A stretch of DNA of 64,000 bases, taken from the NCBI GenBank assembly GCA_013822425.1, contig PNKL01000007.1:1-64000 (forward strand), in the 5' to 3' direction. The number at the start of each line of letters is the position of its first letter. The first letter of the stretch is position 1. The stretch is from Gemmatimonas sp. Lineage in GTDB: Bacteria; Gemmatimonadota; Gemmatimonadetes; Gemmatimonadales; Gemmatimonadaceae. The notes under the pieces are model-generated. The model did not search any database, was not told the origin of the DNA, and saw only the letters and a list, made by a program, of their open reading frames with translations. Made by a program: the position numbers and the translations under genes. Of the stretch, positions 1 through 64,000 are shown piece by piece.

Positions 1-1149
1 CAGGAGGTCGTACTTGAGCGGGCAGACGTCGGTGATCCTGAGCGCGTAGGCGACGATGGAGCCGGCAGCGGAGCCGCGTCCCGGACCCACGGGGATGCCG
101 CGGTCGCGCGCGGCCTTGATGAAGTCGGCGACGATGAGGAAGTAGCCCGCATAGCCCGTCTTGGTGATGACGTCGAGTTCGTACTCGAGCCGCTCCTGCA
201 CGTTGGCGGGAAGCGGCGTGCCATAGCGCAGCTTCGTGCCGTCCTTGGCGAGCTTCACCAGCAGGTCGTTCTCGGTCTTCACGCCCTTCGGAAGCGGGAA
301 CGACGGGAGGTGGTACTTCTTGCCGAACTGGACGTCCACCTCGTCGGCGATCTTGAGCGTGTTCTCGAGGACGTCGGGGCGATTTGGGAAGAACTCGCGC
401 ACTTCGGGGGCGCTCTTGAAGAAGAGCCCGCGGTCATAGCGCATCCGGTCGGCGTCGGTGCGATCCTTCTTGAGGCCTATGCAGAGCAGGATGTCGTGCG
501 CGTCGTGGTCCTCGGCGCGCAGGAAGTGGGCGTCGTTGGTGGCGATCACCGGCAGGTTCATCGTGCCGGCGAGCGCGAGCACACGCTCGTTGAGAATCTT
601 CTGGTCGCCCGAGTTGTGCGCCTGCACCTCGAGGTAGTAGCGATCCCGGAAGACATCGGCGTACCATTCGGCGGCGCGCCGCGCCGCGTCGGGACGATCG
701 GCGAGCAGGTGCGTGGCAACCTCGCCCGCCATGCAGGCGGAGGAGACGATGATCCCCTCGTTATACTTGGCGAGGAGCTCGCGATCGACGCGCGGCTTGC
801 CGTAGAACCCCTCGGTGTAGGCCAGCGAGGAGAGCTTCACCAGGTTGCGGTACCCGGCGAGATTCCGGGCGAGGAGGATCAGGTGGTAGTAGTTGCGTTC
901 ACCCGGTGCGCTGCGCGTGCGCGCGCGGCGGTCGGCCGTAGCGACATACGCCTCCATGCCGATGATGGGGCGGAGGCTGGCCTTCCGGGCCTTCTCCTGG
1001 AACTCCCAGGCGGCATGCAGGTTACCGTGATCGGTGATCGCGAGGGCAGGCTGCTCGAACTCAAGCGCGCGCTCAATCAGATCATCAATCCGGTTGGCTC
1101 CATCGAGGAGCGAGAACTCGGAATGGCAGTGCAGATGGACGAACGACAT
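1..1149 (-). CDS. dnaE: DNA polymerase III alpha subunit, 5' part (runs off the window)
   Basis: The reverse strand is open from an ATG at 1149 to the window edge (383 codons). It encodes the N-terminal PHP domain of the replicative polymerase DnaE: the [13 protein letters not shown] motif at residues 5-17, then [15 protein letters not shown] further on, and [10 protein letters not shown] near the edge, which begins the polymerase domain. DnaE is the catalytic subunit of the replisome. A close fit to a sigma-70 promoter ends about 10 nt before the ATG, so the leader must be very short. Family call is secure; only about a third of a usual DnaE is visible. Confidence 0.96.
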
Positions 1150-1159
1150 GGAATTTATA

Positions 1160-1188
1160 AGGATAGCGCGAGCGCAGCGCCCCGTCAA
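1160..1188 (-). promoter_or_regulatory. Predicted dnaE promoter
   Basis: Reading the minus strand, TTGACG (1188-1183), a 17-nt spacer and TATCCT (1165-1160) lie 10 nt before the dnaE ATG. That places the transcript start about 3-4 nt before the start codon, leaving no room for a Shine-Dalgarno site. A second AT-rich hexamer, TATAAA, overlaps the leader. Predicted from sequence only. Confidence 0.55.
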
Positions 1189-1211
1189 AGCAACCTTCAG
1201 ACCTCCAATAA

Positions 1212-3452
1212 GTGCATAACTGTTTGTCAGCCAACTGGTTAGCCCTGCGACGCATTCTCCGCATCGCCGGAGTTTCGGCGCTGTTTGTGGCGGGGGCATG
1301 CTCGAGCGACCGTGTGCTGGCCGCGGGGCGCGCGTACACCCTTCGCGTGATCGAGGGCGACGGTCAGGCGGCGCCGGCTGGGAGCGTGCTGCCGCGTGCG
1401 CTGGCGGTGGAAGTGCGCGACGCGGCAGGGGCGCCGGTGAAGGCGAGTACCGTCGTCTTCCGGGTGACGGCGGGCGGCGCTGACGGAGCGGCGCTGGTCG
1501 ACACGTTCGCGGTGACGGATGAGGCCGGCCGGGCCGAGGCCGAACTGCGGCTGGGCAATCGTGCGGGAGGAGTGTCCGTGCGTGCGTACCCGTTCGGCGC
1601 GGTGGAGCGTGCGGTGACGCTGAGCGCGACGGCGACGGGGGGCGCAGCCATCAGCGGCGTCCTGCCGGGGAATGTGGGGCCGGGTGATACGTTAGCCATC
1701 GCCGGAATCCTGCTTGGCGGCACGGCGTCCGCGGTGGAGTTCGGCGGCGTGCGAGTGCGGCCCGTGAGCGGCACGGACGGCGAACTGCGCGTGGTGGTCC
1801 CCAACTGCCTGCCGCCGGGCAACGTGACGGTGCGCGTGCTGAGCGGGACCGCGTGGACCGCGACGCGCACGCTGATCTACACGCCGCGCCGCCGAGCGAT
1901 GACGCTGCGTCCGTACGAGGCGGTCGTGATCGGCGCGGGTGAGTTGTCGTCGTGCGCGACGCTGGCCGTCGAGGCGGCGCAGGAGTATGTGGTGATCCCG
2001 CAACTGGCCGTTCGTGCGGAGGCGCCGGTGTCCACGCTGGCCCGCGTGACCGCCGGTGGCGTGACGGCGGCGTCGCTCTTTGGCGATGCGGGAGAGCGTT
2101 TTCTCTCGCAACGCGTGCGTCCGCGCGCGCAGGAGGAACTCGACGCGCACCTGCGCGAGGTGGAGCGTCGGCTCGCGCCCGGGGGACGCGGGGGGGAGCC
2201 GTACCAGCCGCCCATGCTCGCGCTGACGCTGGGGAGCCTGCGGACCTTCGATGTCATCACGACGCTCGAGGCGACCGAGTTCACCAAGGCCACCGGCAGG
2301 CTGCGCTACCTCGGGGCGCACATCGGCATCTTCGTGGACACGAGCGCCTTTCCCTCGTACACCGACGCAGAGCTTGCACGGCTCGGCCGCCTGTTCGACA
2401 CCGAGCTCTACCGCACCGTCGTCGGGTCGTTCGGTCCCGAGTCGGACCTTGACCGCAACGGCAAGGTGCTCGTCTTCCTGACGCCGCGCGTGAACGCGCT
2501 GGTGGCGGCAAACGACTGCGGCCAGAAGGGCTTCGTGACGGGCTTCTTCTACGGGCGCGACCTCCTGCCTTCGCTCCCCCATTCGAACGCGGGCGAGATC
2601 TTCTACGCGCTCGTGCCCGATCCGTACGCGAACTACAGCTGTGCCCATGCCTTCAACGACACCCAGCGGCTGGTGTCGGGAACGTTCATCCACGAGATGC
2701 AGCACATGATCTCGTTCTTCCATCACGTGGTGGCGCGCGGCGGAGAGCCCGAGGAGCCGTGGCTGAACGAGGGGCTGAGCCACGTTGCCGAGGAGCTCGC
2801 GTCCCGGGTGTTCGAGGCGCGGTATCCGCCGCCGTTCGGACGGACGACTGCCGAGCAGATCTTCCCCGACTCGGCGCAGCCCTTCATCGCGACGCAGCTG
2901 CTGAATTCCTACGTCTACCTCTACAGCTCGGCCGGTCACTCGGTGACGACGTTCGCGGGCTCCGGCTCCCTCGAGGAGCGCGGGGCGGCCTGGCTCTTCC
3001 TGCGCTGGCTGGGCGACCAGCAGGGGGACACGATCTACCGCCGCCTCGTGCAGACGTCGCTGCAGGGGATCGCCAACGTGGAGGCGCGCACGGGCGAGCG
3101 CTTCGCGACGCTCTTTGGCGACTTCAGCGTCGCCATCTGGGCGGACAGCATTCCGGGGGTGCCGCGCAGGCAGGTGCAGGCGCGGCACCGGTTCCTGAGC
3201 CGCAACCTGCGGCAACTGATGGCGCGCCAGGCGCTCATTGCCGGCTGGGAAGATCCATTCCCGGTGAAACCGGTGCGCGTGCCGGTGGGCGGGTATGTCG
3301 AAGGCCCGCTGATGCCGGGAACGATGGTGTACGGTGCGTTGGGACCGTTTTCGCCGGGGCAGGGGGCGCTGGTGCTGGGGTTCGCGAGGAAGGACGGTAG
3401 CGCGTTTGGATTGGGGGAGGGGGCACAGTTGGGGATTCTGCGCGTGAAGTAG
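1212..3452 (+). CDS. Secreted lipoprotein metallopeptidase, M30 (hyicolysin)-like, with Ig/IPT-type domains
   Basis: 746 residues. The N-terminus has a hydrophobic segment ending in a lipobox (LFVAGAC), so it is probably an exported lipoprotein. Residues ~35-135 look like a bacterial Ig-like repeat and ~140-215 like an IPT/TIG domain. The catalytic region holds FIHEMQHM near residue 492 followed by [15 protein letters not shown], a zinc HExxH site with a downstream Glu as in M30 peptidases. The start is uncertain: GTG 1212 gives the longest form, and TTG 1224 would also keep the signal peptide; neither has a clear ribosome site. The stop is followed directly by G-rich repeats. Substrate unknown. 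Confidence 0.75.
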
Positions 3453-3454
3453 AC

Positions 3455-3616
3455 AGGGGCAGGGTGCAGGGTGGGGTGCAGGGGACAGAGTGGGGTGAAG
3501 GGGCACGGGCACGGTGGGGTGCAGGGGACAGAGTGGGGTGAAGGGGCAGGGGCACGGTGGGGTGCAGGGGACAGAGTGGGGTGCAGGGGACAGAGTGGGG
3601 TGCAGGGGCGGGGGGT
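3455..3616. repeat. G-rich tandem repeat block (family G, copy 1)
   Basis: Interleaved units of about 19 bp (TGCAGGGGACAGAGTGGGG) and about 24 bp (TGCAGGGGCACGGGCAC followed by GGTGGGG) fill the spacer after the stop of the M30-like gene. The G-rich strand is the coding strand. Many GGGG runs could form G-quadruplexes in the transcript. Related copies are at 5700-5788, 11816-11908 (opposite strand), 24285-24360 and 32990-33053. Confidence 0.85.
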
Positions 3617-3668
3617 GTTTGTGGGGCGATGTTGTCGTAGTGCGATGCTGGAGGACACATTGAGCGTG

Positions 3669-4643
3669 ATGATGCGGCGACACCACCTTCGGTTGGCGAT
3701 TGCGGGCGCGCTCGGTGCGAGCACGCTCGGTGCGGGCGTGCTGCCGGCGCAGTCGTCCATGGTCGTGCTGACGCTGCCGGCGAGCGCGCGCGCGGCGGGG
3801 GGCGGAGACGTGTCGCCGCTCGCGACGGATGCGAGCGCGCTGTTCTACGGCACGCAGCGCCTGCCGCGGGAGCGCACGGCAACGGTGAGTGCGGGCACGT
3901 GGATCGGGGATGCCCAGCTGGCGACGCTCGCGCTGGCCATGCCGCTGCGCTGGCAGCGGCGGGCGCCGTCCGTGCTGGCGGTCGGCGTGCAGTCGCTCGA
4001 CTACGGCAGCGCCGACGAGATCGTCCCGGACCCGCTGACCGGCGGACGACGCGGAACGGCGACGGGGAACAGCGTCGGCGGGAACGAACTGGCACTCACG
4101 GCCGGGCTCAAGCAGCAGTTCGCCCTGCTGAGGTTTGGCATGGCGCTGACCTACATGCGGCAGCAGGTGGCCGACCTGAGCGCGTCGGCGCTGACGTTCA
4201 GCACCGCCAACGGCATCACGGTGCGGGGATGGGACGCCGACCTGTCGGTGCAGCACGTCTCGAGCCCAGCGCGGAATCCGGCGCGGCGCACGCTGACCAT
4301 CCCCTCCACCTTGCGGGGGAACCTCGCCACGCCGGTCTGGGCGCTGGCGCGCATGCGCTGGCGGGGCATCGCCGAGTGGCGACGCGCGAATCACGCGGGG
4401 TCCACCGCCGTCGTCGGCGCGGAAGGATCGTATACGACCTCGGCGGGTTGGGAGCTGCAGGTGCGCGGGGCGGCGCTCTCGTACTCCGACGAAACGGCGC
4501 GCGCCCCCTGGTCGGCCGGAGGGAGCGCGGCACGCGGCGCCTGGTCCCTGGACTACGCGTATCAAGGGTTCGGAGCATTCGGCGCGGTGCATCGCATGGG
4601 AGTCACGTGGCGCTCGCGCAGCCCACGAAATCCCTCCCGCTGA
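3669..4643 (+). CDS. Outer-membrane beta-barrel-like protein (PorV/UPF0164-like)
   Basis: 324 residues with an N-terminal signal peptide (basic MMRRHH, hydrophobic stretch, VLPAQ). The mature start, ASARAAGGGDVSPLATDASALFYG, resembles the N-terminus of PorV/UPF0164 beta-barrels (small conserved Ala/Gly-rich motif before an xxALFYxP-type segment). The rest alternates polar and aromatic residues as expected of barrel strands. A GGAGG sits at 3650-3654, so TTG 3660, GTG 3666 and ATG 3669 are all possible starts; I took the ATG with the best signal peptide. It lies 11 bp before the aminopeptidase gene and is probably co-transcribed with it. Function beyond outer-membrane location is inferred. Confidence 0.6.
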   Translation: MMRRHHLRLAIAGALGASTLGAGVLPAQSSMVVLTLPASARAAGGGDVSPLATDASALFYGTQRLPRERTATVSAGTWIGDAQLATLALAMPLRWQRRAPSVLAVGVQSLDYGSADEIVPDPLTGGRRGTATGNSVGGNELALTAGLKQQFALLRFGMALTYMRQQVADLSASALTFSTANGITVRGWDADLSVQHVSSPARNPARRTLTIPSTLRGNLATPVWALARMRWRGIAEWRRANHAGSTAVVGAEGSYTTSAGWELQVRGAALSYSDETARAPWSAGGSAARGAWSLDYAYQGFGAFGAVHRMGVTWRSRSPRNPSR

Positions 4644-4654
4644 GGGGCGCCGGC

Positions 4655-5695
4655 ATGCGCCTCCGATGGGGGAGCGTGGGAGCGGCGCTGCTCATTGCGT
4701 GCGGCGGCCTGACACTGCTCACGGCGGGGACGCGCACGGGACGTTATCTCGTGCGCGTGGCGTGGGAGGAAGGGAGGATTCTTCGGGGACGGCAGTCCAT
4801 CGCGGATCTCGTGCGCGATTCGACGACCGACGCGGTGACGCGCGGCAAGCTGCAACTGGTGCTCGACGCACGCGCATTCGCGGTGGATTCGCTCGGCCTT
4901 CCGGCGAAGGACGCGTTCACCAAGTACACGCGGCTCCGCTCCGACACCCTGGTGCTCGTCCTGAGCGGCGCGGCGCGTGACGCGCTGGCGCCGGTGACGT
5001 GGTGGTTCCCCGTGGTCGGGCGTGTGCCGTACAAGGGCTTCTTCGACGTACGTCAGGCCCAGCGTGAGGAGACGCGACTGCGCGACCGTGGCCTGGATGC
5101 CTACCTGCGTCCGGCGCCGGCCTTCAGCACGCTGGGGTGGTTCAACGATCCCGTGCTCTCGACCACGCTGCGCGCCGACTCGGCCGACGTGGCCAATACC
5201 GTGGTGCATGAGTTGACGCACAACCGCTACTACGCGAAGGGCGACGCGGTCTTCAACGAGAGCTTCGCGAACTTCGTCGGGGCGCGGGGGGCGGCGGCGT
5301 TCTTTCGTGCACGCGGCGACACCGCGAATGCCCTGCTCTGCGAGAATCGCTGGGAGGACGAGAAGCGACTCGGTGGGTTCTGGAAACTGGTCGCGGACTC
5401 GCTGGAAGCCGGGTACGCGAGGCATCCGGGCGCCGAGGGCAAGCCCGAACGGCTTGCGACGCGCGAGCGCGTGTACGCGTGGGCCCGTCGGCAGCTGGTG
5501 GACAGCGTGGGGCCGCAGCTCACGACCTATCCCACGACGTATGCATCGCGCGTGCAGCTCGACAACGCGGCACTGCTCGCCCGGCGCGTCTACATGACCG
5601 ATCTCGCGCGCTTCGACGAGAGGTGGGAGGCGGACGGGCGCGAACTGCGGCGCACGATCTCACGTCTCATCGAGGAGCATCGCGCGGCGAGGTAG
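4655..5695 (+). CDS. Putative aminopeptidase (PF10023 type)
   Basis: 346 residues. An N-terminal hydrophobic segment suggests export or membrane anchoring. The core matches the PF10023 putative aminopeptidase family: WWFPVVGRVPYKGFFD, RPAPAFSTLGWFNDPVLST, then the zinc motif VVHELTHNRYY near residue 183 and the downstream glutamate in FNESFANFVG. Length is normal for the family. The ATG is 11 bp after the stop of the barrel gene, so the two form an operon. It may trim peptides in the periplasm, but substrate and location are inferred. Confidence 0.85.
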   Translation: MRLRWGSVGAALLIACGGLTLLTAGTRTGRYLVRVAWEEGRILRGRQSIADLVRDSTTDAVTRGKLQLVLDARAFAVDSLGLPAKDAFTKYTRLRSDTLVLVLSGAARDALAPVTWWFPVVGRVPYKGFFDVRQAQREETRLRDRGLDAYLRPAPAFSTLGWFNDPVLSTTLRADSADVANTVVHELTHNRYYAKGDAVFNESFANFVGARGAAAFFRARGDTANALLCENRWEDEKRLGGFWKLVADSLEAGYARHPGAEGKPERLATRERVYAWARRQLVDSVGPQLTTYPTTYASRVQLDNAALLARRVYMTDLARFDERWEADGRELRRTISRLIEEHRAAR

Positions 5696-5699
5696 AAGA

Positions 5700-5788
5700 G
5701 CGGGGACGGGTGCAGGGTGGGGTGCGGGGGCACGGGCACGGTGGGGTACACGGGCAGGGGCACGGTGGGGTGCGGAGTGCGGGGGAGC
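5700..5788. repeat. G-rich tandem repeat block (family G, copy 2)
   Basis: The spacer between the aminopeptidase stop and the convergent helicase stop is filled with GGGGCACGGGCACGGTGGGG-type units. The G-rich strand is again the coding strand of the upstream gene. Confidence 0.8.
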
Positions 5789-7869
5789 TAGACTCCGAAC
5801 CGCCCCTTCATCATGGCACGCAAGTCAGCGATCGGTGCCGTCGCCGCATCGGGGGCTGGCAGCTCCGCCGCCGGCGGCTCGGCGACCACGCGCTGCATCG
5901 TGCCGCGCACGCCGCGGTCGAGAAAGCGCGACACCTGGTCGAACGTGTAGTCGGCGCCGCGCCGGGTGTCGTAGACGTTGAGTGGATACGACACCGCCAG
6001 GTGGTTGCGCGCGCGTGTGAGCGCCACGTACATCAGCCGCCGTTCTTCATCCACCTGGTCGTCGCTGCCGAGCGCGCGAGAAAGCGGGAAGTAGCCGTCC
6101 ACCGCCCAGATGACGAAGACCGCGTCCCATTCGCGCCCCTTGGCGCTGTGCGCGGTGGAGAGCACGAGCGTGTCGTCCTCACTGTCGGAGCCGACGCCGA
6201 GGTCCTGCGTGCCCTGCGGTGGTTCGAGGGCGAGCGCGCTGAGGAAGGCGGCGCGGCTCGGGTAGCCGCCGGCGATCACCTGCAACTGGTCGAGGTCGGC
6301 GAGACGCGGGTCGGGGCGGTCGTACTTCTCGCGCAAGATGTCGTCGTAGAGCACGCGCACGCGGGCGATCTCCCGTGCGACGGCGCCCTCGTCGTCCGGC
6401 GGGCCGGACCGCAGCGTGTCGAGCAGCGTGACCAGCGCCTGGTGTGCGGCGCGGGCGCGCGGCGGCGGTGTGAACTGGCCGAACGACGCATGGCTCCACG
6501 CATGCTCGGCCATCACCTCCATTGCGTTGCGCGCCGTCGCTTCGCCGATGCCCGGCATGAGCAGGAGCAGGCGGTACCAGCTCACCTCGTCGCGCGGGTT
6601 CTCGAGGACGCGGAGGAAGGCGAGGACGTCCTTGACGTGCGCGGCCTCGAGGAACTTGAGCCCGCCCCACTTGTCGAACGGAATGCTGCGGGCCGTGAGC
6701 TCGATCTCGAGGTCGGCGCTGTGGTAGCCCGCGCGGAAGAGCACCGCGATCTCGCGCAGCGGCGTGCCCTCCTCGTGGAGTTCGAGAATGCGGTCCACGA
6801 CAAACCGCGTCTGCGTCGGCTCATCCTGTGCCGTGACCAGCCAGGGCCGGTCGCCGCCGGTGCGCCGCGTGTAGAGGTTCTTGGTGTGCCGCTCGCCGGC
6901 GCGCGAGATCAGGATGTTGGACGTATCGAGGATGGGCTGCGTGGAACGGTAGTTCTCCTCGAGCGCCACGACCGTCGTGCCGGGATACTCCCGCGGAAAG
7001 TCGAGGATGTTGCGGATGGTGGCGCCGCGGAACGAGTAGATGCTTTGCGCATCGTCGCCGACGACCGTGAGGTTCCGGTGCGTGCGGCACATCCCGCGGA
7101 GGATGCGCGCCTGCAGCAGGTTGGTGTCCTGATATTCGTCCACGAGGATGTGGTCGTAGAGCCCGGCGATGCGGTCGGCGAGCGCCGGCACCTGCTCCAG
7201 CAGCGTGGCCCAGAAGAGCAGCAGGTCGTCGTAGTCGACGAGGTTGCGCTCCTGTTTGCGCTGCGTGTAGTCGGCAAAGACCTTGGCGATCTCGTCCTCG
7301 TGCTCGACGAACTGCGGGTACTCGTCGCGCAGCAGCGCCCCGACGGGGATGTCGGTGTTGACGTGGCGCGAGTAGACGTGCTGAAGCGTCTCCTTCTTCG
7401 GGAAGCGCTTCTTCCGGTCGCCAAACCCGAGCCGCGCGCGAGAGAACTGCATCAGGTCCTCGGCGTCCGACTGGTCCATGATGGTGAAGTCGGGTCGCAG
7501 GCCGGCCTGCTCGCCGAACCGGCGCAGCAGCCGGTGCGCGGTGGCGTGGAAGGTGCCACCGTGCACGTGCCGGCTCGCGCTCCCGACGAGGCGCTCGGCG
7601 CGCGCCAGCATCTCCTGCGCCGAACGCCGGGTGAAGGTCAGCAGGAGGATGCGCTCCGGCCGCACGCCGCGTTCCAACAGGACGCCGACGCGGTGCACGA
7701 GGGTGCGGGTCTTGCCCGTGCCGGCCCCGGCGACGATGAGCAATGGGCCTTCGCCATGGGTCGCGGCGCGACGCTGGGCGTCGTTCAGCCCACTGGCGGC
7801 GCCATCGGTACCGTCGCGCGGCTTGACCTCGCGCTCTCGCGCGGCGTACAGGCGGGGATCGTCAGACAC
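5788..7869 (-). CDS. pcrA: ATP-dependent DNA helicase, UvrD/PcrA family (SF1)
   Basis: 693 residues from GTG 7869 (an in-frame ATG at 7941 would add 24 residues that overlap a 12-bp repeat and look non-native). SF1A motifs in order: AGAGTGKT (I), LLTFTRRSAQEM (Ia), DEYQDTN (II), GDDAQSIYSFRGA (III), ALEENYRST (IV), STAHSAKGREWDAV (V), MYVALTRARNHL (VI). Such 3'-5' helicases act in repair and in clearing RecA or replication blocks. TATATT lies 7 nt before GTG 7869, suggesting leaderless translation. Close paralogues (UvrD, PcrA, Rep) cannot be separated by eye. Confidence 0.92.
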   Translation of the reverse strand: MSDDPRLYAAREREVKPRDGTDGAASGLNDAQRRAATHGEGPLLIVAGAGTGKTRTLVHRVGVLLERGVRPERILLLTFTRRSAQEMLARAERLVGSASRHVHGGTFHATAHRLLRRFGEQAGLRPDFTIMDQSDAEDLMQFSRARLGFGDRKKRFPKKETLQHVYSRHVNTDIPVGALLRDEYPQFVEHEDEIAKVFADYTQRKQERNLVDYDDLLLFWATLLEQVPALADRIAGLYDHILVDEYQDTNLLQARILRGMCRTHRNLTVVGDDAQSIYSFRGATIRNILDFPREYPGTTVVALEENYRSTQPILDTSNILISRAGERHTKNLYTRRTGGDRPWLVTAQDEPTQTRFVVDRILELHEEGTPLREIAVLFRAGYHSADLEIELTARSIPFDKWGGLKFLEAAHVKDVLAFLRVLENPRDEVSWYRLLLLMPGIGEATARNAMEVMAEHAWSHASFGQFTPPPRARAAHQALVTLLDTLRSGPPDDEGAVAREIARVRVLYDDILREKYDRPDPRLADLDQLQVIAGGYPSRAAFLSALALEPPQGTQDLGVGSDSEDDTLVLSTAHSAKGREWDAVFVIWAVDGYFPLSRALGSDDQVDEERRLMYVALTRARNHLAVSYPLNVYDTRRGADYTFDQVSRFLDRGVRGTMQRVVAEPPAAELPAPDAATAPIADLRAMMKGRFGV

Positions 7870-7882
7870 GGTCCCAAATATA
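7867..7882 (-). promoter_or_regulatory. Leaderless-type -10 site before pcrA
   Basis: On the minus strand TATATT (7882-7877) is followed by 7 nt and then GTG (7869). A transcript starting at the usual distance would begin at the start codon. No good -35 is seen. The same spacing occurs before lipB and the PTPS gene. Confidence 0.4.
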
Positions 7883-7951
7883 CACCGAAGCGCCAGTCCG
7901 GAGAGGGTGTGACGGCGAACCACCCTGGCCTCGATCGCCATGGCGCGTCAC

Positions 7952-8025
7952 CACCGTCGGCGCACCGTCGGCGCAACCGTCGGCGCAACCGTCGGCGCAA
8001 CCGTCGGCGCAACCGTCGGCGCATC
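7952..8025. repeat. 12-bp tandem repeat (ACCGTCGGCGCA), about six units
   Basis: Near-perfect 12-bp units between two divergent genes. The period is a multiple of three, so both strands stay open: plus reads Ala-Thr-Val-Gly repeats and minus reads Arg-rich repeats. This extends shadow ORFs on both sides and makes long start choices for the two neighbours unreliable. Confidence 0.85.
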
Positions 8026-8071
8026 CTTGCCAGACGGGCGCCGATACGTAACCGTTGAGGAGGAACGCCGA

Positions 8072-8899
8072 TTGCTGTCGGTTCTGGACACTGCGGGGGC
8101 CCCCATGCAGCAGTTCGTGACTGTGGCGCTGGCGACGGCGATGGCAGCGGTGTTCGCCGGGGCCCAGGAGGCCGCGCCGATCATCGTCTTCGGCACCGTG
8201 CGCAACACGTCAGGCGTGGCCATCGCGGGAGCCGAGGTCTGGATCGACGGCACCGAGCGCCGCACGGTGACCAACGATTCAGGCGAGTTTCGCATCGACC
8301 GCGCGCCGGGCGGGCGCGTCAAGGTAATGGTGCGCCGGATCGGCTTTCGGCCAGCCAGCAAGCGCGTCGCGCTCCAGCCCGGTGACGCGCCGCAGGTGAA
8401 GTTCGTGCTTGACGGGTTGCTCGAGGAATTGGAGGCCGTGCTCATCACGGCCCGGGCTCACGCCAGTGGGCGGATGCAGGAGTTCTGGGCGCGCCGCATG
8501 GTGGGACTCGGCGTGTTCATGACGCGCGAGGAGATCGAACGCATTGATCCGCCGCGGACCGTTGACCTGTTTCGTACGATCCTGGGCGTGCGCGTCATGG
8601 TCGGCAACAGCGGGTACAGCCGGCTGGTTTCCGGACGCCAGTCGATGTCGTCGATGCGCGGGAATCCGTCGGCGGCAAGCGCGTGCGCCATGCAGTTCTA
8701 TGTCGACGGCGTCTTCATGACGCCCGGTTCCTTCTCCGTGGACGAGGTGCCGCCGGAGACGCTGGAGGCGATCGAGGTCTATCGCGGTCCGTCCGAAATC
8801 CCGGCGCGATTCAGACAGCGCGATACAGCCTGCGGGCTGGTGGTGATCTGGACGCGAGAGCCGCCGCCGCGGGTGAAGAAGGAGCCGACGGCGTGCTGA
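8072..8899 (+). CDS. Secreted carboxypeptidase-regulatory/TonB-plug-like protein
   Basis: 275 residues from TTG 8072, which has AGGAGG 8 nt upstream (8058-8063); an ATG at 8105 without a ribosome site is the alternative. After a signal-like stretch ending FAGAQ comes a CarboxypepD_reg-like beta-sandwich (FGTVRNTSGVAIAGAEVWI, TNDSGEFRIDRAPGG) and then a plug-like segment (ERIDPPRTVDLFRTILGVRV, CAMQFYVDGVFM, ETLEAIEVYRGPSEIPARF). It ends after the plug, so no 22-strand barrel is encoded: it looks like the N-terminal half of a TonB-dependent receptor living as a separate protein. Role unknown; possibly a periplasmic or outer-membrane accessory protein. Confidence 0.7.
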   Translation: MLSVLDTAGAPMQQFVTVALATAMAAVFAGAQEAAPIIVFGTVRNTSGVAIAGAEVWIDGTERRTVTNDSGEFRIDRAPGGRVKVMVRRIGFRPASKRVALQPGDAPQVKFVLDGLLEELEAVLITARAHASGRMQEFWARRMVGLGVFMTREEIERIDPPRTVDLFRTILGVRVMVGNSGYSRLVSGRQSMSSMRGNPSAASACAMQFYVDGVFMTPGSFSVDEVPPETLEAIEVYRGPSEIPARFRQRDTACGLVVIWTREPPPRVKKEPTAC

Positions 8900-8936
8900 A
8901 CGCGCTGACTGGGGGGCCTGAGACGGTGGAAGTGTT

Positions 8937-10085
8937 CTACCGTCGATCGCCCCGGAACCGATAGAAGGTCAGCCCGCCCCTCATGGACGGCAGTAGCCGC
9001 CGCTCCGCCGGGGTCTTGCCCTCGGCGAGCAGCACGGCGAGATCGGCAAGGAAGCCTTGGTTGCCGAACAGCGTGTGGCCGAGGACGTCGGCGGAGACGC
9101 GGGTGGCGTCCACGGTGTCCATGCCATTGATCACGAACAGCGAGTCACCACCGAGGCCCAGCCGGCCGACTCCGTTGAGCGCTCGCGACGCTCGCAAGGC
9201 ATCGTCGTCGCTCGAGGCGTACATCGTGACGCGCGCGGCGTGCGGGGCGAGCCGCGGCATGATTTCTCGGCGGAAGACGCGAGAGTCCACGTCAGGGGCG
9301 GCCAGCACCACTTCGCTGAGACGCGGCGTGGTGTCGGCGGGTGCGGTGAGCGTGAGTGCCTTGCCGATGACCTCGGCGCCCATGGAATGCCCCAGCAGGT
9401 GCACGCGGTCGGGCTGTGCGGCCACGGCGTGGTTGCGGAGCAGGCGAAGCAATTGGAACCCTGCATTGCGCGCGGTCTGCTGGTCGCGCACGTAGGCCGT
9501 CACCGACGCGGCCGACGGCCACGAGAAGAGTAACACGGCCCCGTCGAAGTTGATGTCGGCGGCGACCTGCGCGGCGCGCACGGCGGCGTCCTCGAACGAG
9601 ACGTTGTAGCCGTGCACGAAGACCAGCAGGTCACGGGTCCGCGTGGCACCGAGGTCGGCAGACAGGCGTTGCACGAACCGGGCGCTGTCCACCGGGATGG
9701 TCGAGGTGACGTAGAAGTCGCGCTGCGGGTCGGGGCGGTACGTGAGCGCATTGTCGCGCAGCGCGCCGGGGCGCGGGAGTTCGCCCGTGCCGCGCGCGCG
9801 GTAGGACGGCACGTTGACGCTGACGGCCGCGAACTGCAGCGAGTCGGCGTCCTCCGGTCCGTAGCGCAATCCGGGACGATCGCTGGTGACGGCGCGACGC
9901 GTGGTGGCGAGCAGGATGCTCAGCCGCGCGGGACCGGTGTCGAGTGCCGCATACGAGCGTGGTTCGGCGGCGCGAGGAAGGACGGGAGGTGGCGGGGGCG
10001 GCGTCGGTGCCGGCGGCTCGGCCGGCGGTGTGCTGCGTCCGCAGGCGGCCAGCGCCAGGATGAGAGCGTATCTGCGGCGCATCAT
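8937..10085 (-). CDS. Alpha/beta hydrolase lipoprotein (DUF900 family)
   Basis: 382 residues. The signal peptide ends in LALAACG, a lipobox, followed by a proline-rich linker (~20-36). The body matches the DUF900 (PF05990) esterase/lipase-like family: LLVFVHGYNVSFEDA near the oxyanion region, LLFSWPSAASVTAYV, and nucleophile elbow HLLGHSMGAEV. A later APDVDSRVF supplies a plausible acid Asp. Probably anchored in the outer membrane and facing the periplasm. Its stop lies 38 bp from the convergent TonB-plug-like gene, and its start overlaps the lipB stop by 4 bp. Substrate not predictable. Confidence 0.82.
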   Translation of the reverse strand: MMRRRYALILALAACGRSTPPAEPPAPTPPPPPPVLPRAAEPRSYAALDTGPARLSILLATTRRAVTSDRPGLRYGPEDADSLQFAAVSVNVPSYRARGTGELPRPGALRDNALTYRPDPQRDFYVTSTIPVDSARFVQRLSADLGATRTRDLLVFVHGYNVSFEDAAVRAAQVAADINFDGAVLLFSWPSAASVTAYVRDQQTARNAGFQLLRLLRNHAVAAQPDRVHLLGHSMGAEVIGKALTLTAPADTTPRLSEVVLAAPDVDSRVFRREIMPRLAPHAARVTMYASSDDDALRASRALNGVGRLGLGGDSLFVINGMDTVDATRVSADVLGHTLFGNQGFLADLAVLLAEGKTPAERRLLPSMRGGLTFYRFRGDRR

Positions 10086-10804
10086 GATGCGATGGATGCC
10101 GCGAACGCGACGGCGTCCACGGGCTGCGGCGTGAGGGTGAAGAGCGAGCCGAAGGCGGCGACGGTGCGCGCCCGCACGTCATCCAACAGCGCTGGCGATG
10201 GCGCGAGCCAGGGACCGTCCGCGGCGTCGAGCAGTTCGCGCTCGACGCTCGTCATGACGACGTCCTGGATTCCGCAGGGGACCATGAGGTCGAAATACGA
10301 CAGGTCGGTGGTGACATTCAGCGCAAAGCCGTGCCAGGTCACCCACTGGCGCGCATGCACGCCGATGGAGGCGATCTTGCGCTCGCGCACCCAGACGCCC
10401 GTCTTGCCCGGGTTGCGCGCGGCCTCGATGCCGCACGTCGCGAGCGCGCGGATCATCACTTCCTCGAGCTGGCGCAGGTACCAATGCAGGTCCAGCGTGT
10501 GCCGTTCGAGGTTGACGATCGGATATCCGACCAGCTGGCCGGGCCCGTGGAACGTGACGTCGCCGCCCCGTTCGACGTCGAACCACTCCACGCCGCGCGC
10601 CGCCAGTTGCGCCGAGGAGGCGAGCAGATTGCCGGCCTTTGTGGAGCGGCCGAGCGTGATGACGGGCGGATGCTCAACGAGGAGGAGCACGTCGTCCGCC
10701 AGGACGCCGGACAGGCGCGCCTTCGCCGCGTCGCGCTGCAGCGCGAGCGCGTCGGCGTAGGGCATGACGCCGAGGTCTACCACCTGGAGAAGGCGTGCGG
10801 TCAC
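10082..10804 (-). CDS. lipB: Octanoyltransferase (lipoyl(octanoyl) transferase)
   Basis: 240 residues from GTG 10804; the frame stays open far upstream but similarity begins here. LipB moves octanoate from acyl-ACP to lipoyl domains of PDH E2 and GcvH, giving the substrate for LipA. Visible landmarks: EHPPVITLGRS, FDVERGGDVTFHGPGQLVGY (active-site His region), RNPGKTGVWV, KIASIGVHARQWVTWHGFAL with the conserved Lys, and VPCGIQDVVMTS, which contains the catalytic-type Cys. TATCTT lies 6 nt before the GTG, implying a leaderless message. lipA and the PDH genes lie 2.6-8 kb away, and both protein targets of the pathway are in this window. Confidence 0.93.
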   Translation of the reverse strand: MTARLLQVVDLGVMPYADALALQRDAAKARLSGVLADDVLLLVEHPPVITLGRSTKAGNLLASSAQLAARGVEWFDVERGGDVTFHGPGQLVGYPIVNLERHTLDLHWYLRQLEEVMIRALATCGIEAARNPGKTGVWVRERKIASIGVHARQWVTWHGFALNVTTDLSYFDLMVPCGIQDVVMTSVERELLDAADGPWLAPSPALLDDVRARTVAAFGSLFTLTPQPVDAVAFAASIAS

Positions 10805-10816
10805 GGTTCTAAGATA
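10802..10816 (-). promoter_or_regulatory. Leaderless-type -10 site before lipB
   Basis: TATCTT (minus strand 10816-10811) is followed by exactly 6 nt and GTG 10804, so the expected +1 is the G of the start codon. No convincing -35. The same hexamer and spacing precede the PTPS gene at 59617. Confidence 0.45.
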
Positions 10817-10928
10817 GCGACAGAGTGCGGCAGAGGACGGCGGAGTACGGCAGTCGTGCGCGGACGTGCGGCGCACAGCGCGAGCCACGGCGAATGCGTA
10901 TTGTAGAATGAGTCTAACCGAGCCATCC

Positions 10929-11714
10929 ATGATCCCTACGATACGCTGCCTCGCCGTCTTCGCCACCGTCGCCTTCGCGGCCCCACTCGCGGCCCCACTC
11001 GCGGCGACGCTTGCTGCGCAGGATGCGCCGCCCACGTCAGGCATGGACGTCATTGCGCGCATGCGGTCCCGGCACGCCGGAGAATGGTACAAGACGCTCA
11101 CCTTCCGCCAGACCACCACGATTCGTCGGAGCGACGGGCGCGACACGGTGCAAACGTGGTACGAAACGCTGCGGTACACGCCCGAGCGTGGCACGCAGCT
11201 GCGCATTGACGTCGCGCCGCTCGTGAACGGCAACGCCTCCATCTCCACGTGGGATTCCACATGGGTCATTCGTGCCGACACCCTGGCCGCCGTGCGCGCG
11301 AGCGGGAATCCCTTCCTGGCGCTGATCGAGGGGGCGTACATGCAACCGGTGGGGGAGACGGTCCGGCAACTGGCGCCGCTCGGCTTCGATCTCTCGAAAC
11401 TGCGCACCGCCGCGTGGAATGGGCAGGCGGTGTGGATCGTGGGTTCCACTGATCCCGCCGACACCACCTCGGCGCAATTCTGGGTGGAAGACCAACACCT
11501 GATGGTCGTGCGCATCGTGCTGTCGGGTGGGGCGGGTCGTCAGCCGCTCGACATTCATCTCGGCGCGATCGTGCCGTGCGGCAAGGGATGGCTCGCGACG
11601 AAGGTCGAGATGCTGCAGAGCGGGCAGCGCCGGCAGCTGGAAGAGTATCATGACTGGCGCTGCGATGTCACGGTTGACCCGAGAGTCTTCGATCCGCATG
11701 CGGGAAAACGGTAA
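10929..11714 (+). CDS. Secreted protein of unknown function (LolA/outer-membrane-lipoprotein-sorting-like)
   Basis: 261 residues from ATG 10929 (an in-frame ATG at 10908 adds 7). Signal peptide MIPTIRCLAVFATVAFAAP...LAAQ contains a short PLAA duplication. The mature protein is rich in alternating beta segments (EWYKTLTFRQTT, DTVQTWYETLRYTPERGTQL, SISTWDSTWVIR), reminiscent of LolA/LolB-like half-barrels, but I see no diagnostic motif. It is divergent from lipB. A purine-rich repeat and a strong hairpin follow its stop. Export is well supported; function is not. Confidence 0.6.
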   Translation: MIPTIRCLAVFATVAFAAPLAAPLAATLAAQDAPPTSGMDVIARMRSRHAGEWYKTLTFRQTTTIRRSDGRDTVQTWYETLRYTPERGTQLRIDVAPLVNGNASISTWDSTWVIRADTLAAVRASGNPFLALIEGAYMQPVGETVRQLAPLGFDLSKLRTAAWNGQAVWIVGSTDPADTTSAQFWVEDQHLMVVRIVLSGGAGRQPLDIHLGAIVPCGKGWLATKVEMLQSGQRRQLEEYHDWRCDVTVDPRVFDPHAGKR

Positions 11715-11782
11715 GAGAGACAACAGAGAGACAACAGAGAGACAACAGAGAAACAACAGAGAAACAACAGAGAGACAACAGA
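11715..11782. repeat. 11-bp tandem repeat (AGACAACAGAG, family A), six units
   Basis: Six units of AGACAACAGAG/AAACAACAGAG begin a few bases after the stop of the secreted protein and run straight into a GC-rich hairpin. The purine-rich strand is the coding strand. The same family follows lpd, gcvP, gcvH, the RAM-domain gene and the lipoprotein gene at 43832. Confidence 0.9.
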
Positions 11783-11806
11783 GGGCGGCGCAACATTGCG
11801 CCGCCC
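11783..11806 (+). terminator. Bidirectional hairpin terminator
   Basis: GGGCGGCGCAA and its exact complement are separated by 2 nt, then TTCT follows. It lies between the convergent secreted-protein and M14 peptidase genes and can serve both. Confidence 0.7.
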
Positions 11807-11815
11807 TTCTGCGTG

Positions 11816-11908
11816 TTCCTGTCCTTGCATTACGCTCTGCACCCTTCCCCCGCACCACACCCTGTTCCCGTCCCCTGCACCACACTCTGCCTCCTTCCTC
11901 TGCACCTG
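11816..11908. repeat. Degenerate G-rich repeat on the minus strand (family G)
   Basis: Read on the minus strand, directly after the M14 peptidase stop, GTGGTGCAGGGGACGGG, GTGTGGTGCGGGGG and related units appear. They resemble the blocks at 3455 and 5700, so the coding-strand G-rich orientation holds here too. Confidence 0.6.
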
Positions 11909-13222
11909 CTACGGCCTGGCGCCAAACTCCTTCACGACCTCGCTCGCCGGCTCCGGTCCGCGCCGCAGGGTCATCAGCACCGGCGAGCCGATGCGCAGCC
12001 AGCGCTGGCCGCCCTGCTCGGTGAGCATGGCGGACGCCGGGTGGAGGAACAGCCCGGCAGCTGATACGGTGTCGAAGGCGACGACGTCGTCGAGGTCGCC
12101 GATCTCGCGCACACGGGCGCGGCCCTGACGCAGCGCATCATCATAGTTGAACGAGATATCCACGCGCGTCGGCGACTGGCCGGGGATGACGACCGACGCG
12201 CCCTTCACAACCACGTCCACCGCCGCGCCACTGTTGACCGGCATGGACATGTAGGTCTCGGCCTGTTCGTTCCGGAAGTCGCCGGTGGCGATGGCGTCGA
12301 GCGCGGTGAGAATCGCGATGACGTTCGCGCGGCGCAGGTGCTGCTTGTCCGGGTCGTCGGCGAGCGCGCCGCTCTCGATGAGCACGGTGCTCGTCCCCCA
12401 CGCCTGCATCAGGTCGCCAAAGGCGCGCGCGTTGAACGTGTCGTCGTAGCGGGCGACGCGGCCGGGAATCTCGCGCTCGAGCACCGACCGGATGCGTGCG
12501 GCGACGAGCCGGGCCGCCGCGCGAGTAGGCCCGAAGTCGTTGGTCACCTCGGCCGCGGGCGCGAGCAGAGCGATGCCGACGCGCTGATTGCCGGGCCGGC
12601 CCAGCGTGCGCGCGTTCTGGTCGTGCAGGTTGAAGCCGAACTGCGGCGTTATGGAGTCGCGCACCGCCTTCAGCACGCGCGCCTCGGCCGTGGAGAGCCG
12701 CCGCACATCGCGGTTGATGTCCACGCCGACCGCGTTCTCGCGCTGAAAGAGCTCGGCGCCGTCGGGGTTGAGCATCGGAAGCATCACGACGGTCAGTTGC
12801 GACGCGATGCGGTCACGTACGGCGTCTCGCTGGCTGTCGGCGAGAGCGAACCACGTGAGCAGGTCGGCCAGTGACATCGTGGCGGTGGACTCGTCGCCGT
12901 GCATCTGCGACCAGAGGAAGACGGTCGTCGGGCCTGTGCCAAAGGTGACAGCCCGCAACGGGCGACCGTGCGTGGAGGCACCGACCGGCGTGACGCGCAG
13001 CGCCTTCGCCCTGAGCGCCGGCTCGAGCGCCGACCAGTACTGCGCGTGCGTGAAGCGTCGTGACTCAATGACGCCCACCCGCTGGTCGGTGGCGACGCGG
13101 CGGCCGAGGTCGAGGCAGCAGTCGGCGGCAGGGGAAGGGCGGGTGGTGATTCGCGATGTGGGCGAGCAGGCGAGGGCAGCCGAGGCGAGGCAGACGGCGA
13201 CGACCGGTGTTCGCGGCAGCAT
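11909..13222 (-). CDS. M14-family zinc carboxypeptidase, lipoprotein
   Basis: 437 residues from ATG 13222. The N-terminus MLPRTPVVAVCLASAALACS is a lipoprotein signal. The M14 fold shows the HxxE zinc motif in FLWSQMHGDESTATMSL (~residues 105-121), an Asn/Arg pair in GVDINRDVRRLS, a His in GFNLHDQ as third ligand, and catalytic Glu in TVLIESGAL. Preceding family members cleave C-terminal residues or peptidoglycan stems; which applies is not visible. Convergent with the secreted protein and separated from it by repeats. Confidence 0.85.
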   Translation of the reverse strand: MLPRTPVVAVCLASAALACSPTSRITTRPSPAADCCLDLGRRVATDQRVGVIESRRFTHAQYWSALEPALRAKALRVTPVGASTHGRPLRAVTFGTGPTTVFLWSQMHGDESTATMSLADLLTWFALADSQRDAVRDRIASQLTVVMLPMLNPDGAELFQRENAVGVDINRDVRRLSTAEARVLKAVRDSITPQFGFNLHDQNARTLGRPGNQRVGIALLAPAAEVTNDFGPTRAAARLVAARIRSVLEREIPGRVARYDDTFNARAFGDLMQAWGTSTVLIESGALADDPDKQHLRRANVIAILTALDAIATGDFRNEQAETYMSMPVNSGAAVDVVVKGASVVIPGQSPTRVDISFNYDDALRQGRARVREIGDLDDVVAFDTVSAAGLFLHPASAMLTEQGGQRWLRIGSPVLMTLRRGPEPASEVVKEFGARP

Positions 13223-13436
13223 GAGAGCTCCAGAAGCAATTGGCGCAAGTACGACGACCCTGAGAGAATACGAAAGAATGAGACAGAGTGCGACAGAGAA
13301 CGGCAGAGAACGGCAGAGAACGGCAGGGATGCGGCGCTGGACTCCCCAACGCGAGAGGGGTGCGCGGCGTTGTGCCGGCACCCCTCTGTTGTCTCTCTGT
13401 TGTCTTTCTGTTGTCTCTCTGTTGTTTCTCTGTTTC
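13223..13436. repeat. Composite repeat and hairpin between lpd stop and M14 peptidase start
   Basis: From the lpd side (right to left) come family-A 11-bp units (13388-13436), then a hairpin with arms 13354-13362 and 13379-13387, then on the other side three to four 10-bp units of GGCAGAGAAC (family B, 13272-13328). The two arms carry different repeat families, unlike the near-perfect palindrome at 43712. The hairpin is a plausible lpd terminator. Confidence 0.75.
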
Positions 13437-14840
13437 TCAGGCGTGGATCATTTTGCCCATCGAATCCAGCACCGCCTCCGCCACCGCCTCGCTCAGCGTG
13501 GGGTGCGCGTGGATCGCCAGGTCGATCTCTTCCACGGTGAACTCGTTCTCGCGCGCCACGAGCAGCTCGTGGATCAGCTCCGTGACGTGCGGGCCCACGA
13601 GGTGCGCGCCGAGGATCTCGCCGTACTTGGTGTCGCGGATGATCTTCACGAACCCTTCCGTCTCGCCCGCCGTGCGGGCCCGGCCGTTCGCGCTGAACGG
13701 GAACTTGCCGACCTTGTAGTCGAGCTTCTTCTCCTTGCACTGCGCTTCGGTCAGGCCGATGGACGCCACCTCGGGGCTGCAGTAGGTGCAGTTGGGGATG
13801 TTGCCGTAGTTGATGGGGTGGTGGTGGTGACCGGCGATGATCTCGGCGACGACGATTCCCTCGCGCTCGCCCTTGTGCGCCAGCATCGGCGGTCCGGCGA
13901 CGTCGCCGATGGCGTAGACTCCCTTGGCCGTCGTCTCGAGCCGGTCGTTCACCTTGATGAAACCGCGATCGGTGAGCTGCACGCCGACGTCCTTGAGTCC
14001 GATATTCTCGATGTTCGCGGCGCGCCCGGCGGCGACGAGCACCTTCTCGACGACGAGCTCCTGCTTCTGGCCGCCCACCTCGACGGTGAGCGTCACGCTG
14101 TCCTTGCCGACCTTGGCGCCGGAGAGCTTGGCGCCGGCGAGCACGTCGATGCCGCGCTTCCTGAACGAGCGCGCGACTTCAGCCGAGCTGTCCTCGTCTT
14201 CGAGCGGCAGGATGCGCGGCATTACCTCGATGACGGTCACCTTGGTGCCGAAGGCGTTGAAGACGTCGGCGAACTCGCAGCCCACGGCGCCGGCGCCGAC
14301 CACCGCCATCGTCTTGGGGGCCTTCTCGAGCACCAGCGCGTCGTCCGACGAAATGATCGTCGTCTTGTTCAGTTCGAGCCCGGCCTGCGGCAGGCCCTTG
14401 ACGCGCGAGCCGGTGCCGATGACGAGTGCCTTGGTGGCGGTGTGCGTCTCGGTCTTGCCATCGGCGGTGGTGACTTTCACCGTCTTGCCCGCGCCGAGCA
14501 CGCCCGTCCCCTTGATCCAGGTGACCTTGTTCTTCTTGAACAGGAACTCGACGCCCTTGGAGTTCTTGGTGGAGACGTCGCGCGAGCGCTTCATCGCCAC
14601 GCCATAGTCGAGCGTGATGTCGCCGACCTTGACGCCGAACTCGGCGGCGTGCTTGAGCCGGTTGGCGAGGTGCGATGACTCGAGCAGCGCCTTGGCGGGG
14701 ATGCAGCCCCAGAGCACGCAGGTGCCGCCGAGCCCTTCGCGCTCGATGACGCCGACGGTCAGGCCGAGCTGCGAGGCGCGGATGGCGCCGACGTAGCCCG
14801 CCGGGCCGCCACCGAGGAAGATGATATCGAAGTTCGCCAT
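13437..14840 (-). CDS. lpd: Dihydrolipoyl dehydrogenase (E3)
   Basis: 467 residues. E3 reoxidises the dihydrolipoyl arm of E2 with NAD+, and can also serve the glycine cleavage system. Features: FAD-binding GGGPAGYVGAIRASQLG at residues 11-27, redox pair GGTCVLWGCIPAKALL (Cys at ~42 and 47), NAD-binding VVGAGAVGCEFADVFNAFG, FAD contact GVYAIGDV, and C-terminal HAHPTLSEA with the His-Glu dyad. The redox motif reads CVLWGC rather than the common CLNVGC. Last gene of the lipA-pdhABC-lpd run; a repeat-filled gap separates it from pdhC, so it may also have its own promoter. Confidence 0.95.
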   Translation of the reverse strand: MANFDIIFLGGGPAGYVGAIRASQLGLTVGVIEREGLGGTCVLWGCIPAKALLESSHLANRLKHAAEFGVKVGDITLDYGVAMKRSRDVSTKNSKGVEFLFKKNKVTWIKGTGVLGAGKTVKVTTADGKTETHTATKALVIGTGSRVKGLPQAGLELNKTTIISSDDALVLEKAPKTMAVVGAGAVGCEFADVFNAFGTKVTVIEVMPRILPLEDEDSSAEVARSFRKRGIDVLAGAKLSGAKVGKDSVTLTVEVGGQKQELVVEKVLVAAGRAANIENIGLKDVGVQLTDRGFIKVNDRLETTAKGVYAIGDVAGPPMLAHKGEREGIVVAEIIAGHHHHPINYGNIPNCTYCSPEVASIGLTEAQCKEKKLDYKVGKFPFSANGRARTAGETEGFVKIIRDTKYGEILGAHLVGPHVTELIHELLVARENEFTVEEIDLAIHAHPTLSEAVAEAVLDSMGKMIHA

Positions 14841-14844
14841 GGGG

Positions 14845-14937
14845 GAGACAGATGGTAGGAGGTAGATGGTGGACGGTAGATGAGGTGGTGCGATGGTCGT
14901 GATCTACCATCAACCATCCACCCTCTACCATCAGCCG
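14845..14937. repeat. GATGGTAG-type repeats forming an inverted repeat (family D)
   Basis: Direct units of GATGGTAG(A/G)GG... on one side and their complements on the other face each other around 14890-14900. It lies after the pdhC stop, before lpd. The same words recur at 26757-26788 after the POT transporter. Confidence 0.7.
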
Positions 14938-16200
14938 CTAAAACACGAGCATCAGTGGATTCTCAAGCATTCGCCGCAAGTCCTGCAGGAATCGCGCACC
15001 CACCGCACCGTCGATGACCCGGTGGTCACAGCTCATCGTCACGCGCATGCGCTTGCGGACGGCAATCGCGCCGTCCACCACGACGGGCGTGTCCTCGAGC
15101 GCGCCGATGGCGAGAATGCCGCACTCGGGCGGATTGATGATCGCGGTGAACTGGTGGATCTGCATCATCCCGAGGTTCGACACCGAGAACGTGGAGCCCG
15201 TGTATTGCTCGGGCGTGAGCTTGCGTTCCCGCGCGCTGGCCGCCAGCTCGCGCGACTCGTGAGAAATCTCACGCAGCCCCTTCTGATCGGCGTCAAAGAT
15301 CACCGGCACGATGAGCCCGTCGTCGGTGGCAACGGCCATGCCAAGGTGCACGCGGTTGAAGTAGCGGATCCGGTCGCCGAGCCAGTGCGCGTTGACCTCG
15401 GGGTGCGCGGCGAGCGCCGTGGCCACGGCCTTCAGCACGATGTCGTTGACCGACACCTTGAACTCGTCGCCCATCCCGGCCGCCTGTGCGCGCATCTCGA
15501 CGGTGCGCGTCATGTCGAACTCGGCGGTGAGATAGAACGTCGGGATGGGGCCAATACTCTCGGCGAGGCGCCTGGCGATGGTCTTGCGGATCTGGGTGAG
15601 CGGCTGGTCGGTGTAGTCGGCGCCGGGGACGCTGACGGCAGACGGCGGACGGCTGACGGCAGATGTGGCGCTGCCCGCAAGGACCGCCTCGATGTCGCGC
15701 TTGATGACGCGGCCGCCGGGGCCGGAGCCGGCGATGGCGCCGACGTCGACACCGCTCTCACGGGCGAGCCGGCGCGCGAGCGGTGAGCTTCTCGTGGGTC
15801 CCGTGCTCACCGACGCGGCGGGAGTTGGCGCCGCTGCGCCGGATGCAGCTGCGGCACGTGCCGCGGTCGGCGCCGCGGGGGCCGCGCTCGTCGCAGCCGG
15901 CGTCGGGGCACTCGCGGGCGCCGCGGCCGCGGCGCCGCTGACCAGCGCCGCGATGTCCTCGTCAGCCGCCGCAATCACGCCGACGAGCGAACCCACCGGC
16001 GCCGTGGTTCCCTCGGCTACCAGTTGCTTGCGCAGCACACCGTCGCCACGGGCGACGAGTTCCATGACGGCCTTGTCGGTCTCCACCTCGGCGAGCACAT
16101 CGCCCGACTTCACTGCGGCGCCCTCCGGCATGTTCCACTTGACGAGGCGGCCTTCTTCCATCGTTGGAGAGAGGGCTTCCATGAAGATCTTCGTTGCCAT
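14938..16200 (-). CDS. pdhC: Pyruvate dehydrogenase E2, dihydrolipoamide acetyltransferase
   Basis: 420 residues. One N-terminal lipoyl domain with the attachment lysine in EVETDKAVMEL (~residues 38-48), an Ala/Pro-rich hinge, a peripheral subunit-binding domain (SSPLARRLARESGVDVGAI, GPGGRVIKRDIE), a second linker, and the acyltransferase domain ending with CDHRVIDGAVGARFLQDL (active-site His-Asp). The second linker, SAVSRPPSAVS (DNA 15630-15665), is built from the 7-bp GACGGCA/GACGGCG words that also occur as intergenic repeats, so repeat expansion seems to have entered the gene in a tolerant position. Confidence 0.94.
   Translation of the reverse strand: MATKIFMEALSPTMEEGRLVKWNMPEGAAVKSGDVLAEVETDKAVMELVARGDGVLRKQLVAEGTTAPVGSLVGVIAAADEDIAALVSGAAAAAPASAPTPAATSAAPAAPTAARAAAASGAAAPTPAASVSTGPTRSSPLARRLARESGVDVGAIAGSGPGGRVIKRDIEAVLAGSATSAVSRPPSAVSVPGADYTDQPLTQIRKTIARRLAESIGPIPTFYLTAEFDMTRTVEMRAQAAGMGDEFKVSVNDIVLKAVATALAAHPEVNAHWLGDRIRYFNRVHLGMAVATDDGLIVPVIFDADQKGLREISHESRELAASARERKLTPEQYTGSTFSVSNLGMMQIHQFTAIINPPECGILAIGALEDTPVVVDGAIAVRKRMRVTMSCDHRVIDGAVGARFLQDLRRMLENPLMLVF
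15630..15665. repeat. 7-bp GACGGC(A/G) repeat inside the pdhC linker (family C)
   Basis: GACGGCAGACGGCGGACGGC continues as TGACGGCAGATG within coding sequence. The encoded linker is Ser/Ala/Val/Pro-rich. The same words occur at 16214-16243 and 19727-19782 outside genes. Confidence 0.7.
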
Positions 16201-16213
16201 ATCGGTGCGGGGA

Positions 16214-16243
16214 GAAAGTGACGGCAGACGGCGGACGGCAGAG
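16214..16243. repeat. Short GACGGC repeat between pdhB and pdhC (family C)
   Basis: GTGACGGCAGACGGCGGACG followed by GCAGAG fills most of the 45-bp gap between the two PDH genes, where a ribosome-binding site for pdhC would be expected; none is obvious. Confidence 0.7.
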
Positions 16244-16245
16244 TG

Positions 16246-17226
16246 CTACGCGCGGTACATCACCTGCTTCACCGCCGCAATCGTCTTGGCGGCGTCGGGC
16301 TTGGCGATCTTCTCGAGACCCTTGGCGTACGGCATCGGCACGTCGGCCTGGTGCACGCGGAGCACGGGCGCGTCGAGATGGTCGAAGCACTCGCGCTGGA
16401 TGAAGTCCACGACCTGCGCCCCGATGCCGCAGATCTCCCAGCCCTCCTCGAGCACGACGGCACGCTGCGTCTTGCGCACCGAGGCGTAGATGGCCTCGAC
16501 GTCCATCGGGCGGATGGTCAGGAGGTCCAGCACGTCGAGATGGATGCCGTCCTTGGCCAGCTGGTCGGCCACCTGCATTGCCACCAGCACCATCTTGCCG
16601 CTCGTGACGATGGTGCAGTCGCTCCCTGCGCGCTTGAGGTCGGCCTTGCCCAACGGAATGAGATACTCGCCGTCGGGGACCTCGCCCTTGGTGTTGTAGA
16701 GCATCTCGCCCTCGAGGAACACCACGGGATTGTCGTCGCGGATTGCGCTCTTGAGCAGCCCCTTGGCGTCATACGGCGTGCCCGGTGAACAGACCTTGAT
16801 GCCCGGGATATGCGCCAGCCAGCTCTCGAAGGCCTGCGAGTGCTGCGCGCCCAGCTGCAGCGCGGCACCGTTGGGACCTCGAAAGACGATCGGGACGTTG
16901 TACTGGCCGCCCGACATGTAGAGCATCTTCGCCGCCGAGTTCACCACCTGGTCGATGGCAAGCAGCGCGAAGTTCCAGGTCATGAACTCGATGACCGGGC
17001 GCAGGCCGACCATCGCCGAGCCCACGCCGATGCCGGCGAAACCGAGTTCGGCGATGGGACTGTCCACGACGCGGTTCTCGCCGAACTCCTCGAGAAGGCC
17101 CTTCGAGACCTTGTAGGCCCCGTTGTAGACGCCGACTTCTTCGCCCATGAGGTAAACGCGGTCGTCGCGGGACATCTCTTCGCGCAGCGCTTGGTTGAGG
17201 GCTTCGCGGTAGGTGATGATTGACAT
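16246..17226 (-). CDS. pdhB: Pyruvate dehydrogenase E1 beta subunit
   Basis: 326 residues, the usual size. Starts MSIITYREALNQALREEM with DRVYLMGEEVGVYNGAYK at ~22-39, and has the typical DSPIAELGFAGIGVGSAMVGLRP and the C-terminal RPMDVEAIYASVRKTQRAVV transketolase C-domain. With E1 alpha it forms the thiamine-diphosphate active site that decarboxylates pyruvate and acetylates E2 lipoyl groups. The pdhA stop is 2 bp before its ATG, indicating translational coupling. Confidence 0.95.
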   Translation of the reverse strand: MSIITYREALNQALREEMSRDDRVYLMGEEVGVYNGAYKVSKGLLEEFGENRVVDSPIAELGFAGIGVGSAMVGLRPVIEFMTWNFALLAIDQVVNSAAKMLYMSGGQYNVPIVFRGPNGAALQLGAQHSQAFESWLAHIPGIKVCSPGTPYDAKGLLKSAIRDDNPVVFLEGEMLYNTKGEVPDGEYLIPLGKADLKRAGSDCTIVTSGKMVLVAMQVADQLAKDGIHLDVLDLLTIRPMDVEAIYASVRKTQRAVVLEEGWEICGIGAQVVDFIQRECFDHLDAPVLRVHQADVPMPYAKGLEKIAKPDAAKTIAAVKQVMYRA

Positions 17227-17228
17227 GG

Positions 17229-18260
17229 TCAGCTCGTCGTGTCCACCAATACGTCCTCATACAACGCCGCCGCCGGGGGCTCCGGACTGGCGTCCGCAAA
17301 ATCCCACGCGTCCTGGACGATCGCCGCCACTTCCTTCTCCATCGCCTCCCACTCGGGCACCATCAGCGTGCCGGCCACGACCATCGCGTCGCGCAGCGAG
17401 AAGACCGGGTCGTACGACTGGTACTCGTCGAGTTCGTCCTTGCTGCGGTACGTGCCGCTCACGGCGTCGGACATCGAGTGGCCGCGGAACCGGTACGTGC
17501 GCACCTCGAGCAGCGACGGGCGCGACTCGGTGCGGGCGCGCTCGATCGCCTTGCAGGCGGCGTCGCGGACGGCGTGCACGTCCATGCCGTCAATGACGAT
17601 GCCGTCCATGCCGGTGTAGCCGTCGGCGCGCTTGGACAGGTCGTCCACGGCCGCGGCCCGCTCGACGGAGGTACCCATGCCGTAACGGTTGTTCTCGATG
17701 ACGAAGAGCACCGGGAGCTTCCAGAGCGCGGCCATGTTGAGCGCCTCGTGGAAGGCGCCGATGTTGACCACGGAGTCACCCATGAAGCAGATGCAGACCT
17801 GGTCGCCGCCGCGGTACTTGATGGCGAAGCCGACGCCGGCGGCGAGCGGCACGTGCGAGCCGACGATACCGTGCCCGCCGAGGAAGTTCGTGTTGCGGTC
17901 GAAGAGGTGCATCGAGCCGCCCTTGCCGCGCGAGCAGCCGTCAATGCGGCCGAACAGCTCCGCCATCACCGCGCGCGGCGTGATGCCGCGCACGAGTGCC
18001 TGTCCGTGGTCGCGGTATGTGCCGATGACATAGTCGTCGGGACGCAGCTGCCCGATGATGCCCGTGGAGACGGCTTCCTGCCCGATGTAGAGGTGGCAGA
18101 AGCCGCCGATCTTGCCAAGGGCGTACGCCTCGCCCGTCTTCTCCTCGAAGCGGCGCTGGAGGAGCATCGAATGGAGCAGTTCCCGATCGAGCGCGGGGTC
18201 TCCGGCCGTGCGGACCGTGCACGGCGTGCCCTTGGCGGCAGTCTTCTTCTTGGATGCCAT
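17229..18260 (-). CDS. pdhA: Pyruvate dehydrogenase E1 alpha subunit
   Basis: 343 residues from ATG 18260; the open frame extends upstream but into lipA on the same strand. ThDP motif GDSVVNIGAFHEALNMAALW with the closing ENN; also FCHLYIGQEAVSTGI, GGSMHLFDRNTNFLGGHGIV and the phosphorylation-loop-like YRFRGHSMSDA. An Ala/Lys-rich N-terminal extension (MASKKKTAAKG) is unlike the core. Fourteen bp after lipA, so the enzyme that makes the cofactor is co-transcribed with the complex that uses it. Confidence 0.95.
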   Translation of the reverse strand: MASKKKTAAKGTPCTVRTAGDPALDRELLHSMLLQRRFEEKTGEAYALGKIGGFCHLYIGQEAVSTGIIGQLRPDDYVIGTYRDHGQALVRGITPRAVMAELFGRIDGCSRGKGGSMHLFDRNTNFLGGHGIVGSHVPLAAGVGFAIKYRGGDQVCICFMGDSVVNIGAFHEALNMAALWKLPVLFVIENNRYGMGTSVERAAAVDDLSKRADGYTGMDGIVIDGMDVHAVRDAACKAIERARTESRPSLLEVRTYRFRGHSMSDAVSGTYRSKDELDEYQSYDPVFSLRDAMVVAGTLMVPEWEAMEKEVAAIVQDAWDFADASPEPPAAALYEDVLVDTTS

Positions 18261-18274
18261 GAGGTGTATGGGGC

Positions 18275-19183
18275 TCAGACGCCGGCCGCCTGGACCTGCT
18301 CCCAGGCGTGGTAGCTGGAGCGGACCAGCGGGGCCGATTCGACGTGCCGGAAGCCCAGTGCCATGCCCTGGTCGTAGAACCAGCGGAACTCGTCGGGGGT
18401 CACGTAGCGGTCGAGGCCGATATGGTCGTTCGACGGACGCAGATACTGGCCGATGGTGAGGATGTCGACGTCGACGGCGCGCAGGTCCCGCATGACCTGC
18501 ACGACCTCCTCGTTGGTCTCCCCCATGCCGACGATCATGCCGGTCTTGGTGGGGATATGCGGCGCGAGGCGCTTGGAGACGCGGAAGATCTCCATCACGC
18601 GCTCGTAGCGGCCGCCGGGCCGCGCCTTCTTGTACAGGCGCGGAACCGTCTCGGTGTTGTGGTTGTAGATGTCCGGCTCGGCCTCGAGCACCGTGCGGAT
18701 GGACGCTTCGTTCCCCTGGAAGTCGGGGACGAGCACTTCCACGGATGTCGCCGGGTTGTCGGCCTTGATCAGGCGCACCGTCTCGGCAAAGGCCCACGCG
18801 CCGAAGTCTGGCAGGTCGTCGCGATCCACGGACGTGAGGACGACGTGCCGGAGATCCATCTTGCGGGCCGCTTCGGCCACGCGGGCGGGCTCGGCGGCAT
18901 CGAACGTCGGCGGCCGGCCGTGCGCGACGGCGCAGTAGGCGCAGTTCCGGGTGCAGACGTCACCGAGGATCATGAAGGTGGCCGTTCCGTGCTGCCAGCA
19001 CTCGCCGACGTTCGGACAATGCGCCTCCTCGCAGACCGTGTTGAGCTTGAGGTCGCGCATGAGGCTCTTGAGATGGAGGTAGTTGCCTCCACCGGGCGCC
19101 TTGACCTTCAGCCAGGACGGCTTGCGCTCGGGCAGGGGTTCGGCCCGGTGCCGGCCCAGAATCTGGTAGAGATGCTCGCTCAT
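18275..19183 (-). CDS. lipA: Lipoyl synthase
   Basis: 302 residues. Radical-SAM enzyme inserting two sulfurs into octanoyl chains on E2 and GcvH. Auxiliary cluster cysteines C51, C56 and C62 (CEEAHCPNVGEC) and the radical-SAM triad C77, C81 and C84 (CTRNCAYC) are all present, and the C-terminal RSSYHAWEQ supplies the conserved Ser-containing RSSY motif. Head gene of the lipA-pdhA-pdhB-pdhC-lpd run. An AT-rich palindrome 86-119 bp upstream may control it. Confidence 0.97.
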   Translation of the reverse strand: MSEHLYQILGRHRAEPLPERKPSWLKVKAPGGGNYLHLKSLMRDLKLNTVCEEAHCPNVGECWQHGTATFMILGDVCTRNCAYCAVAHGRPPTFDAAEPARVAEAARKMDLRHVVLTSVDRDDLPDFGAWAFAETVRLIKADNPATSVEVLVPDFQGNEASIRTVLEAEPDIYNHNTETVPRLYKKARPGGRYERVMEIFRVSKRLAPHIPTKTGMIVGMGETNEEVVQVMRDLRAVDVDILTIGQYLRPSNDHIGLDRYVTPDEFRWFYDQGMALGFRHVESAPLVRSSYHAWEQVQAAGV

Positions 19184-19484
19184 GCGTCATCGGGGCGAGA
19201 GGACCCGCCAACCGGCAATCGGGGGCGGAATCCAAAAGCTAGCTGGGAGACAGGGGAGAATCCAGCGACAGTAACCGTCTTAAATAGATTTAATGGTTAC
19301 TGCATTCTGTCAGTTGCCGGAGCGAGTTGAGCGGCGGGTCGCCGAGGGGTGGCTCCCTGTGTCACCTTCAATCTGGGAAGGGGCGCGACAGATCGGCGTG
19401 CCAACCTGCGGCGGGCGTGGAGGGCGCCGAAACCTCCAGACCGGCTGGCGCGTATGGGGTACAGCACTCGCACCGAGGTTCTCC
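19184..19484. other. Divergent intergenic region lipA / small membrane protein
   Basis: About 300 bp without a gene. It is GC-rich except for an AT-rich island with a palindrome at 19269-19302. I see no RNA gene. GAGG at 19475 is a possible ribosome site for the downstream ATG. Confidence 0.5.
19269..19302. promoter_or_regulatory. Candidate operator: CAGTAACC inverted repeat around an AT-rich core
   Basis: CAGTAACC (19269-19276) and GGTTACTG (19295-19302) are exact complements 18 nt apart. Between them TTAAATAGATTTAA (19280-19293) is itself a palindrome. This is the most AT-rich spot in the neighbourhood and lies between divergent genes, as expected for a regulator site. No regulator is assigned. 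Confidence 0.45.
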
Positions 19485-19700
19485 ATGCTCCGCACCATCT
19501 TTGGAATTGGCGCTCTGGCCCTGCTTGGCCTCTTCGCCCTCAAGGTCTTCTTCGGCCTGTTCGGCGCCCTGTTCGGGATCTTCTTCGTCCTACTGGGATG
19601 GGCGGTGTGGATCTCCATCGTGGGCGGCATCATCTATCTGGTCCTGCGGCTGTTCCTGCCGGACACGGCCCGGAAGATCGAGGAGAAGTTCAGGTCGTAG
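19485..19700 (+). CDS. Small membrane protein, two predicted segments
   Basis: 71 residues from ATG 19485 with GAGG about 6 nt upstream. Almost entirely hydrophobic: IFGIGALALLGLFALKVFF and a second FGIFFVLLGWAVWISIVGG/IIYLVLRLFL stretch, ending with a charged tail DTARKIEEKFRS. Gly/Phe pattern suggests two or three packed helices. I do not recognise the family. Its stop is followed by a family-C tandem repeat and a perfect 11-bp hairpin. Confidence 0.65.
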   Translation: MLRTIFGIGALALLGLFALKVFFGLFGALFGIFFVLLGWAVWISIVGGIIYLVLRLFLPDTARKIEEKFRS

Positions 19701-19726
19701 GGCTGGCTCTCGCTTGCACGGCGAGT

Positions 19727-19782
19727 GACGGCAGACGGCAGACGGCGGACGGCGGACGGCGGACGGCGGACGGCAGTCGGGG
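19727..19782. repeat. 7-bp GACGGCG tandem repeat (family C)
   Basis: Seven or more units of GACGGCA/GACGGCG follow the stop of the small membrane protein on its coding strand and run into a hairpin at 19778-19808. Confidence 0.85.
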
Positions 19783-19808
19783 CGCGATTCCATGCGGATC
19801 GCGCCCCG
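19778..19808 (+). terminator. Hairpin terminator after the small membrane protein
   Basis: CGGGGCGCGAT (19778-19788) pairs perfectly with ATCGCGCCCCG (19798-19808) over a 9-nt loop. It serves the plus-strand gene and possibly the convergent gene ending at 19863. Confidence 0.7.
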
Positions 19809-19862
19809 TCGCTCATTTCCCCTCTCTTCACTCGTCTTCCTTCACCAAGCCCTCCCCCACGC

Positions 19863-20816
19863 TCACCCAAGCGCGTCCACAATCGCCCACGTGAGCATCG
19901 GCAGCATCAGTTCATGATGTCCGGTGAGTTCGTAGCCCGCGCCGCCGGCCACTGTTGGACGCTGCACGACGTTCACGCGCGGCCGGTAGTGCCGCTGCAT
20001 ATCGATATCGCAGGTGACGAATCCGGTGGGCCTGCCGGAATTCAGGTTGCGCGCAATGGTCAACGCCTTGAGGAAGACCTCGGGCATGATCACCGCGCTG
20101 CCGCAATTGAGCACCACGCCGCCCTCGTGCAATCCCTCGATGCTTGCTGCGAGCCGCCGGAAGTCGCGATGACTGGTGTCGCCGATGGCGGCGCCGCTGG
20201 CGGCCGGGTGCTGGTGGATGATCTCGGCGCCGAGCGCGGCATGCACGGTGACGCCCACGCCCAGCTTGCGCGCCTGCAGGATGACGCTGAGTTCGGGGTG
20301 CGCGAGGGTCGTCTCGCCCTCCAGTGCGCGCGCCACGCTTTCGCCCATCCCCCAGCCTTCCGCCATCCCCCGCACGAACGCCTCGTTGAGGCCGCGGCCG
20401 GTCTCCTCGGCCATGCCGAACGTACCGTCGCGCAGGCCGGCGGCCACATCCTCGCTCGTCGCGCCGAACCGGGCAATCTCGTAGTCGTGGATGGCGGCTG
20501 AGCCGTTCATGGCGATGTCGGTCACGATGCCGCGGCGCATGAGGTCCACGAGGAGCGGGCCGATGCCGGTCTTCACCACGTGCCCGCCGAACATCACGAG
20601 GACGGCGCGCTGGCCGCGGTGTGCCTGCACGACGGCGTCCACGACGCGGCGGAAATCGGCGGCCTTGAGCACGTCGGGAAGCGAGCGCACGAAGGCCGCA
20701 AACGAGCGGTCGGCCCGCGGCGGCGCGGCGAACTCGTCTGCGCTCACCTTGTTGGGCCGCCCCGAAACGGGGATCGTGCGCACCTGCGAAAGGTCGGCTT
20801 CGCGGGGCGTGCTCAC
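19863..20816 (-). CDS. Conserved protein, possibly deoxyhypusine-synthase-like
   Basis: 317 residues from GTG 20816 (GGAGG 9 nt upstream; GTGA overlap with the preceding stop). Conserved-looking blocks: VLVMFGGHVVKTGIGPLLVD, TDIAMNGSAAIHDYEIARFG, TLAHPELSVILQARKLGVGV, GAAIGDTSHRDFRRLA, VVLNCGSAVIMPEVFLKALT, TGHHELMLPML. The Rossmann-like layout and AxNG...HDxE pattern recall the deoxyhypusine synthase superfamily, but I cannot place it firmly. Bacteria lack eIF5A, so if related, a polyamine-type reaction would be more likely. Operon with DUF3108 and GT2 genes. Confidence 0.6.
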   Translation of the reverse strand: MSTPREADLSQVRTIPVSGRPNKVSADEFAAPPRADRSFAAFVRSLPDVLKAADFRRVVDAVVQAHRGQRAVLVMFGGHVVKTGIGPLLVDLMRRGIVTDIAMNGSAAIHDYEIARFGATSEDVAAGLRDGTFGMAEETGRGLNEAFVRGMAEGWGMGESVARALEGETTLAHPELSVILQARKLGVGVTVHAALGAEIIHQHPAASGAAIGDTSHRDFRRLAASIEGLHEGGVVLNCGSAVIMPEVFLKALTIARNLNSGRPTGFVTCDIDMQRHYRPRVNVVQRPTVAGGAGYELTGHHELMLPMLTWAIVDALG

Positions 20817-21625
20817 TTGGTGGCCTCCGATGCGGCGGTGAACGATACGGAGCGCAGGTACAGGTTGAGCGATCCAAAGGCGAGCTTGGACTTCATCTGC
20901 ACCATGATGCGCTTTGCGTCATCGGTGAGCCAGATCTCCGCCTGTCCGTTTTCGGAGAAGATGCCCTTCGCCTTGATGATGGGCTGCAGCACGATGCAGG
21001 CGAACGTGCCGGCCGGCACGCTGACCGTTTCCCGGCGGAGCACGCGGATCTTCACCGGGTTGCGGTCCGGGATGAAGTACCGGTCGAACTCGTAGGTCTC
21101 GCCGACGACCAGCGGCACCGTGCGTATGAAGTACAGGAATGACCCGTCGTCAAGCGGGTTGGCAACCGACGGCTTCTCGGTCTTGCCGTGCTGGAGGTAG
21201 GCCTGGCGGTCGGGGAAGATCTCGAACGTCTTCTGCCGCTCGCGGCCGATCTCCTTGAAGTCCTGCTCGAAGCGGAGCGACGAGAGCGTGGCGATATCCA
21301 TCCAGGTCTCGAGCACGTCATCCACGCGCAGCGCGAGGTAGCCGCCATGCACGGTAAATCTCCCGTGCCAGGCCAGACGCCCGCGAACGGGCTCGATGCC
21401 CATGACGCGCATCTCGGCGGAACCGGCCTTGATGAAGCCGAAGCGGACGTCGTAACGCAGTCGCTCGCCGACGCTCCACGGCACCGCGACGGCATCTTCC
21501 GGCAGCGTGCTGGCTTGCGCCTTGAGCGAAAGCGGAGATGACGCAACCACGACGGCGAGCGCGCCGACAAGCGCTCGCGCCACGCGGCTTGGCGCGCCGG
21601 CGAGGGCGTGCACCGCGGTCCTCAC
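20813..21625 (-). CDS. DUF3108-family exported protein
   Basis: 270 residues from GTG 21625, which overlaps the stop of the upstream glycosyltransferase as GTGA. A signal peptide ends near LSLKAQA. The rest fits DUF3108: VGERLRYDVRFGFIKAGSAE, WMDIATLSSLRFEQDFKEIG, ending with DAKRIMVQMKSKLAFGSLNL. Such proteins are predicted periplasmic beta-rich proteins of unknown role. Coupled at both ends, to GT2 upstream and the conserved protein downstream. Confidence 0.8.
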   Translation of the reverse strand: MRTAVHALAGAPSRVARALVGALAVVVASSPLSLKAQASTLPEDAVAVPWSVGERLRYDVRFGFIKAGSAEMRVMGIEPVRGRLAWHGRFTVHGGYLALRVDDVLETWMDIATLSSLRFEQDFKEIGRERQKTFEIFPDRQAYLQHGKTEKPSVANPLDDGSFLYFIRTVPLVVGETYEFDRYFIPDRNPVKIRVLRRETVSVPAGTFACIVLQPIIKAKGIFSENGQAEIWLTDDAKRIMVQMKSKLAFGSLNLYLRSVSFTAASEATK

Positions 21626-22383
21626 ACCGTGGCGACGGCGCGCCGCTTCCGGCCCGCCCAGCCGGTACTGAGGATTGCCTTGAGATCGGGCCACACCTGC
21701 ACGCGCGTGGCACGCGGGCGAATGTCGTAGCGCGGTTCCACCGTCACCGACTCGACGCGACGCGCGAGGGCGGCCGCACGGCGGAGCAACGCGAGATTCG
21801 CGACGCGCACGGGGCCGTCGGTGATCGGTGCGTCGCCGGCGTCGCGCAGGAGATCCCGCACGACGGTGATGCGGAAGATGCGATACGTGCCGAACGGGTC
21901 GGCGACGCCGGGCACGCTGAGCTGCGCGCGCACCGGCCAGCACCGGGCCGCGCGCCGCGCCCACGTAGCAAGCGCACGCACCGGCTGGGGCGCAGAGGGC
22001 ACGGCGGCGGGCTCCGCGACCACGACGTCGGCGCCGCCCTCGAAGCGCTTGATGAGCTCGGGGAGCTGTTCGGGCTGGTCGGTGAAGTCGGCCTGCAGCA
22101 GCACCACGGCATCCCGGCGCGGATAGCGCGTGCGCTGCGCGGCGGTGCGCAGCAGGGCGTCCACGGCGCGGGCGTAGCCGACGCGCTTCTCCCCGCGGAT
22201 GACGGTCAGCGGAAGCACCTTGTGATACGGCTCCAGCACGGCCGTGGTCTCGTCGGAACTCGCATCGTCGTAGACGAGAATCTCGTACTCGCGCGAGAAG
22301 TCCTTGAAGACCTTCCGGATACGCCACAGCAGGACGCCGACGGTTGGCGCCTCGTTGTGCGACGGGATGCAGATATAGAGCAC
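21622..22383 (-). CDS. Glycosyltransferase family 2
   Basis: 253 residues from GTG 22383. GT-A fold: LYICIPSHNEAPTVGVLL at the N-terminus, EILVYDDASSDETTAVLEPY with the nucleotide-binding Asp residues, and DAVVLLQADFTDQPEQLPEL carrying a degenerate metal-binding motif. Dolichol-phosphate-mannose-synthase-like members act on polyprenyl phosphates; the sugar is not evident. The next gene upstream is a GT4, pointing to a small envelope glycan locus. Confidence 0.85.
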   Translation of the reverse strand: MLYICIPSHNEAPTVGVLLWRIRKVFKDFSREYEILVYDDASSDETTAVLEPYHKVLPLTVIRGEKRVGYARAVDALLRTAAQRTRYPRRDAVVLLQADFTDQPEQLPELIKRFEGGADVVVAEPAAVPSAPQPVRALATWARRAARCWPVRAQLSVPGVADPFGTYRIFRITVVRDLLRDAGDAPITDGPVRVANLALLRRAAALARRVESVTVEPRYDIRPRATRVQVWPDLKAILSTGWAGRKRRAVATV

Positions 22384-22447
22384 GGGGGTCTGGAGGAGCG
22401 GGGGAGTGGTGGAACCACTAAAACTACCGGCGCGGCGGGGTATGCGT

Positions 22448-23518
22448 CTACGGGGCGCGCTCCGTCGCGGTCGCTCGGGCCAGCACCATCTCATACACCG
22501 CGGATGCGCCGCCGGCCATGCGTTCCACGGAAAACTGCGCCGCGCGCGCCCGACCGCCGTCGGCGAGGGCCATGCGCAGCGCGTCGTCGGTGGCGAGCCG
22601 CTCGACCTCATGCGCGAAGGCGCGCACATCGCCGGCCGGGGCGAGCAGGCCCGAGCGCCCGGATTCCACCAGTTCCGCTAGCCCGCCGGTGGCGAACGCC
22701 ACCGGAGGGACGCCGAGCGCCATCGCGTCAATCACGGCGGTGCCGAGCCCCTCGGCGCCCGACGGATGCCAGAGCATGTCGAGGCCGGCCATCGCGTTGT
22801 GGATGGCGTCAACGAAGCCGGCGCGATATGCCGCGATGCCGCCGAACGAATCGGCGCCCACCGCCGTGCCGCCGAGCAGGACGAGACGCAGGCGATCTCG
22901 CAGCGAAGGAGCGACATGCTCAGCGATCTCCTGGAGCCGGGCGACTCCCTTCTCCGCCGTCATCGCGCCGACGACGCCGCATGTCAGCGTGTCGGCGGGC
23001 CAGCCTGCCTCGTGCCGCCAGTCGCGCGGCGCGCCCACCGACGGCGCTGGGACGCCGGAATAGACGACGGTGAACCGATCCGCGCTGACGCCGCCGCGCT
23101 GGAGTGCGGCGCCGACGGCATGACTGATGGCGATGAAGTGCGCGACGCGCGAGCCGTACTTGAAGCGCCCCTTCGGAACGAACGGGACGCGACGGGTGAC
23201 GAGCAGGGGAACGTGGCTTCCGAGGAGCGCGCCGAGCGCGATGGCGTGGGCGCGCGCATCGTGCGCGTGCACAAGGTCCGGGCGCCAGCGCGACACGATG
23301 CGCCGCACGCGGCGCATCGCGAGGAGGTCGAAGTCGGCGCGCATCGCGACGGCGGCGCACGCGATGCCCTGCGTCTTCAGCCGGCCGGCGAGCGGGGATT
23401 CGGGCGCGGCGACGACGAGCGGTTCGTACCCGCGCTCACGCTGCGCGGCGGCGAGCAGGAAGACCTGCCGCTGGCCGCCGCGCCAGTGGCGGCCGCTGTC
23501 CAGATGGAGAATGCGCAC
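22448..23518 (-). CDS. Glycosyltransferase family 4 (GT-B)
   Basis: 356 residues. N-terminal MRILHLDSGRHWRGGQRQVF, donor domain with VVGAMTAEKGVARLQEI, and the GT4 signature region HPSGAEGLGTAVIDAMALGV (ExxGxxxxEAMA-like). Probably transfers a sugar from a nucleotide donor in the cytoplasm to a lipid or glycan acceptor. The amidotransferase stop is 3 bp upstream of its ATG, so the two are co-transcribed. Confidence 0.88.
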   Translation of the reverse strand: MRILHLDSGRHWRGGQRQVFLLAAAQRERGYEPLVVAAPESPLAGRLKTQGIACAAVAMRADFDLLAMRRVRRIVSRWRPDLVHAHDARAHAIALGALLGSHVPLLVTRRVPFVPKGRFKYGSRVAHFIAISHAVGAALQRGGVSADRFTVVYSGVPAPSVGAPRDWRHEAGWPADTLTCGVVGAMTAEKGVARLQEIAEHVAPSLRDRLRLVLLGGTAVGADSFGGIAAYRAGFVDAIHNAMAGLDMLWHPSGAEGLGTAVIDAMALGVPPVAFATGGLAELVESGRSGLLAPAGDVRAFAHEVERLATDDALRMALADGGRARAAQFSVERMAGGASAVYEMVLARATATERAP

Positions 23519-23521
23519 AGG

Positions 23522-24265
23522 CTAAATATGGGCATCGGCCGCCATCCCGCACGCCTGCGCGAACGCCTCGAAGATCGCGCGGTCCCACGGCTGGGCATCC
23601 TCCATCAGCTCTTCCGGGTGCCACTGGACGGCGAGGGTCCACCAGTCGCCGGCCGTCTCTACCGCCTCGACCACGCCGTCGGGGGCGTAGGCGGTGGCGT
23701 GAAGGGACGAGGCGAGTCGATCCACGGCCTGGTGGTGAATCGAGTTGACGTCAATGGCCAGCGCTCTGACCGCGGCATGGAGCCGTGTACCGCTGAGGAT
23801 CGTCAGCCCATGGACGCGCTGGGTCCCGGAGGACTCCTGTGAGTGGCCGACCTCGCTCGGGCGGAGCATGCCGAGATCCTGCACGAGCGTGCCGCCCAGC
23901 GCGACGTTGAGCAGCTGCAGGCCGCGGCAGATTCCCAGCAGCGGGCGCCCAGCGTCGCGCGCCGCCTCGACGAGCGCGAGTTCCGTGGCGTCGCGCGCCG
24001 CCTTCGGTTTCTGCGTGGCGGGGTGCCGGGCGGCGCCGTAACGCGCAGGGTCCACGTCCTCGCCCCCGGATAGCACGACGCCGGAAACGCGGGCGACGAC
24101 GGCGCGGGCTTCGTCCGGCGAAAGTGACGGCGGAATGACGAGCGGCACGAGCCCGACCGACTGGAGGGCGCGCACATAGGCCTCATTGACGCGCACACGC
24201 GAGTACTTGCCGGGGCGGGAGGCGGCCTTGGACGAGGCAGTGAGGGCGACGAGAGGATGTGGCAT
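23522..24265 (-). CDS. Class I glutamine-amidotransferase-like hydrolase (PuuD / peptidase C26 type)
   Basis: 247 residues. GATase1 triad visible: nucleophile Cys in PLLGICRGLQLLNVALGG (~residue 114), and His/Glu in LAVQWHPEELMED. SGGEDVDPARYG and VNSIHHQAVDRLA match gamma-glutamyl-GABA hydrolase (PuuD) relatives, which cleave gamma-glutamyl amides. No puu genes are nearby, so the substrate is open. The upstream spacer carries G-rich repeats. Confidence 0.85.
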   Translation of the reverse strand: MPHPLVALTASSKAASRPGKYSRVRVNEAYVRALQSVGLVPLVIPPSLSPDEARAVVARVSGVVLSGGEDVDPARYGAARHPATQKPKAARDATELALVEAARDAGRPLLGICRGLQLLNVALGGTLVQDLGMLRPSEVGHSQESSGTQRVHGLTILSGTRLHAAVRALAIDVNSIHHQAVDRLASSLHATAYAPDGVVEAVETAGDWWTLAVQWHPEELMEDAQPWDRAIFEAFAQACGMAADAHI

Positions 24266-24284
24266 ACACTGAAACTACAGGAAC

Positions 24285-24360
24285 GGTGCAGGGTGGAGTG
24301 CAGGGGCACGGGCACGGTGGGGTGCAGGGGCACGGGCACGGTGGGGTGCAGGGGGGAGGG
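24285..24360. repeat. G-rich 24-bp tandem repeat (family G)
   Basis: Two clean units of GGGGCACGGGCACGGTGGGG plus flanking pieces. Unlike copies 1 and 2 it lies in a divergent upstream region rather than after a stop codon. Confidence 0.8.
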
Positions 24361-24484
24361 CGGCCTCGCCCCGCATGTTCCGAGTGTTGGGCGGAACCGC
24401 CGCGTGGCAGTATCGTATTGTCCATACGGCGCGCGGCGGAATGTCCGTCGTGCGCGGAGTCCGTGAACCGCAACCGGCATTCCC

Positions 24485-25057
24485 GTGTTCGAATCCCTGA
24501 AATCCACCATCGCCGACCTCCTTGGGGGGCGTGTGCACCCGAACGACCGGCGCGCCGTGATCAACGACATGAAGCAGGCGCTGGTCTCGGCCAAGCTTGG
24601 CGTCGAGGACCTCGAGCGCGGCGTCGACGTGACGCGGCGCAAGCTGGACACGGAGCGCCAGGGGCTGGAGACGGTGACGCGCCGCAAGGGACTCGCGGCC
24701 GGCATCAGCGATGCGGAGACGGTGGCCATCGCCGAAAAGTACGAAGGGCAGCATCGGGAGCGCATCGCGGTGCTCGAGCGCAAACTCGACGCGCAGGAGG
24801 CGGAGGCGGCGCTCGCCCGGCGCGATTACGACGAGATGCTCACGCAACTCAAGGCGGCCTCGGCCGGGGCGGGCCGCGTCGGCGCCTCGCCCGCCGGAAC
24901 GGCGCGCACGCCCACCGATGCCGAACTCGGACTGCCGGACGACGGCGTGCTGAACGCCGAACTTGACTCCCTGCATCGCCAGCGCGCGCGCGAGGCGAAG
25001 GACGCCGACGCGGCGGCGCGGCTCGAGGAACTGAAGCGCCGCATGGGACAGCAGTAG
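24485..25057 (+). CDS. Predicted coiled-coil protein of unknown function
   Basis: 190 residues from GTG 24485. Highly charged helical sequence, with heptad-like Leu/Ile spacing over ~40-125 (RKLDTERQGLETVTRRKGL, QHRERIAVLERKLDAQEAE) and a short Ala/Gly/Pro break before a final helix with LEELKRRMGQQ. No signal peptide. The pattern recalls PspA-like or scaffold proteins without a diagnostic motif. Followed by a GC-rich hairpin at 25102-25144. Confidence 0.6.
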   Translation: MFESLKSTIADLLGGRVHPNDRRAVINDMKQALVSAKLGVEDLERGVDVTRRKLDTERQGLETVTRRKGLAAGISDAETVAIAEKYEGQHRERIAVLERKLDAQEAEAALARRDYDEMLTQLKAASAGAGRVGASPAGTARTPTDAELGLPDDGVLNAELDSLHRQRAREAKDADAAARLEELKRRMGQQ

Positions 25058-25101
25058 GAAGCGCGGGGCGGCCGCAGCGCCGTCGCGCGCGCCGTGCCGC
25101 T

Positions 25102-25144
25102 CCGCCGGGCGCCCGCGTCCGTTTGACGAACGGCGGCCCGGCGG
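25102..25144 (+). terminator. GC-rich stem-loop after the coiled-coil gene
   Basis: CCGCCGGGC (25102-25110) pairs with GCCCGGCGG (25136-25144) and the stem can extend inward through GCC/GGC with one bulge. No U-tract. It lies 45 bp after the stop. Confidence 0.5.
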
Positions 25145-25236
25145 CTACATAAAACGAACCGCGCAGGCCCGAAATTCCAGGTCGGCGGCTGTGTAGTGTC
25201 TTTATCAACGCCCTTCCCCTTTGCTGGAGAAGACGC

Positions 25237-26748
25237 ATGAGTGGTGTAGCTGACACGAACCGGGACGGCACGTCGATTCCCGAGTTCAAGCAGATGATGG
25301 GGCATCCGCAGCCGCTGTGGATGCTGTTCATGTCGGAGTTCTGGGAGCGCTTCGCGTTCTACGGCATTCGCTGGGCGCTGGTGCTCTACATTGTCGCCCA
25401 GTTCCACGGCGGCTCGCCCACGGGGCAGGCCGAGGCGAACCTGACCTACGGGTCGTACCTGGCGCTCGTCTACGCCGTCGCGATCTTCGGCGGCTACGTC
25501 GCCGACAAGGTGATCGGCTACCAGCGGTCGATCCTGACGGGGGCCGTCTTCATGGCGGCGGGCCTCTTCATGATCACGCTGCCCGATCCGACGATCTTCA
25601 AGCTCGGCCTCTCCACCATCGTCGTCGGCAACGGGCTGTTCAAGCCGAACATCTCGACCATCGTCGGCAAGTGCTACTCGTCGGGCGACGAGCGCCGCGA
25701 TTCGGGTTTCACGATCTTCTACATGGGCATCAACGCGGGTGCGTTCCTGTCGCCCCTCCTCACGAGCTGGCTGGCCGAGAACGTCTTCGGCACCGAGGCC
25801 ATGCCGTCGTACAAGGTCGTGTTCCTGACGGCCGGCATCGGCATGCTGATCAGCCTCGTCTGGTTCTACGTGGGCCGCCGCCAGCTGCAGGGCATCGGGG
25901 CGCCGCTGGCCGACCAGATGAACCGGATGCGCGTGATCTACGTCGCGATCGGCGCCGTGCTCTGCGTCCCGCTGGTGTACTCGCTGCTCGCCGTGGGCGG
26001 CAGGAACCTGCAGTACGTCCTTAGCGCGATGTTCATCGGCCTGTCGGCCATGCTGATGATCGAGGGCATTCGCGAGGGGGCCGTGGCGCGCGACAAGACG
26101 ATCGCGATGCTGCTGATCTTCGTGTTCAACATCATGTTCTGGATGTTCTTCGAGCAGGCCGGCAGCTCGTTCACCTTCCTGGCCGACAACATCGTGAACC
26201 GGCAGTTCGGCAGCTGGACCTTCCCGACGGGCTGGTTCCAGAGCGTCAACGCGGTGGCGATCATCATCTTCGCGCCCATGGTCGCCTGGGTCTGGGTGGC
26301 GCTGGCGAAGGTGAATGCGAACCCGTCCATCCCGCGGAAGTTCGGGCTCGGCCTGATCTTCAACGGCCTGGCGTTCCTGCTGCTCATGTTTGCGCTGTCG
26401 AGCCTCGTCAATCCGGCCGACAACAAGATCCCGTTCTGGACGCTCGTTGCGGTCTATCTCATCCAGTCCATCGGCGAGCTCTGCCTGTCGCCGATCGGGC
26501 TGTCCATGGTGACGAAGCTCGCGCCGGTGAAGCTGGTCGGACTCGGGATGGGCGGCTGGTTCCTCTCCACGGGCATCGGCAACAACCTGTCGGGCATCTT
26601 CGCCAGCGAAGTGAGCGGCGAGACCGGCATGACGACGACGTCGGCGCTGAGCGGCTACACGTTCGGCTTCTGGGCGCTGTCGGTCGCGGGCCTGATCCTG
26701 CTGCTTGCGGCGCCGAGGGTGCAGCGGCTGATGCATGGGGTCAAATAG
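25237..26748 (+). CDS. Proton-dependent oligopeptide transporter (POT/PTR2 family)
   Basis: 503 residues; GGAG 8 nt before the ATG. The POT signature ExxERFxYYG appears as EFWERFAFYGIRWAL (~residues 33-47). Other family segments include GGYVADKVIGYQR, GNGLFKPNISTIVGKCY and GFTIFYMGINAGAFLSPLL. About 12-14 hydrophobic helices. Such carriers import di- and tripeptides with protons across the inner membrane. Together with the secreted peptidases at 1.2, 4.7 and 11.9 kb and the Opp-type importer next door it suggests peptide scavenging. Confidence 0.93.
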   Translation: MSGVADTNRDGTSIPEFKQMMGHPQPLWMLFMSEFWERFAFYGIRWALVLYIVAQFHGGSPTGQAEANLTYGSYLALVYAVAIFGGYVADKVIGYQRSILTGAVFMAAGLFMITLPDPTIFKLGLSTIVVGNGLFKPNISTIVGKCYSSGDERRDSGFTIFYMGINAGAFLSPLLTSWLAENVFGTEAMPSYKVVFLTAGIGMLISLVWFYVGRRQLQGIGAPLADQMNRMRVIYVAIGAVLCVPLVYSLLAVGGRNLQYVLSAMFIGLSAMLMIEGIREGAVARDKTIAMLLIFVFNIMFWMFFEQAGSSFTFLADNIVNRQFGSWTFPTGWFQSVNAVAIIIFAPMVAWVWVALAKVNANPSIPRKFGLGLIFNGLAFLLLMFALSSLVNPADNKIPFWTLVAVYLIQSIGELCLSPIGLSMVTKLAPVKLVGLGMGGWFLSTGIGNNLSGIFASEVSGETGMTTTSALSGYTFGFWALSVAGLILLLAAPRVQRLMHGVK

Positions 26749-26756
26749 GGCGACCG

Positions 26757-26788
26757 ATGGTAGATGGTAGGTGGTAGATGGTAGATCG
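26757..26788. repeat. GATGGTAG(A/G) tandem repeat (family D)
   Basis: About four units of GATGGTAG with small changes start 8 bp after the transporter stop on the coding strand and run directly into a perfect 12-bp hairpin. Confidence 0.75.
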
Positions 26789-26816
26789 CGAACGGCGGCC
26801 TTTGGGCCGCCGTTCG
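26789..26816 (+). terminator. Perfect 12-bp hairpin terminator after the POT transporter
   Basis: CGAACGGCGGCC (26789-26800), loop TTTG, and its exact complement (26805-26816). Confidence 0.8.
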
Positions 26817-26850
26817 GCGCATGCGGGAGCCCGCTTCGGAGTCTGCCGCA

Positions 26851-26886
26851 GCGCGTTCACGTGGCGCGTTCACGTGGCGCGTTCAG
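26851..26886. repeat. 13-bp direct repeat GCGCGTTCACGTG, 2.8 units
   Basis: Two exact units and a partial third between the transporter terminator and the convergent ABC ATPase stop. No function assigned. Confidence 0.8.
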
Positions 26887-26913
26887 CACAGGGCGCTCAC
26901 CGCGCCGGACGGC

Positions 26914-27684
26914 CTACCACGGAATGCGCGGGATGGCCGCCAGCAGCGCCTGCGCCGCCCCCGACGCCGGCGTGGCGAACAGCGCGGCGGTCGGTGCGCA
27001 CTCGACGACGCGCCCCTGCTGCATCACGGCCACCCGCGTGGCAATGCGTTCCACGACCGCGAGGTCGTGCGCGATGAACAGGTAGGTGAGCCCGCGCGCG
27101 GCCTGCAACGCGCCCAGCAGGTCGAGCACCTGGCGGCGGACGAGCACGTCGAGCGCCGAGACGGCCTCGTCGAGCACCAGGAACTCTGGCTCCACGGCCA
27201 GCGCCCGCGCGATGGCGATGCGCTGGCGTTCACCGCCCGAGAACTCGTGCGGAAAGCGCCCGGCGTCGGCCGCGCTGAGCCCGACCTCCTCGAGCAGCCG
27301 CTGCACGCGACGGTTGGCCTCCTGGCGCGTCGCGAGGGCGTGAATGTCGATCCCCTCGCGCACGACGTCACCCACACACATGCGCGGGTCGAGCGAGGCC
27401 TTGGGATCCTGGAAGACGACCTGCGCCCTCCGCCTGAAATGCCGGAGGGCGTCGCCACCGAGCGCCAGCACGTCTTCGCCGTCGAAACGCACGCTGCCGG
27501 AGGCCGCCGGGACGAGACGCAGGATGGCGCGGCCGAGGCTTGTCTTGCCGCTCCCGGACTCGCCGACCAGCGCGAGCGTCTCGCCGTGCATGACGTCGAG
27601 CGAAACCGCGTCGACCGCGCGCGTGTGCCCTCCGCGCGACGCGTACTCGACGACGAGGTCGCGGATCTCGAGCAGGGCGCTCAT
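26914..27684 (-). CDS. Peptide/nickel-type ABC transporter ATP-binding protein (OppF/DppF-like)
   Basis: 256 residues. Walker A GESGSGKTSLG (~37-47), Q-loop VVFQDPKASLDPRM, signature FSGGERQRIAIARALAVEP, Walker B LVLDEAVSALDV, and H-loop YLFIAHDLAVV. Typical OppF/DppF partner of an OppD-like ATPase. The C-terminal cluster region is short, without an obvious Cys-rich oligopeptide tail. ATGA overlap with the upstream ATPase gene. Energises import of peptides or other small solutes at the inner membrane. Confidence 0.92.
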   Translation of the reverse strand: MSALLEIRDLVVEYASRGGHTRAVDAVSLDVMHGETLALVGESGSGKTSLGRAILRLVPAASGSVRFDGEDVLALGGDALRHFRRRAQVVFQDPKASLDPRMCVGDVVREGIDIHALATRQEANRRVQRLLEEVGLSAADAGRFPHEFSGGERQRIAIARALAVEPEFLVLDEAVSALDVLVRRQVLDLLGALQAARGLTYLFIAHDLAVVERIATRVAVMQQGRVVECAPTAALFATPASGAAQALLAAIPRIPW

Positions 27685-28484
27685 GCGCTGCGCACCGCGG
27701 GACGCACGGCATCCACCAGCGCCCTGGCCTGCGCGTGCTCCGGGGCGGAGAGGAACTGGTGCGTCGGGACGTCCTCGACGACGAGTCCGTCGTGCAGCAC
27801 GATCGTGCGTTCGCAGCTGGTGGCGATGACGCCGAGGTCGTGGCTCACGAGCAGCAGCGCCATGCCGCGTTCACGCTGCTGGGCGTGCAGGAGCTGCAGC
27901 ACCTGCGCCTGGACGGTGACGTCGAGCGCCGACGTCGGCTCGTCGGCGATGAGCAGGGCCGGGTCGAGCAGGAGCGCCATGGCGAGCAGGACGCGCTGAC
28001 GCTCGCCGCCGGAGAGTTCGTGCGGATATCGCTGTGCCCGCACCTCCGCTTCCGCGAGGCCGACGCGTCCCAGCATGTCCACGGCGCCCTGCATCGCGCG
28101 CCGCGCATCGCGTTCCCCGTGAGCGCAGGCCATCTCGGCCACCTGCACGCCGACGCGCATGCGCGGATTGAGCGCAGTGAGCGGCTCCTGGAAGACGATC
28201 GACAACCGGCGGCCGCGCAGCGCGCGCCGTGCCCCCCGTGACGCCGCGAGCAGTTCGTGCCCCTCGAAGAGGACGCGTCCACGTGCCGTCAGCGCCGGCG
28301 GCAGCAGGCCGAGGAGCGAAAGGGCGAGCGAAGTCTTTCCGCTGCCGCTGGCGCCGAGCACTCCCACGGTCTCGCCGGGCTGCACCACAAACGAGACGCC
28401 GCGCAGGATGGGCGTGGGTGCCGCACCGCGCGCGCCCTCGGCGTCAATCTGCAGGCGTTCGACGGAAAGCAGCGGCGGGTTCAC
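27681..28484 (-). CDS. Peptide/nickel-type ABC transporter ATP-binding protein (OppD/DppD-like)
   Basis: 267 residues from GTG 28484, which overlaps the permease stop as GTGA. Walker A GASGSGKTSLA, Q-loop FQEPLTALNPRM, signature LSGGERQRVLLAMALLLDP, Walker B LLIADEPTSALDV, H-loop LLLVSHDLGVI. Slightly shorter than E. coli OppD. Pairs with the next gene to form the heterodimeric ATPase. Confidence 0.92.
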   Translation of the reverse strand: MNPPLLSVERLQIDAEGARGAAPTPILRGVSFVVQPGETVGVLGASGSGKTSLALSLLGLLPPALTARGRVLFEGHELLAASRGARRALRGRRLSIVFQEPLTALNPRMRVGVQVAEMACAHGERDARRAMQGAVDMLGRVGLAEAEVRAQRYPHELSGGERQRVLLAMALLLDPALLIADEPTSALDVTVQAQVLQLLHAQQRERGMALLLVSHDLGVIATSCERTIVLHDGLVVEDVPTHQFLSAPEHAQARALVDAVRPAVRSA

Positions 28485-29326
28485 GGGCCGTGCTCCTCGC
28501 CGGCGATCGCAACGCGCAGGCGGTCGGCCAGCACCAGCGCGGAGCCGACCGTGAGCGAGACGGCGGCGACGGGAAAGACGACGAGCCACCAGGCCGATGT
28601 GAGGTAGTCGGTGCCGTCGAGCAGGATGTTTCCCCAACTGGGCAGCGGCGGCTGGATGCCGAGGCCGACGAAGCTGAGCGCCGCCTCGAGCGGAATGACC
28701 GCGGCGAGCGCCAGCGCTGCGGCCACCGCGAGCTGCGGCGCGACCGCCGGCAGCAGGTGGTGCCAGATGATGCGCCAGCGCGAGGCGCCGAGGGCGCGCG
28801 CGGCGAGCACGTATTCTCGCTGGAGGTGATCGCGGAACTCGGCGCGCACGATGCGCGCGGTGGTGAGCCAGCCGCTGCCGCCGATCAGCGCAATGAGCCA
28901 CCACGGCGAGAGCGTGCCGAACGTGGCGACGAGGGCGATGACGATGAGGAGTCGCGGCATCGCGATGAGCACGTCCACGAGCCCGGAGACGACGCCATCC
29001 ACCCATCCGCCGACGACGGCCGCGAGGGCGCCGAGTGCGGCGCCGAGCGTCACGGAGAGCAGCATCGCCCCTGTCGCAACGCCCAGCGAGACGCGCGCGC
29101 CATGCAGGACCCGGCTGAGCACGTCGCGCGAGAACGGATCGGTGCCGAAAGGGTGTTGCCACGACGGGGCCACGAGTCGCAGCGCCACGGGGTCGGGCTG
29201 CAGTGTCGGGTCATAGGGGGCGATCCACGGGGCAAACGCGGCGGCAAGCACCGCGGCGCCGAGCACGCCGATAGCCGCGCGGGCCCCGCGGTCGTCCAGC
29301 AGCTGGCGCCAGGCGTTGGCGGCCAC
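28481..29326 (-). CDS. ABC transporter permease (OppC/DppC-like)
   Basis: 281 residues from GTG 29326, whose G is also the last base of the preceding TAG. Contains the FGTDPFSRDVLSRVLHGARV segment typical of DppC/OppC and the EAA-type loop YVLAARALGASRWRIIWHHL. About six membrane helices. Forms the inner-membrane channel with the OppB-like subunit. Confidence 0.9.
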   Translation of the reverse strand: MAANAWRQLLDDRGARAAIGVLGAAVLAAAFAPWIAPYDPTLQPDPVALRLVAPSWQHPFGTDPFSRDVLSRVLHGARVSLGVATGAMLLSVTLGAALGALAAVVGGWVDGVVSGLVDVLIAMPRLLIVIALVATFGTLSPWWLIALIGGSGWLTTARIVRAEFRDHLQREYVLAARALGASRWRIIWHHLLPAVAPQLAVAAALALAAVIPLEAALSFVGLGIQPPLPSWGNILLDGTDYLTSAWWLVVFPVAAVSLTVGSALVLADRLRVAIAGEEHGP

Positions 29327-30300
29327 TACGGCTCCCTCGCGCGCCGCGGCACCACAAACTCGGCGACGGCCTCGGTGACCGTACGCGCCACCACGGCGAG
29401 GAGGGTGGCGAGCAGCACCGCGGCCAGGATGAGCGGATAGTCGCGTGCGAGCAGCGCGTCGAACAGCGTGAGGCCCATGCCGGGCCATCCGAAGATACGT
29501 TCGATGAGCACTGCACCGCCGACGAGCGATGGCAGCGCGAGGCCGAGCAACGCGATGACGGGGCCGATCGCATTCGGCAGCGCATGTCGCACGATCACGT
29601 TCCACTCGCCGAGCCCCTTGGCGCGAGCCGTGCGGATGTAGTCTTCCCGCATCACGCCAAGGAGCGCCGCCCGCTGATGGCGCGCGACGCGCGATGCGAC
29701 GGCGAGCGCGAGCGCGCCGGCGGGGAGCGCCAGGTGCCAGAGGAGGTCAACGATCCGTTCCCACACCGGCCACGCCGCCGCGTCGCCGAGGCTGCCGATG
29801 CCGGCGACGGGGAAGAGCCGCCAGCGCGCGCCGAGCCAGGTCATGGCGAGCAGGGCGACGAGAAACTCCGGCATCGCGACGCCGCCGAGCGTGAGCACCC
29901 CGAAGAGTCGGTCCTGCCAGCGGCGATGATGGCGCGTCTGCACCAACGCGATGCCGACGCCGGCCGCGAATCCGAGGACAAGGGCGACACCAACGAGGAG
30001 CAGGGTGCGCGGCAGGGCGTCGCCCACGACATCGGCGACGGCGCGATGACGCGATGCGGAATAGCCCAGTTCGCCCCGGACAAGCGCGCCGGTCCATCGG
30101 GCGAAGCGCTCGCCGGGCGGCAGGTCGAAGCCGTATCGCGCGCGCCCCTCGGCGCGCACGCTCGGCGGCACGTCGGCGCCGTCGAGTGCGGTAGCGAAGG
30201 GATCACCCGGCGCGAATTGGAGGAGGACAAAGACCGACGTCGCGACCACCGCGCACACAGCGATGGCGTGGAGGAGCCGGGCGACGAGCTGGCGCGTCAC
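29326..30300 (-). CDS. ABC transporter permease (OppB/DppB-like)
   Basis: 324 residues from GTG 30300, 3 bp after the binding-protein stop. N-terminal VARLLHAIAVCAVVATSVFV membrane helix, LQFAPGDPFATALDG as in DppB, and EAA loop YIRTARAKGLGEWNVIVRHA. Six helices expected. Partner of the OppC-like permease. Confidence 0.9.
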   Translation of the reverse strand: MTRQLVARLLHAIAVCAVVATSVFVLLQFAPGDPFATALDGADVPPSVRAEGRARYGFDLPPGERFARWTGALVRGELGYSASRHRAVADVVGDALPRTLLLVGVALVLGFAAGVGIALVQTRHHRRWQDRLFGVLTLGGVAMPEFLVALLAMTWLGARWRLFPVAGIGSLGDAAAWPVWERIVDLLWHLALPAGALALAVASRVARHQRAALLGVMREDYIRTARAKGLGEWNVIVRHALPNAIGPVIALLGLALPSLVGGAVLIERIFGWPGMGLTLFDALLARDYPLILAAVLLATLLAVVARTVTEAVAEFVVPRRAREP

Positions 30301-30303
30301 GCC

Positions 30304-31971
30304 TCAGGGCGTGGCGGGGGCGCGGCGATCACGCGGCAGCCGCTGGGCCGGGTCAATGGACCAGTCCGCGACCCCGGACCACCACGCATCCGGGCGCAGC
30401 GCGCCGACGGTCAGCCGGCGGTGCATGCCGGCGAAGAACAGGGGTTCATACAGCCAGATGGCCGGCGCGTCGTTGACGGCTGCCTGGTAGGCGGCGCGAA
30501 TGTGTGCGCGGGCGTCCTCGACGCGCGACGCGGCGAGTGCGCTGTCCAGCTGCGCGTCGAACTCCGCATTGCTCCAACGCCCCCAGTTCTGTGCGCCGCG
30601 GTCGGGGCCGGGAGTGCCCCACCAGTCCTGCACACCGCGTGGACTCGGGCTGGTTCGCACGCCGCTGACCATCGCGTCGAACGCGCCGCGCCGCGCGCGG
30701 TCGAGAAAGGCGTTGAAATCGGTTTGCTCAATTGTCATGGCGACGCCCACCGCCTTGAACTGCGCCTGCAGCAAGACGGCGGCCGCCTGACGCGGGCGGC
30801 TCGAGGCGGGGACCAGCACGGAGAATGCGAGCGGCCGACCATCGCGCTCTCGCACGCCGTCGTGGTTGGCGTCGCGCCAGCCGAGGGAGTCGAGCATCCG
30901 TGTCGCGGTAGAAGGATCGAAGGCGATGCCGGTGAGCGTGGTGTCTGCGGTCCACTGCGTACGCGAGAATGGCCCAATGGCGGGCCGCGCGAGCGAATCG
31001 AACACGCTGCGCACGATGGTCGTCCGATCGATGGCGGCGGTGAGCGCTCGCCGCAGGGCGCGATCGACGAAGATCGAATGCGGACGGCCCGCGTCGCGCG
31101 CATCGTACTGGTTGAAGAGAAGGAACGTATAGTCGAAGCCGCCGTAGGGCTGGGCACGTACCGCGCCGTCCTGCGGCAACTGCGCGAAATCCGGCGGCGA
31201 GAGCTGTTCGACGAAGTCGGCCTCGCCCGCCAGCAGTCGCGCGGCAACCGTGGCGCCCTGCGCGGCGAAGAGAAAGACCACGCCGTCCACCCGCGGCCGG
31301 CCGGCGAAGTAGGCCGCGTTGGCGGACAGCTCGAGACGCGTGCGCGGCGTCCACGACACAAACCTGAACGGGCCGCTGCCCACCGGCGAACGCATCTGCG
31401 GGGCGTCACGCAGCGCCGTGTCCGGGAGCGACGCGAGCAGGTGCGCCGGGAGCGGTATCAGTGTGTACGTGAAGGCGTAGAACTGCTCAGGGGTCCGCTC
31501 ACGGAAGTGCACCCGCGCCGTCCGCGGATCGGGTACCGAGACCGAATCGACCGTCGCGAGCGCGGCGCGCTGCACAGCGCCTACCGCGCTGTCGGTCCAA
31601 ACGCGGAACGCGTATTGCACGTCGCGCGCCGTGACGGGCTGCCCGTCATGCCAGCGGGCGCGCGGGTCGAGGTGGAACGTGACGGTCAGCGAATCGCGCG
31701 ACCATTCCCAGGAGCGCGCCAGCTTCGGGACGAAGCCGACATCGCCGAAGGTGTTCAGTGCCGGCCCGACGTCTGCGAGCTTGTCGTAGAGAAGCTCCGT
31801 GACGACCCGTCCCTGGCTTCCCGCCACGAGCGGAGGAAAAAGCGTCTCCGCGTCGGCACCGGCCGACACGACGAGAATGCCGCCGGTCGGCGATGCGTCG
31901 GTGCCGCGGCAGGCGGTGACGGCCGCGATGCACAGGACGAGGGCGAGTTGGCGCGAGAGGTGTGGGATCAC
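30304..31971 (-). CDS. Extracellular solute-binding protein, family 5 (lipoprotein)
   Basis: 555 residues from GTG 31971. Lipobox in VLCIAAVTACRG. SBP_bac_5 hallmarks: ETLFPPLVAGSQGRVVTELL, VTFHLDPRARWHDGQPVTAR, GSGPFRFVSWTPRTRLEL, DRALRRALTAAIDRTTIVRS. Captures the ligand (probably a peptide) in the periplasm for the adjoining permease. First transporter gene of the run, 25 bp after the lipoate-ligase-like gene. Confidence 0.92.
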   Translation of the reverse strand: MIPHLSRQLALVLCIAAVTACRGTDASPTGGILVVSAGADAETLFPPLVAGSQGRVVTELLYDKLADVGPALNTFGDVGFVPKLARSWEWSRDSLTVTFHLDPRARWHDGQPVTARDVQYAFRVWTDSAVGAVQRAALATVDSVSVPDPRTARVHFRERTPEQFYAFTYTLIPLPAHLLASLPDTALRDAPQMRSPVGSGPFRFVSWTPRTRLELSANAAYFAGRPRVDGVVFLFAAQGATVAARLLAGEADFVEQLSPPDFAQLPQDGAVRAQPYGGFDYTFLLFNQYDARDAGRPHSIFVDRALRRALTAAIDRTTIVRSVFDSLARPAIGPFSRTQWTADTTLTGIAFDPSTATRMLDSLGWRDANHDGVRERDGRPLAFSVLVPASSRPRQAAAVLLQAQFKAVGVAMTIEQTDFNAFLDRARRGAFDAMVSGVRTSPSPRGVQDWWGTPGPDRGAQNWGRWSNAEFDAQLDSALAASRVEDARAHIRAAYQAAVNDAPAIWLYEPLFFAGMHRRLTVGALRPDAWWSGVADWSIDPAQRLPRDRRAPATP

Positions 31972-31996
31972 TGGGGAGAACGTAAGGCGAGAATGC

Positions 31997-32782
31997 TCAT
32001 TGGCGCCACGTCCAGGCGGCGTCGCGGAACTGGACAAGGGCATCGTCGAAACCTGGCGATCCCTGGAACGCCTCGTCCGGCGTGAGGACGAGTTCCTCGG
32101 TTGATTGGGCACCGCTTGCCTCGGTGACGACGTGCAGGAGCGCATTGCGCACCGGTTCGTAGGCGGCGTTGGGGCCGAGCGCCTCGCGCAGCGACGCTGC
32201 GGGCGCCGGGGGACGGTAGGGCCCGGTGGCAAAGCCGGCGATGCGGCCCTGGTCATCGTCGAGCAGGATGGAGCCGTGCTGGAGCAGCGCTCCATCCTGC
32301 CGCACCTGCGCGCTCCCCACCAGCTTTCGGCCGGCGAGCGTCAGCTCGCCGGCGCCTGGCAGCGCGAAGCAGGCCGCCCCCTCGGGGCGCAGGGGGCGCG
32401 AGGCGCTCGCCTCGCGTGCGTCCACGCCGAGCGCGTGCAGGGCGTCCAGCAGCAGCCGGTTGAACTGCCGCACACTCGCCGCGAGCGACTCACCGGCGAC
32501 CACCGGTGCGGTGATGGAGTAGGTGACCTCGCGCTGGTGCAGCAGCGCGCGGCCGCCGGTGGGACGCCGCACGACGTCCACGCCGGCGGCGGCGATGGCG
32601 TGGGCGTCGTAGTGCCAGCGTGCCGCTTCGTGGCGCCCAAACGAGAGCGTCGGGCGCACCCACGCGTACACGCGAAAAACCGCCTCGCCCGTTCGCCGGG
32701 CGCGGGCCATGAGCGCGACGTCGCAGGCCATGTTCCAGGCGCCGTCGCGCGCGCCGGTGTCGAGCAGCCGCCACGCCGTCAC
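31997..32782 (-). CDS. Lipoate-protein ligase A / LipM-type octanoyltransferase family protein
   Basis: 261 residues from GTG 32782, 1 bp after the preceding stop. BPL/LplA/LipB fold: WNMACDVALM, YAWVRPTLSFGRHEAARW, and lipoate-binding RRPTGGRALLHQREVTYSI, with a candidate Lys in LAGRKLVGSAQVRQDGALLQ. The protein lacks a C-terminal accessory domain, as in LipM/LipL-type or short LplA. With lipB and lipA also here, it could salvage lipoate or act on a second target. It is in the same run as a peptide importer, which is an unusual pairing. Confidence 0.82.
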   Translation of the reverse strand: MTAWRLLDTGARDGAWNMACDVALMARARRTGEAVFRVYAWVRPTLSFGRHEAARWHYDAHAIAAAGVDVVRRPTGGRALLHQREVTYSITAPVVAGESLAASVRQFNRLLLDALHALGVDAREASASRPLRPEGAACFALPGAGELTLAGRKLVGSAQVRQDGALLQHGSILLDDDQGRIAGFATGPYRPPAPAASLREALGPNAAYEPVRNALLHVVTEASGAQSTEELVLTPDEAFQGSPGFDDALVQFRDAAWTWRQ

Positions 32783-32783
32783 G

Positions 32784-32939
32784 TCAGTACTTGAAGGCGT
32801 AGTACACGACGTAGATCCACGACAGCGCGCCGTGCACGATGGCCCAGAGGATGGACTTGTTGGCGCTCCACGAAATGGCGATGGCCAGCGCCGAGCCGAA
32901 GCTGATTCCGGCGCGCGTGGCTTCCTGGCGAGCGGACAT
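32784..32939 (-). CDS. Small membrane protein (51 aa)
   Basis: Fifty-one residues, ATG 32939 to TGA. Reads as a basic/polar N-terminus, then GISFGSALAIAISW, then SILWAIVHGALSWIYVVYYA, ending FKY. A recurrent bacterial small-protein pattern: an AxxxSW helix followed by a WAIxHGxxxWxYVxYY helix. Its stop is 1 bp before the ligase-like GTG. Function unknown; two membrane segments predicted. Confidence 0.75.
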   Translation of the reverse strand: MSARQEATRAGISFGSALAIAISWSANKSILWAIVHGALSWIYVVYYAFKY

Positions 32940-32989
32940 CACTGGCCTCCTGTGCGTGAGGGGAGTAGCGAAAGCTACGGGCGGAGCGG

Positions 32990-33053
32990 GACGGGTGCAG
33001 GGTGGGGTGCAGGGGCAGGGGCACGGTGGGGTGCGGGGTGCAGGGAGTGGAAA
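32990..33053. repeat. G-rich tandem repeat (family G), divergent region before gcvP
   Basis: GTGCAGGGTGGGGTGCAGGG followed by GCAGGGGCACGGTGGGG units on the plus strand between divergent genes. Confidence 0.75.
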
Positions 33054-33221
33054 GGACGAAGTGGTTCCGTGTGGTGATCCACCCGGCGAACGCTCGGGCA
33101 TTCCCTCTCGCGGGAACCGTCCCAACGATCGCGGCGCCTTGTTAGTTTTATGGACGTCGCGCGCCGTAACGCACCCGCGTCGGGGGCGCCGCAGGCGCGC
33201 CGCACTGGAGAAGCGCGCACC

Positions 33222-36080
<2,859 letters not shown>

Positions 36081-36200
36081 AAAGACAACAGAGAAACAAC
36101 AGACAAACAACAGAGAGACAACAGACAGAAAAGGCAGAGGTCCGGAACTCGCGTGCCGGACCTCTGTTGTCTGTCTGTTGTCTGTCTGTTGTTTCTCTGC
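36081..36200. repeat. Large inverted repeat of 11-bp units around a hairpin (family A)
   Basis: Between convergent gcvP and gcvH. Left arm: ACAACAGAGAA/ACAACAGACAA-type units; core stem CAGAGGTCCGG (36135-36145) and CCGGACCTCTG (36156-36166); right arm: the complementary CTGTTGTCTGT units. The whole spacer can fold as one long imperfect hairpin. Confidence 0.9.
36135..36166. terminator. Bidirectional terminator core between gcvP and gcvH
   Basis: Perfect 11-bp stem with a 10-nt loop. The right flank gives a T-rich run for gcvP and the left flank gives one for gcvH transcripts. Confidence 0.7.
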
Positions 36201-36205
36201 GCCAG

Positions 36206-36607
36206 CTACTGTCCGCCGCCACCGGACTCCAAGTGCTTCTCGTACGCTTGGGCGTCCATCAATGCTGCGACGTCTGCTGGCGCCACTCGTAGTTTGAGCA
36301 TCCAGCCGTCCCCGTAGGGATCGCTGTTGATGAGTGACGGCTCGGCGTCGAGGCGCGGGTTGACTTCGAGCACTTCGCCCGCCACCGGGCTGTAGAGGTC
36401 GGACACCGCCTTCACGGCTTCGATGGTGCCGAACGAGTCATGCGCGCCGAACGTGGCGCCGGGCTTCGGTAGTTCAAGGTAGACGATGTCGCCCAGCTCA
36501 CCCTGGGCGTAGTCGGTGATGCCCACCACAACCACGGTCGGGTCGGCGGTCGGCTTGAGGTATTCGTGGGAGTTGGTGTAGCGAAGATCGGCGGGTATCG
36601 AGGACAC
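36206..36607 (-). CDS. gcvH: Glycine cleavage system H protein
   Basis: 133 residues from GTG 36607, which has GGAG 8 nt upstream; a longer TTG start at 36628 is less likely. Lipoyl-lysine motif TIEAVKAVSDLYSPVAGEV with Lys near residue 64. Also VGITDYAQGELGDIVYLELP and NPRLDAEPSLINSDPYGDGW. Carrier of the aminomethyl group, lipoylated by the lipB/lipA products encoded elsewhere in this window. A TAGAAT hexamer lies about 40 nt upstream as a possible -10. Confidence 0.95.
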   Translation of the reverse strand: MSSIPADLRYTNSHEYLKPTADPTVVVVGITDYAQGELGDIVYLELPKPGATFGAHDSFGTIEAVKAVSDLYSPVAGEVLEVNPRLDAEPSLINSDPYGDGWMLKLRVAPADVAALMDAQAYEKHLESGGGGQ

Positions 36608-36664
36608 GGATCGCTCCGGATGCTGCAAGGTGTATGCGAATTCTACCGGACGCGTCCGATAGGT

Positions 36665-37282
36665 TCAAGGCGATGCGGTGCGCGCGGCGCGCGCCATCAG
36701 GGCATTGAACACGGCGCGCGCCTGCGCCTCGAGCTCGGCCATCGTCCCGTCGTTGTCGATGATCCAGTCAGCCCGGTCGCGCTTTCGTTCGCTCGGCCAC
36801 TGGGCGTCGATCATCGCGACGGCCTCGGCTTCGTCGAGGCCGCGATCGCGCATGAGGCGGTGGAGGCGCACCGCGCGTGGCGCGTCGACCAACACGATGG
36901 CGTCAACCGTGCCGGTGAGGCCGGCTTCGAACAGCAGGGGAATATCGCAGACCACCATCCGCTCTTCGCGCGCCCGGGCGGCTCCCACGGCAGCGGCGCG
37001 CAGGCGGGCGACGTCCGGATGCACGATGGCGTCGAGTGCCGAGCGTTCGGCCGCGTCGGCGAACACGATGCGGCGAAGGGCCGCGCGATCCAGCGCACCG
37101 TCCGGTCCAAGCACGGCGGGCCCCCAGCGCGCCTTGATGGCCCGGAGCGCAGGAGTGCCGGGGGCCACCGCCTTGCGCGCCAGCGCGTCCGCGTCGATGA
37201 GCGTGGCACCCCATTCCGCGAAATGCCGAACCACCGACGATTTGCCGGCCGCGATGTTTCCCGTCAGTCCGATCACGAGCAT
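36665..37282 (-). CDS. coaE: Dephospho-CoA kinase
   Basis: 205 residues from ATG 37282 (TTG 37291 would add three). P-loop GLTGNIAAGKSSVV at residues 4-17, ATLIDADALARK with the conserved Asp-Ala-Asp, RAKVEER-like region as VCDIPLLFEAGLTG, and the ARxxxQ-type end replaced by SERKRDRADWIIDNDG. Phosphorylates the 3'-OH of dephospho-CoA, last step of CoA synthesis. The P-loop reads GNIAAGKS, with Ala replacing a more common Ser/Gly. Confidence 0.94.
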   Translation of the reverse strand: MLVIGLTGNIAAGKSSVVRHFAEWGATLIDADALARKAVAPGTPALRAIKARWGPAVLGPDGALDRAALRRIVFADAAERSALDAIVHPDVARLRAAAVGAARAREERMVVCDIPLLFEAGLTGTVDAIVLVDAPRAVRLHRLMRDRGLDEAEAVAMIDAQWPSERKRDRADWIIDNDGTMAELEAQARAVFNALMARAARTASP

Positions 37283-37327
37283 GGCGAACAATGGTGCCCC
37301 TGCAGCACTCCGTGCAACTTCCTTGCG

Positions 37328-37480
37328 GTGCCTCGACGCCGCGGATTCGCGCTCAGCGAGCTCATGCTGGTGGTCGCGCTGACCGCCAGCGCGGCGTCGC
37401 GCGTCGGTTCGGCGTCGGCTCGCCAGTGCGGCGACGCTACGCGATCACGCCGGGCACGAGCGGCGCGAACTTCGCGGTGA
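37328..37480 (+). pseudogene. Orphan type IV prepilin-like N-terminus (fragment or tiny gene)
   Basis: From GTG 37328 the plus strand reads VPRRRGFALSELMLVVALTA, matching the prepilin peptidase site: basic residues, Gly at -1, Phe at +1, Glu at +5 and a hydrophobic helix. It continues for 50 residues in total without a recognisable pilin body, and its 3' end overlaps the tail of the convergent lyase gene. Best read as a truncated pseudopilin gene; chance cannot be excluded from one short motif. Confidence 0.35.
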
Positions 37481-38825
37481 AGTGCCGCAGGGCGGCGGGC
37501 TGCTCGACGATCCGTACGCCGCGGATGCGCGGTGCCAGCGAGTTCACGTGCCCCAGTACCTCGCACACGTAGTCCATGTGGCTCTGCGTGTAGACACGCC
37601 GCGGAAAGGCGAGGCGCACCAGCTCGAGGTCGGCCGGCTGCTCGGTGCCGTCCGGCTGCTGGCCGAACATCACGGAGCCGATTTCCGCCGCACGAATGCC
37701 GCCCTCGAGGTAGAGCACGAGCGAGAGCGCCCACCCCGGGTACTCGGACGGCGGGATATGGGGGAGCCACTGCTTGGCGTCGAGGTAGAGCGCGTGCCCG
37801 CCGGCCGGGCGCACCGTCGGAATGCCGGCGATCGCCATCTTCTCCGCCATGTACTCCACCATGCGGATGCGGTAGCGCAGGTAGTCCGGGTCGAGCGCCT
37901 CGTACAGGCCGACGGCGATGGCCTCGAGGTCGTAGCCGGCGAGGCCGCCGTACGTCGGGAAGCCCTCGGTGAGGATCAGCGTATTGCGGCAGCGCGCGGC
38001 CAGCGCGTCGTCGTGCATCGCCAGGAAGCCGCCGATATTGGCCATGCCGTCCTTCTTGGCGCTCATCGTGCAGCCGTCGGCGAGGGCGAACATCTCGCGC
38101 GCGATCTCGATGGGCGTACGGTCGGCGTAACCCGGCTCGCGGGTGTGCACGAACCACGAGTTCTCGGCGAAGCGGCACGCATCGATGAAGAACGGCACGC
38201 CGTGCCGCCGCGCGAGGGCCGAGGCGCTGCGCACGTTCTCCAGGCTCACCGGCTGGCCACCGCCCGAATTGTTGGTGACCGTGATCATCACCAGCGGCAC
38301 GCGGCCCGGGTTGTCGCGCAGCACGCGCTCGAGCGCGTCGAGGTCCATGTTCCCCTTGAACGGGTGCAGAGCCTGCGGGTCGTGCCCCTCCTGGATGGGG
38401 AGGTCGAGCGCCTTGGCGCCACGGTGCTCGATGTTGGCCCGAGTGGTGTCGAAATGCCGGTTGTTCGGGACAATGTCGCCGGGCTTCAGCATCGCGCCGG
38501 TGAGGATGTGCTCGGCGGCGCGCCCCTGGTGCGTGGGGATGACGTGTTTGAAGCCGGTGATGTCCTGCACCGCACGCTCGAACACGTAGAACGAACGCGC
38601 GCCGGCATACGTTTCGTCCCCCTGCATCATGCCGGCCCACTGGTAGACGGACATCGCGCCCGTCCCCGAGTCGGTCAGCAAGTCGATGAGGACATCCTCG
38701 CCCTTGAGCAGGAAGACGTTGTAGTGCGCGGCGTCGATGGCGGCGGCGCGCTCGCTCTCGGTGGTCTGGCGGATCGGCTCGACCGTCTTGATGCGGAACG
38801 GCTCGATGATGGTCTTGTACTTCAC
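37437..38825 (-). CDS. tnaA: Beta-eliminating lyase, tryptophanase / tyrosine phenol-lyase family
   Basis: 462 residues from GTG 38825, which overlaps the regulator stop as GTGA. PLP enzyme: LTDSGTGAMSVYQWAGMMQG, PTHQGRAAEHIL, NSGGGQPVSLENVR, the PLP lysine in CTMSAKKDGMANIGGF, TEGFPTYGGLAGYDLEAIAV and PRRVYTQSHMDYV. Converts tryptophan to indole (or tyrosine to phenol), pyruvate and ammonia. Overall wording (SGTGA, LPHIP, EIGSVMFG) looks nearer to tryptophanase, but substrate residues were not resolved. No tnaB or tnaC leader; regulation likely by the coupled upstream gene. Confidence 0.82.
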   Translation of the reverse strand: MKYKTIIEPFRIKTVEPIRQTTESERAAAIDAAHYNVFLLKGEDVLIDLLTDSGTGAMSVYQWAGMMQGDETYAGARSFYVFERAVQDITGFKHVIPTHQGRAAEHILTGAMLKPGDIVPNNRHFDTTRANIEHRGAKALDLPIQEGHDPQALHPFKGNMDLDALERVLRDNPGRVPLVMITVTNNSGGGQPVSLENVRSASALARRHGVPFFIDACRFAENSWFVHTREPGYADRTPIEIAREMFALADGCTMSAKKDGMANIGGFLAMHDDALAARCRNTLILTEGFPTYGGLAGYDLEAIAVGLYEALDPDYLRYRIRMVEYMAEKMAIAGIPTVRPAGGHALYLDAKQWLPHIPPSEYPGWALSLVLYLEGGIRAAEIGSVMFGQQPDGTEQPADLELVRLAFPRRVYTQSHMDYVCEVLGHVNSLAPRIRGVRIVEQPAALRHFTAKFAPLVPGVIA

Positions 38826-39625
38826 GGCGTGCCCTGTGCGTCGAGTCCCTGCGCCAGGTGGGGACGACCGATGGCGCGCAGGAACTGCGCGGTGACAAAG
38901 CGGGCGCCGCCGCGCTCGCGGATCTCGAGCGGCGTCGCTCCCACGTAGCGCTGGCACATGTTGCGAAAGGCCGACCCCGACGGGAAGTCGAGCGCGCGCG
39001 CAATGCCGTCGGCGCTGCGCCTGGGATCGTCGAGCATCTGGCCGGCCACGATGAGCCGACCCCAGCCGATCAGCTTCTGCGGGGCGGGGAGGTGCTCCTC
39101 GCGCAGCTTCTCCAGCAAGGTAGCCTTGGTGATGGACAGCGTCTCGGCGAGCCGGTGCGACGTGAGGCGCATGTGGGCCCGCGTGACCACAATCAGGATC
39201 GCGTCACGGGCGGCGGTGTCCATGTCGGCGAGGCGATGTTGCAGCAGGGCGGCGACGCCGCGCGCCTCCGCCTGTTCCACCACGGTGCGCACCGCCTGCG
39301 GCGAGTCATCGAGATCCACGAGCAGCAGCCCGTCAAGGCCGGCTCGGCCGGCGTCGAAGAGGTCGCGCGCTCGCTGCGGCGTGGCGCTGACGTAGGCGAT
39401 CAGGTTCAGGCGCGGAAACCGGGTGCGCAGTTGGCGGATGCGCTCGAAGCTGGCCGCACCGTCGGCGAAGAGGTCCACGACGGCCAGATGGACCGGTTCC
39501 GTAGCGCACGCGGAGAGCAGCTCATCCCAGCTGTGGCATGGGCTTACGGTGTGCTGGCCGCGGACGGCGCCGTTCACGCGCTGGAGGCATCGGTCGAGCG
39601 GAAGCAGCGTGGCGATAACGCCCAT
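38822..39625 (-). CDS. AraC-type transcriptional regulator with receiver-like N-terminal domain
   Basis: 267 residues from ATG 39625. N-terminal ~110 residues look like a degenerate response-regulator fold (VHLAVVDLFADGAASFERIR, LNLIAYVSATPQRARDLFDA) without an obvious phosphate-acceptor Asp plus Lys set. The C-terminus is an AraC-like double HTH: SHRLAETLSITKATLLEKLR, IARALDFPSGSAFRNMCQRY. Four-base overlap with the lyase gene suggests it controls that operon, perhaps by sensing an aromatic amino acid or indole; this is inference. Confidence 0.75.
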   Translation of the reverse strand: MGVIATLLPLDRCLQRVNGAVRGQHTVSPCHSWDELLSACATEPVHLAVVDLFADGAASFERIRQLRTRFPRLNLIAYVSATPQRARDLFDAGRAGLDGLLLVDLDDSPQAVRTVVEQAEARGVAALLQHRLADMDTAARDAILIVVTRAHMRLTSHRLAETLSITKATLLEKLREEHLPAPQKLIGWGRLIVAGQMLDDPRRSADGIARALDFPSGSAFRNMCQRYVGATPLEIRERGGARFVTAQFLRAIGRPHLAQGLDAQGTP

Positions 39626-39975
39626 AGAGCCTTTGGGGTGTGGGCCGCCGTCAGGGCGACCCGGGGAACTTACCACGTACCCGACCCCGGCGGCAAAAGG
39701 GCTGCCGTGGGCTCCGTGGCCTTGGCCGCGCTCGTGGTGTCGGCCATCGACATGACGGGCAACTCGGGGTTGCTCAGCCGGTATCACGACACGAAGCGCG
39801 ATCGCACCTTCGCGCTCGAGCCCGCGCTGAAGGTCGACAGGTCTCGCCTGCGGCGATAGCTGTCCGCTTTACCCGGCTGCGCGGAGTGAGGGCGGCGCCG
39901 CAGGGACAGGGCGGACGGCCGTGGGAACCCTGGCGGATGGCGCGTCACGGGTGGTCTCGTCCGCGCCTGCGGTCT
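39626..39975. other. Intergenic region upstream of the AraC-type regulator
   Basis: About 350 bp between two minus-strand genes. A plus-strand frame (39708-39859) could encode a 50-residue hydrophobic peptide, but it has no ribosome site or familiar motif. Otherwise I see nothing. Confidence 0.4.
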
Positions 39976-40581
39976 TCAGAGCAAACTCGGCTGATCTCCC
40001 TTCAGCACCGAATGGCAGGCCCGGCAGCGTGCCTCGTAACTCTCGGTGCCGCCCACCATGATCTGCGGTGAGTCATAGCGTGCCGGCTTGCCGTCAATGA
40101 GGCGCTGGTTTCGACTCGCCGGCATCCCGCATACCACGCAGATGGCGTGCAGTTTGTCCACGACCTCGGCCAGGCACATCAGCCGCGGCATCGCCCCGAA
40201 CGGTTCGCCGCGGAAGTCGGTGTCGATGCCGGCAAGGATTACCCGGACGCCGCGGTCGGCGAGCCCGGTGGCCACGTCCACGATGCCGTCGTCGAGGAAC
40301 TGTACTTCGTCGATGGCGATCACCTGCGCGTCCGGGTCGACGCGCTGCGCCACCTGCGCGGCCGAGTCCACGGGGACCGCCTCGACAGTTCGGCCATCGT
40401 GCGAGCCCACGGCGAAGACGCCGGTGTAGCGGTTGTCCAGGTGCGACTTGAACACCTGCACGCGCTTCTTCGCGATCATCGCGCGACGGACGCGGCGGAT
40501 GAGTTCCTCACTCTTGCCACTGAACATCGAACCGGCGATGACTTCCACCCAGCCGCCGGTGAGCTGGAAATGCTGTGTCAT
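39976..40581 (-). CDS. tdk: Thymidine kinase (type II, zinc-containing)
   Basis: 201 residues. P-loop [15 protein letters not shown] at residues ~16-30, Asp in [37 protein letters not shown] lasso region, and four zinc-ligand positions as CVVCG and CRACH. Salvages thymidine to dTMP. Its ATG overlaps the stop of the DEAD-like gene (ATGA). Confidence 0.96.
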
Positions 40582-42119
40582 CGATCATCCCGTGGCCGGC
40601 GTGGGCCCGTGCCCCGCGGCTTGTCCCTGAATCCGCCTGTGCGCTTGTCGCCGTACGCGCGCGGCTTGTCACCGTACGCGCGGGGCTTGTCGCCGTATGC
40701 GCGGGGCTTGTCGCCGACGCTGCGGCGCGGCGTGCGTTCGTCGCGATCGCCGGCTCCCGCCGTGCGGCGGGGCGGGCGATCCTCGCGATCGCGGCGCACG
40801 GTGCGATCCACGAACCGGGGCTTGGCGGCCTCGCGCGGATCGCGCAACGGAAAGTCGTCGCGCGGACGCGCCGGGCGCTCCGGGCGCTCCGGGCGCTCCG
40901 CCCGAGGCGCGGTCCGCGGCGCGGAACGTGGGGCGCGATCGGAAATCGCTGGAGCCGCGGTGAACGCAGGCGTGGGCGCCGGCGATGCGGCGCGCGCCGC
41001 CTCGAGTAGACGCAGCGCCGCGCCGGCGAGTTCGGCGCCGTCGTATTCGGTGAGCAGCGGTTCGAGCGAGACGATCTCGCGGGCCGGATAGGACCCGGCG
41101 AGGACCGCCCGAAGTTCGGCGCGTAGCCGCTCTTCCTGGGCGCGCGCGGCGCTGGTGGCGCGGCGCGTGGTAAACGGCGTGACACTGGCGCCGCCGGCGA
41201 GACGCCGGAGCGCGCCGAGCTGGCGGGGCGCGATGAGTGCGACGGCGCGGCCCGGGTGCGACGACATCGCCGCCTCGAAAGCAGCCGGCGTGGGAAGGCC
41301 GGCGAAGACGACGAGGGCGACATTCTGTGGCGCAGCACCGTCGCTCACCTGCACGATCGTCGCCTCGGCCGGATAGCCGTGCGCGGCCAGCGCGGACTGC
41401 ACGGACGCTGCGTCGGACGTGACCACCACCGCCGACGGCGGATCGAGATCATCGAGCAGGGACGGGACGAGTGTGGCGGCGCCGGAGCTCTGCACGCAGA
41501 GATACTGCACGGGAGCCGGCGTCGTCTCGCTGGACGCGTCGTCGGCGAGGCGGTGGGCCTTGTGGAAGTAGCGCTCGAGCAGGATCTCGACCACCGGCGT
41601 TGCCTCCGACGCCACGAGCACGCGCCGCGCCTCCTTGGGCACGGACGTCATCACGGTCGCGAGCTGGTCGGCGTCGTACTCCTCGGCGCCGACGAGCGCG
41701 ATCACCTGCACGCCGTCGAGCGGCAGGGCCGAGGCGCTGAGCATGCGCTCGGCGTCGGAGGGCGTCACGATGACGATGGGCGCGCCGTACGTCTTGAGCA
41801 CGCGCGCGGCGCGCAGGGCGTCGGTGACCGGAAGCATGCGTGCGATGCCGGGGCGCGCGGTGCGGAGCGCGTCGGCGAGTTCCACAGCCGCGCCGGAATC
41901 GGGGACGCAGATCAGCGCGGCAGGCGACGTGCCCGGATCGCCACCGTCTCGGTCAATCAGCGGCGCGAGCCGGTCGGCGATGCGCCCCCAATGCGGGGCG
42001 ACGAAATGCGCTACGGACGTGGTGCGGCCGGTGCTGCCGGCGGCGATTGGCGATGCGCTCACTGCGACCTCGATTGTCAATGGCGTCAGCGCCAGCGTGA
42101 CGCTAACTTCGTGTTGCAC
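40578..42119 (-). CDS. Degenerate DEAD-box-helicase-like protein with basic repeat tail
   Basis: 513 residues from GTG 42119. Two RecA-like halves can be traced: [56 protein letters not shown] (position of DEAD), [20 protein letters not shown], then [20 protein letters not shown] and [18 protein letters not shown]. No Walker A (GxxGxGKT) and no DEAD, so ATPase activity is doubtful. The C-terminus is Arg-rich like RNA-chaperone tails, with three units of GDKPRAY encoded by 21-bp repeats (40644-40706). Possible RNA-binding pseudo-helicase. Coupled to tdk. Confidence 0.6.
40644..40713. repeat. 21-bp coding repeat (GDKPRAY) in the pseudo-helicase tail
   Basis: Three units of 21 bp with few changes and the start of a fourth. 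In-frame, so copy number can vary without frameshift. Confidence 0.85.
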
Positions 42120-42172
42120 ACACAATCTAGCGCAATTGCCCCCGGCCCTCCAATTCGGAGCCCGGTTCGACC

Positions 42173-43354
42173 ATGTCGCATCCATTCGTGCCGTCGCCAA
42201 ACGTCGCCTCCATCCAGGAGTCGGCGACCATCGCCGTCTCGCAGCGCGCCAAGGCGCTCCGCGCCGCCGGCCGCCCGATCATCGACCTCGGGGCCGGCGA
42301 GCCGGACTTTGACACGCCGGCATTCATCCTGGACGCGACCAAGGCCGCGCTCGACGCGGGCCACACCCGCTACACCGCCGTGGATGGCATTCTCCCGCTG
42401 CGCGAGGCGGTCGCGGCGGACGCGACGCGTCGCCGTGCCGGGCGCGACGCGGCGGTGACGACTGGCGAGGTCGTGGTCTCCACCGGCTCCAAGCAATCGC
42501 TGCACAACGCGACGTTCTCGCTCTTCGGGCCGGGCGACGACGTGCTGCTCCCCGTGCCGAGCTGGGTCAGCTACGTCGAGATGATCGGCCTGGCGCGTGC
42601 GAGGGTGATCGGCGTGCCTGGCGACCCGTCGCGGGGGCTCAAGATCACGCCGGCGCTGCTCGAGCGGCATGCCACGCCGCGTACGCGCGGCCTGATGCTC
42701 AACTCGCCGACGAATCCGACGGGCGCCGTGTACGACGCCGATGAGCTGCGCGCCATCACCGACCTTGCTGCCGCGCGCGGCTGGTGGCTGGTCAGCGACG
42801 AGATCTACGCGCGCATCACGTACGACGTGGCGGAGGCGCCGTCGGTGCTTGACGTGGCGGAGCGTCGTGACAACCTCGTGGTCGTCAACGGCGTCGCGAA
42901 GGCGTACGCCATGACCGGCTTCCGGATTGGCTGGTCGGTGGCGCCGCGCGCGGTGTCGCAGGCGATGACCGCCTTGCAGTCGCACACCACGTCCAACGCC
43001 GCCACGGAGTCGCAATACGCCGCGCTCGCCGCGCTGACGCACACGGCGGAGGCGAACGCAGCGGTGCGCTCGATGGTCGGCGAGTTCCACGCGCGCTGCG
43101 ACGCCGCGCGGGCCATCCTCTCGGCGATCCCGGGGCTCGAACTGGTGGAGCCCGATGGCGCGTTCTACCTCTTCCTCAAGGCGCCGGGTGGCGACGGCAC
43201 CGCGTTCGCCACGCGCCTGCTCGACGACGAGGGGATCGCCGTGGTCCCCGGAGCGGCGTTCGGGACGCCGGAGTGGGTGCGCGTGTCATATGCCGCCGCG
43301 CGCGCCGACGTGGAGGCCGGCATGCACGCCATCGTCCGAACCTGGCGGGCGTGA
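42173..43354 (+). CDS. Class I/II pyridoxal-phosphate aminotransferase (aspartate aminotransferase-like)
   Basis: 393 residues. Fold type I: IDLGAGEPDFDTPAFILDA, HTRYTAVDGILPLREAVA, NSPTNPTGAVYDADEL, SDEIYARITYD, PLP lysine in VVNGVAKAYAMTGFRIGW (about residue 243), and the Arg of VRVSYAAA. Matches the Igamma AAT group, using 2-oxoglutarate as amino acceptor. Followed 70 bp later by a RAM-domain gene. Divergent from the pseudo-helicase with only 53 bp between starts. Confidence 0.9.
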   Translation: MSHPFVPSPNVASIQESATIAVSQRAKALRAAGRPIIDLGAGEPDFDTPAFILDATKAALDAGHTRYTAVDGILPLREAVAADATRRRAGRDAAVTTGEVVVSTGSKQSLHNATFSLFGPGDDVLLPVPSWVSYVEMIGLARARVIGVPGDPSRGLKITPALLERHATPRTRGLMLNSPTNPTGAVYDADELRAITDLAAARGWWLVSDEIYARITYDVAEAPSVLDVAERRDNLVVVNGVAKAYAMTGFRIGWSVAPRAVSQAMTALQSHTTSNAATESQYAALAALTHTAEANAAVRSMVGEFHARCDAARAILSAIPGLELVEPDGAFYLFLKAPGGDGTAFATRLLDDEGIAVVPGAAFGTPEWVRVSYAAARADVEAGMHAIVRTWRA

Positions 43355-43424
43355 CCGGCGACCGAACGCGCGCTATGTTGGATTTCGTCCCGTTTCGTGC
43401 TCCTTCCCCAGCATCGGTGTTGCC

Positions 43425-43703
43425 ATGATCACGACCATTGTTCTCGTCAGGGCCGAACCCGCGCTGATCCCAAAATGCGCGGCGGCGCTTGCCGGCATCG
43501 AAGGAGTCACCGACGTCTACTCCGTGTCGGGCGAGTGGGACCTCGTCTGCATCATCAAGGTTGCGGAGTACGACGAGATTGCGCACGTCGTCACGGAGGA
43601 GTTTCCCAAGGTGCCGGGGCTGGTGCGCACGACCACGCTGACCGCGTTCAGGGCCTACTCGAAGGCGGATGTGGAGCAGGCCTTTAACATCGGCGTTGAG
43701 TAA
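43425..43703 (+). CDS. Lrp/AsnC ligand-binding (RAM) domain protein without HTH
   Basis: 92 residues consisting only of the RAM fold: TTIVLVRAEPALIPKCAAAL, GVTDVYSVSGEWDLVCIIKV, then the GLVRTTTLTAFRAYSK strand. Stand-alone RAM proteins bind amino acids and may modulate Lrp-type regulators. It sits just after an aminotransferase gene, which fits a role in amino-acid sensing (inferred). Confidence 0.88.
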   Translation: MITTIVLVRAEPALIPKCAAALAGIEGVTDVYSVSGEWDLVCIIKVAEYDEIAHVVTEEFPKVPGLVRTTTLTAFRAYSKADVEQAFNIGVE

Positions 43704-43715
43704 GCCCAGGCTTCA

Positions 43716-43835
43716 AGAGAGACAACAGAGAGACAACAGAGAAACAACAGAGAGACAACAGAGGGGCGTTCCGGAGTGTCGCTGCGCCCCTCTGTTGTCT
43801 CTCTGTTGTTTCTCTGTTGTCTCTCTGTTGTTTAT
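43716..43835. repeat. Near-perfect ~47-bp inverted repeat of 11-bp units (family A)
   Basis: Left arm 43722-43768 (ACAACAGAGAG-type units ending GAGGGGCG) and right arm 43785-43831 are complementary over about 47 nt with a 16-nt loop. It fills the space between the convergent RAM gene and a lipoprotein gene. The innermost CAGAGGGGCG/CGCCCCTCTG stem can act as a terminator in both directions. Clearest example of the architecture described in the findings. Confidence 0.92.
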
Positions 43836-44770
43836 CTCTGTCTGATGCACCACTGCTGCGGCACCCGCAGCGTCTCATGCCACTTTCCGTTCGTCCGCGT
43901 GAGCACCAGAAGATCGTTGGTACTGGCGTAGCGCCACGATTCCACGAAAATCTCGTCGGTGCCGTCGCCCGTGAGGTCCAGATGGTCGAGCAGGCGCTGG
44001 AACTCCACGAGGCGCGCCTCGCCGCTTTCGACGTGCTTGTACGTGACCTGATACCCCTTGCCGTCGGCATCGTCGCCGAGCACGAGGAAGTGCGTGGTGT
44101 GGCCGGCGCCCGGTCCGGTGTCTCCCGCGTTCGCATCCACCTGATTCGCCACGAGTGTTGCCCGGCTGCCGCCCGCCATGCTGATGGCACGCGCGCTGAA
44201 CGACGCGGTGTCGATGTCGACCGTGTCGAGTCCCTCCGTACGCAGTGCCAGCAGCGCGATGGCGCGCACTGCCGCGCCGAGGTCGCGCGGCGCCTGCGCC
44301 CTCGTCGGCGCACTGCCGCCGGCGACGCTGAGCGACAGGAACTCGAAGGCGGGGTCGAGCGAGGCGCGGGTCTTCAGCGTCACCGCCGCCATCGGGCGGG
44401 CCTCACGGCAGCCGGGAAGCTCGTACAGCGGCTCGCTGTCCGGCTCCCACATCCGGCGCGACACGACCACCGTGCCCGCGTGCTGTCCGTCGCGGTAGAC
44501 GGGATATTCGGTTCCCGGCTGGAAGTACGCGGAGTCGAGCCGGCGCCAGTCAGCGTCCGGCAGCTCGATCGGCTTGACGCTGCCATGGATGACGGCCGCG
44601 ATGGGCACGAGACGCGCGGAGTCCAGGGTGCCGAATGCCTGAAAGACCAGCGGCGGCTTGGTGGCCACGTCGAACGAGGGCGGCGGCGAGTCGTCGCCCG
44701 GTTCCTGCTTCGCCTTGTCGCATCCCGCGGCGAGGGCTAGGATGCTCAGCATGAGTGCGGAACGACGCAT
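43832..44770 (-). CDS. Lipoprotein of unknown function
   Basis: 312 residues from ATG 44770. Lipobox in LALAAGCDK. The mature part is not clearly assignable: LVPIAAVIHGSVKPIELPDA, GTVVVSRRMWEPDSEPLYEL, and near the C-terminus LVEFQRLLDHLDLTGDGTDE, an FG-GAP/EF-loop-like DxTxDGxxE stretch, then an end with NDLLVLTRTNGKWHE. The gene start overlaps the divergent nuclease gene by about 20 bp. Confidence 0.65.
   Translation of the reverse strand: MRRSALMLSILALAAGCDKAKQEPGDDSPPPSFDVATKPPLVFQAFGTLDSARLVPIAAVIHGSVKPIELPDADWRRLDSAYFQPGTEYPVYRDGQHAGTVVVSRRMWEPDSEPLYELPGCREARPMAAVTLKTRASLDPAFEFLSLSVAGGSAPTRAQAPRDLGAAVRAIALLALRTEGLDTVDIDTASFSARAISMAGGSRATLVANQVDANAGDTGPGAGHTTHFLVLGDDADGKGYQVTYKHVESGEARLVEFQRLLDHLDLTGDGTDEIFVESWRYASTNDLLVLTRTNGKWHETLRVPQQWCIRQR
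44715..44750 (+). promoter_or_regulatory. Predicted leaderless promoter of the nurA-herA run
   Basis: TTGTCG (44715-44720), 17-nt spacer, TAGGAT (44738-44743), 7 nt, ATG 44751. Good -35 and spacing put +1 at the start codon. The promoter lies inside the 5' part of the divergent lipoprotein gene. Confidence 0.5.
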
Positions 44771-45752
44771 GGGGCCAACGTACCCGCCATCCGGGGGGGC
44801 CGCAAGCGTGCGCGATGCCCTGCGGGCGGTGCGGCAGGCGGGCGCTGCGGAGGCCGCATCCGAGCCGCCGCTCGAGCTGCGCCTCGTCGCCCCCGAGCCG
44901 CCGCGGCTGCAGCGCGCGGAACCGCTCGAGGGCGACGCGGTGCGTGTGCGCCGCGTGCCGGGCGATCCCGTGGTCGGCATCGCCGCCTTTCTCGACGGCA
45001 TCCAGGAAAGCCGCGTGATCGCGCACTGGCCAGGCGGCATCCCGCTGGTGCACGGCACCGTCGCTGCCGCGGTGCGACTCCGGCGCTCGCGCACGCTCGT
45101 CGCCTGGCGGTCGGACAGCGTGCGCGTGGAACGCGCGCTCTTCGTGCCGCGCGCCGCCGTTGGCGAGGCCGCGTGGGACGCGCTCGGCGCGGAATGCGAC
45201 GTGCGTGACACGCTGGCGCGAGGCGAAGAGGGGCCGTGGCACCCGCAGGAGTTCACCGCGCGCGCACTGAGCGCCGTGCAGCGGCGGCGGGAGAGCGCCG
45301 AAACGGTATGCGCCGAGTTGTGGTGCGCCGAGGGCGACGGCCCGCTGTTTGTGGACGGCGGCATCGCGGCCGTCGGCGCCGCCGCACACTCGACGCGCGC
45401 CATCGGCGTGGTGAAGTCGCATCGCACGCTCTACGTCGATGGCGATGCGCTGCCGGTCGTGCTGGCACTCGCCGCCGGTGAGCGCACCACGGCGTTCACC
45501 GTGACGTCGCCGCGTCGGGCGCCGGTGGCGAGCTGGTACTTGCGTCTCCGCGAGCCGGCGGCACATGACGCGCTCTGGGGTCTCGTGCGCGTCGAAGCGG
45601 CGCTCGACGGGGCGACGGCGGAGCGCGCCGACCTCGTCTCGCGCTGGCTGCTCGCCGAGCGCGCCCCCGTGTCGCTCCCCGATCCCCGCTGGGGAGCGAT
45701 GGCGTACGGCGTTAGGTTGACGGAAGAGTACCTGCGGGCGGTGACCAGGTGA
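44751..45752 (+). CDS. nurA: NurA-like nuclease (bacterial NurA domain)
   Basis: 333 residues. The NurA pattern is visible as EGDGPLFVDGGIAAVGAAAH (~residues 193-212, DG-hydrophobic pattern that carries the metal ligand), followed by RAIGVVKSHRTLYVDG, and a C-terminal VSLPDPRWGAMAYGVRLTEE with the usual YP/Y..A helix replaced. NurA is a RNase H-fold 5'-3' exonuclease that works with HerA to resect DNA ends. The immediate neighbour is a HerA-like gene on the same strand (88 bp gap), which is the main support. Alternative start ATG 44769. The family call would be weak on its own. Confidence 0.68.
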   Translation: MSAERRMGPTYPPSGGAASVRDALRAVRQAGAAEAASEPPLELRLVAPEPPRLQRAEPLEGDAVRVRRVPGDPVVGIAAFLDGIQESRVIAHWPGGIPLVHGTVAAAVRLRRSRTLVAWRSDSVRVERALFVPRAAVGEAAWDALGAECDVRDTLARGEEGPWHPQEFTARALSAVQRRRESAETVCAELWCAEGDGPLFVDGGIAAVGAAAHSTRAIGVVKSHRTLYVDGDALPVVLALAAGERTTAFTVTSPRRAPVASWYLRLREPAAHDALWGLVRVEAALDGATAERADLVSRWLLAERAPVSLPDPRWGAMAYGVRLTEEYLRAVTR

Positions 45753-45787
45753 GTGGGTCAAGGCACGCGCGACCTGAATCGTAATCC

Positions 45788-45820
45788 GGAATCCAAGTTC
45801 TGAATCACGACTCGGATTCC
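45788..45820. repeat. GGAATCC inverted repeat in the nurA-herA gap
   Basis: GGAATCC (45788-45794) and GGATTCC (45814-45820) are complementary 19 nt apart. It may be a small attenuator or a repeat remnant. Confidence 0.4.
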
Positions 45821-45840
45821 AAATCCTCAATCGTCTCCCG

Positions 45841-47787
45841 ATGCCCATTGGCCGAGTCGTCGCCACCGAACGCCGTCCCAACACGCCCCACGAGTTCCAC
45901 TTCTGGACTGCGCTCGACGCGCCGGTGGGGATCGGAACCATCGTACGCGTCGAAGGGCCGCCCACAGGCGAGGGCCGGCTCGCCACGATCTACGGCGTCG
46001 TGGTCGAGGGCTTCTCCTACACTGACCTCCAGACGCCGCTGCACGACGTCATCGGCGCGGACGGCGATCCGGCTGCGGCCACGCGCGCACCCACCGATCG
46101 CACCGAAATCCGTCTCTATACCGCACACGCGCTGCGCCATGTACCCGACGAGCCGCTCCAGCCGGTGCCCATGGGTACTGTGCACCTGGCTACCGAGGAC
46201 GACATCGCCGTCGCGCTACGCATGGACGGTTACCTGCGCGCAGGGCAGCACACCGGCATCCCGATCGGCGTCTATCGCTCCGGCACCATGCAGGCGCCGA
46301 TCTACCTCGACGCCGACTTCCTCCTCGGCCCCGAGGCCGCGCACCTCAACATCTCGGGCGTCTCAGGGCTTGCGACGAAGACGAGCGCGGTGGAGTGGCT
46401 GCTGAGCTCGATCTTCGCGCACTTCCCGGCGCAGAAGGGGAGCGTGGCCGCCGTCTGCTTCAACGTGAAGGGACCGGACCTCTGCTTCCTCGACCAACTC
46501 TCCGAGAAGCTCGATGACGCCGACCGTGCGCTGTACGAGGCGGCCGGCGTGCCGGCCGAACCCTTCCAGCACGTCGAGTACTTCGCGCCATGGACCGCGC
46601 GCGGCCACGCGTTGGCGACGCTGCGCTCCAACGCCGCGCTCTCGCACAACGTGCATCCGCTGTCGTGGGGGCTGCGCGAGGTGCTGCAGTACGCCGAGGT
46701 GCTGCTCAACAAGGATGACGTGGACGCCAAGGCCGACGCCCTCATCGACTTTATCCGCGAGCGCGTCGTCAACCAGGAGTTCTCCGATCCCATCCTGCCG
46801 CGCGCGCACACCGTCCGGTCGTTCTCCGACCTCGAGCAGTGGTTCCGCGACGTCCTGCGCGGGATGGAGTCGCGCAACGCCGAAACCTGGCGGACGCACC
46901 ACGTGGCCACCATTCGCAAGGTGCGCAACCGGCTCACCAACATCTCCACGCGCTGCCGCGGACTGGTCACCGACGACGGCACCTCCAACGACCTGCCCTT
47001 CGGGTCGTTCAAGGACCGCGCCGTCTATGTCATCGACGTGGCCTCCTCCGAAGAGGATGCGCAGGACCTGATCTTTGCGCGCGTGGTGTCGCAGCTGCGC
47101 GAGCAGCTCGAACGGCGGACGCTCGGGGTCGATCACGTCGTCGTCTTCGTGGACGAGCTGAACAAGTACGCGCCGTCGGACGGGCCCGATACCTATGTGC
47201 GGCAGATGCTGCTCGACATCGCCGAGCGCGGCCGGTATCTGGGGCTCGTCCTCTTCGCCGCGCAGCAGTTCCGGTCGCAAGTGCATCGCCGGGTGGTCGG
47301 CAACTGCGGCACCGCCTTGTTCGGCCGCATGGACATGGATGAGCTCGCCACGCCGGGCTACGCGACCCTCGCGCCCGCAACGCGCATCAAGCTCTCCACG
47401 CTCGACAAGGGGCAGTTGATGGTGCGCCACCCGCACTTCGCACAGCCCGTCTTCGTGCGCTTCCCGCGCCCCGCCGTGCTGGGCGGGCGCGAGGGCGTGG
47501 AGCGGTTCCCGGCGGAGCCGGAGCCGTCGCTCGAGGTGGCGGTGACGCGTACGCTACGGGCCCTCGACCCCTCGGTCACCCTCGAATGGGTCAAGCAGGC
47601 CATCGTGGCGGCCCCGGAGGACGATGTACTTCGCGCGCGCAATCGCACCCTGCAGGCGCGCCCGGAGGACGTGAAGGCCTACTTCCGCGCGCAGTTCCGG
47701 TCACGGGTGCAGGCCGAGTCGGTCGGCGCGCGCCCGGCGTCCCTACCGCTCGCTGGCGCCGGAGGCGACGATCCCTATGGCTTCTAA
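45841..47787 (+). CDS. herA: HerA-like hexameric ATPase/translocase
   Basis: 648 residues. N-terminal HAS-barrel-like portion (IGRVVATERRPNTPHEFHFW, GTIVRVEGPPTGEGRLATIY), then the FtsK/HerA ATPase core with an atypical P-loop, NISGVSGLATKTSAVEW (~residues 169-185), and Walker B HVVVFVDELNKYAPSDGP (~430-447). Ends with FRSQVHRRVVGNCGTALFGR as a sensor/Arg-finger region. HerA pumps DNA to NurA during end resection. The P-loop lacks the Gly that usually precedes the Lys; such a variant seems to occur in bacterial HerA-like ATPases, but I cannot verify this. Operon with nurA upstream and mre11/rad50 downstream. Confidence 0.82.
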   Translation: MPIGRVVATERRPNTPHEFHFWTALDAPVGIGTIVRVEGPPTGEGRLATIYGVVVEGFSYTDLQTPLHDVIGADGDPAAATRAPTDRTEIRLYTAHALRHVPDEPLQPVPMGTVHLATEDDIAVALRMDGYLRAGQHTGIPIGVYRSGTMQAPIYLDADFLLGPEAAHLNISGVSGLATKTSAVEWLLSSIFAHFPAQKGSVAAVCFNVKGPDLCFLDQLSEKLDDADRALYEAAGVPAEPFQHVEYFAPWTARGHALATLRSNAALSHNVHPLSWGLREVLQYAEVLLNKDDVDAKADALIDFIRERVVNQEFSDPILPRAHTVRSFSDLEQWFRDVLRGMESRNAETWRTHHVATIRKVRNRLTNISTRCRGLVTDDGTSNDLPFGSFKDRAVYVIDVASSEEDAQDLIFARVVSQLREQLERRTLGVDHVVVFVDELNKYAPSDGPDTYVRQMLLDIAERGRYLGLVLFAAQQFRSQVHRRVVGNCGTALFGRMDMDELATPGYATLAPATRIKLSTLDKGQLMVRHPHFAQPVFVRFPRPAVLGGREGVERFPAEPEPSLEVAVTRTLRALDPSVTLEWVKQAIVAAPEDDVLRARNRTLQARPEDVKAYFRAQFRSRVQAESVGARPASLPLAGAGGDDPYGF

Positions 47788-47796
47788 CGAAGCAGA

Positions 47797-47945
47797 GTGA
47801 GGCAGAGAACGGCAGAGGACGGCGGAGGACGGCAGTAATCGGAACCGCTGCCGTTCTCTGCCGTTCTCTGCCGTTCTCTGCCGTTCTCTGCCGTTCTCTG
47901 CCGTTCTCTGCCGTACTCTGTCGCACTCTGTCGCACTCTGTCCCT
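47797..47945. repeat. 10-bp GGCAGAGAAC repeats as inverted repeat (family B)
   Basis: Left: four GGCAGAGAAC/GGCAGAGGAC units after the herA stop. Right: about seven CCGTTCTCTG units plus CGCACTCTGT variants. Arms can pair around TAATCGGAAC. This separates herA from mre11 within an otherwise compact run, so it could attenuate downstream transcription. Confidence 0.88.
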
Positions 47946-47979
47946 CCGCATAGATTTCTCCGCTCTGCTCCCGCGCCCT

Positions 47980-49182
47980 GTGCGACTCGTCCACCTCTCC
48001 GACCTCCACCTCGGCTTCCGCCAGTTCCAGCGCGTCACGCCGGCTGGCAAGAACCAGCGCGAGGCGGACGTGGCGCAGTCGTTCACGCGCGCCATCGACA
48101 AGGTCATCGCCCTCGCGCCTGACCTGGTCCTGATCGGCGGGGACGTCTTCCACACCGTGCGGCCGACCAACCCGGCCATCCTGCACGCGTTCCAGCAGTT
48201 TTCCCGGCTCCGCGCGGCGTTGCCGAACGCCATCGTCGTCATCGTCGCCGGCAACCACGACATGCCGCGCTCGAGCGAGACGACGTGCATCCTGCGCCTG
48301 TTCGAGCCGCTCGGGTTCCACATCGCCGACGTGACGACGCGCCGGCTGCAGTTCCCGGAACACGAGCTGTCCATCCTCGCCGTGCCCGACCTGCCGCCGG
48401 GGAGCGTGGACCTGTCGCCGGACCTCGCGTTCAAGCACAACGTCCTGCTGCTCCACGGCGAGGTGGAGGGCGCGCTGCCCGAGGGAGCGCGCGAGGACGA
48501 GCGCGCCTCGATGCCAATTCCCGCGTCGGCCGTGTCGCACGAGCGGTGGGACTACGTGGCGCTCGGCCACTACCACGTGTACCGCAAGGTGGGCCCCAAC
48601 GCGTACTACTGCGGCTCGCTCGACTACACGAGCACGAACAGTTGGGGCGAGTACGCGGAGGAGAAGGCCGCGAAGCTTCCGGGCAAGGGGCTGATCGAGC
48701 GCGACCTCGCCACGGGGAAGCAGGCCTTCCACGCGCTGCCGGTCACGCGGAAGATCATCGATCTGCCGCCGATCGCCGGACGCGGGCTCTCGGCGGTGGA
48801 CCTCGACGCGGCCATTGCCGCCACGGTGGAGAAGTGCCCCGACGGCGGCATCGAGGGCAAGGTGGTGCGCCTCGTCGTGCGCGACGTGCCGCGCCACGTC
48901 GTGCGCGAACTCGACCACCAGCGGCTGCGCGAGTTCCAGCGGCGCGCGCTCCACTTCGCGCTCGACACGCGGCGGCCCACCGTGGTGCGCACCGCCGTGG
49001 CGGAGAGCGGGGCGCCCGGCAGGCGGCCGTCGCTCGCCGACACCCTGCGCGAGGCGCTGCGCAGCCGCGTGCTGACGAGCGACATCGACCGTGACCGGCT
49101 GGTGGCGCTGGGCGAGCACTACCTGCGCGAGGCCGAGCACGACATGGCGGTGCGCGGCGTGGACGAACCGGAGACCGCGTGA
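47980..49182 (+). CDS. mre11: Mre11/SbcD-type DNA repair nuclease
   Basis: 400 residues from GTG 47980. All Mre11 phosphoesterase motifs are in place: RLVHLSDLHLGF (I), LVLIGGDVFH (II), VIVAGNHDMPR (III), LLLHGEVEG (IV), VALGHYHVYRKVGPN (V) and YCGSLDYTSTNSWGE. With Rad50 it processes double-strand breaks and protein-blocked ends. The stop overlaps the rad50 GTG as GTGA. The capping domain is short, as in bacterial/archaeal SbcD. Confidence 0.93.
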   Translation: MRLVHLSDLHLGFRQFQRVTPAGKNQREADVAQSFTRAIDKVIALAPDLVLIGGDVFHTVRPTNPAILHAFQQFSRLRAALPNAIVVIVAGNHDMPRSSETTCILRLFEPLGFHIADVTTRRLQFPEHELSILAVPDLPPGSVDLSPDLAFKHNVLLLHGEVEGALPEGAREDERASMPIPASAVSHERWDYVALGHYHVYRKVGPNAYYCGSLDYTSTNSWGEYAEEKAAKLPGKGLIERDLATGKQAFHALPVTRKIIDLPPIAGRGLSAVDLDAAIAATVEKCPDGGIEGKVVRLVVRDVPRHVVRELDHQRLREFQRRALHFALDTRRPTVVRTAVAESGAPGRRPSLADTLREALRSRVLTSDIDRDRLVALGEHYLREAEHDMAVRGVDEPETA

Positions 49183-51683
49183 GACTGTCCCGGCTGCGCC
49201 TCGTCAACTTCCGCCAGCACGCGGACAGCACGCTCCTGTTCGACAGCGGGCTGACGGGGATCATCGGCCCGAACGGGTCGGGCAAGACGACGATCCTCGA
49301 GGCCATCAAGTGGGCGCTCTACGGCGGGGACGCGACGCGCGGCACGGTGGACTCCATCCGGTTCGCGCGCGCAAGCGCGCGCTCGCCGGTGCGCATCGAA
49401 CTCGACTTCGACCTGGGCGGGCACCGCTACCGGCTGGTGCGCGCGCTGACCACGGCCGACCTCTTCGTGGACGGCGGAGAGCGCCCCATCGCCACCGGCT
49501 CGTCGGCGGTGACCGACGTCGTGCGCCGCAAGCTCGGCATGTCGCTCGACGAGTTCGACAACACCTACTTCACGGCGCAGAAGGAACTGGCGGTGATGGC
49601 GACGCTGACGGCGGCGGCGCGCGCGCAGTTCCTCTCGCGCGTGCTCGGCTACGAGAAGCTGCGCTCGGCGCAGGACCTGTGCGACGAGCGCCGCAAGGCG
49701 CTGCGCAACGAGGCCAACGGCATGCGCTCGGGAATGCCCGACCCGGAACTGCTCGCCCGACAGCTCGCCGACGCCGAGTCGCGGCTGCGCGACGCCCAGG
49801 CGCGTGCCGCCGCCGCGGCGGTGGAGCAGGCGCGCGCCCAGCAGGAACTTGGCGCGCTGCAGCCACGGTGGTTGGACGCCCAGCGCGCGCGCGAGGAGTT
49901 GCAGGGGCTGGACGCCGAGCGTCGCGTCCTCGAGGCCGAAGCGGCGGCGCTCACGCGCACGGTCGAGCGTGTGGAGGGCGAGCTGGTGCACGTGGCCGAG
50001 GCGCGCGCCCAGCTCGTGCCGCTTGCCGAGGCGCTCGTGCCCTTCCACGAGATCGGCGAGCAGTTGACCAGCCAGCGCGAACTCGCGGTGTCCGACGGAC
50101 GCCGGCAGGCGCTGCAGGAGTCGGCCATGGAGCTGTCGGCCGACCTGCAGCGCCTGCGCGAGGGCCGCTCGCGGCTCGAGACGGCGCCGGTGGTCGAGGA
50201 GCAGCTCACCGAGGAGATGGAGCAGAAGCGTCGCCGGCTCGAGGAACTGCAGGGCAGGCTCGAGCTACGCCGCACCGAGTGGGTGCGCGACCGGCAGGAG
50301 GCGGAGACGCGCCGCAACGCGCTGCGCGCGCAGTACCAGGAACTGCGCGAGCAGAAGGACAAGCTGAAGGCGGCCGGCGAAGAGGGAGCGTGCCCCACGT
50401 GCAGCCGGCCGCTGCTCGATCATTACCATCGCGTCATGGAGTTCCTCGAGACGCAGATCGAGGCGGTGAGCGCCGACGGGCTCTATTTCCGCCAGCGCCT
50501 CGAACAGCTCGAGGGAATGCCCGAGGACATCGTCGCGCTCGACGAGGAGCGCCGGCAGGCGATGCAGGAGGCGAGCGCGCTCGAGCGCAAGCTGGCGCGC
50601 ACGCAGGTGGCGGTCGGCCAGCTCGAGCAACTGGCGCGCGACCTCGCGCAAAAGGAGCAGCGGCACGCCGCGCTCGAGGCGGAGCTGGCCTCGCTGCCCG
50701 GCGGCTACGAGCGCGCGCGGCACCAGGCGCTCGAGGCGCGGTTCGAGGAGCTCGCGGCGCTCAGCACGCAGGCCAACCGGCTCAACACGCAGGTGGAACG
50801 CGAGCCGGCGCTGCGGCGTGAACTCGAGTCGGCGCAGCGCGGCATCGCCGCGGCGCAGGGCAAGCGTGAGGAAATCGCCGCGCGGCTTGGGACGATCGCG
50901 CACTCGGAGGAGGCGTTCGCCGCGCTGCGTGAGGCGCACATGAAGGCCGAGGGCACGGTGCAGGCGGCGGCGATGGCGGTGCTGAACGCCGAGGCGGAGG
51001 CACGGCTGGCGATGTCGGACCGTGATCGCGTCGTCACCGCGCAACGCGAACTCGCCGAGCGCCGCGATCGCCTGGAGCAGGTCGAGGCCGACAAGCGGTT
51101 GCACGACGAGCTGTACCGCGCCTACTCGGACCTGCGCACCGACCTCAACTACCAGATGCGGCCCGAGATCTCCGAGCTGGCGAGCGGCTTCCTGGCGGCG
51201 CTCACCGACCGGCGTTTCAGCGAGCTCGACCTCGACGAGAGATACCGCATTGCGATCCTCGAGGATGGCGTGCCGATTCCCGTCATCTCCGGCGGCGAGG
51301 AGGACCTGGCCAATCTGGTCCTGCGCCTCGCCATCTCGCAGATGATCGCGGAGCGCAGCGGGCAGCCGTTCTCGCTGCTGATCCTGGACGAGGTGTTCGG
51401 CTCGCTCGATGAGACGCGCCGGCAGAACGTGATCGCGCTGCTGCGCGCGCTGCGCGACCAGTTCGACCAGGTCATCGTGATCACGCACATCGACGACGTG
51501 CGCGACGGGCTCGACCAGGTCTTCGTCATCGGGAACGACGAGAAGACAGGCGCGTCACGCGTGACACGCGGCGACGCCGACCTCGTGGCCGACGCGGACG
51601 GCCTGCTTGCGATGGCCGCCGCCGGCGTCGGTGAGGGCGAAGGCAGTGCGGGCGGCGTCGGTGAGGATGGAGGCGGCGCGTGA
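49179..51683 (+). CDS. rad50: Rad50/SbcC-type SMC ATPase
   Basis: 834 residues. Walker A IIGPNGSGKTTILEAIKWAL (~27-46), two long coiled coils (roughly 150-400 and 430-640), a zinc hook GACPTCSRPLLDHYH near residue 405, ABC signature VISGGEEDLANLVLRLA (~702-718) and Walker B LLILDEVFGSLDETRRQN. ATP-driven clamp for Mre11. It is shorter than E. coli SbcC (~1050) and close to archaeal Rad50 size (~880), which agrees with the HerA-NurA context. Confidence 0.94.
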   Translation: MRLSRLRLVNFRQHADSTLLFDSGLTGIIGPNGSGKTTILEAIKWALYGGDATRGTVDSIRFARASARSPVRIELDFDLGGHRYRLVRALTTADLFVDGGERPIATGSSAVTDVVRRKLGMSLDEFDNTYFTAQKELAVMATLTAAARAQFLSRVLGYEKLRSAQDLCDERRKALRNEANGMRSGMPDPELLARQLADAESRLRDAQARAAAAAVEQARAQQELGALQPRWLDAQRAREELQGLDAERRVLEAEAAALTRTVERVEGELVHVAEARAQLVPLAEALVPFHEIGEQLTSQRELAVSDGRRQALQESAMELSADLQRLREGRSRLETAPVVEEQLTEEMEQKRRRLEELQGRLELRRTEWVRDRQEAETRRNALRAQYQELREQKDKLKAAGEEGACPTCSRPLLDHYHRVMEFLETQIEAVSADGLYFRQRLEQLEGMPEDIVALDEERRQAMQEASALERKLARTQVAVGQLEQLARDLAQKEQRHAALEAELASLPGGYERARHQALEARFEELAALSTQANRLNTQVEREPALRRELESAQRGIAAAQGKREEIAARLGTIAHSEEAFAALREAHMKAEGTVQAAAMAVLNAEAEARLAMSDRDRVVTAQRELAERRDRLEQVEADKRLHDELYRAYSDLRTDLNYQMRPEISELASGFLAALTDRRFSELDLDERYRIAILEDGVPIPVISGGEEDLANLVLRLAISQMIAERSGQPFSLLILDEVFGSLDETRRQNVIALLRALRDQFDQVIVITHIDDVRDGLDQVFVIGNDEKTGASRVTRGDADLVADADGLLAMAAAGVGEGEGSAGGVGEDGGGA

Positions 51684-52642
51684 GCGCCGCGCTGAAGCCG
51701 GGGCCGCGCGGCGTGCGGCTGCGCCAGCTGGTGCGTGAGGACATCGGGCCGCTCAACCAGCTCTTCGCCGATGCGTTCTCCGACCGGTACCGCCGCGACG
51801 GGCTGGCCGGCGTGCGGGTACCGCCGCTGAACCCGGTCATCTGGCGTTACGCGATTGACGACGCTGGCGATGGGGCCGTGTGCTGGGAGGATGTGGACGG
51901 CCGCATGGTGGCGTTCAACGTCACGCATCAGTCGGGGACCGAGGGATGGATGGGGCCGCTGGCCGTGCGGCCCGAGTGGCAGGGCACGGGGCTCGGCAAG
52001 CAGGTCGTGACGCGGGGCGTCGAGTTTCTTCGATCGCGGGGCTGTACGGTGATCGGGCTCGAGACGATGCCGCGTACCATGGACAACATCGGCTTCTATT
52101 CACGACTGGGCTTCGTCCCCGCGCGGATGACGGTCACGTTCGCGATCGAGGCGACGCCGGCGCGCTGCTCGCTGCTGTCGCGGCTCGACGCTGTCGACAC
52201 GGACGCGGCGCTCCGGGCGTGCGCGGAGCTCCTGCAGCGCATGCAGCCCGGCGTGGACTTCACGCGCGAGATTCAGCTCACGCGCAAGCTAGGCATCGGC
52301 GACACGGTGCTGCTCTACGGTCCGGGCGGCCTGGAAGGGTTCGCGCTCTGCCACGAGGCGGCGCTCATCGAGGGCCGGCCGCGTGATGAGGTGCGCGTGC
52401 TGAAGCTCGCGGTGGGTGACCTGGCGCAGTTGACGCCCCTGCTTTCGGCCGTTGGCGGCTACGCACGCGACTGCGGGATGGTCCGCGCGGCGGTGCGCGT
52501 GCAGGGCGACTACCCCGACGCCTACCAGAGGCTGGTCGCCGCCGGCGGACGCGTGCGGTGGACGGACCTGCGCATGACACTCGCGGGCAGCGCTGAGCGA
52601 ATCCCGGAGCGGGGCGCGGTCTTTTCGAACTGGGAGATCTGA
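51680..52642 (+). CDS. GNAT-family acetyltransferase
   Basis: 320 residues from GTG 51680, GTGA overlap with rad50. GNAT acetyl-CoA motif LAVRPEWQGTGLGKQVVTRG (~92-111), and YSRLGFVPARMTV. A second C-terminal half (~170-320; DFTREIQLTRKLG, ALIEGRPRDEVRVLKL) resembles the Acetyltransf_18/YitI-like domain. Two-domain GNATs acetylate small molecules or proteins. Coupling to rad50 is notable, but a role in repair is not proven. Confidence 0.85.
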   Translation: MSAALKPGPRGVRLRQLVREDIGPLNQLFADAFSDRYRRDGLAGVRVPPLNPVIWRYAIDDAGDGAVCWEDVDGRMVAFNVTHQSGTEGWMGPLAVRPEWQGTGLGKQVVTRGVEFLRSRGCTVIGLETMPRTMDNIGFYSRLGFVPARMTVTFAIEATPARCSLLSRLDAVDTDAALRACAELLQRMQPGVDFTREIQLTRKLGIGDTVLLYGPGGLEGFALCHEAALIEGRPRDEVRVLKLAVGDLAQLTPLLSAVGGYARDCGMVRAAVRVQGDYPDAYQRLVAAGGRVRWTDLRMTLAGSAERIPERGAVFSNWEI

Positions 52643-52709
52643 ACGCGGCGCCTCACGCACACGCAGGCTTGCATGCCGGCGCGCCGGCATGCAAGCACGC
52701 CGCTGCGCG

Positions 52710-52865
52710 CTACTTTCTGCCGATGGCCTTGGGCTTCACGATGCCGTACACCCAGAGCGCGACGCCGCCGGTGAGGAGCAGGTGAATCCAGCCCGGTGCC
52801 TGATAGAGCACGGTGGCGACTCCCCAGACGACGAGCAGGGCGAGGCCGGCGAGGGTGTAGGGCAT
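52710..52865 (-). CDS. Small membrane protein, lmo0937/DUF5670-like (51 aa)
   Basis: Fifty-one codons from ATG 52865 to TAG 52710. MPYTLAGLALLVVWGVATVL, then GWIHLLLTGGVALWVYGIV and a basic tail KPKAIGRK. The pattern of an N-terminal helix, then Gly-hydrophobic-HLLL-helix and short end matches the lmo0937/DUF5670 group of membrane miniproteins. Function unknown. Confidence 0.7.
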   Translation of the reverse strand: MPYTLAGLALLVVWGVATVLYQAPGWIHLLLTGGVALWVYGIVKPKAIGRK

Positions 52866-53238
52866 GGGTGGAAGCTAAGCGCGTGGTGGCGCCGGACGGA
52901 AGGCGACGTGTCGGGCGGCGTTCCGGTATGCGCCGTGCCGGCGCGGGCACGGGGCGCCGTCGGGCTCCACTTTCAGGACGCTGGCCCCGATGCTATTGTA
53001 GAGCTCGGAAGGGGCGAAGCGGACTACTTTTTTGAGCCAACAAGTCCTCCGAGTGGCATCCGACAACTTGGTTGACGTCAGGCCCCCACGCGGGGAAGGC
53101 GGAAGGCCGGGTGAGGGGCTCATCATTCGACAGGGCTTCAAAAACCCCGCTTCGTTCCAGCTTGGAGCAGCGCCCCGTTCATTTCGGTGAGCGGGGCGTT
53201 GTGCGTGTGGGGCGTACGCTGGGCTGCGCGGCGCACGC
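52866..53238. other. Intergenic region with a possible stem-loop
   Basis: About 370 bp. Contains CGCCCCG (~53170) facing GCGGGGCG (~53190) as a short hairpin, otherwise no clear gene. A minus-strand frame reads VVRFAPSELYNSIGASVLKV before a stop, perhaps a gene remnant, but I cannot identify it. Confidence 0.35.
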
Positions 53239-53492
53239 CTACGGCGTGCCGAGCGCCTCTTCGAACAGCGCGGGGAGATCGATGTCGAGTGGCACCGCTG
53301 CACCCGGTGGGTTCCAGTGAAGCGTCTCGCTAGCGATCCCAGCGGTATCACCACCGACTGGTGCGGCCCGTTGGGTGACGGCGTCACCAACAGCACCCCG
53401 TCGATGCACTCGTGGCGGTTCCCGTCCTCCGGGAGCGTATCGAGGTCGTCTGGGAGCCAGTACCTGGACTCGGTCGCGATAGCCATGCCCAT
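53239..53492 (-). pseudogene. Uma2-family (DUF820) pseudogene with internal deletion
   Basis: From ATG 53492/53486 the sequence reads MGMAIATESRYWLPDDL, EDGNRHECIDGVLLVTPSPN and HQSVVIPLG, matching the intact Uma2 proteins at 54131 and 58871. At about 53330 it shifts frame directly into ETLHWNPPGAAVPLDIDLPA, the family C-terminus. About 110 central residues, including the nuclease core, are missing. The promoter box is intact and like those of the two intact copies. Confidence 0.85.
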
Positions 53493-54130
53493 ACGGTACG
53501 CTCGGCGGGAAAGAGAAGGCAAGTGCGGACCAAGCCTGATGATGCGCACAGAATTCCTGACCAGCGTCACCGTTTCCGTGCTGGGTGTGACTGACCGTTG
53601 CGGACCGCAACGGAGGGTGGCGGAGGCCCTGCCAGCATCGCCGGGGGCGCTGTGCGTGAAGCGCCCTCGCTGATGGTGGTCCAGTCGATGTCGCCGGGCA
53701 CGCCCTCGCTGATGGTGATCGGCCCGAGCAGCATGCGGGAACGCCAGGAGTTCCCGTAGGTCATCAGCAGCACCGGAACGCCGGGGTCGAATCGTTGGGT
53801 CGAGATCATCAGCGGCCGACCGTTCAGGGCAGACGCCGCAGCGCCGGTCAGGAAGCACCTGGATGCGGAGACGCCACGGAGTGCCACTCGCGAGGGCACG
53901 CGCATCGAAGTCCGCCCACGGCTTGTCGTACGCGGATAGCAAGAGACCTCGCAGGCCACCGAGTCCCTCATCCCCCCGCCGACGACGTGAGGGTGACGGC
54001 CCCCGCTCGCTTCGCGACAATCGTGTCCAATGAATCCACGCGCGCCGCCGAGGAATCGCCGATTCGCCTGCGCACGCAGGACCATGGGCCGAGTCCTCAC
54101 GCACACGCGCCAGGAAAGACTCGTGAGCGC
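53493..54130. other. Degenerate or unidentified sequence between Uma2 pseudogene and Uma2
   Basis: About 640 bp. Minus-strand frames contain coding-like pieces (LRGLLLSAYDKPWADFDARA; MLLGPITISEGVPGDIDWTT) in different frames, and a 17-bp direct repeat CGCCCTCGCTGATGGTG twice near 53661-53725. This could be a decayed gene. Uma2 pseudogene promoter elements are at 53493-53522. No intact gene identified. Confidence 0.35.
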
Positions 54131-54697
54131 CTACTCCCCCAGCACGTCCTTGAACAGCGCCTCGAGGTCAACCACCAGCGGCTCGTCCGCGCCTGACGGC
54201 TGCCACGTCAGCGTCTGGCTCAGGATCTCGGGACGTTCGTCGTCGGGACGCCACCGCTCCACCAGGCGCGCCTCGAGGTCGACGATCCAGTATTCCTCGA
54301 CCAGGGCCCGCTGGTAGTAGCGGCGTTTGAGTCCACGGTCGTAGCGCGCCGTGGAGGGCGACAATACCTCGACCGCAAGCCGCAACGAAGTGATCTCGCT
54401 CCAGTCACGCACCAAGCGTCCGTCGGCCGCCGGAGCAGCGACGAACAGGTCCGGCTGCACCAGGTTCCCCGGATGCAACCGGATATCTGCAGCCAGGCAG
54501 CGCAACTCGCCGAGCGCCCGGGTCCGCACCTGCGGGGCGAGGTTCAGAAACAACTGCTCAATAAACCGTTGGTGCTCACTGACGGCGGCGGGCGTCACCA
54601 GCAGCACCCCGTCAATGCACTCGTACCGGTTGCCGTCGTCGGGCAACGCCCAGACGTCATCCGGGGTCCAGGACCGTGTGTCAGTCGCGGCAGGCAT
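54131..54697 (-). CDS. Uma2-family putative endonuclease (DUF820)
   Basis: 188 residues from ATG 54697 (or 190 from ATG 54703). PD-(D/E)xK-like Uma2 core: YECIDGVLLVTPAAVSEHQR, LGELRCLAADIRLHPGNLVQPDLFV with the conserved Asp, LRLAVEVLSPSTARYDRG (Glu and downstream Lys in LKRRYY), and EEYWIVDLEARLVERW. Uma2 proteins are predicted nucleases, often in multiple copies with unclear targets. About 63% similar by eye to the copy at 58871. A conserved -35/-10 box precedes it. Confidence 0.88.
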   Translation of the reverse strand: MPAATDTRSWTPDDVWALPDDGNRYECIDGVLLVTPAAVSEHQRFIEQLFLNLAPQVRTRALGELRCLAADIRLHPGNLVQPDLFVAAPAADGRLVRDWSEITSLRLAVEVLSPSTARYDRGLKRRYYQRALVEEYWIVDLEARLVERWRPDDERPEILSQTLTWQPSGADEPLVVDLEALFKDVLGE

Positions 54698-54733
54698 GCG
54701 CATACGGTACGCTCGGCGGGTGGGGGAAGACAA
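54698..54733 (-). promoter_or_regulatory. Conserved Uma2 promoter (leaderless type)
   Basis: Minus strand: TTGTCT (54733-54728), 18 nt, TACCGT (54709-54704), 6 nt (ATGCGC), ATG 54697. The same layout precedes the pseudogene (53517-53522, 53493-53498) and the copy at 58871 (59468-59473, 59444-59449). Six nt from -10 to the second ATG matches lipB and the PTPS gene. Confidence 0.55.
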
Positions 54734-54898
54734 GACGAGGCCATGGCGGCAGTTTGTCGTGTCTCCGCTTCGGTCGCGTCACCAAGTTGGTGCGCTCTGT
54801 GTCAATTGAGCGCGCTGACTTCGGCGTTACCTTTCCGCATGTGCTGCTGCTCACCCTCGCAGCTGTGCCGGCTCTCTTGGCAACGTGGAGTAGAATCC

Positions 54899-55687
54899 GT
54901 GAGCTACCACGAGACCTACGAATTCTTCGCGCTTGACCGTTGCCTGACGGCCCCGCAGATGCGCGCCCTCCGCCGCATCTCCACGCGGGCGACCATCACC
55001 CCGAACCGGTTCTACAACTGGTACGACTGGGGCGGGCTCAAGGGCAGCCCAAGCGACATGCTCGGTCGATACTTCGACCTTTTCGTGCACACGGGCAATG
55101 GCGTTCCCGACTGGGGGATGCTGCGATTCCCCTCGCGGGCCATCGCCCTGTCCAACTGGCGGCCGTACGTTGCCGTGCTGCGCAGCAAGGCGCGGTCCAG
55201 TCGCGCCGCGTCGGTCGCGGTACACGGGAAGATGGTAGTTCTTGAGATGTCGCCCGCTGAAAACTCCTCGCTGCCGGCGTTCGAAGGAGACGAAAGCGAC
55301 GACTCGGCTGACAAGTGGCGCGACGATGAGTTCCCAGAACCGGCCGCGTGGCCCGTACCGCTCGCGCTCATGCGCAGCCGATTGCTGTCGGGCGACCTCG
55401 CTCCGTTGTACCTGCTCTGGCTCCTGTCCGTGCAGTGTGGTGACCGTCCGTTCGCCGCTGCAGAACCTCCTCGCCCGGCCGCGCTGACTATGCAGGACGG
55501 CGCGCTCCATCTGTTCGCGGAGTTCCTCGGACTGAACCCGGACTTGATGCGCGCGGCCTTTGAGAATTCTCCTGGTGCACCACGTAGCGCTGGTCAGTTG
55601 CTTGAGCAGGCCAGATCGCGTCGGCTCGACGGCCGCCGCAGGACGGCGCGCAAGAGCGGGCGCGGCGCTCGACGCGCAGACCAATGA
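54899..55687 (+). CDS. Conserved hypothetical protein, YEF-LDR type
   Basis: 262 residues from GTG 54899 with GGAG 8 nt upstream. N-terminal block YHETYEFFALDRCLTAPQMR, RRISTRATITPNRFYNWYDW, GLKGSPSDMLGRYFDLFV, then an acidic linker (~120-140) and an Arg/Lys-rich tail. I recall this pattern from a widespread family of uncharacterised proteins in actinobacteria and others (YEFxAxDRPL...TRARITxxxF). Four-base overlap (ATGA) with the calcium-binding gene suggests a two-gene module. Function unknown. Confidence 0.7.
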   Translation: MSYHETYEFFALDRCLTAPQMRALRRISTRATITPNRFYNWYDWGGLKGSPSDMLGRYFDLFVHTGNGVPDWGMLRFPSRAIALSNWRPYVAVLRSKARSSRAASVAVHGKMVVLEMSPAENSSLPAFEGDESDDSADKWRDDEFPEPAAWPVPLALMRSRLLSGDLAPLYLLWLLSVQCGDRPFAAAEPPRPAALTMQDGALHLFAEFLGLNPDLMRAAFENSPGAPRSAGQLLEQARSRRLDGRRRTARKSGRGARRADQ

Positions 55688-56058
55688 GTCGGTCATCAGC
55701 GAAGCGGAACCCCGTGCGCGAAGCCCGGATTCATGACGAGATCCTCGTCGATGCGTACGGCCCCGATGAACACGTGATGGGCTGGTACTACTATCTGGAG
55801 GAGTCTCTCACGTTCCCGTTTGCTGCGCGATGCATCGCGCAGCGCGCAACCTCACCGCTGAAGAAAGGTGAGGACGTCACGGTGCTCGCCATGGCGCCAG
55901 ACGAAGAGTGCCAGCACGAGATGTTCGTTCGCGTGCGATGGCAAGGCCGTCGCGTCGCGGTGCCGCTCGCCCAGCTCGCCGGGCGGCATGTGGACGCACC
56001 CACCCGACAAGCCATCGAGGACTGGCACTACTGGCGAGCGCAGGGCTACGAGTTCTGA
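55684..56058 (+). CDS. CcbP-type calcium-binding protein
   Basis: 124 residues. Highly acidic with the CcbP (PF11535) features: IHDEILVDAYGPDEHVMGWY, YLEESLTFPFAARCIAQRAT, VTVLAMAPDEECQHEMFVRV and IEDWHYWRAQGYEF. CcbP was described in cyanobacteria as a calcium buffer affecting differentiation; here the partner gene upstream is a conserved hypothetical. 3' end overlaps the convergent hydroxylase gene by 13 bp. Confidence 0.85.
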   Translation: MSRSSAKRNPVREARIHDEILVDAYGPDEHVMGWYYYLEESLTFPFAARCIAQRATSPLKKGEDVTVLAMAPDEECQHEMFVRVRWQGRRVAVPLAQLAGRHVDAPTRQAIEDWHYWRAQGYEF

Positions 56059-58214
56059 TACCCCAGCTGATCCCCAATCGGCAGCGACCGAATCCGTTTC
56101 CCCGTCGCCGCGAAGATCGCGTTGCAGAGCGCCGGAATCACCGGCGGCAGCGCCGGCTCGCCCATCCCCGTCGGTGGATTGTCGGTGATCTTGAAGTGCA
56201 CCTCCACGGGGAAGGCGCGCGCCATGCGCAGCAGGGGATACGAGTCGAAGTTGCCCTGCACCGCGCGGCCATCCGTGATCGTGATCTCCTGGCCCAGGGC
56301 CGCCGACACGCCATCAATGCACGAGCCCTGGCACTGGTTCTCGGCGCCGCTGAGGTTGGTGATCTGCGACCCGACATCGCCCGCCACCCACACCCTGTGC
56401 ACCTTCACCTCGCCCCGCGCGCCGACCGACGCCTCCACAACCTCCGCGAAGTACCCCTGATGCGAGAAGTGGAACGCCACGCCCAGCCCGTGCCCCTTCG
56501 CCGGCGTGCGCGTGCCCCAGCCTGACTTCTCGCGCACCAGTTCGAGCACGCCGCGCATGCGCTCCGCATTGAACGCGTCGCCCTGCACCGGCGGCATCGC
56601 GGGCGTCAGCAGGTCGAGCCGAAACTGCAGCGGATCCTTGTCTGCCGCGTGCGCCAGCTCGTCGATGAACGACTGGATGGCGAACGCGATGCCGTTGCTC
56701 CCCGGCGCCCGCAGCGCGCCCGTGGGCACGCCGTGCGCGAGGGTGGACGTCTCGAGCAGGTAGTTGGCGATGTAGCGCCCAGGGAACTCGCCGAGGCGCA
56801 TGTACGGCTCCACGACCACGCGGTTCTTCCACGCTACGATCTTGCCGCTGGCGTCGACTGCGCCCTTGAGGAAATGGAACCCGGCCGGCCGATAGTGGCC
56901 GTGGCGCATGTCGTCCTCGCGCGTCCACAGAAGCTTCACCGGCGCTCCGGCCTCACGCGCGATCCATGCGGCCTCCACCATGTAATCGTTCTTGAGGCGC
57001 CGCCCGAAGCCGCCGCCGATGCGCGTCAGGTGGATGGTGATGTCCTGCGGCGCGATGCCCATCGTCCGGCTCACCAGCTCGCGCCCGGGCTGCGGCATCT
57101 GCGTCGGCGCCCAGATCTCGAGCTTGCCGTCCTTGAAGTGCGCGGTGCAGTTCTGCGGTTCCAGCGTGGCGTGCGAGATGAACGGGTAGAAGTACTCGGC
57201 CTCCACCACCTTGGTCGCGGCAGCGAACGCGGCGTCCACGTCGCCGTCCTTGCGCACCACGCGGTCCGCCGGCTTGGCCGACAGTTCCTTCGCCGTTTGC
57301 GCGAACCACTCGGTGGACTGCTTCGCGGTCGGGTGCTCCGCCCACTTCACCTGCAGCTTCTCACGCGCGGTCTTGGCGTTGTACCAGGTGTCGGCCACGA
57401 TGGCGACGCCCGGCATCAAGCCGTCGAGCGCCGTGCCCACGCCGTCCACGATGAAGGCGTGCTTCACGCCAGGCTGCCGACGAATCGTCGCGAGGTTCGC
57501 GCTCACCACCGTGGCGCCGAAGACCGGGCTCTTCTCGAAGACGGCGTGCAACATGCCCGGCACCACGACGTCAATGCCGAACAGTGGCTTGCCTGTGACG
57601 ATCTTGCGATTGTCCACGCCCGGCACGCGCTTGCCGAGCAGGCGGAACGTCCGGGGGTCCTTCAGCGCCACCGTGGCGAGGTCGGGTGCCGGCATGGTCG
57701 CTGCGGTTGCCGCCAACTGGCCATACGTCGCCCGCCGGCCGCTCGCGTTGTGCGATACCTGCGCCCGGACTGTGGTCAGCTCACCCACCGGGACGTTCCA
57801 CGTCTTGGCCGCCGCAGCCACGAGCATCGCGCGGGCGGCGGCGCCGAGCCGGCGGTGATTGTCGTAGTTCATGGGCGTGCTCAGCGAGCCGCCGGCGAAC
57901 TGCCGGCCGTACTTCGACTCGTCGCTCAGCGCCTGCTCCACGGTGATCTGCGACCAGTCGGCGTCGAGTTCCTCGCAGATGATCATCGGCAGCGACTGCT
58001 TGACGCCCTGTCCCTCCTCGGGGTTCTTGGCGATGAGCGTGATGCGGTTGTCGCTAGTGATGCGAATGAAGGCGTTCGGCGCGAAGGGCGCGGCGCCCGG
58101 CTCGAGCTCGCCGGCCTCGGCGTCGCGCGCGTGAATGCCGAACATCACGCCTCCGCCCACGACAGCGAGTACCTGCAGGAACGAGCGGCGGTCGGTCTGG
58201 AGGGAATCGGCCAT
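56046..58214 (-). CDS. Molybdopterin-binding subunit of xanthine dehydrogenase family (IorB-like), Tat-exported
   Basis: 722 residues. Tat signal with twin Arg in DRRSFLQVLAVVGGG. Family landmarks: NPEEGQGVKQSLPMIICEEL, FAGGSLSTPMNYDNHRRLGA, TRIGGGFGRRLKNDYMVEAA, TGALRAPGSNGIAFAIQSFI, GAENQCQGSCIDGVSAALGQ and C-terminal PTGMGEPALPPVIPALCNAI. Organised like the isoquinoline 1-oxidoreductase beta/CoxL-type hydroxylases; hydroxylates an aldehyde or N-heterocycle with water as oxygen source. Accompanied by the 2Fe-2S gene 3 bp upstream. No FAD subunit in view, as in IorAB-type enzymes, so electrons may pass to a cytochrome. Confidence 0.9.
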   Translation of the reverse strand: MADSLQTDRRSFLQVLAVVGGGVMFGIHARDAEAGELEPGAAPFAPNAFIRITSDNRITLIAKNPEEGQGVKQSLPMIICEELDADWSQITVEQALSDESKYGRQFAGGSLSTPMNYDNHRRLGAAARAMLVAAAAKTWNVPVGELTTVRAQVSHNASGRRATYGQLAATAATMPAPDLATVALKDPRTFRLLGKRVPGVDNRKIVTGKPLFGIDVVVPGMLHAVFEKSPVFGATVVSANLATIRRQPGVKHAFIVDGVGTALDGLMPGVAIVADTWYNAKTAREKLQVKWAEHPTAKQSTEWFAQTAKELSAKPADRVVRKDGDVDAAFAAATKVVEAEYFYPFISHATLEPQNCTAHFKDGKLEIWAPTQMPQPGRELVSRTMGIAPQDITIHLTRIGGGFGRRLKNDYMVEAAWIAREAGAPVKLLWTREDDMRHGHYRPAGFHFLKGAVDASGKIVAWKNRVVVEPYMRLGEFPGRYIANYLLETSTLAHGVPTGALRAPGSNGIAFAIQSFIDELAHAADKDPLQFRLDLLTPAMPPVQGDAFNAERMRGVLELVREKSGWGTRTPAKGHGLGVAFHFSHQGYFAEVVEASVGARGEVKVHRVWVAGDVGSQITNLSGAENQCQGSCIDGVSAALGQEITITDGRAVQGNFDSYPLLRMARAFPVEVHFKITDNPPTGMGEPALPPVIPALCNAIFAATGKRIRSLPIGDQLGYQNS

Positions 58215-58217
58215 GGC

Positions 58218-58724
58218 CTATTCCTCCCCTGTGAGGTCGTCGCCCGGCGCGCGAGCAGGAGTTGCTCCCGCCGGCGCGCTGCGTGCCGCCAACCGAATGG
58301 CGTCGCGAATCCGGTTGTAGGTGCCACAGCGGCAGATGTTCTGCATGGCCGCGTCAATGTCGGCGTCGGTCGGGTTCTTCTTGTTCCGGAGCAGCGAGAC
58401 CGCGGTCATGATCTGCCCGGCCTGGCAGTAGCCACACTGCGCCACGTCGAGCTGCTCCCAGGCCTTCTGCACCGGGTGCGACCCGGTGGCCGACAGTCCC
58501 TCGATGGTCGTGATGCTCATCCCCGACGCGGCGGAGATGGGGATGCCACAGGAGCGCACGGGTGCGCCGGCGAGGTGCACCGTGCACGCGCCGCACTGCG
58601 AGATGCCGCACCCGTACTTGGTGCCCTTGAGGTTGAGGACGTCGCGCAGCACCCAGAGCAGCGGCATCTCTGGGGGGACGTCCACGGTCGTGGGCTTCCC
58701 GTTGATGGTCAGGGAAATCGGCAT
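58218..58724 (-). CDS. 2Fe-2S subunit of the molybdopterin hydroxylase (IorA-like)
   Basis: 168 residues. Plant-type cluster [21 protein letters not shown] (~43-63, cited in part) and the second cluster with [10 protein letters not shown] and [15 protein letters not shown]. Starts [16 protein letters not shown]. Relays electrons from the Mo site. The C-terminus is Ala/Pro-rich. Coupled to the large subunit (3 bp gap). Confidence 0.94.
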
Positions 58725-58870
58725 ACGGGGGCGGGTTGGGGGGCAGGAACGGCAACGCCCATGAGAATGCGCTGGCGGCGATCAGGAGTCCAGAGGCAGC
58801 CAGGCCGCTGCAACGCCGTTCGCGGCTGGCACGGGGGCGTGAACCGATGCGGTGATCGATCGACCGCCGA

Positions 58871-59437
58871 TTACGCCCCGAGCGCGTCCCCGAACAACGC
58901 GGCCAGGTCAATCGACAGCGCCTCGGGCGCCCCCGCCGGCTGCCACGTCAGCGTCTCGCTGAGGATTTCCGGACGTTCGTCCGTTGGCAGCCAGCGTTCC
59001 ACGAGGTGGCTGTTGGCGTCCACGACCCAGTACTCGCCGACACCGGATCGCTGGTAGTACCGCCGCTTCAGCGTGCGGTCGTAGCGCGCGGTGGACGGCG
59101 AAAGCACCTCGACGGCGAGCAGAAGTTCCTTGATCTCTGTCCAGGAACCCGCCGCGTGGCCGTGAGCCAGCGTGGGAATGACGAACAGGTCGGGTTGCAC
59201 GAGATTGCCGGCGTTCAACTGAATGTCAGCCGGCGACAGAAAGGCCTCACCAAGGCGCTGGGCCGCGACGTAGGACGCCATCACCACGAACAGCCGTCCG
59301 AGCACCCGCTGGTGCGGGACGTTCGGCGACGGCGTCACCAGCAGGGCCCCGTCGATGCACTCGTACCGTTTGCCGTCGTCGGGCAGCGCCCAGACGTCGT
59401 CCGGAGTCCAGTACCGTTGTTCCGTGTTGGCGGGCAT
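58871..59437 (-). CDS. Uma2-family putative endonuclease (DUF820)
   Basis: 188 residues from ATG 59437 (190 from ATG 59443). Same family and layout as 54131: YWTPDDVWALPDDGKRYECI, LNAGNLVQPDLFVIPTLAHG, LLLAVEVLSPSTARYDRTLK, GEYWVVDANSHLVERWLPTD. Catalytic-type Glu in AVEVLSPS and Lys in TLKRRYYQ. Conserved promoter at 59444-59473. Local paralogue of the other two Uma2 loci in this window. Confidence 0.88.
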   Translation of the reverse strand: MPANTEQRYWTPDDVWALPDDGKRYECIDGALLVTPSPNVPHQRVLGRLFVVMASYVAAQRLGEAFLSPADIQLNAGNLVQPDLFVIPTLAHGHAAGSWTEIKELLLAVEVLSPSTARYDRTLKRRYYQRSGVGEYWVVDANSHLVERWLPTDERPEILSETLTWQPAGAPEALSIDLAALFGDALGA

Positions 59438-59604
59438 GCCCATAGCGTACGCTCGGCGGCAGAATGAAAGCAAGTGGTCGACATGCCGCACCATGCAAAC
59501 GCTCCGTGAGGCGTGCGTCACCGTTTCCTTGTGCGGGGTAGCCAATCCTTGCGGTGGTCGTTGAGGCTCCGGCCGGCGGGGCACGCAACCTCCACCGTTG
59601 GCGC

Positions 59605-59616
59605 TATCTTTCCCCC
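59605..59616 (+). promoter_or_regulatory. Leaderless-type -10 site before the PTPS gene
   Basis: TATCTT (59605-59610) followed by six C/T bases and ATG 59617. No Shine-Dalgarno. Matches the lipB arrangement exactly in hexamer and spacing. Confidence 0.45.
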
Positions 59617-60030
59617 ATGCCCCTCCTCACCGTCACCCGCCGCCTGGCCTTCAACGCCGCCCACCGAATACACAATCCGGGGCTCAGCGACGAGGAGAAC
59701 GAGCGGCTCTTCGGCAAGTGCAACTCGCCGAACTGGCACGGCCACAACTACACGCTTGAGGTCTCGGTCACCGGGGAGCCCGACCCGGTGTCGGGGTACG
59801 TCATTGACCTCGCCGAGGTGAAGCGGATCGTCGAGCGCACGCTCCTGGACCGGGTGGACCACCGCAATTTCAACCTGGACGTCGCGGAGATGACGGGAAC
59901 AAACCCCACGTCCGAGAACATTATCCTGATGTTCTGGCGCGTCCTCGAGCCGGCCCTCCGGCCACGCACGCTGTCGCGCCTCCGGCTGTGCGAAACCGAA
60001 AACAACTGGGTTGAATACGATGGCCGCTGA
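59617..60030 (+). CDS. 6-pyruvoyl-tetrahydropterin synthase (PTPS-I type)
   Basis: 137 residues. [20 protein letters not shown] with first zinc His, [20 protein letters not shown] with a CX5HGH motif: the Cys five residues before HGH is the PTPS-I spacing (QueD has CX3HGH), [19 protein letters not shown] and [12 protein letters not shown] with the Glu. Converts 7,8-dihydroneopterin triphosphate to 6-pyruvoyltetrahydropterin. Followed by folE (overlap) and an SDR, which fits tetrahydrobiopterin synthesis. Confidence 0.85.
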
Positions 60031-60718
60031 TGCCCCCCGGTCCCCCCGGCCCCCCCGGCCCCCCCGTCCGTTGCGCTCCGCCCGCCTCGACGCGGCCGGT
60101 GACCCGTTCGACGAGGCCGGCTCCGCCGCCGACATCGGCGGCGACCGCTACCTGGAGTTCGAGAACCTCGTCCGCCGACAGCTCGAGCTCCTCGGTGAGG
60201 AGCCCACGCGCGACGGGCTCGCCAAGACGCCGAGTCGCGTCGCGAAGTCGCTGACCTGGCTGACACGCGGCTACCAGATGGACGTGGCCGATGTCGTCGG
60301 CGGCGCCGTCTTCGACGAGGAGCACCACTCGATGGTGATGGTGCGCGACATCGAGCTCTACTCGATGTGCGAGCACCACATGCTCCCGTTCTTCGGCAAG
60401 GCGCACATCGCCTACATCCCCAACGGCAAGATCGTCGGGCTCTCCAAGCTGCCGCGCATCGTCGACATCTTCTCGCGCCGACTGCAGGTGCAGGAACGCC
60501 TCACCGAGCAGGTGGCCGCCGCCATCGAGGAGGTGCTCAAGCCGCTTGGCGTGGGCGTGGTCATCGAGGCGTACCACCTGTGCATGATGATGCGCGGCGT
60601 GGAGAAGCAGAACTCGAAGACCATCACGTCGGCGCTGCGCGGCGCGTTCCGCGATGACGCCAAGACGCGCGACGAGTTCCTGCGCCTCGCGCACGGCCCA
60701 TCGAACCCGCTGCGCTGA
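60020..60718 (+). CDS. folE: GTP cyclohydrolase I
   Basis: 232 residues from ATG 60020 (overlaps PTPS stop by 11 bp). Core: [40 protein letters not shown] (zinc Cys/His), [20 protein letters not shown] and [20 protein letters not shown] with zinc Cys. A 20-residue Pro/Arg-rich N-terminal extension is encoded by C-rich runs (60034-60068). Makes dihydroneopterin triphosphate for folate or pterin cofactors; overlap at both ends shows tight coupling to PTPS and the SDR. Confidence 0.95.
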
Positions 60719-61533
60719 TGTCCGGCAGAAGCGGCAGTCCCGTGCCTGCGCCCGTGCCTGTGCCCGTGCCTGTGCCCGTGCCTGTGCCCGTGCCTGTGCC
60801 CGTGCCTGTGCCCGTGCCTCTGCCGTTGGAAGGACGCACCGCCCTCATCACCGGGGCGTCGCGCGGCATCGGCGCCGCCACCGCGCGCGCGCTCGCCGGC
60901 GCGGGGGCGCGGCTCGCCCTCGTCGCGCGCGGCGCCGATGCCCTGCACGCGCTCGCCCGTGAACTCGGCGATGGCCACCTCGTGGTGCCGGCCGATTGCA
61001 CGAAGGCTGGAGACGTCGCCCGCATGACCGCGGAGGTCACGGTCTGGGCCGGCGGCGTCCCCGACATCCTGGTGAATAACGCGGGCATCTATCCGCGCGC
61101 GCGGCTCACCGAGCAGGACCCCGACGAGTTTGCCGCCACGCTCGACGTCAATCTTGCCGCGCCCTTTCGCGTGTTGCACGCCTTTCTCCCGGCCATGCGC
61201 GCGCGCCGCAGCGGGCACGTGGTGTCCATCGGCACGGTGGCCGACCGCAGCATCTGGCCCATGAACGGCGCGTACAGCGCCTCCAAGTACGGCCTGCGCG
61301 CCCTGCACGAGGTCCTCTACGCCGAGGCGCGTGGCTCGGGGGTGCGCGCCACGCTCGTCTCGCCGGGAGCGGTGGACACCGGCATCTGGGATGCGCACGA
61401 AGCGGAACTGGGCAAGACGCTGGCATCGCGCGCGGCGATGCTGAAGCCCGACGACGTGGCGCGCGCCGTGCTCTACGCACTCGCCCAGCCGCCCCACATG
61501 ACGGTGTACGAACTGCGCCTCTCGCCGAGCTGA
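60718..61533 (+). CDS. Short-chain dehydrogenase/reductase, candidate sepiapterin reductase-like
   Basis: 271 residues; ATG overlaps folE stop. SDR motifs: ALITGASRGIGAATARALAG (NAD(P) site), DILVNNAGIYPRARL, the catalytic Ser region VVSIGTVADRSIW, and YSASKYGLRALHEV (Tyr-Lys). N-terminus carries 8-9 Pro-Val units from a 12-bp repeat (60739-60820) before a normal SDR start at LEGRTALITG. Context PTPS-folE suggests reduction of 6-pyruvoyltetrahydropterin, but SDR specificity cannot be read from sequence; a cytosolic oxidoreductase of another pathway is possible. Confidence 0.8.
   Translation: MSGRSGSPVPAPVPVPVPVPVPVPVPVPVPVPVPLPLEGRTALITGASRGIGAATARALAGAGARLALVARGADALHALARELGDGHLVVPADCTKAGDVARMTAEVTVWAGGVPDILVNNAGIYPRARLTEQDPDEFAATLDVNLAAPFRVLHAFLPAMRARRSGHVVSIGTVADRSIWPMNGAYSASKYGLRALHEVLYAEARGSGVRATLVSPGAVDTGIWDAHEAELGKTLASRAAMLKPDDVARAVLYALAQPPHMTVYELRLSPS
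60739..60820. repeat. 12-bp coding repeat (CCTGTGCCCGTG) at the SDR N-terminus
   Basis: Five and more units encoding Pro-Val pairs. The complementary strand reads GGGCACAGGCAC-like, close to the family-G intergenic units (GGGCACGGGCAC). Confidence 0.85.
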
Positions 61534-61541
61534 GGAAGTGC

Positions 61542-61577
61542 TTGACATTTAAATGTCATGGCATGACATTTAAATGC
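61542..61577 (+). promoter_or_regulatory. vapBC promoter with palindromic operators
   Basis: TTGACA (61542-61547) and, 17 nt on, GACATT (61565-61570), followed 7 nt later by ATG 61578. Palindrome TGACATTTAAATGTCA (61543-61558) covers the -35, and a second copy TGACATTTAAATG (61564-61576) covers the -10. Likely VapB/VapBC autoregulatory sites. Confidence 0.7.
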
Positions 61578-61823
61578 ATGCGCACCACCATCCGGCTTCC
61601 CGATCAGTTGTTGGCCAAGGCCAAGCAGCAGGCCGCCGCGGGCGGGGTCACCCTCAACGAGCTCATCGTTGACGCGGTGCGCGCCTCGCTGACGGCGAGG
61701 CCGCGACGCGTGTCCGAGCCGCCGCGTGCGTGGCCGACATTTCGCGGTCAGGGAGTGCTGCCGGGCGTGGACCTCGACTGCAACGCGGCGCTCGAGGACC
61801 TCATGGACATCGACGGCCGATGA
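61578..61823 (+). CDS. vapB: VapB-type antitoxin (ribbon-helix-helix)
   Basis: 81 residues from ATG 61578; a start at 61542 would lie in the promoter. RHH N-terminus RTTIRLPDQLLAKAKQQAAA with the basic strand and helix, then VTLNELIVDAVRASL, and a C-terminal toxin-binding tail with PPRAWPTFRGQGVLPGVD and DLMDID. ATGA overlap with the toxin gene. Binds its own promoter palindromes and neutralises the toxin. Confidence 0.85.
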   Translation: MRTTIRLPDQLLAKAKQQAAAGGVTLNELIVDAVRASLTARPRRVSEPPRAWPTFRGQGVLPGVDLDCNAALEDLMDIDGR

Positions 61824-62251
61824 TCCTGCTGGATGTCAACGTCCTGGTCTACGCCATGCGCGAGGACGCCGATCGTCACGCGGAGTACTCGGCGTACCTC
61901 CGCCGGGTGCTTGGAGGCGCCGAGTCGGTGGGGGTGTCGGATATGGTGTTGAGTGGAACCGTGAGAATCCTCACGCACCGACGCATCTTCCGACCTCCGA
62001 CGCCGATGGGCTTGGCCATGGACTTCGCGGAGTTCGTGCGCGCGTCGCCCAACGTCCTGTCGGTGTCACCGGGCGCCCGGCATTGGGATATCTTCACTGG
62101 TCTCTGCCGAACCACGAACGCCGTGGGCGGGCTCGTCACTGGCGCGTGGTTTGCCGCGCTCGCGATCGAGCAGGGGTGCGAGTGGGTGAGCACCGATCGC
62201 GATTTCGCACGCTTTCCAGGGCTGCGCTGGCGTCATCCGCTCGAGTCGTGA
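61820..62251 (+). CDS. vapC: VapC-type PIN-domain toxin (ribonuclease)
   Basis: 143 residues. PIN fold: ILLDVNVLVYAMREDADRH with the first Asp (residue 5), a Glu-poor middle DMVLSGTVRILTHRRIFRPP, GLVTGAWFAALAIEQGCEWV and a C-terminal STDRDFARFPGLRW (acidic pair). Metal-dependent RNase, usually cleaving tRNA or rRNA. Translationally coupled to vapB. Confidence 0.88.
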   Translation: MILLDVNVLVYAMREDADRHAEYSAYLRRVLGGAESVGVSDMVLSGTVRILTHRRIFRPPTPMGLAMDFAEFVRASPNVLSVSPGARHWDIFTGLCRTTNAVGGLVTGAWFAALAIEQGCEWVSTDRDFARFPGLRWRHPLES

Positions 62252-62260
62252 GGCGCGCCC

Positions 62261-62878
62261 GTGTTGGTTGAGCTGATCGACCGCCTGCGCTGCCCCCACG
62301 TCCACGAAGACTCATGGCTCGTGGCGGCGGTGTCGCGCGCGGAGCATCGCCGTCTGGTCGACGCCACGCTTGGCTGCCCCGTCTGCAACGCCGAGTTCGA
62401 GGTGCGCGGTGGAGTCGTGTCGTTCGGTGAGGCGACGCCCAGCGCACCGATGCCGGCTACCGACGACGAGGTGCTGCGTGCCGCCGCGTTGCTGCACGTG
62501 GAGGAGCGCGGACTCTACCTGCTCGATGCGGCGTGGGGAAGCCTGGCCCCGGGGCTGCTGGTCCTGATCACCGCCGAGTACCTGCTGGTGGATCCTCCCG
62601 CGGGAATCACGGCCGCTGACGGTGCGGGCATCCTGTCGGGGGTCGGCGACCGCTGGCCGCTCGCCGGCGCGTCACTGCACGGCATCGCGATGGACCGGGC
62701 GACGAGCGCCCGCCTGGCCGACGCGCTGCGCATCCTTCGCGCCGGCGGCCGCCTCGTCGCCCCCGCGAGTGCCGTGCTGCCGGCCGGCGCTCGCGAGCTC
62801 GCCCGCGACGAACGGCACTGGGTGGCAGAGAAGGCCGGCGACGTGATTACGCTTTCGCGAGCCCAACGGCAGATGTAG
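62261..62878 (+). CDS. Trm112-like/degenerate methyltransferase-like protein
   Basis: 205 residues from GTG 62261, 9 bp after vapC. N-terminal ~50 residues have Cys-rich LRCPHVHEDSW and TLGCPVCNAEFEVRGGVVSF, a zinc-knuckle or Trm112p-like pattern. The C-terminal half resembles the end of a Rossmann methyltransferase (AGASLHGIAMDRATS, ALRILRAGGRLVAPASAVLP), but motif I (SAM binding) is absent. Could be a catalytically dead methyltransferase or a partner. Not clearly linked to vapBC, though the close spacing suggests one transcript. Confidence 0.55.
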   Translation: MLVELIDRLRCPHVHEDSWLVAAVSRAEHRRLVDATLGCPVCNAEFEVRGGVVSFGEATPSAPMPATDDEVLRAAALLHVEERGLYLLDAAWGSLAPGLLVLITAEYLLVDPPAGITAADGAGILSGVGDRWPLAGASLHGIAMDRATSARLADALRILRAGGRLVAPASAVLPAGARELARDERHWVAEKAGDVITLSRAQRQM

Positions 62879-62933
62879 CGGTTCCGCCGTTCACCCAAGT
62901 CCCGGGGCTGTGACGGGGGAACTGCCAACGGCC

Positions 62934-63040
62934 TTGCCGCGGATTTCGCGGATCGGGCGCGGATGCACACGGATCCTGCTTGAAGGGTCCGCAACGTGTT
63001 ATCCGCGTTCCTCCGTCGCCTTCCGCGAAATCCGCGGCAA
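62934..63040. repeat. Long inverted repeat with GCGGAT words between convergent genes
   Basis: TTGCCGCGGATTTCGCGG (62934-62951) and its exact complement (63023-63040) flank 71 nt. GAACTGC/GCAGTTC further out extends the symmetry with an 8-nt gap on the left. Inner words (GGATCGGGCGCGGATG, TTATCCGCGTTCC) repeat GCGGAT. Possible bidirectional terminator. Confidence 0.7.
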
Positions 63041-63069
63041 GCAGTTCGCAGTTTGCTCTCTCCGTTCCT

Positions 63070-64000
63070 CTACTCCACGCCCTCGTAGAGCGAGTCAATC
63101 AGCGCCGCATACGTCTTGTCGATCACCCGCCGCTTCACCTTGAGCGTCGGTGTCAGCTCGCCGCGATCCACCGTGAAGTCGTGCTCGAGGATCGCCACCT
63201 TCTTGGGCGTCTCGAAGGTCGCCAGCTTCATCTTCTCGCACTCCTCGGCGATCTCCTGCTCCATCTTCTGCTGGATCGTCGGCATCTGCAGCAACTGCGC
63301 GCGCTCGGTCCAGTAGATGTTGTGCCGTGCGGCCCAGCGTTCGAGCGCGGCGAACTCCGGTACCACCAGCACCACCGGGAACTTTCGCTTGTCGCCGATC
63401 ATCACGGCCTGCGAGACGTACTTGTTGGTCTTGAAGCCGTTCTCGATGGGCTGTGGCGCGATGTTCTTGCCGCCCGCCGTCACGATGATGTCCTTCTTGC
63501 GGTCGGTGATGCGCAGGAAGCCATCTTCCAGCACGCCGATGTCGCCGGTGTGGAACCAGCCGTCGGCGTCAATCGCCTCCGCCGTGGCGTCGGGGCGGTT
63601 CCAGTAGCCCTGCATCACGTGCGGTCCGCGCGTCAGGATCTCGCCGTCTCCGGCGACCTGCACCTCGACGCCGGCGATCGGCCGGCCGATGGTCCCGATG
63701 CGGAAGGCCGACGGGCAGTTGACGCCGATCACCGGTGACGTCTCGGTGAGCCCGTATCCCTCGAGGATCGTCAACCCGGCGGCATAGAAGAACTTGTTGA
63801 TTTCCGGCGAGAGCGGGGCGCCGCCCGAGACGAAGTACTTCATGCGGCCGCCGGTGCGCATCTTGATCTTGCTGAAGACGAGCTTCTGTGCCAGCGCATA
63901 CTGCCAGGCCAATGGGCCGGTGGGTTCCTTTCCCGCGAGCGTGGCGTCGGCCCACCGGTCGGCCACTGCGCGCGCCCAGAAGAAGATCCGCTTCTTGACG
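63070..64000 (-). CDS. Long-chain acyl-CoA synthetase (AMP-binding), 3' part
   Basis: The reverse strand is open to the window edge; stop at 63070. Contains the adenylation motifs YFVSGGAPLSPEINKFFYAA, LEGYGLTETSPVIGVNCPSA, GWFHTGDIGVLEDGFLRITD and DRKKDIIVTAGGKNIAPQPI, which fit FadD15/AMP-forming long-chain synthetases rather than acetyl-CoA synthetase. C-terminal LKVKRRVIDKTYAALIDSLY with the catalytic Lys-like position. The N-terminal domain and start lie beyond the window. Confidence 0.93.
   Translation of the reverse strand, partial: VKKRIFFWARAVADRWADATLAGKEPTGPLAWQYALAQKLVFSKIKMRTGGRMKYFVSGGAPLSPEINKFFYAAGLTILEGYGLTETSPVIGVNCPSAFRIGTIGRPIAGVEVQVAGDGEILTRGPHVMQGYWNRPDATAEAIDADGWFHTGDIGVLEDGFLRITDRKKDIIVTAGGKNIAPQPIENGFKTNKYVSQAVMIGDKRKFPVVLVVPEFAALERWAARHNIYWTERAQLLQMPTIQQKMEQEIAEECEKMKLATFETPKKVAILEHDFTVDRGELTPTLKVKRRVIDKTYAALIDSLYEGVE

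Follow-up and report, generated by a model that had tools for sequence, protein, structure and literature searches.

The palindrome between two convergent genes

A palindrome with two arms was found between two convergent genes in the window, by which we mean the whole 64,000-nucleotide stretch of DNA analysed here. The upstream gene (43155-43703, + strand; start codon uncertain) encodes an Lrp/AsnC ligand-binding domain (PF01037, E 5.4e-12) and ends with a TAA at 43701-43703, and the end of this Lrp/AsnC-type protein falls at the same position in other genomes of the genus. The facing gene (43832-44752, - strand) has no Pfam match and is a neighbour conserved in the genus. The purine (5') arm at 43716-43768 on the + strand starts 12 nt past the Lrp stop and has the form AGAGAG-(ACAACAGAGAR)n with ACAACAGAGGGGCG as its final part. 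The pyrimidine (3') arm at 43785-43837, reads on the - strand as a purine array placed after the facing gene's stop, and it overlaps the TTA at 43832-43834 which represents the TAA stop of that gene.

Each arm is 53 nt long and the two are 96% complementary across a 16-nt spacer; the near-perfect pairing of about 47 nt at 43722-43831 in the original prediction is real and somewhat larger than stated there. The centre is occupied by a GC core hairpin, AGAGGGGCG-(loop)-CGCCCCTCT, at 43760-43793, of which related genomes retain the GC stem with a differing loop. The RNA of 43704-43834 is predicted to form a single stem of -101 kcal/mol, as compared to -39.7 +/- 3.6 kcal/mol for the shuffled sequences (z -16.9; none of 200 shuffles as good). 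A stable GC-rich hairpin is therefore present at this site, and no canonical T-run terminator was found at 43400-44200.

Other arrays in the window

The window contains 23 matches to ACAACAGAGAG with at most one mismatch; shuffled sequences give an expectation of 0.5 and never more than three. They form six tandem arrays at four places, namely 11720-11785 (+), 13382-13436 (-), 36085-36128 (+), 36160-36199 (-), 43716-43765 (+) and 43788-43837 (-), in agreement with the repeats predicted at 11715, 13388, 36081 and 43716. At all four places the coding strand carries the purine repeats, which lie 0-18 nt past a stop codon, as had been proposed.

The convergent gcvP/gcvH pair (36085-36199) is the second two-armed 11-mer site in the window. 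The purine array at 36085-36128 (+) comes after a gcvP-like gene with its TAG at 36078-36080, and the complementary array at 36160-36199 (-), which comes after a gcvH-like gene (36206-36628, - strand), pairs with 36089-36125. The inverted repeat thus formed (36089-36125/36163-36199) extends over 37 nt with 95% complementarity.

The six-unit purine array at 11720-11785 (+) starts 5 nt past the TAA at 11712-11714 and is followed by a GC hairpin (AGGGCGGCGCAA/TTGCGCCGCCCT; 11782-11807) that is near-identical in the ortholog of a related genome, G005. A giant stem is absent here because the facing M14 peptidase gene bears at its 3' end an array of a different family with units of 24-25 bp (11835-11906, purine on the - strand) and not the complement. 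The five-unit purine array at 13382-13436 (-) lies directly past the stop of a gene of dihydrolipoamide-dehydrogenase type (13437-14840, - strand; assigned by Pfam) and is followed by a GC hairpin (AGAGGGGTGC/GCACCCCTCT; 13354-13387), with co-directional neighbouring genes and a different 10-bp family beyond the hairpin. The proposal that the complement follows the hairpin between convergent genes hence holds at 36085-36199 and 43716-43837 and fails at 11715, while at 13388 the purine array past a stop and the GC hairpin were correctly described. Giant hairpins occur only where genes converge and both ends carry one family.

Distribution of the 11-mer

The window belongs to a Gemmatimonadota MAG of 3.57 Mb in 206 contigs with 68% GC (G000), and the other genomes of the genus are designated G001-G010. 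The named relatives of the Lrp gene come from five Gemmatimonadetes/Gemmatimonadota MAGs and one MAG labelled bacterium; all are MAGs, in which assembly can collapse repeat arrays. Exact dimers of the 11-mer number 98 + 77 (about 175) genome-wide in G000. The dimer pattern is present in nine of the eleven genomes of the genus, G000 included, and in none of 30 genomes from other genera, and a three-unit pattern matches five of 249 genomes of the phylum, all within the same genus. The 11-mer dimer arrays are thus confined to one genus. When arrays and not single copies are counted, they are almost exclusively intergenic.

Rfam 15 gave no match above the gathering score in the window, so no known RNA family was recognised there, and no description of tandem arrays of this kind in Gemmatimonadetes was found in the open-licence literature. 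Seven IMG/VR contigs (L166-L172) also carry tandem ACAACAGAGAG as a 22-mer; their GC content of 41-47% and the different sequence context led us to reject a viral origin, and their repeats are apparently an unrelated convergence.

Position and register relative to gene ends

The arms were surveyed over about 1 Mb, made up of seven long contigs and 19 repeat-bearing stretches that were picked because the repeat is present in them, and this yielded 58 arms at 43 sites. Genes were called by a codon-usage script written for this analysis, so gene starts and some strands are uncertain. A location past the last gene of the unit, as expected of an intrinsic terminator, was found for 40 of the 58 arms, which have a called same-strand stop at most 18 nt away, and for one tRNA, despite a few sites that sit between closely spaced co-directional genes (C3:92596, L147:3992 and L154:4040, all without a strong hairpin). 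The tRNA case is an array that begins a few nucleotides past tRNA-Gly; tRNA-Gln and tRNA-Phe are followed by other purine repeats. These tRNA ends indicate that what the arrays mark is where a transcription unit ends, and not just a stop codon. About four arms adjoin a gene start instead (C1:105066, C6:18959, L137:3640 and L151:5238). Random placement and orientation, the outcome that would have told against the original prediction, is therefore not what was found. A feature exclusive to convergent genes is ruled out by one-armed arrays after the stops of co-directional genes.

The first ACAACAG mostly lies 4, 5 or 6 nt past the stop, in the registers TAG-AGAG-ACAACAG, TAA-GAGAG-ACAACAG and TGA-GAGAG-ACAACAG, and for 26 of 39 arrays the phase is one of three out of a possible eleven. 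Adjacency to a stop was also found for 19 of 21 arms in three related genomes (10/12 in G005, 4/4 in G001 and 5/5 in G008).

The stops at array-bearing ends of G000 are shifted to TAG/TAA (32 of 39; P 0.008 against other 3' ends whose gap is 60 nt or more). Creation of the stop codon by the array could be read into this excess, but orthologs conserve the stop position and we rejected the idea.

Hairpin, tail and spacing

The usual order is stop codon, purine array, GC hairpin and then either T-enriched sequence or a pyrimidine array. The last unit is often ACAACAGAGGG, which opens the GC stem, with CCCTCTGTTGT as the closing strand. Of the arms, 56% precede a hairpin that is stronger than 95% of shuffles, as compared to 25% of all 3' ends, and the 12 nt past strong hairpins contain 4.7 T at arrays against 2.4 at other strong hairpins. 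The stable GC hairpin of an intrinsic terminator is therefore found overall, and is missing at some co-directional sites; these hairpin-less arrays make the purine array separable from the hairpin. At 96% of array ends, and at 60% of the others, 27 nt or more separate the stop from the hairpin. In E. coli, a ribosome at the stop represses a terminator whose hairpin lies close by, and termination is maximal at distances beyond 27 nt (PMC4824070).

Repeat families and purine-pyrimidine polarity

Tandem Repeats Finder identified further intergenic families with units of 7, 10, 13 and 24 bp, so that the 11-mer, which was rightly predicted to be stop-adjacent, is one of several tandem families with a common polarity. 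In intergenic regions with two arrays, the purine array precedes the pyrimidine array in 44 cases and the reverse occurs in one. The predicted shared architecture of purine repeats, hairpin and pyrimidine repeats is borne out by this order and by the three related genomes, with the exception of the co-directional arrays that lack a hairpin. Even when no arrays are called, the purine content declines from left to right across the intergenic regions of G000 contigs C1-C7, whether these are convergent, co-directional or divergent. The same left-to-right gradient was observed in the other genomes sampled.

With this purine-first order, a palindrome transcribed in either direction gives a transcript whose 5' arm is purine and whose 3' arm is pyrimidine; this speaks for RNA and not for a DNA cruciform. 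A cruciform as the main function is disfavoured as it gives no reason for the 44:1 polarity.

Arrays make up 18% of the intergenic bases in convergent, 9% in co-directional and 5% in divergent regions. With all families pooled, pyrimidine arrays ahead of starts are nearly as frequent in co-directional gaps as purine arrays behind stops, which is unlike the prediction for a pure terminator.

Several sites of other families were also observed. A two-armed palindrome of a 10-bp family (GGCAGAGAAC) lies between co-directional genes at 47792-47842/47851-47901, with 51-nt arms that are 82% complementary. A 7-bp family (GGTAGAT/ATCTACC) forms a palindrome at 14850-14932 that fills a 97-bp gap between two co-directional genes; the corresponding gap in G007 measures 1 nt, and both arms have different units in G008. 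A G-rich family of 24-43 bp (GGGGCAGGGGCACGGTGGGGTGCA) occurs at 3455-3589, 5700-5775, 24283-24354 and 32997-33045, and is also found in divergent regions before gene starts. Beyond the window, contig C7 of G000 combines a GGCGGAC purine arm with a AATCGCAATCCTG pyrimidine arm at 94394-94512, and a similar mix of families is retained in G005.

Evolution of the arms

The Lrp 3' end was compared in all eleven genomes, with the G006 contig stopping just past the stop codon. G008 has the G000 stem almost exactly with a different loop, whereas G005 and G002 have AAGCAGAGAGA units in both arms, G009 a mixture of ACAGAGTAGA and 11-mer units, and G010 and G001 the 11-mer with other cores. Only the GC core remains in G007, the element is absent in G004, and G003 has instead an ordinary U-tract terminator, with TTTTT behind its hairpin. 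Swapping arms between species at this 3' end in eight genomes costs a mean of 15 kcal/mol (27 of 28 pairs). Both arms at this end therefore change together and pairing is kept despite the differences in unit. Over all syntenic regions the penalty of a swap is 4.3 kcal/mol with arrays and 1.4 kcal/mol without; it is driven by convergent sites (7.2 kcal/mol) and is weak elsewhere. At other loci, the GC core is retained across species while the flanking arrays switch family.

Within G000, rare unit variants are common to both arms of one site in mirrored order (P 0.001; L150, L141 and 36084). A few sites have been homogenised separately in each arm, such as L146 with AGAG throughout one arm and AGAA throughout the other. 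In the pyrimidine arm of the G005 Lrp 3' end, the new unit is loop-proximal and the 11-mer-like units are distal. This pattern, together with the mirrored variants, fits mirroring by template switching at the hairpin plus slippage. Such template switching is an established source of RNA stems and of their maintenance (PMC8794818), and the arms could be under selection for pairing as well.

Comparison with known systems

The elements resemble bidirectional intrinsic terminators (A-tract, GC hairpin, T-tract) in their location at gene ends, in the GC core hairpin and in that convergent genes share one hairpin. In both, the purine-rich 5' and T-enriched 3' flanks can pair and so lengthen the stem; pairing of the two tails of a terminator has been noted (PMC1852404). 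They differ in that the flanks are tandem 11-mers or other units with arms of up to about 100 nt, mixed C/T replaces the U-tract, and one-armed and hairpin-less forms occur. The uptake signals (DUS/USS) of Neisseria and Pasteurellaceae, short genome-wide repeats of 9-11 nt, serve as inverted pairs that form the arms of terminator hairpins and are most enriched between convergent genes (PMC1852404). There too a short genome-wide repeat has been recruited as hairpin arms; however, single copies pair into the hairpin itself, whereas here tandem arrays flank a GC core.

According to the available portions of Gupta and Pal 2021 (PMC8355165), hairpins soon after stops terminate across phyla with no need for a poly-U trail. 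Our elements share the position of the hairpin shortly past the stop codon, whereas those portions describe neither tandem arrays nor mirrored arms. The TAACTGA heptamers of Beggiatoaceae and Cyanobacteria are, in the part of the report that is available (PMC4679880), abundant intergenic arrays with a fixed orientation and a near-constant distance of a few nucleotides from a codon. Intergenic tandem arrays, a fixed orientation and a near-constant spacing are common to both systems, but the heptamers, as described in that part, are a different unit located mostly upstream of start codons with no comparable hairpin architecture, and the arrays here are at 3' ends.

Proposed function and alternatives

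The elements are probably bidirectional intrinsic-terminator modules with tandem-repeat flanks, comprising a purine spacer, a GC hairpin and a pyrimidine tail, and the element looks like an unusual, fast-evolving form of the ordinary transcription-stop signal. We infer both the termination and the role as a spacer. Each element would be the 3'-end module of one transcription unit: an unstructured purine-rich tandem array directly past the stop codon or mature tRNA end would lead into the GC hairpin, the presumed intrinsic terminator, which would be followed by T-enriched sequence or by the complement of the array that belongs to the facing gene. In the latter case, one hairpin would serve both directions at convergent genes. 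As for the mutational mechanism, replication slippage may lengthen and shorten the arrays as far as the stop codon, and the arms may be kept mirrored by template switching at the hairpin, by selection for pairing, or by both. Position and register, the tRNA ends, the hairpin with its T enrichment, the polarity, the spacing of at least 27 nt, the covariation of the arms, the mirrored variants and the kept GC cores together make this the probable reading. Counting against a pure terminator are the absence of a canonical U-tract at the focal site, the hairpin-less co-directional arrays, the roughly four arms at gene starts and the similar frequency of arrays before starts and after stops in co-directional gaps.

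The main rival explanation treats the arrays as neutral or selfish minisatellites, which spread by slippage and copying in free non-coding DNA and are halted by coding sequence, with palindromes arising only as a mutational by-product of template-switch mirroring at existing hairpins. The rapid turnover of unit families at one place, the wide variation in arm length, the independent homogenisation at L146 and the presence of arrays in every intergenic class would all be expected from such satellites, and the mirroring is an established mutational process (PMC8794818). However, they predict neither the 44:1 polarity nor the fixed register of 4-6 nt to the stop, nor the arrays right past a tRNA end, nor the hairpin and T enrichment after the arrays, and we regard this explanation as possible but clearly the less likely one. 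It is doubtful that the arrays belong to a 3'-end system particular to this lineage, with a dedicated factor that recognises the 11-mer or propagates it. In such a system, copies would pass from one gene end to another in the register of the stop, older unit families would be replaced over time, and the RNA would act as a common 3'-end tag for protection, localisation or termination.

REP/BIME-like or transposon-derived palindromes would be mobile units that are moved by a Y1 (RAYT-type) transposase and that serve to stabilise the 3' ends of mRNAs or to bind a nucleoid protein. They would account for the many dispersed, intergenic palindromic copies, and one Y1_Tnp domain exists in the genome. 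Its gene is a single, partial copy at the end of a contig, the 9 kb that were read contain no 11-mer array, and the elements have no fixed boundary: arm length, family and pairing vary and many sites are one-armed. With neither a fixed unit with shared ends nor a repeat-flanked Y1-type transposase gene, such an origin is very improbable and was rejected. Equally slim is the chance of Rho loading, in which the pyrimidine strand (C/T-rich, G-poor, with a period of about 11 nt) would be a rut-like site and the 3' array would block antisense readthrough from the facing gene, a role that suits the C/T richness of the arms and the peak of array density between convergent genes, whereas pyrimidine RNA beside its own purine arm would be sequestered in the stem and co-directional ends carry arrays too.

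The many dispersed sites, the several unit families and the eleven related genomes, with arms that change together, are a natural experiment on the origin and upkeep of long RNA stems. The elements bring many apparent stretches of intergenic junk in such genomes under one architecture, and they suggest that a high-GC lineage can form its 3' ends out of rapidly evolving purine/pyrimidine repeats in place of U-tracts.

Follow-up and report, generated by a model that had tools for sequence, protein, structure and literature searches.

A bacterial DNA-end-processing system that brings Mre11-Rad50 together with a Deinococcus-type NurA-HerA pair is probably encoded in the genome of Gemmatimonas sp. 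(GCA_013822425.1). The window that we analyzed, a 64,000-nucleotide stretch of this genome (PNKL01000007.1:1-64000), carries on its plus strand the genes for NurA (44751-45752, 333 aa), HerA (45841-47787, 648 aa), Mre11 (47980-49182, 400 aa), Rad50 (49179-51683, 834 aa) and a GNAT acetyltransferase (51680-52642, 320 aa).

Organization and Conservation of the Locus

An open reading frame scan of the window recovered all five of the plus-strand genes that the original prediction had described, and the GTGA overlaps said to join Mre11 to Rad50 (49179-49182) and Rad50 to GNAT (51680-51683) could be read directly from the sequence. The order NurA-HerA-Mre11-Rad50-GNAT, always on one strand, was found in 76 of the 76 related loci that contain all five genes, a conservation far beyond chance. 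In the first 20 relatives, HerA, Mre11 and Rad50 occurred together in 19 and GNAT lay beside Rad50 in 18, with one contig too short to judge. Overlaps of 1-4 nt join Mre11 to Rad50 in 55, Rad50 to GNAT in 61 and NurA to HerA in 32 of the 76 loci, whereas the HerA-Mre11 junction has such an overlap in only 1 of 72 and often leaves a gap of more than 300 nt. The tight NurA-HerA and Mre11-Rad50-GNAT junctions and the loose one between them therefore divide the set into two coupled blocks.

The same division is visible in the window, where 88 nt separate NurA from HerA and 192 nt separate HerA from Mre11, the latter nearly all taken up by a tandem-repeat hairpin (47792-47930, no strand assigned). 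Repeat analysis resolved the hairpin into 10-bp units, CTGCCGTTCT, opposite their own complement, and the RNA fold of positions 47785-47979 came to -101.5 kcal/mol (z -8.9). Given the two gaps and the hairpin that fills the larger, the single five-gene operon that had been proposed is not demonstrated, although its gene order held in every complete locus. The strength of the hairpin suggests, instead, that the two blocks may be separate transcripts.

Further repeats and genes were noted in the window and at related loci. The 10-bp repeat CAGAGAACGG / CTGCCGTTCT, a cousin of the 11-bp repeat described next, occurs at window positions 13294-13326 as well as in the herA-mre11 hairpin (47792-47930). 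A dispersed palindromic minisatellite, in which arrays of the 11-bp AGAGAGACAAC face their complement as large hairpins, is found at positions 11714-11783, 13384-13438, 36085-36199 and 43716-43837. Its pattern matched 314 times in the Gemmatimonas sp. genome, 64-222 times in six congeneric genomes and 0-1 times in every other relative searched. The reversed pattern used as a control nearly duplicates the repeat, however, and for this reason also gives hits. A lipoprotein-like gene on the minus strand (43832-44770) overlaps the start of NurA with its own start, and similar genes remain at the site in relatives lacking nurA-herA. In several herA-mre11 gaps (L031-L044, e.g., L034:7314-8156) lies a DUF6263-like gene whose start resembles a signal peptide, and genes similar to it persist where nurA-herA has been lost. 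An aminotransferase and an Lrp-type gene adjoin the window locus, marking a conserved, chromosomal site.

A Deinococcus-Type NurA-HerA Pair

Gene 1 is a predicted NurA nuclease of the bacterial type, as judged from its family profile, modeled fold and conserved residues. On its own, the protein had no matches in Pfam, NCBIfam or PADLOC scans, and the curated cut-off of the NurA profile (PF09376) was exceeded neither by this protein nor by any other in its genome. Only 1 of 21 relatives matched PF09376 (E = 6e-4), and the distant NurA relatives of three Gemmatimonadota families (f5, f6 and f7) scored about or under the cut-off. Because the NurA fold and active site are present, we read the missing match as insensitivity of the profile. 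A family profile built from 21 sequences, which supplied the profile check proposed with the original prediction, retrieved as its best two PDB chains the NurAs of D. radiodurans (drNurA, 7F6D, E = 5e-4) and T. maritima (tmNurA, 1ZUP, E = 0.008). An AF2 model (pLDDT 87.5) pointed to the same family in Foldseek, with drNurA (E = 3e-11), two chains of tmNurA (2e-10) and S. solfataricus NurA (ssoNurA, 2e-5) as the top four hits, all NurA structures, and a TdpAB chain as the fifth. The modeled core is RNase H-like, as in drNurA, tmNurA and ssoNurA.

The conserved core residues of the window NurA are D82, E184, D202, K222, E282 and R313. Activity of drNurA requires D53, K201 and R309 (PMC9960219), and these align with D82, K222 and R313, the pairing of R309 with R313 being taken from motif position. 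Across 129 homologues, D82 is conserved in 126, K222 in 128, R313 in 125 and D202 in all. The first catalytic aspartate (D82) is replaced by Gly or Asn in three NurAs (L040, L044 and L197) of two f2 lineages that retain HerA, and these proteins are perhaps inactive as nucleases. Among 61 genomes of the order, 43 carry a NurA relative. The NurA start at 44751 is uncertain, as it overlaps the start of the lipoprotein gene on the minus strand and the model has low confidence for residues 1-16.

Gene 2 is, on profile and model evidence, a HerA hexameric DNA translocase of the Deinococcus type. Its family profile matched D. radiodurans HerA (drHerA, 7F6D_B) with E = 1.3e-56 over both the N- and C-terminal parts, in line with the HerA identity first proposed, and its model (pLDDT 74.5) had 7WRX/7WRW as best Foldseek match (E = 1e-31, 28% identity). 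In the same ranking, drHerA stood above archaeal HerA and the HerA-SIR2 and HerA-DUF4297 proteins. The P-loop (GVSGLATKTS) retains the Walker A Lys-Thr and the Walker B motif (VFVDELNKY) its Asp-Glu. In the tree, the window HerA forms a deep clade separate from drHerA, and the best 80 relatives in named genomes all belong to Gemmatimonadota or to bacterial MAGs, which places the window's genome in Gemmatimonadota. Some HerA genes of f2 seemed to contain an in-frame TGA; in L044, the example that was checked, this codon is the terminal stop, where the match ends.

Mre11 and a Non-SbcC Rad50

The identities proposed for Mre11 and Rad50 were borne out by the alignments. Mre11 retains all of its metal ligands (D8, H10, D55, N92, H93, H159, H197 and H199), matches Pfam Metallophos (1e-9) and the NCBIfam sbcd/Mre11 models, and has the M. 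jannaschii protein among its top PDB matches. Rad50 has an intact Walker A (GPNGSGKTT), zinc hook (CPTC), signature (SGGEE) and Walker B (LLILDEVFGS). These ligands, and the Rad50 Walker A and B, signature and CPxC hook, are invariant or nearly so in 16-sequence alignments. No second Mre11/SbcD was found in the Gemmatimonas sp. genome, which leaves the window Mre11 as its sole one.

By profile and tree, the window Rad50 is a member of a bacterial lineage that is distinct from SbcC and lies next to the archaea. It scored 216 bits with the archaeal Rad50 model of NCBIfam and 95 bits with sbcc, for which the cut-off is 478; Mre11 scored 72.5 with sbcd against a cut-off of 77.65. In a tree of Rad50 heads, the window type split from SbcC with support of 99/96, which upholds the expectation that this was no ordinary SbcC, and plasmid-borne Rad50s of Pontibacillus and Arcobacter grouped with it. 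Three archaeal Rad50s formed their own group beside the window-type one, in a tree with long branches and this sparse archaeal sampling. PADLOC matches of Rad50 to LmuB, mad3, PbeC and others were generic SMC-type hits and were set aside.

Repeated Loss of the NurA-HerA Block

Some genomes of the order have no HerA. In all 13 of those examined, the aminotransferase lies upstream and Mre11-Rad50-GNAT occupies the same site, with nurA and herA absent; most of the 13 sites also keep the Lrp-type gene upstream. On the Mre11-Rad50 tree, HerA must have been gained or lost seven times or more, and we read these events as losses because precise re-insertion is unlikely. Having been lost at least seven times while Mre11-Rad50 stayed, NurA-HerA is thus not obligatory for Mre11-Rad50. 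Conversely, genomes of f9 and several of f2 have HerA but no detectable NurA. A search for a substitute nuclease found only carB upstream of HerA in f9, and the readable emptied nurA-herA sites hold only DUF6263-like and lipoprotein genes. A search for an inverse association of NurA-HerA with nucleases of the AddAB/RecB type gave no convincing result, as PDDEXK_1 occurs in 7 of the 13 genomes that lack NurA-HerA and in 14 of the 48 that have it. L212 and L214, two small genomes of 1.8-2.1 Mb that lack nurA-herA, encode a Rad50 whose coiled-coil region is shortened or broken.

An Acetyltransferase Coupled to Rad50

The fifth gene carries a GNAT domain in its first half (Pfam Acetyltransf_1, PF00583, 9e-13), and the second half had no family match in the Pfam scan. 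The acetyl-CoA motif QGTGLG fits the (Q/R)xxGxG consensus, its Q101 and G106 being invariant in the alignment, as are Y140 and a C-terminal SNWEI. The gene is present as a single copy in 112 of 200 genomes of the phylum, which a division based on genome kinship resolves into 112 of 115 inside the order and 0 of 85 outside. The GNAT is a fixed partner of Mre11-Rad50 in the order, and the coupling to Rad50 originally noted in one genome recurs in 61 of the 76 complete loci. Window-type Rad50 also occurs outside the order without the GNAT.

Judging by the coupling, our guess is that the GNAT most likely acetylates Rad50 or Mre11, or else a protein bound to DNA close by. It is quite conceivable that it is an unrelated gene merely carried on the Rad50 message, with no part in DNA-end processing, as might be expected from the lack of any such GNAT beside Mre11-Rad50 outside the order and from the separation of rad50 and GNAT by about 1 kb in one genome (G010) and several kb in another (G017). 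Such a passenger would not, however, be expected to overlap Rad50 by a few nucleotides in most loci, to stay next to rad50 in all 13 genomes from which nurA-herA has gone, or to be single copy and well conserved. The titles and abstracts that we searched contained no report of a GNAT with prokaryotic Mre11-Rad50. If confirmed, a conserved acetyltransferase translationally coupled to Rad50 would represent a new type of control on prokaryotic end processing.

A Proposed Role in DNA-End Processing

We propose that Mre11-Rad50 would detect and clip broken or blocked DNA ends and that a NurA dimer docked on a HerA hexamer would thread the duplex and digest mainly the 5' strand, leaving a 3' tail for RecA. 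We infer complex formation, the polarity of resection and the cooperation of the two blocks from homologues, such as the D. radiodurans NurA-HerA, which translocates and digests the 5' strand (PMC9960219). By the same analogy, the window NurA is predicted to be an Mn-dependent nuclease and to bind as a dimer to the HerA hexamer. The Gemmatimonas sp. genome also has RecJ, and a search of it for a PDDEXK_1 nuclease of the AddAB/RecB kind found none.

Opinion is openly divided on whether NurA-HerA serves to resect chromosomal breaks or to destroy foreign DNA: work published in 2026 on the complex of T. kodakarensis questions a role in end resection and suggests an antiviral one (PMC12977600). On the antiviral reading, NurA-HerA at the window locus would act chiefly against phage or plasmid DNA instead of repairing chromosomal breaks, and Mre11-Rad50 would supply or sense the ends. 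We consider this unlikely, even though the block has been lost repeatedly, related sets reside on plasmids and the best match of HerA in a defence library (PADLOC) is mad8, at a weak 4e-8. HerA-SIR2 and HerA-DUF4297, defence systems that pair HerA with a nuclease, are also among the HerA fold matches, but both window proteins are nearest to the D. radiodurans pair. Furthermore, the block sits at one conserved chromosomal site, by the aminotransferase and Lrp-type gene, and its partner there is the sole Mre11-Rad50 that the genome encodes. Both of these features lead us to favor repair over degradation of foreign DNA. The order includes close relatives that differ in whether NurA-HerA is present at this site, next to what is the sole Mre11-Rad50 in the window's genome, and thus provides a natural experiment in mesophilic and partly culturable bacteria.

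Relationship to Known Systems

The linkage is not unique to the window's genome or its order. In the distant Gemmatimonadota families f5, f6 and f7, a drHerA-kind HerA is linked to Mre11-Rad50 and usually also to NurA, in the order HerA-Mre11-Rad50-NurA or NurA-HerA-Mre11-Rad50, and the four Rad50s scanned there are SbcC-type (sbcc 208-276 bits). The genes for NurA, HerA, Mre11 and Rad50 also occur together on plasmid records of Streptomyces, Nonomuraea (a chromosome-sized record of 11.8 Mb), Sphaerospermopsis, Aulosira, Chlorohelix and Pontibacillus. These records span Actinomycetota, Cyanobacteriota, Chloroflexota and Bacillota, which makes five other phyla when Oceanithermus is counted. Genes for ImmA/IrrE metallopeptidases adjoin the NurA-HerA-SbcCD sets of a Streptomyces plasmid (L175:7141-8313) and a Chlorohelix plasmid (L178:5651-6385); IrrE/PprI is the damage-response protease of Deinococcus. 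The pairing of NurA-HerA with two Mre11-Rad50 lineages argues that both complexes work together. Tentatively, NurA-HerA-Mre11-Rad50 might be a widespread and largely overlooked bacterial machine, its Mre11-Rad50 part drawn from either of two non-orthologous lineages (Rad50-type and SbcC-type), to which the Gemmatimonadales would have added a dedicated acetyltransferase controlling end resection.

In thermophilic archaea such as Sulfolobus and Pyrococcus, nurA, herA, mre11 and rad50 form one operon, with which many archaea process broken DNA ends. The window locus has the same four protein families side by side and a CPxC hook in Rad50, but its HerA and NurA are of the bacterial subtype, its Rad50 falls outside the archaeal group, a GNAT is added and the HerA-Mre11 junction is loose. 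It is very improbable that the entire set arrived in a single transfer of an archaeal operon, since these shared genes and a Rad50 closer to archaeal Rad50 than to SbcC are offset by a HerA closest to that of D. radiodurans, by a Rad50 that lies beside and not inside the few archaeal sequences, with the Pontibacillus and Arcobacter proteins nearer to it, and by other families that join NurA-HerA to SbcC-type partners. The bacterial HerA and NurA, the Rad50 tree and the multi-phylum linkage lead us to reject a recent archaeal operon in one bacterium and favor an old, widespread bacterial association. The archaeal style of the original prediction is thus borne out only in part: Rad50 lies next to the archaeal proteins, and an archaeal origin is not supported.

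Among bacterial systems, the D. radiodurans NurA-HerA (7F6D, 7WRW and 7WRX; PMC9960219) is the best match to both window proteins in sequence and fold, sharing the P-loop (GxSGxATKT), the Walker B (DELNKYA) and the active-site Asp, Lys and Arg of NurA. It differs in that the pair is described as working without Mre11-Rad50 (PMC12977600), and the window HerA, 28% identical in the fold alignment, falls in its separate deep clade. Bacterial SbcCD shares the architecture and motifs of Mre11-Rad50, but the window Rad50 scores higher with the archaeal model than with SbcC and branches outside SbcC. Our search, which left the 2004 HerA papers outside its scope, found no relevant paper linking HerA and NurA with Gemmatimonadota, and earlier reports of a bacterial linkage are possible. 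The closest precedent is Oceanithermus profundus, in which Blesa et al. (PMC5448004) noted that sbcD and sbcC follow hepA. Here, too, a bacterial herA lies beside Mre11/Rad50 homologues, but the partners are described as SbcD/SbcC, a GNAT is not mentioned and the case is a single one. The bacterial linkage itself has published precedent. What is new is the conserved GNAT, the use of two different kinds of Mre11-Rad50 as partner and the fact that NurA-HerA is a removable block.
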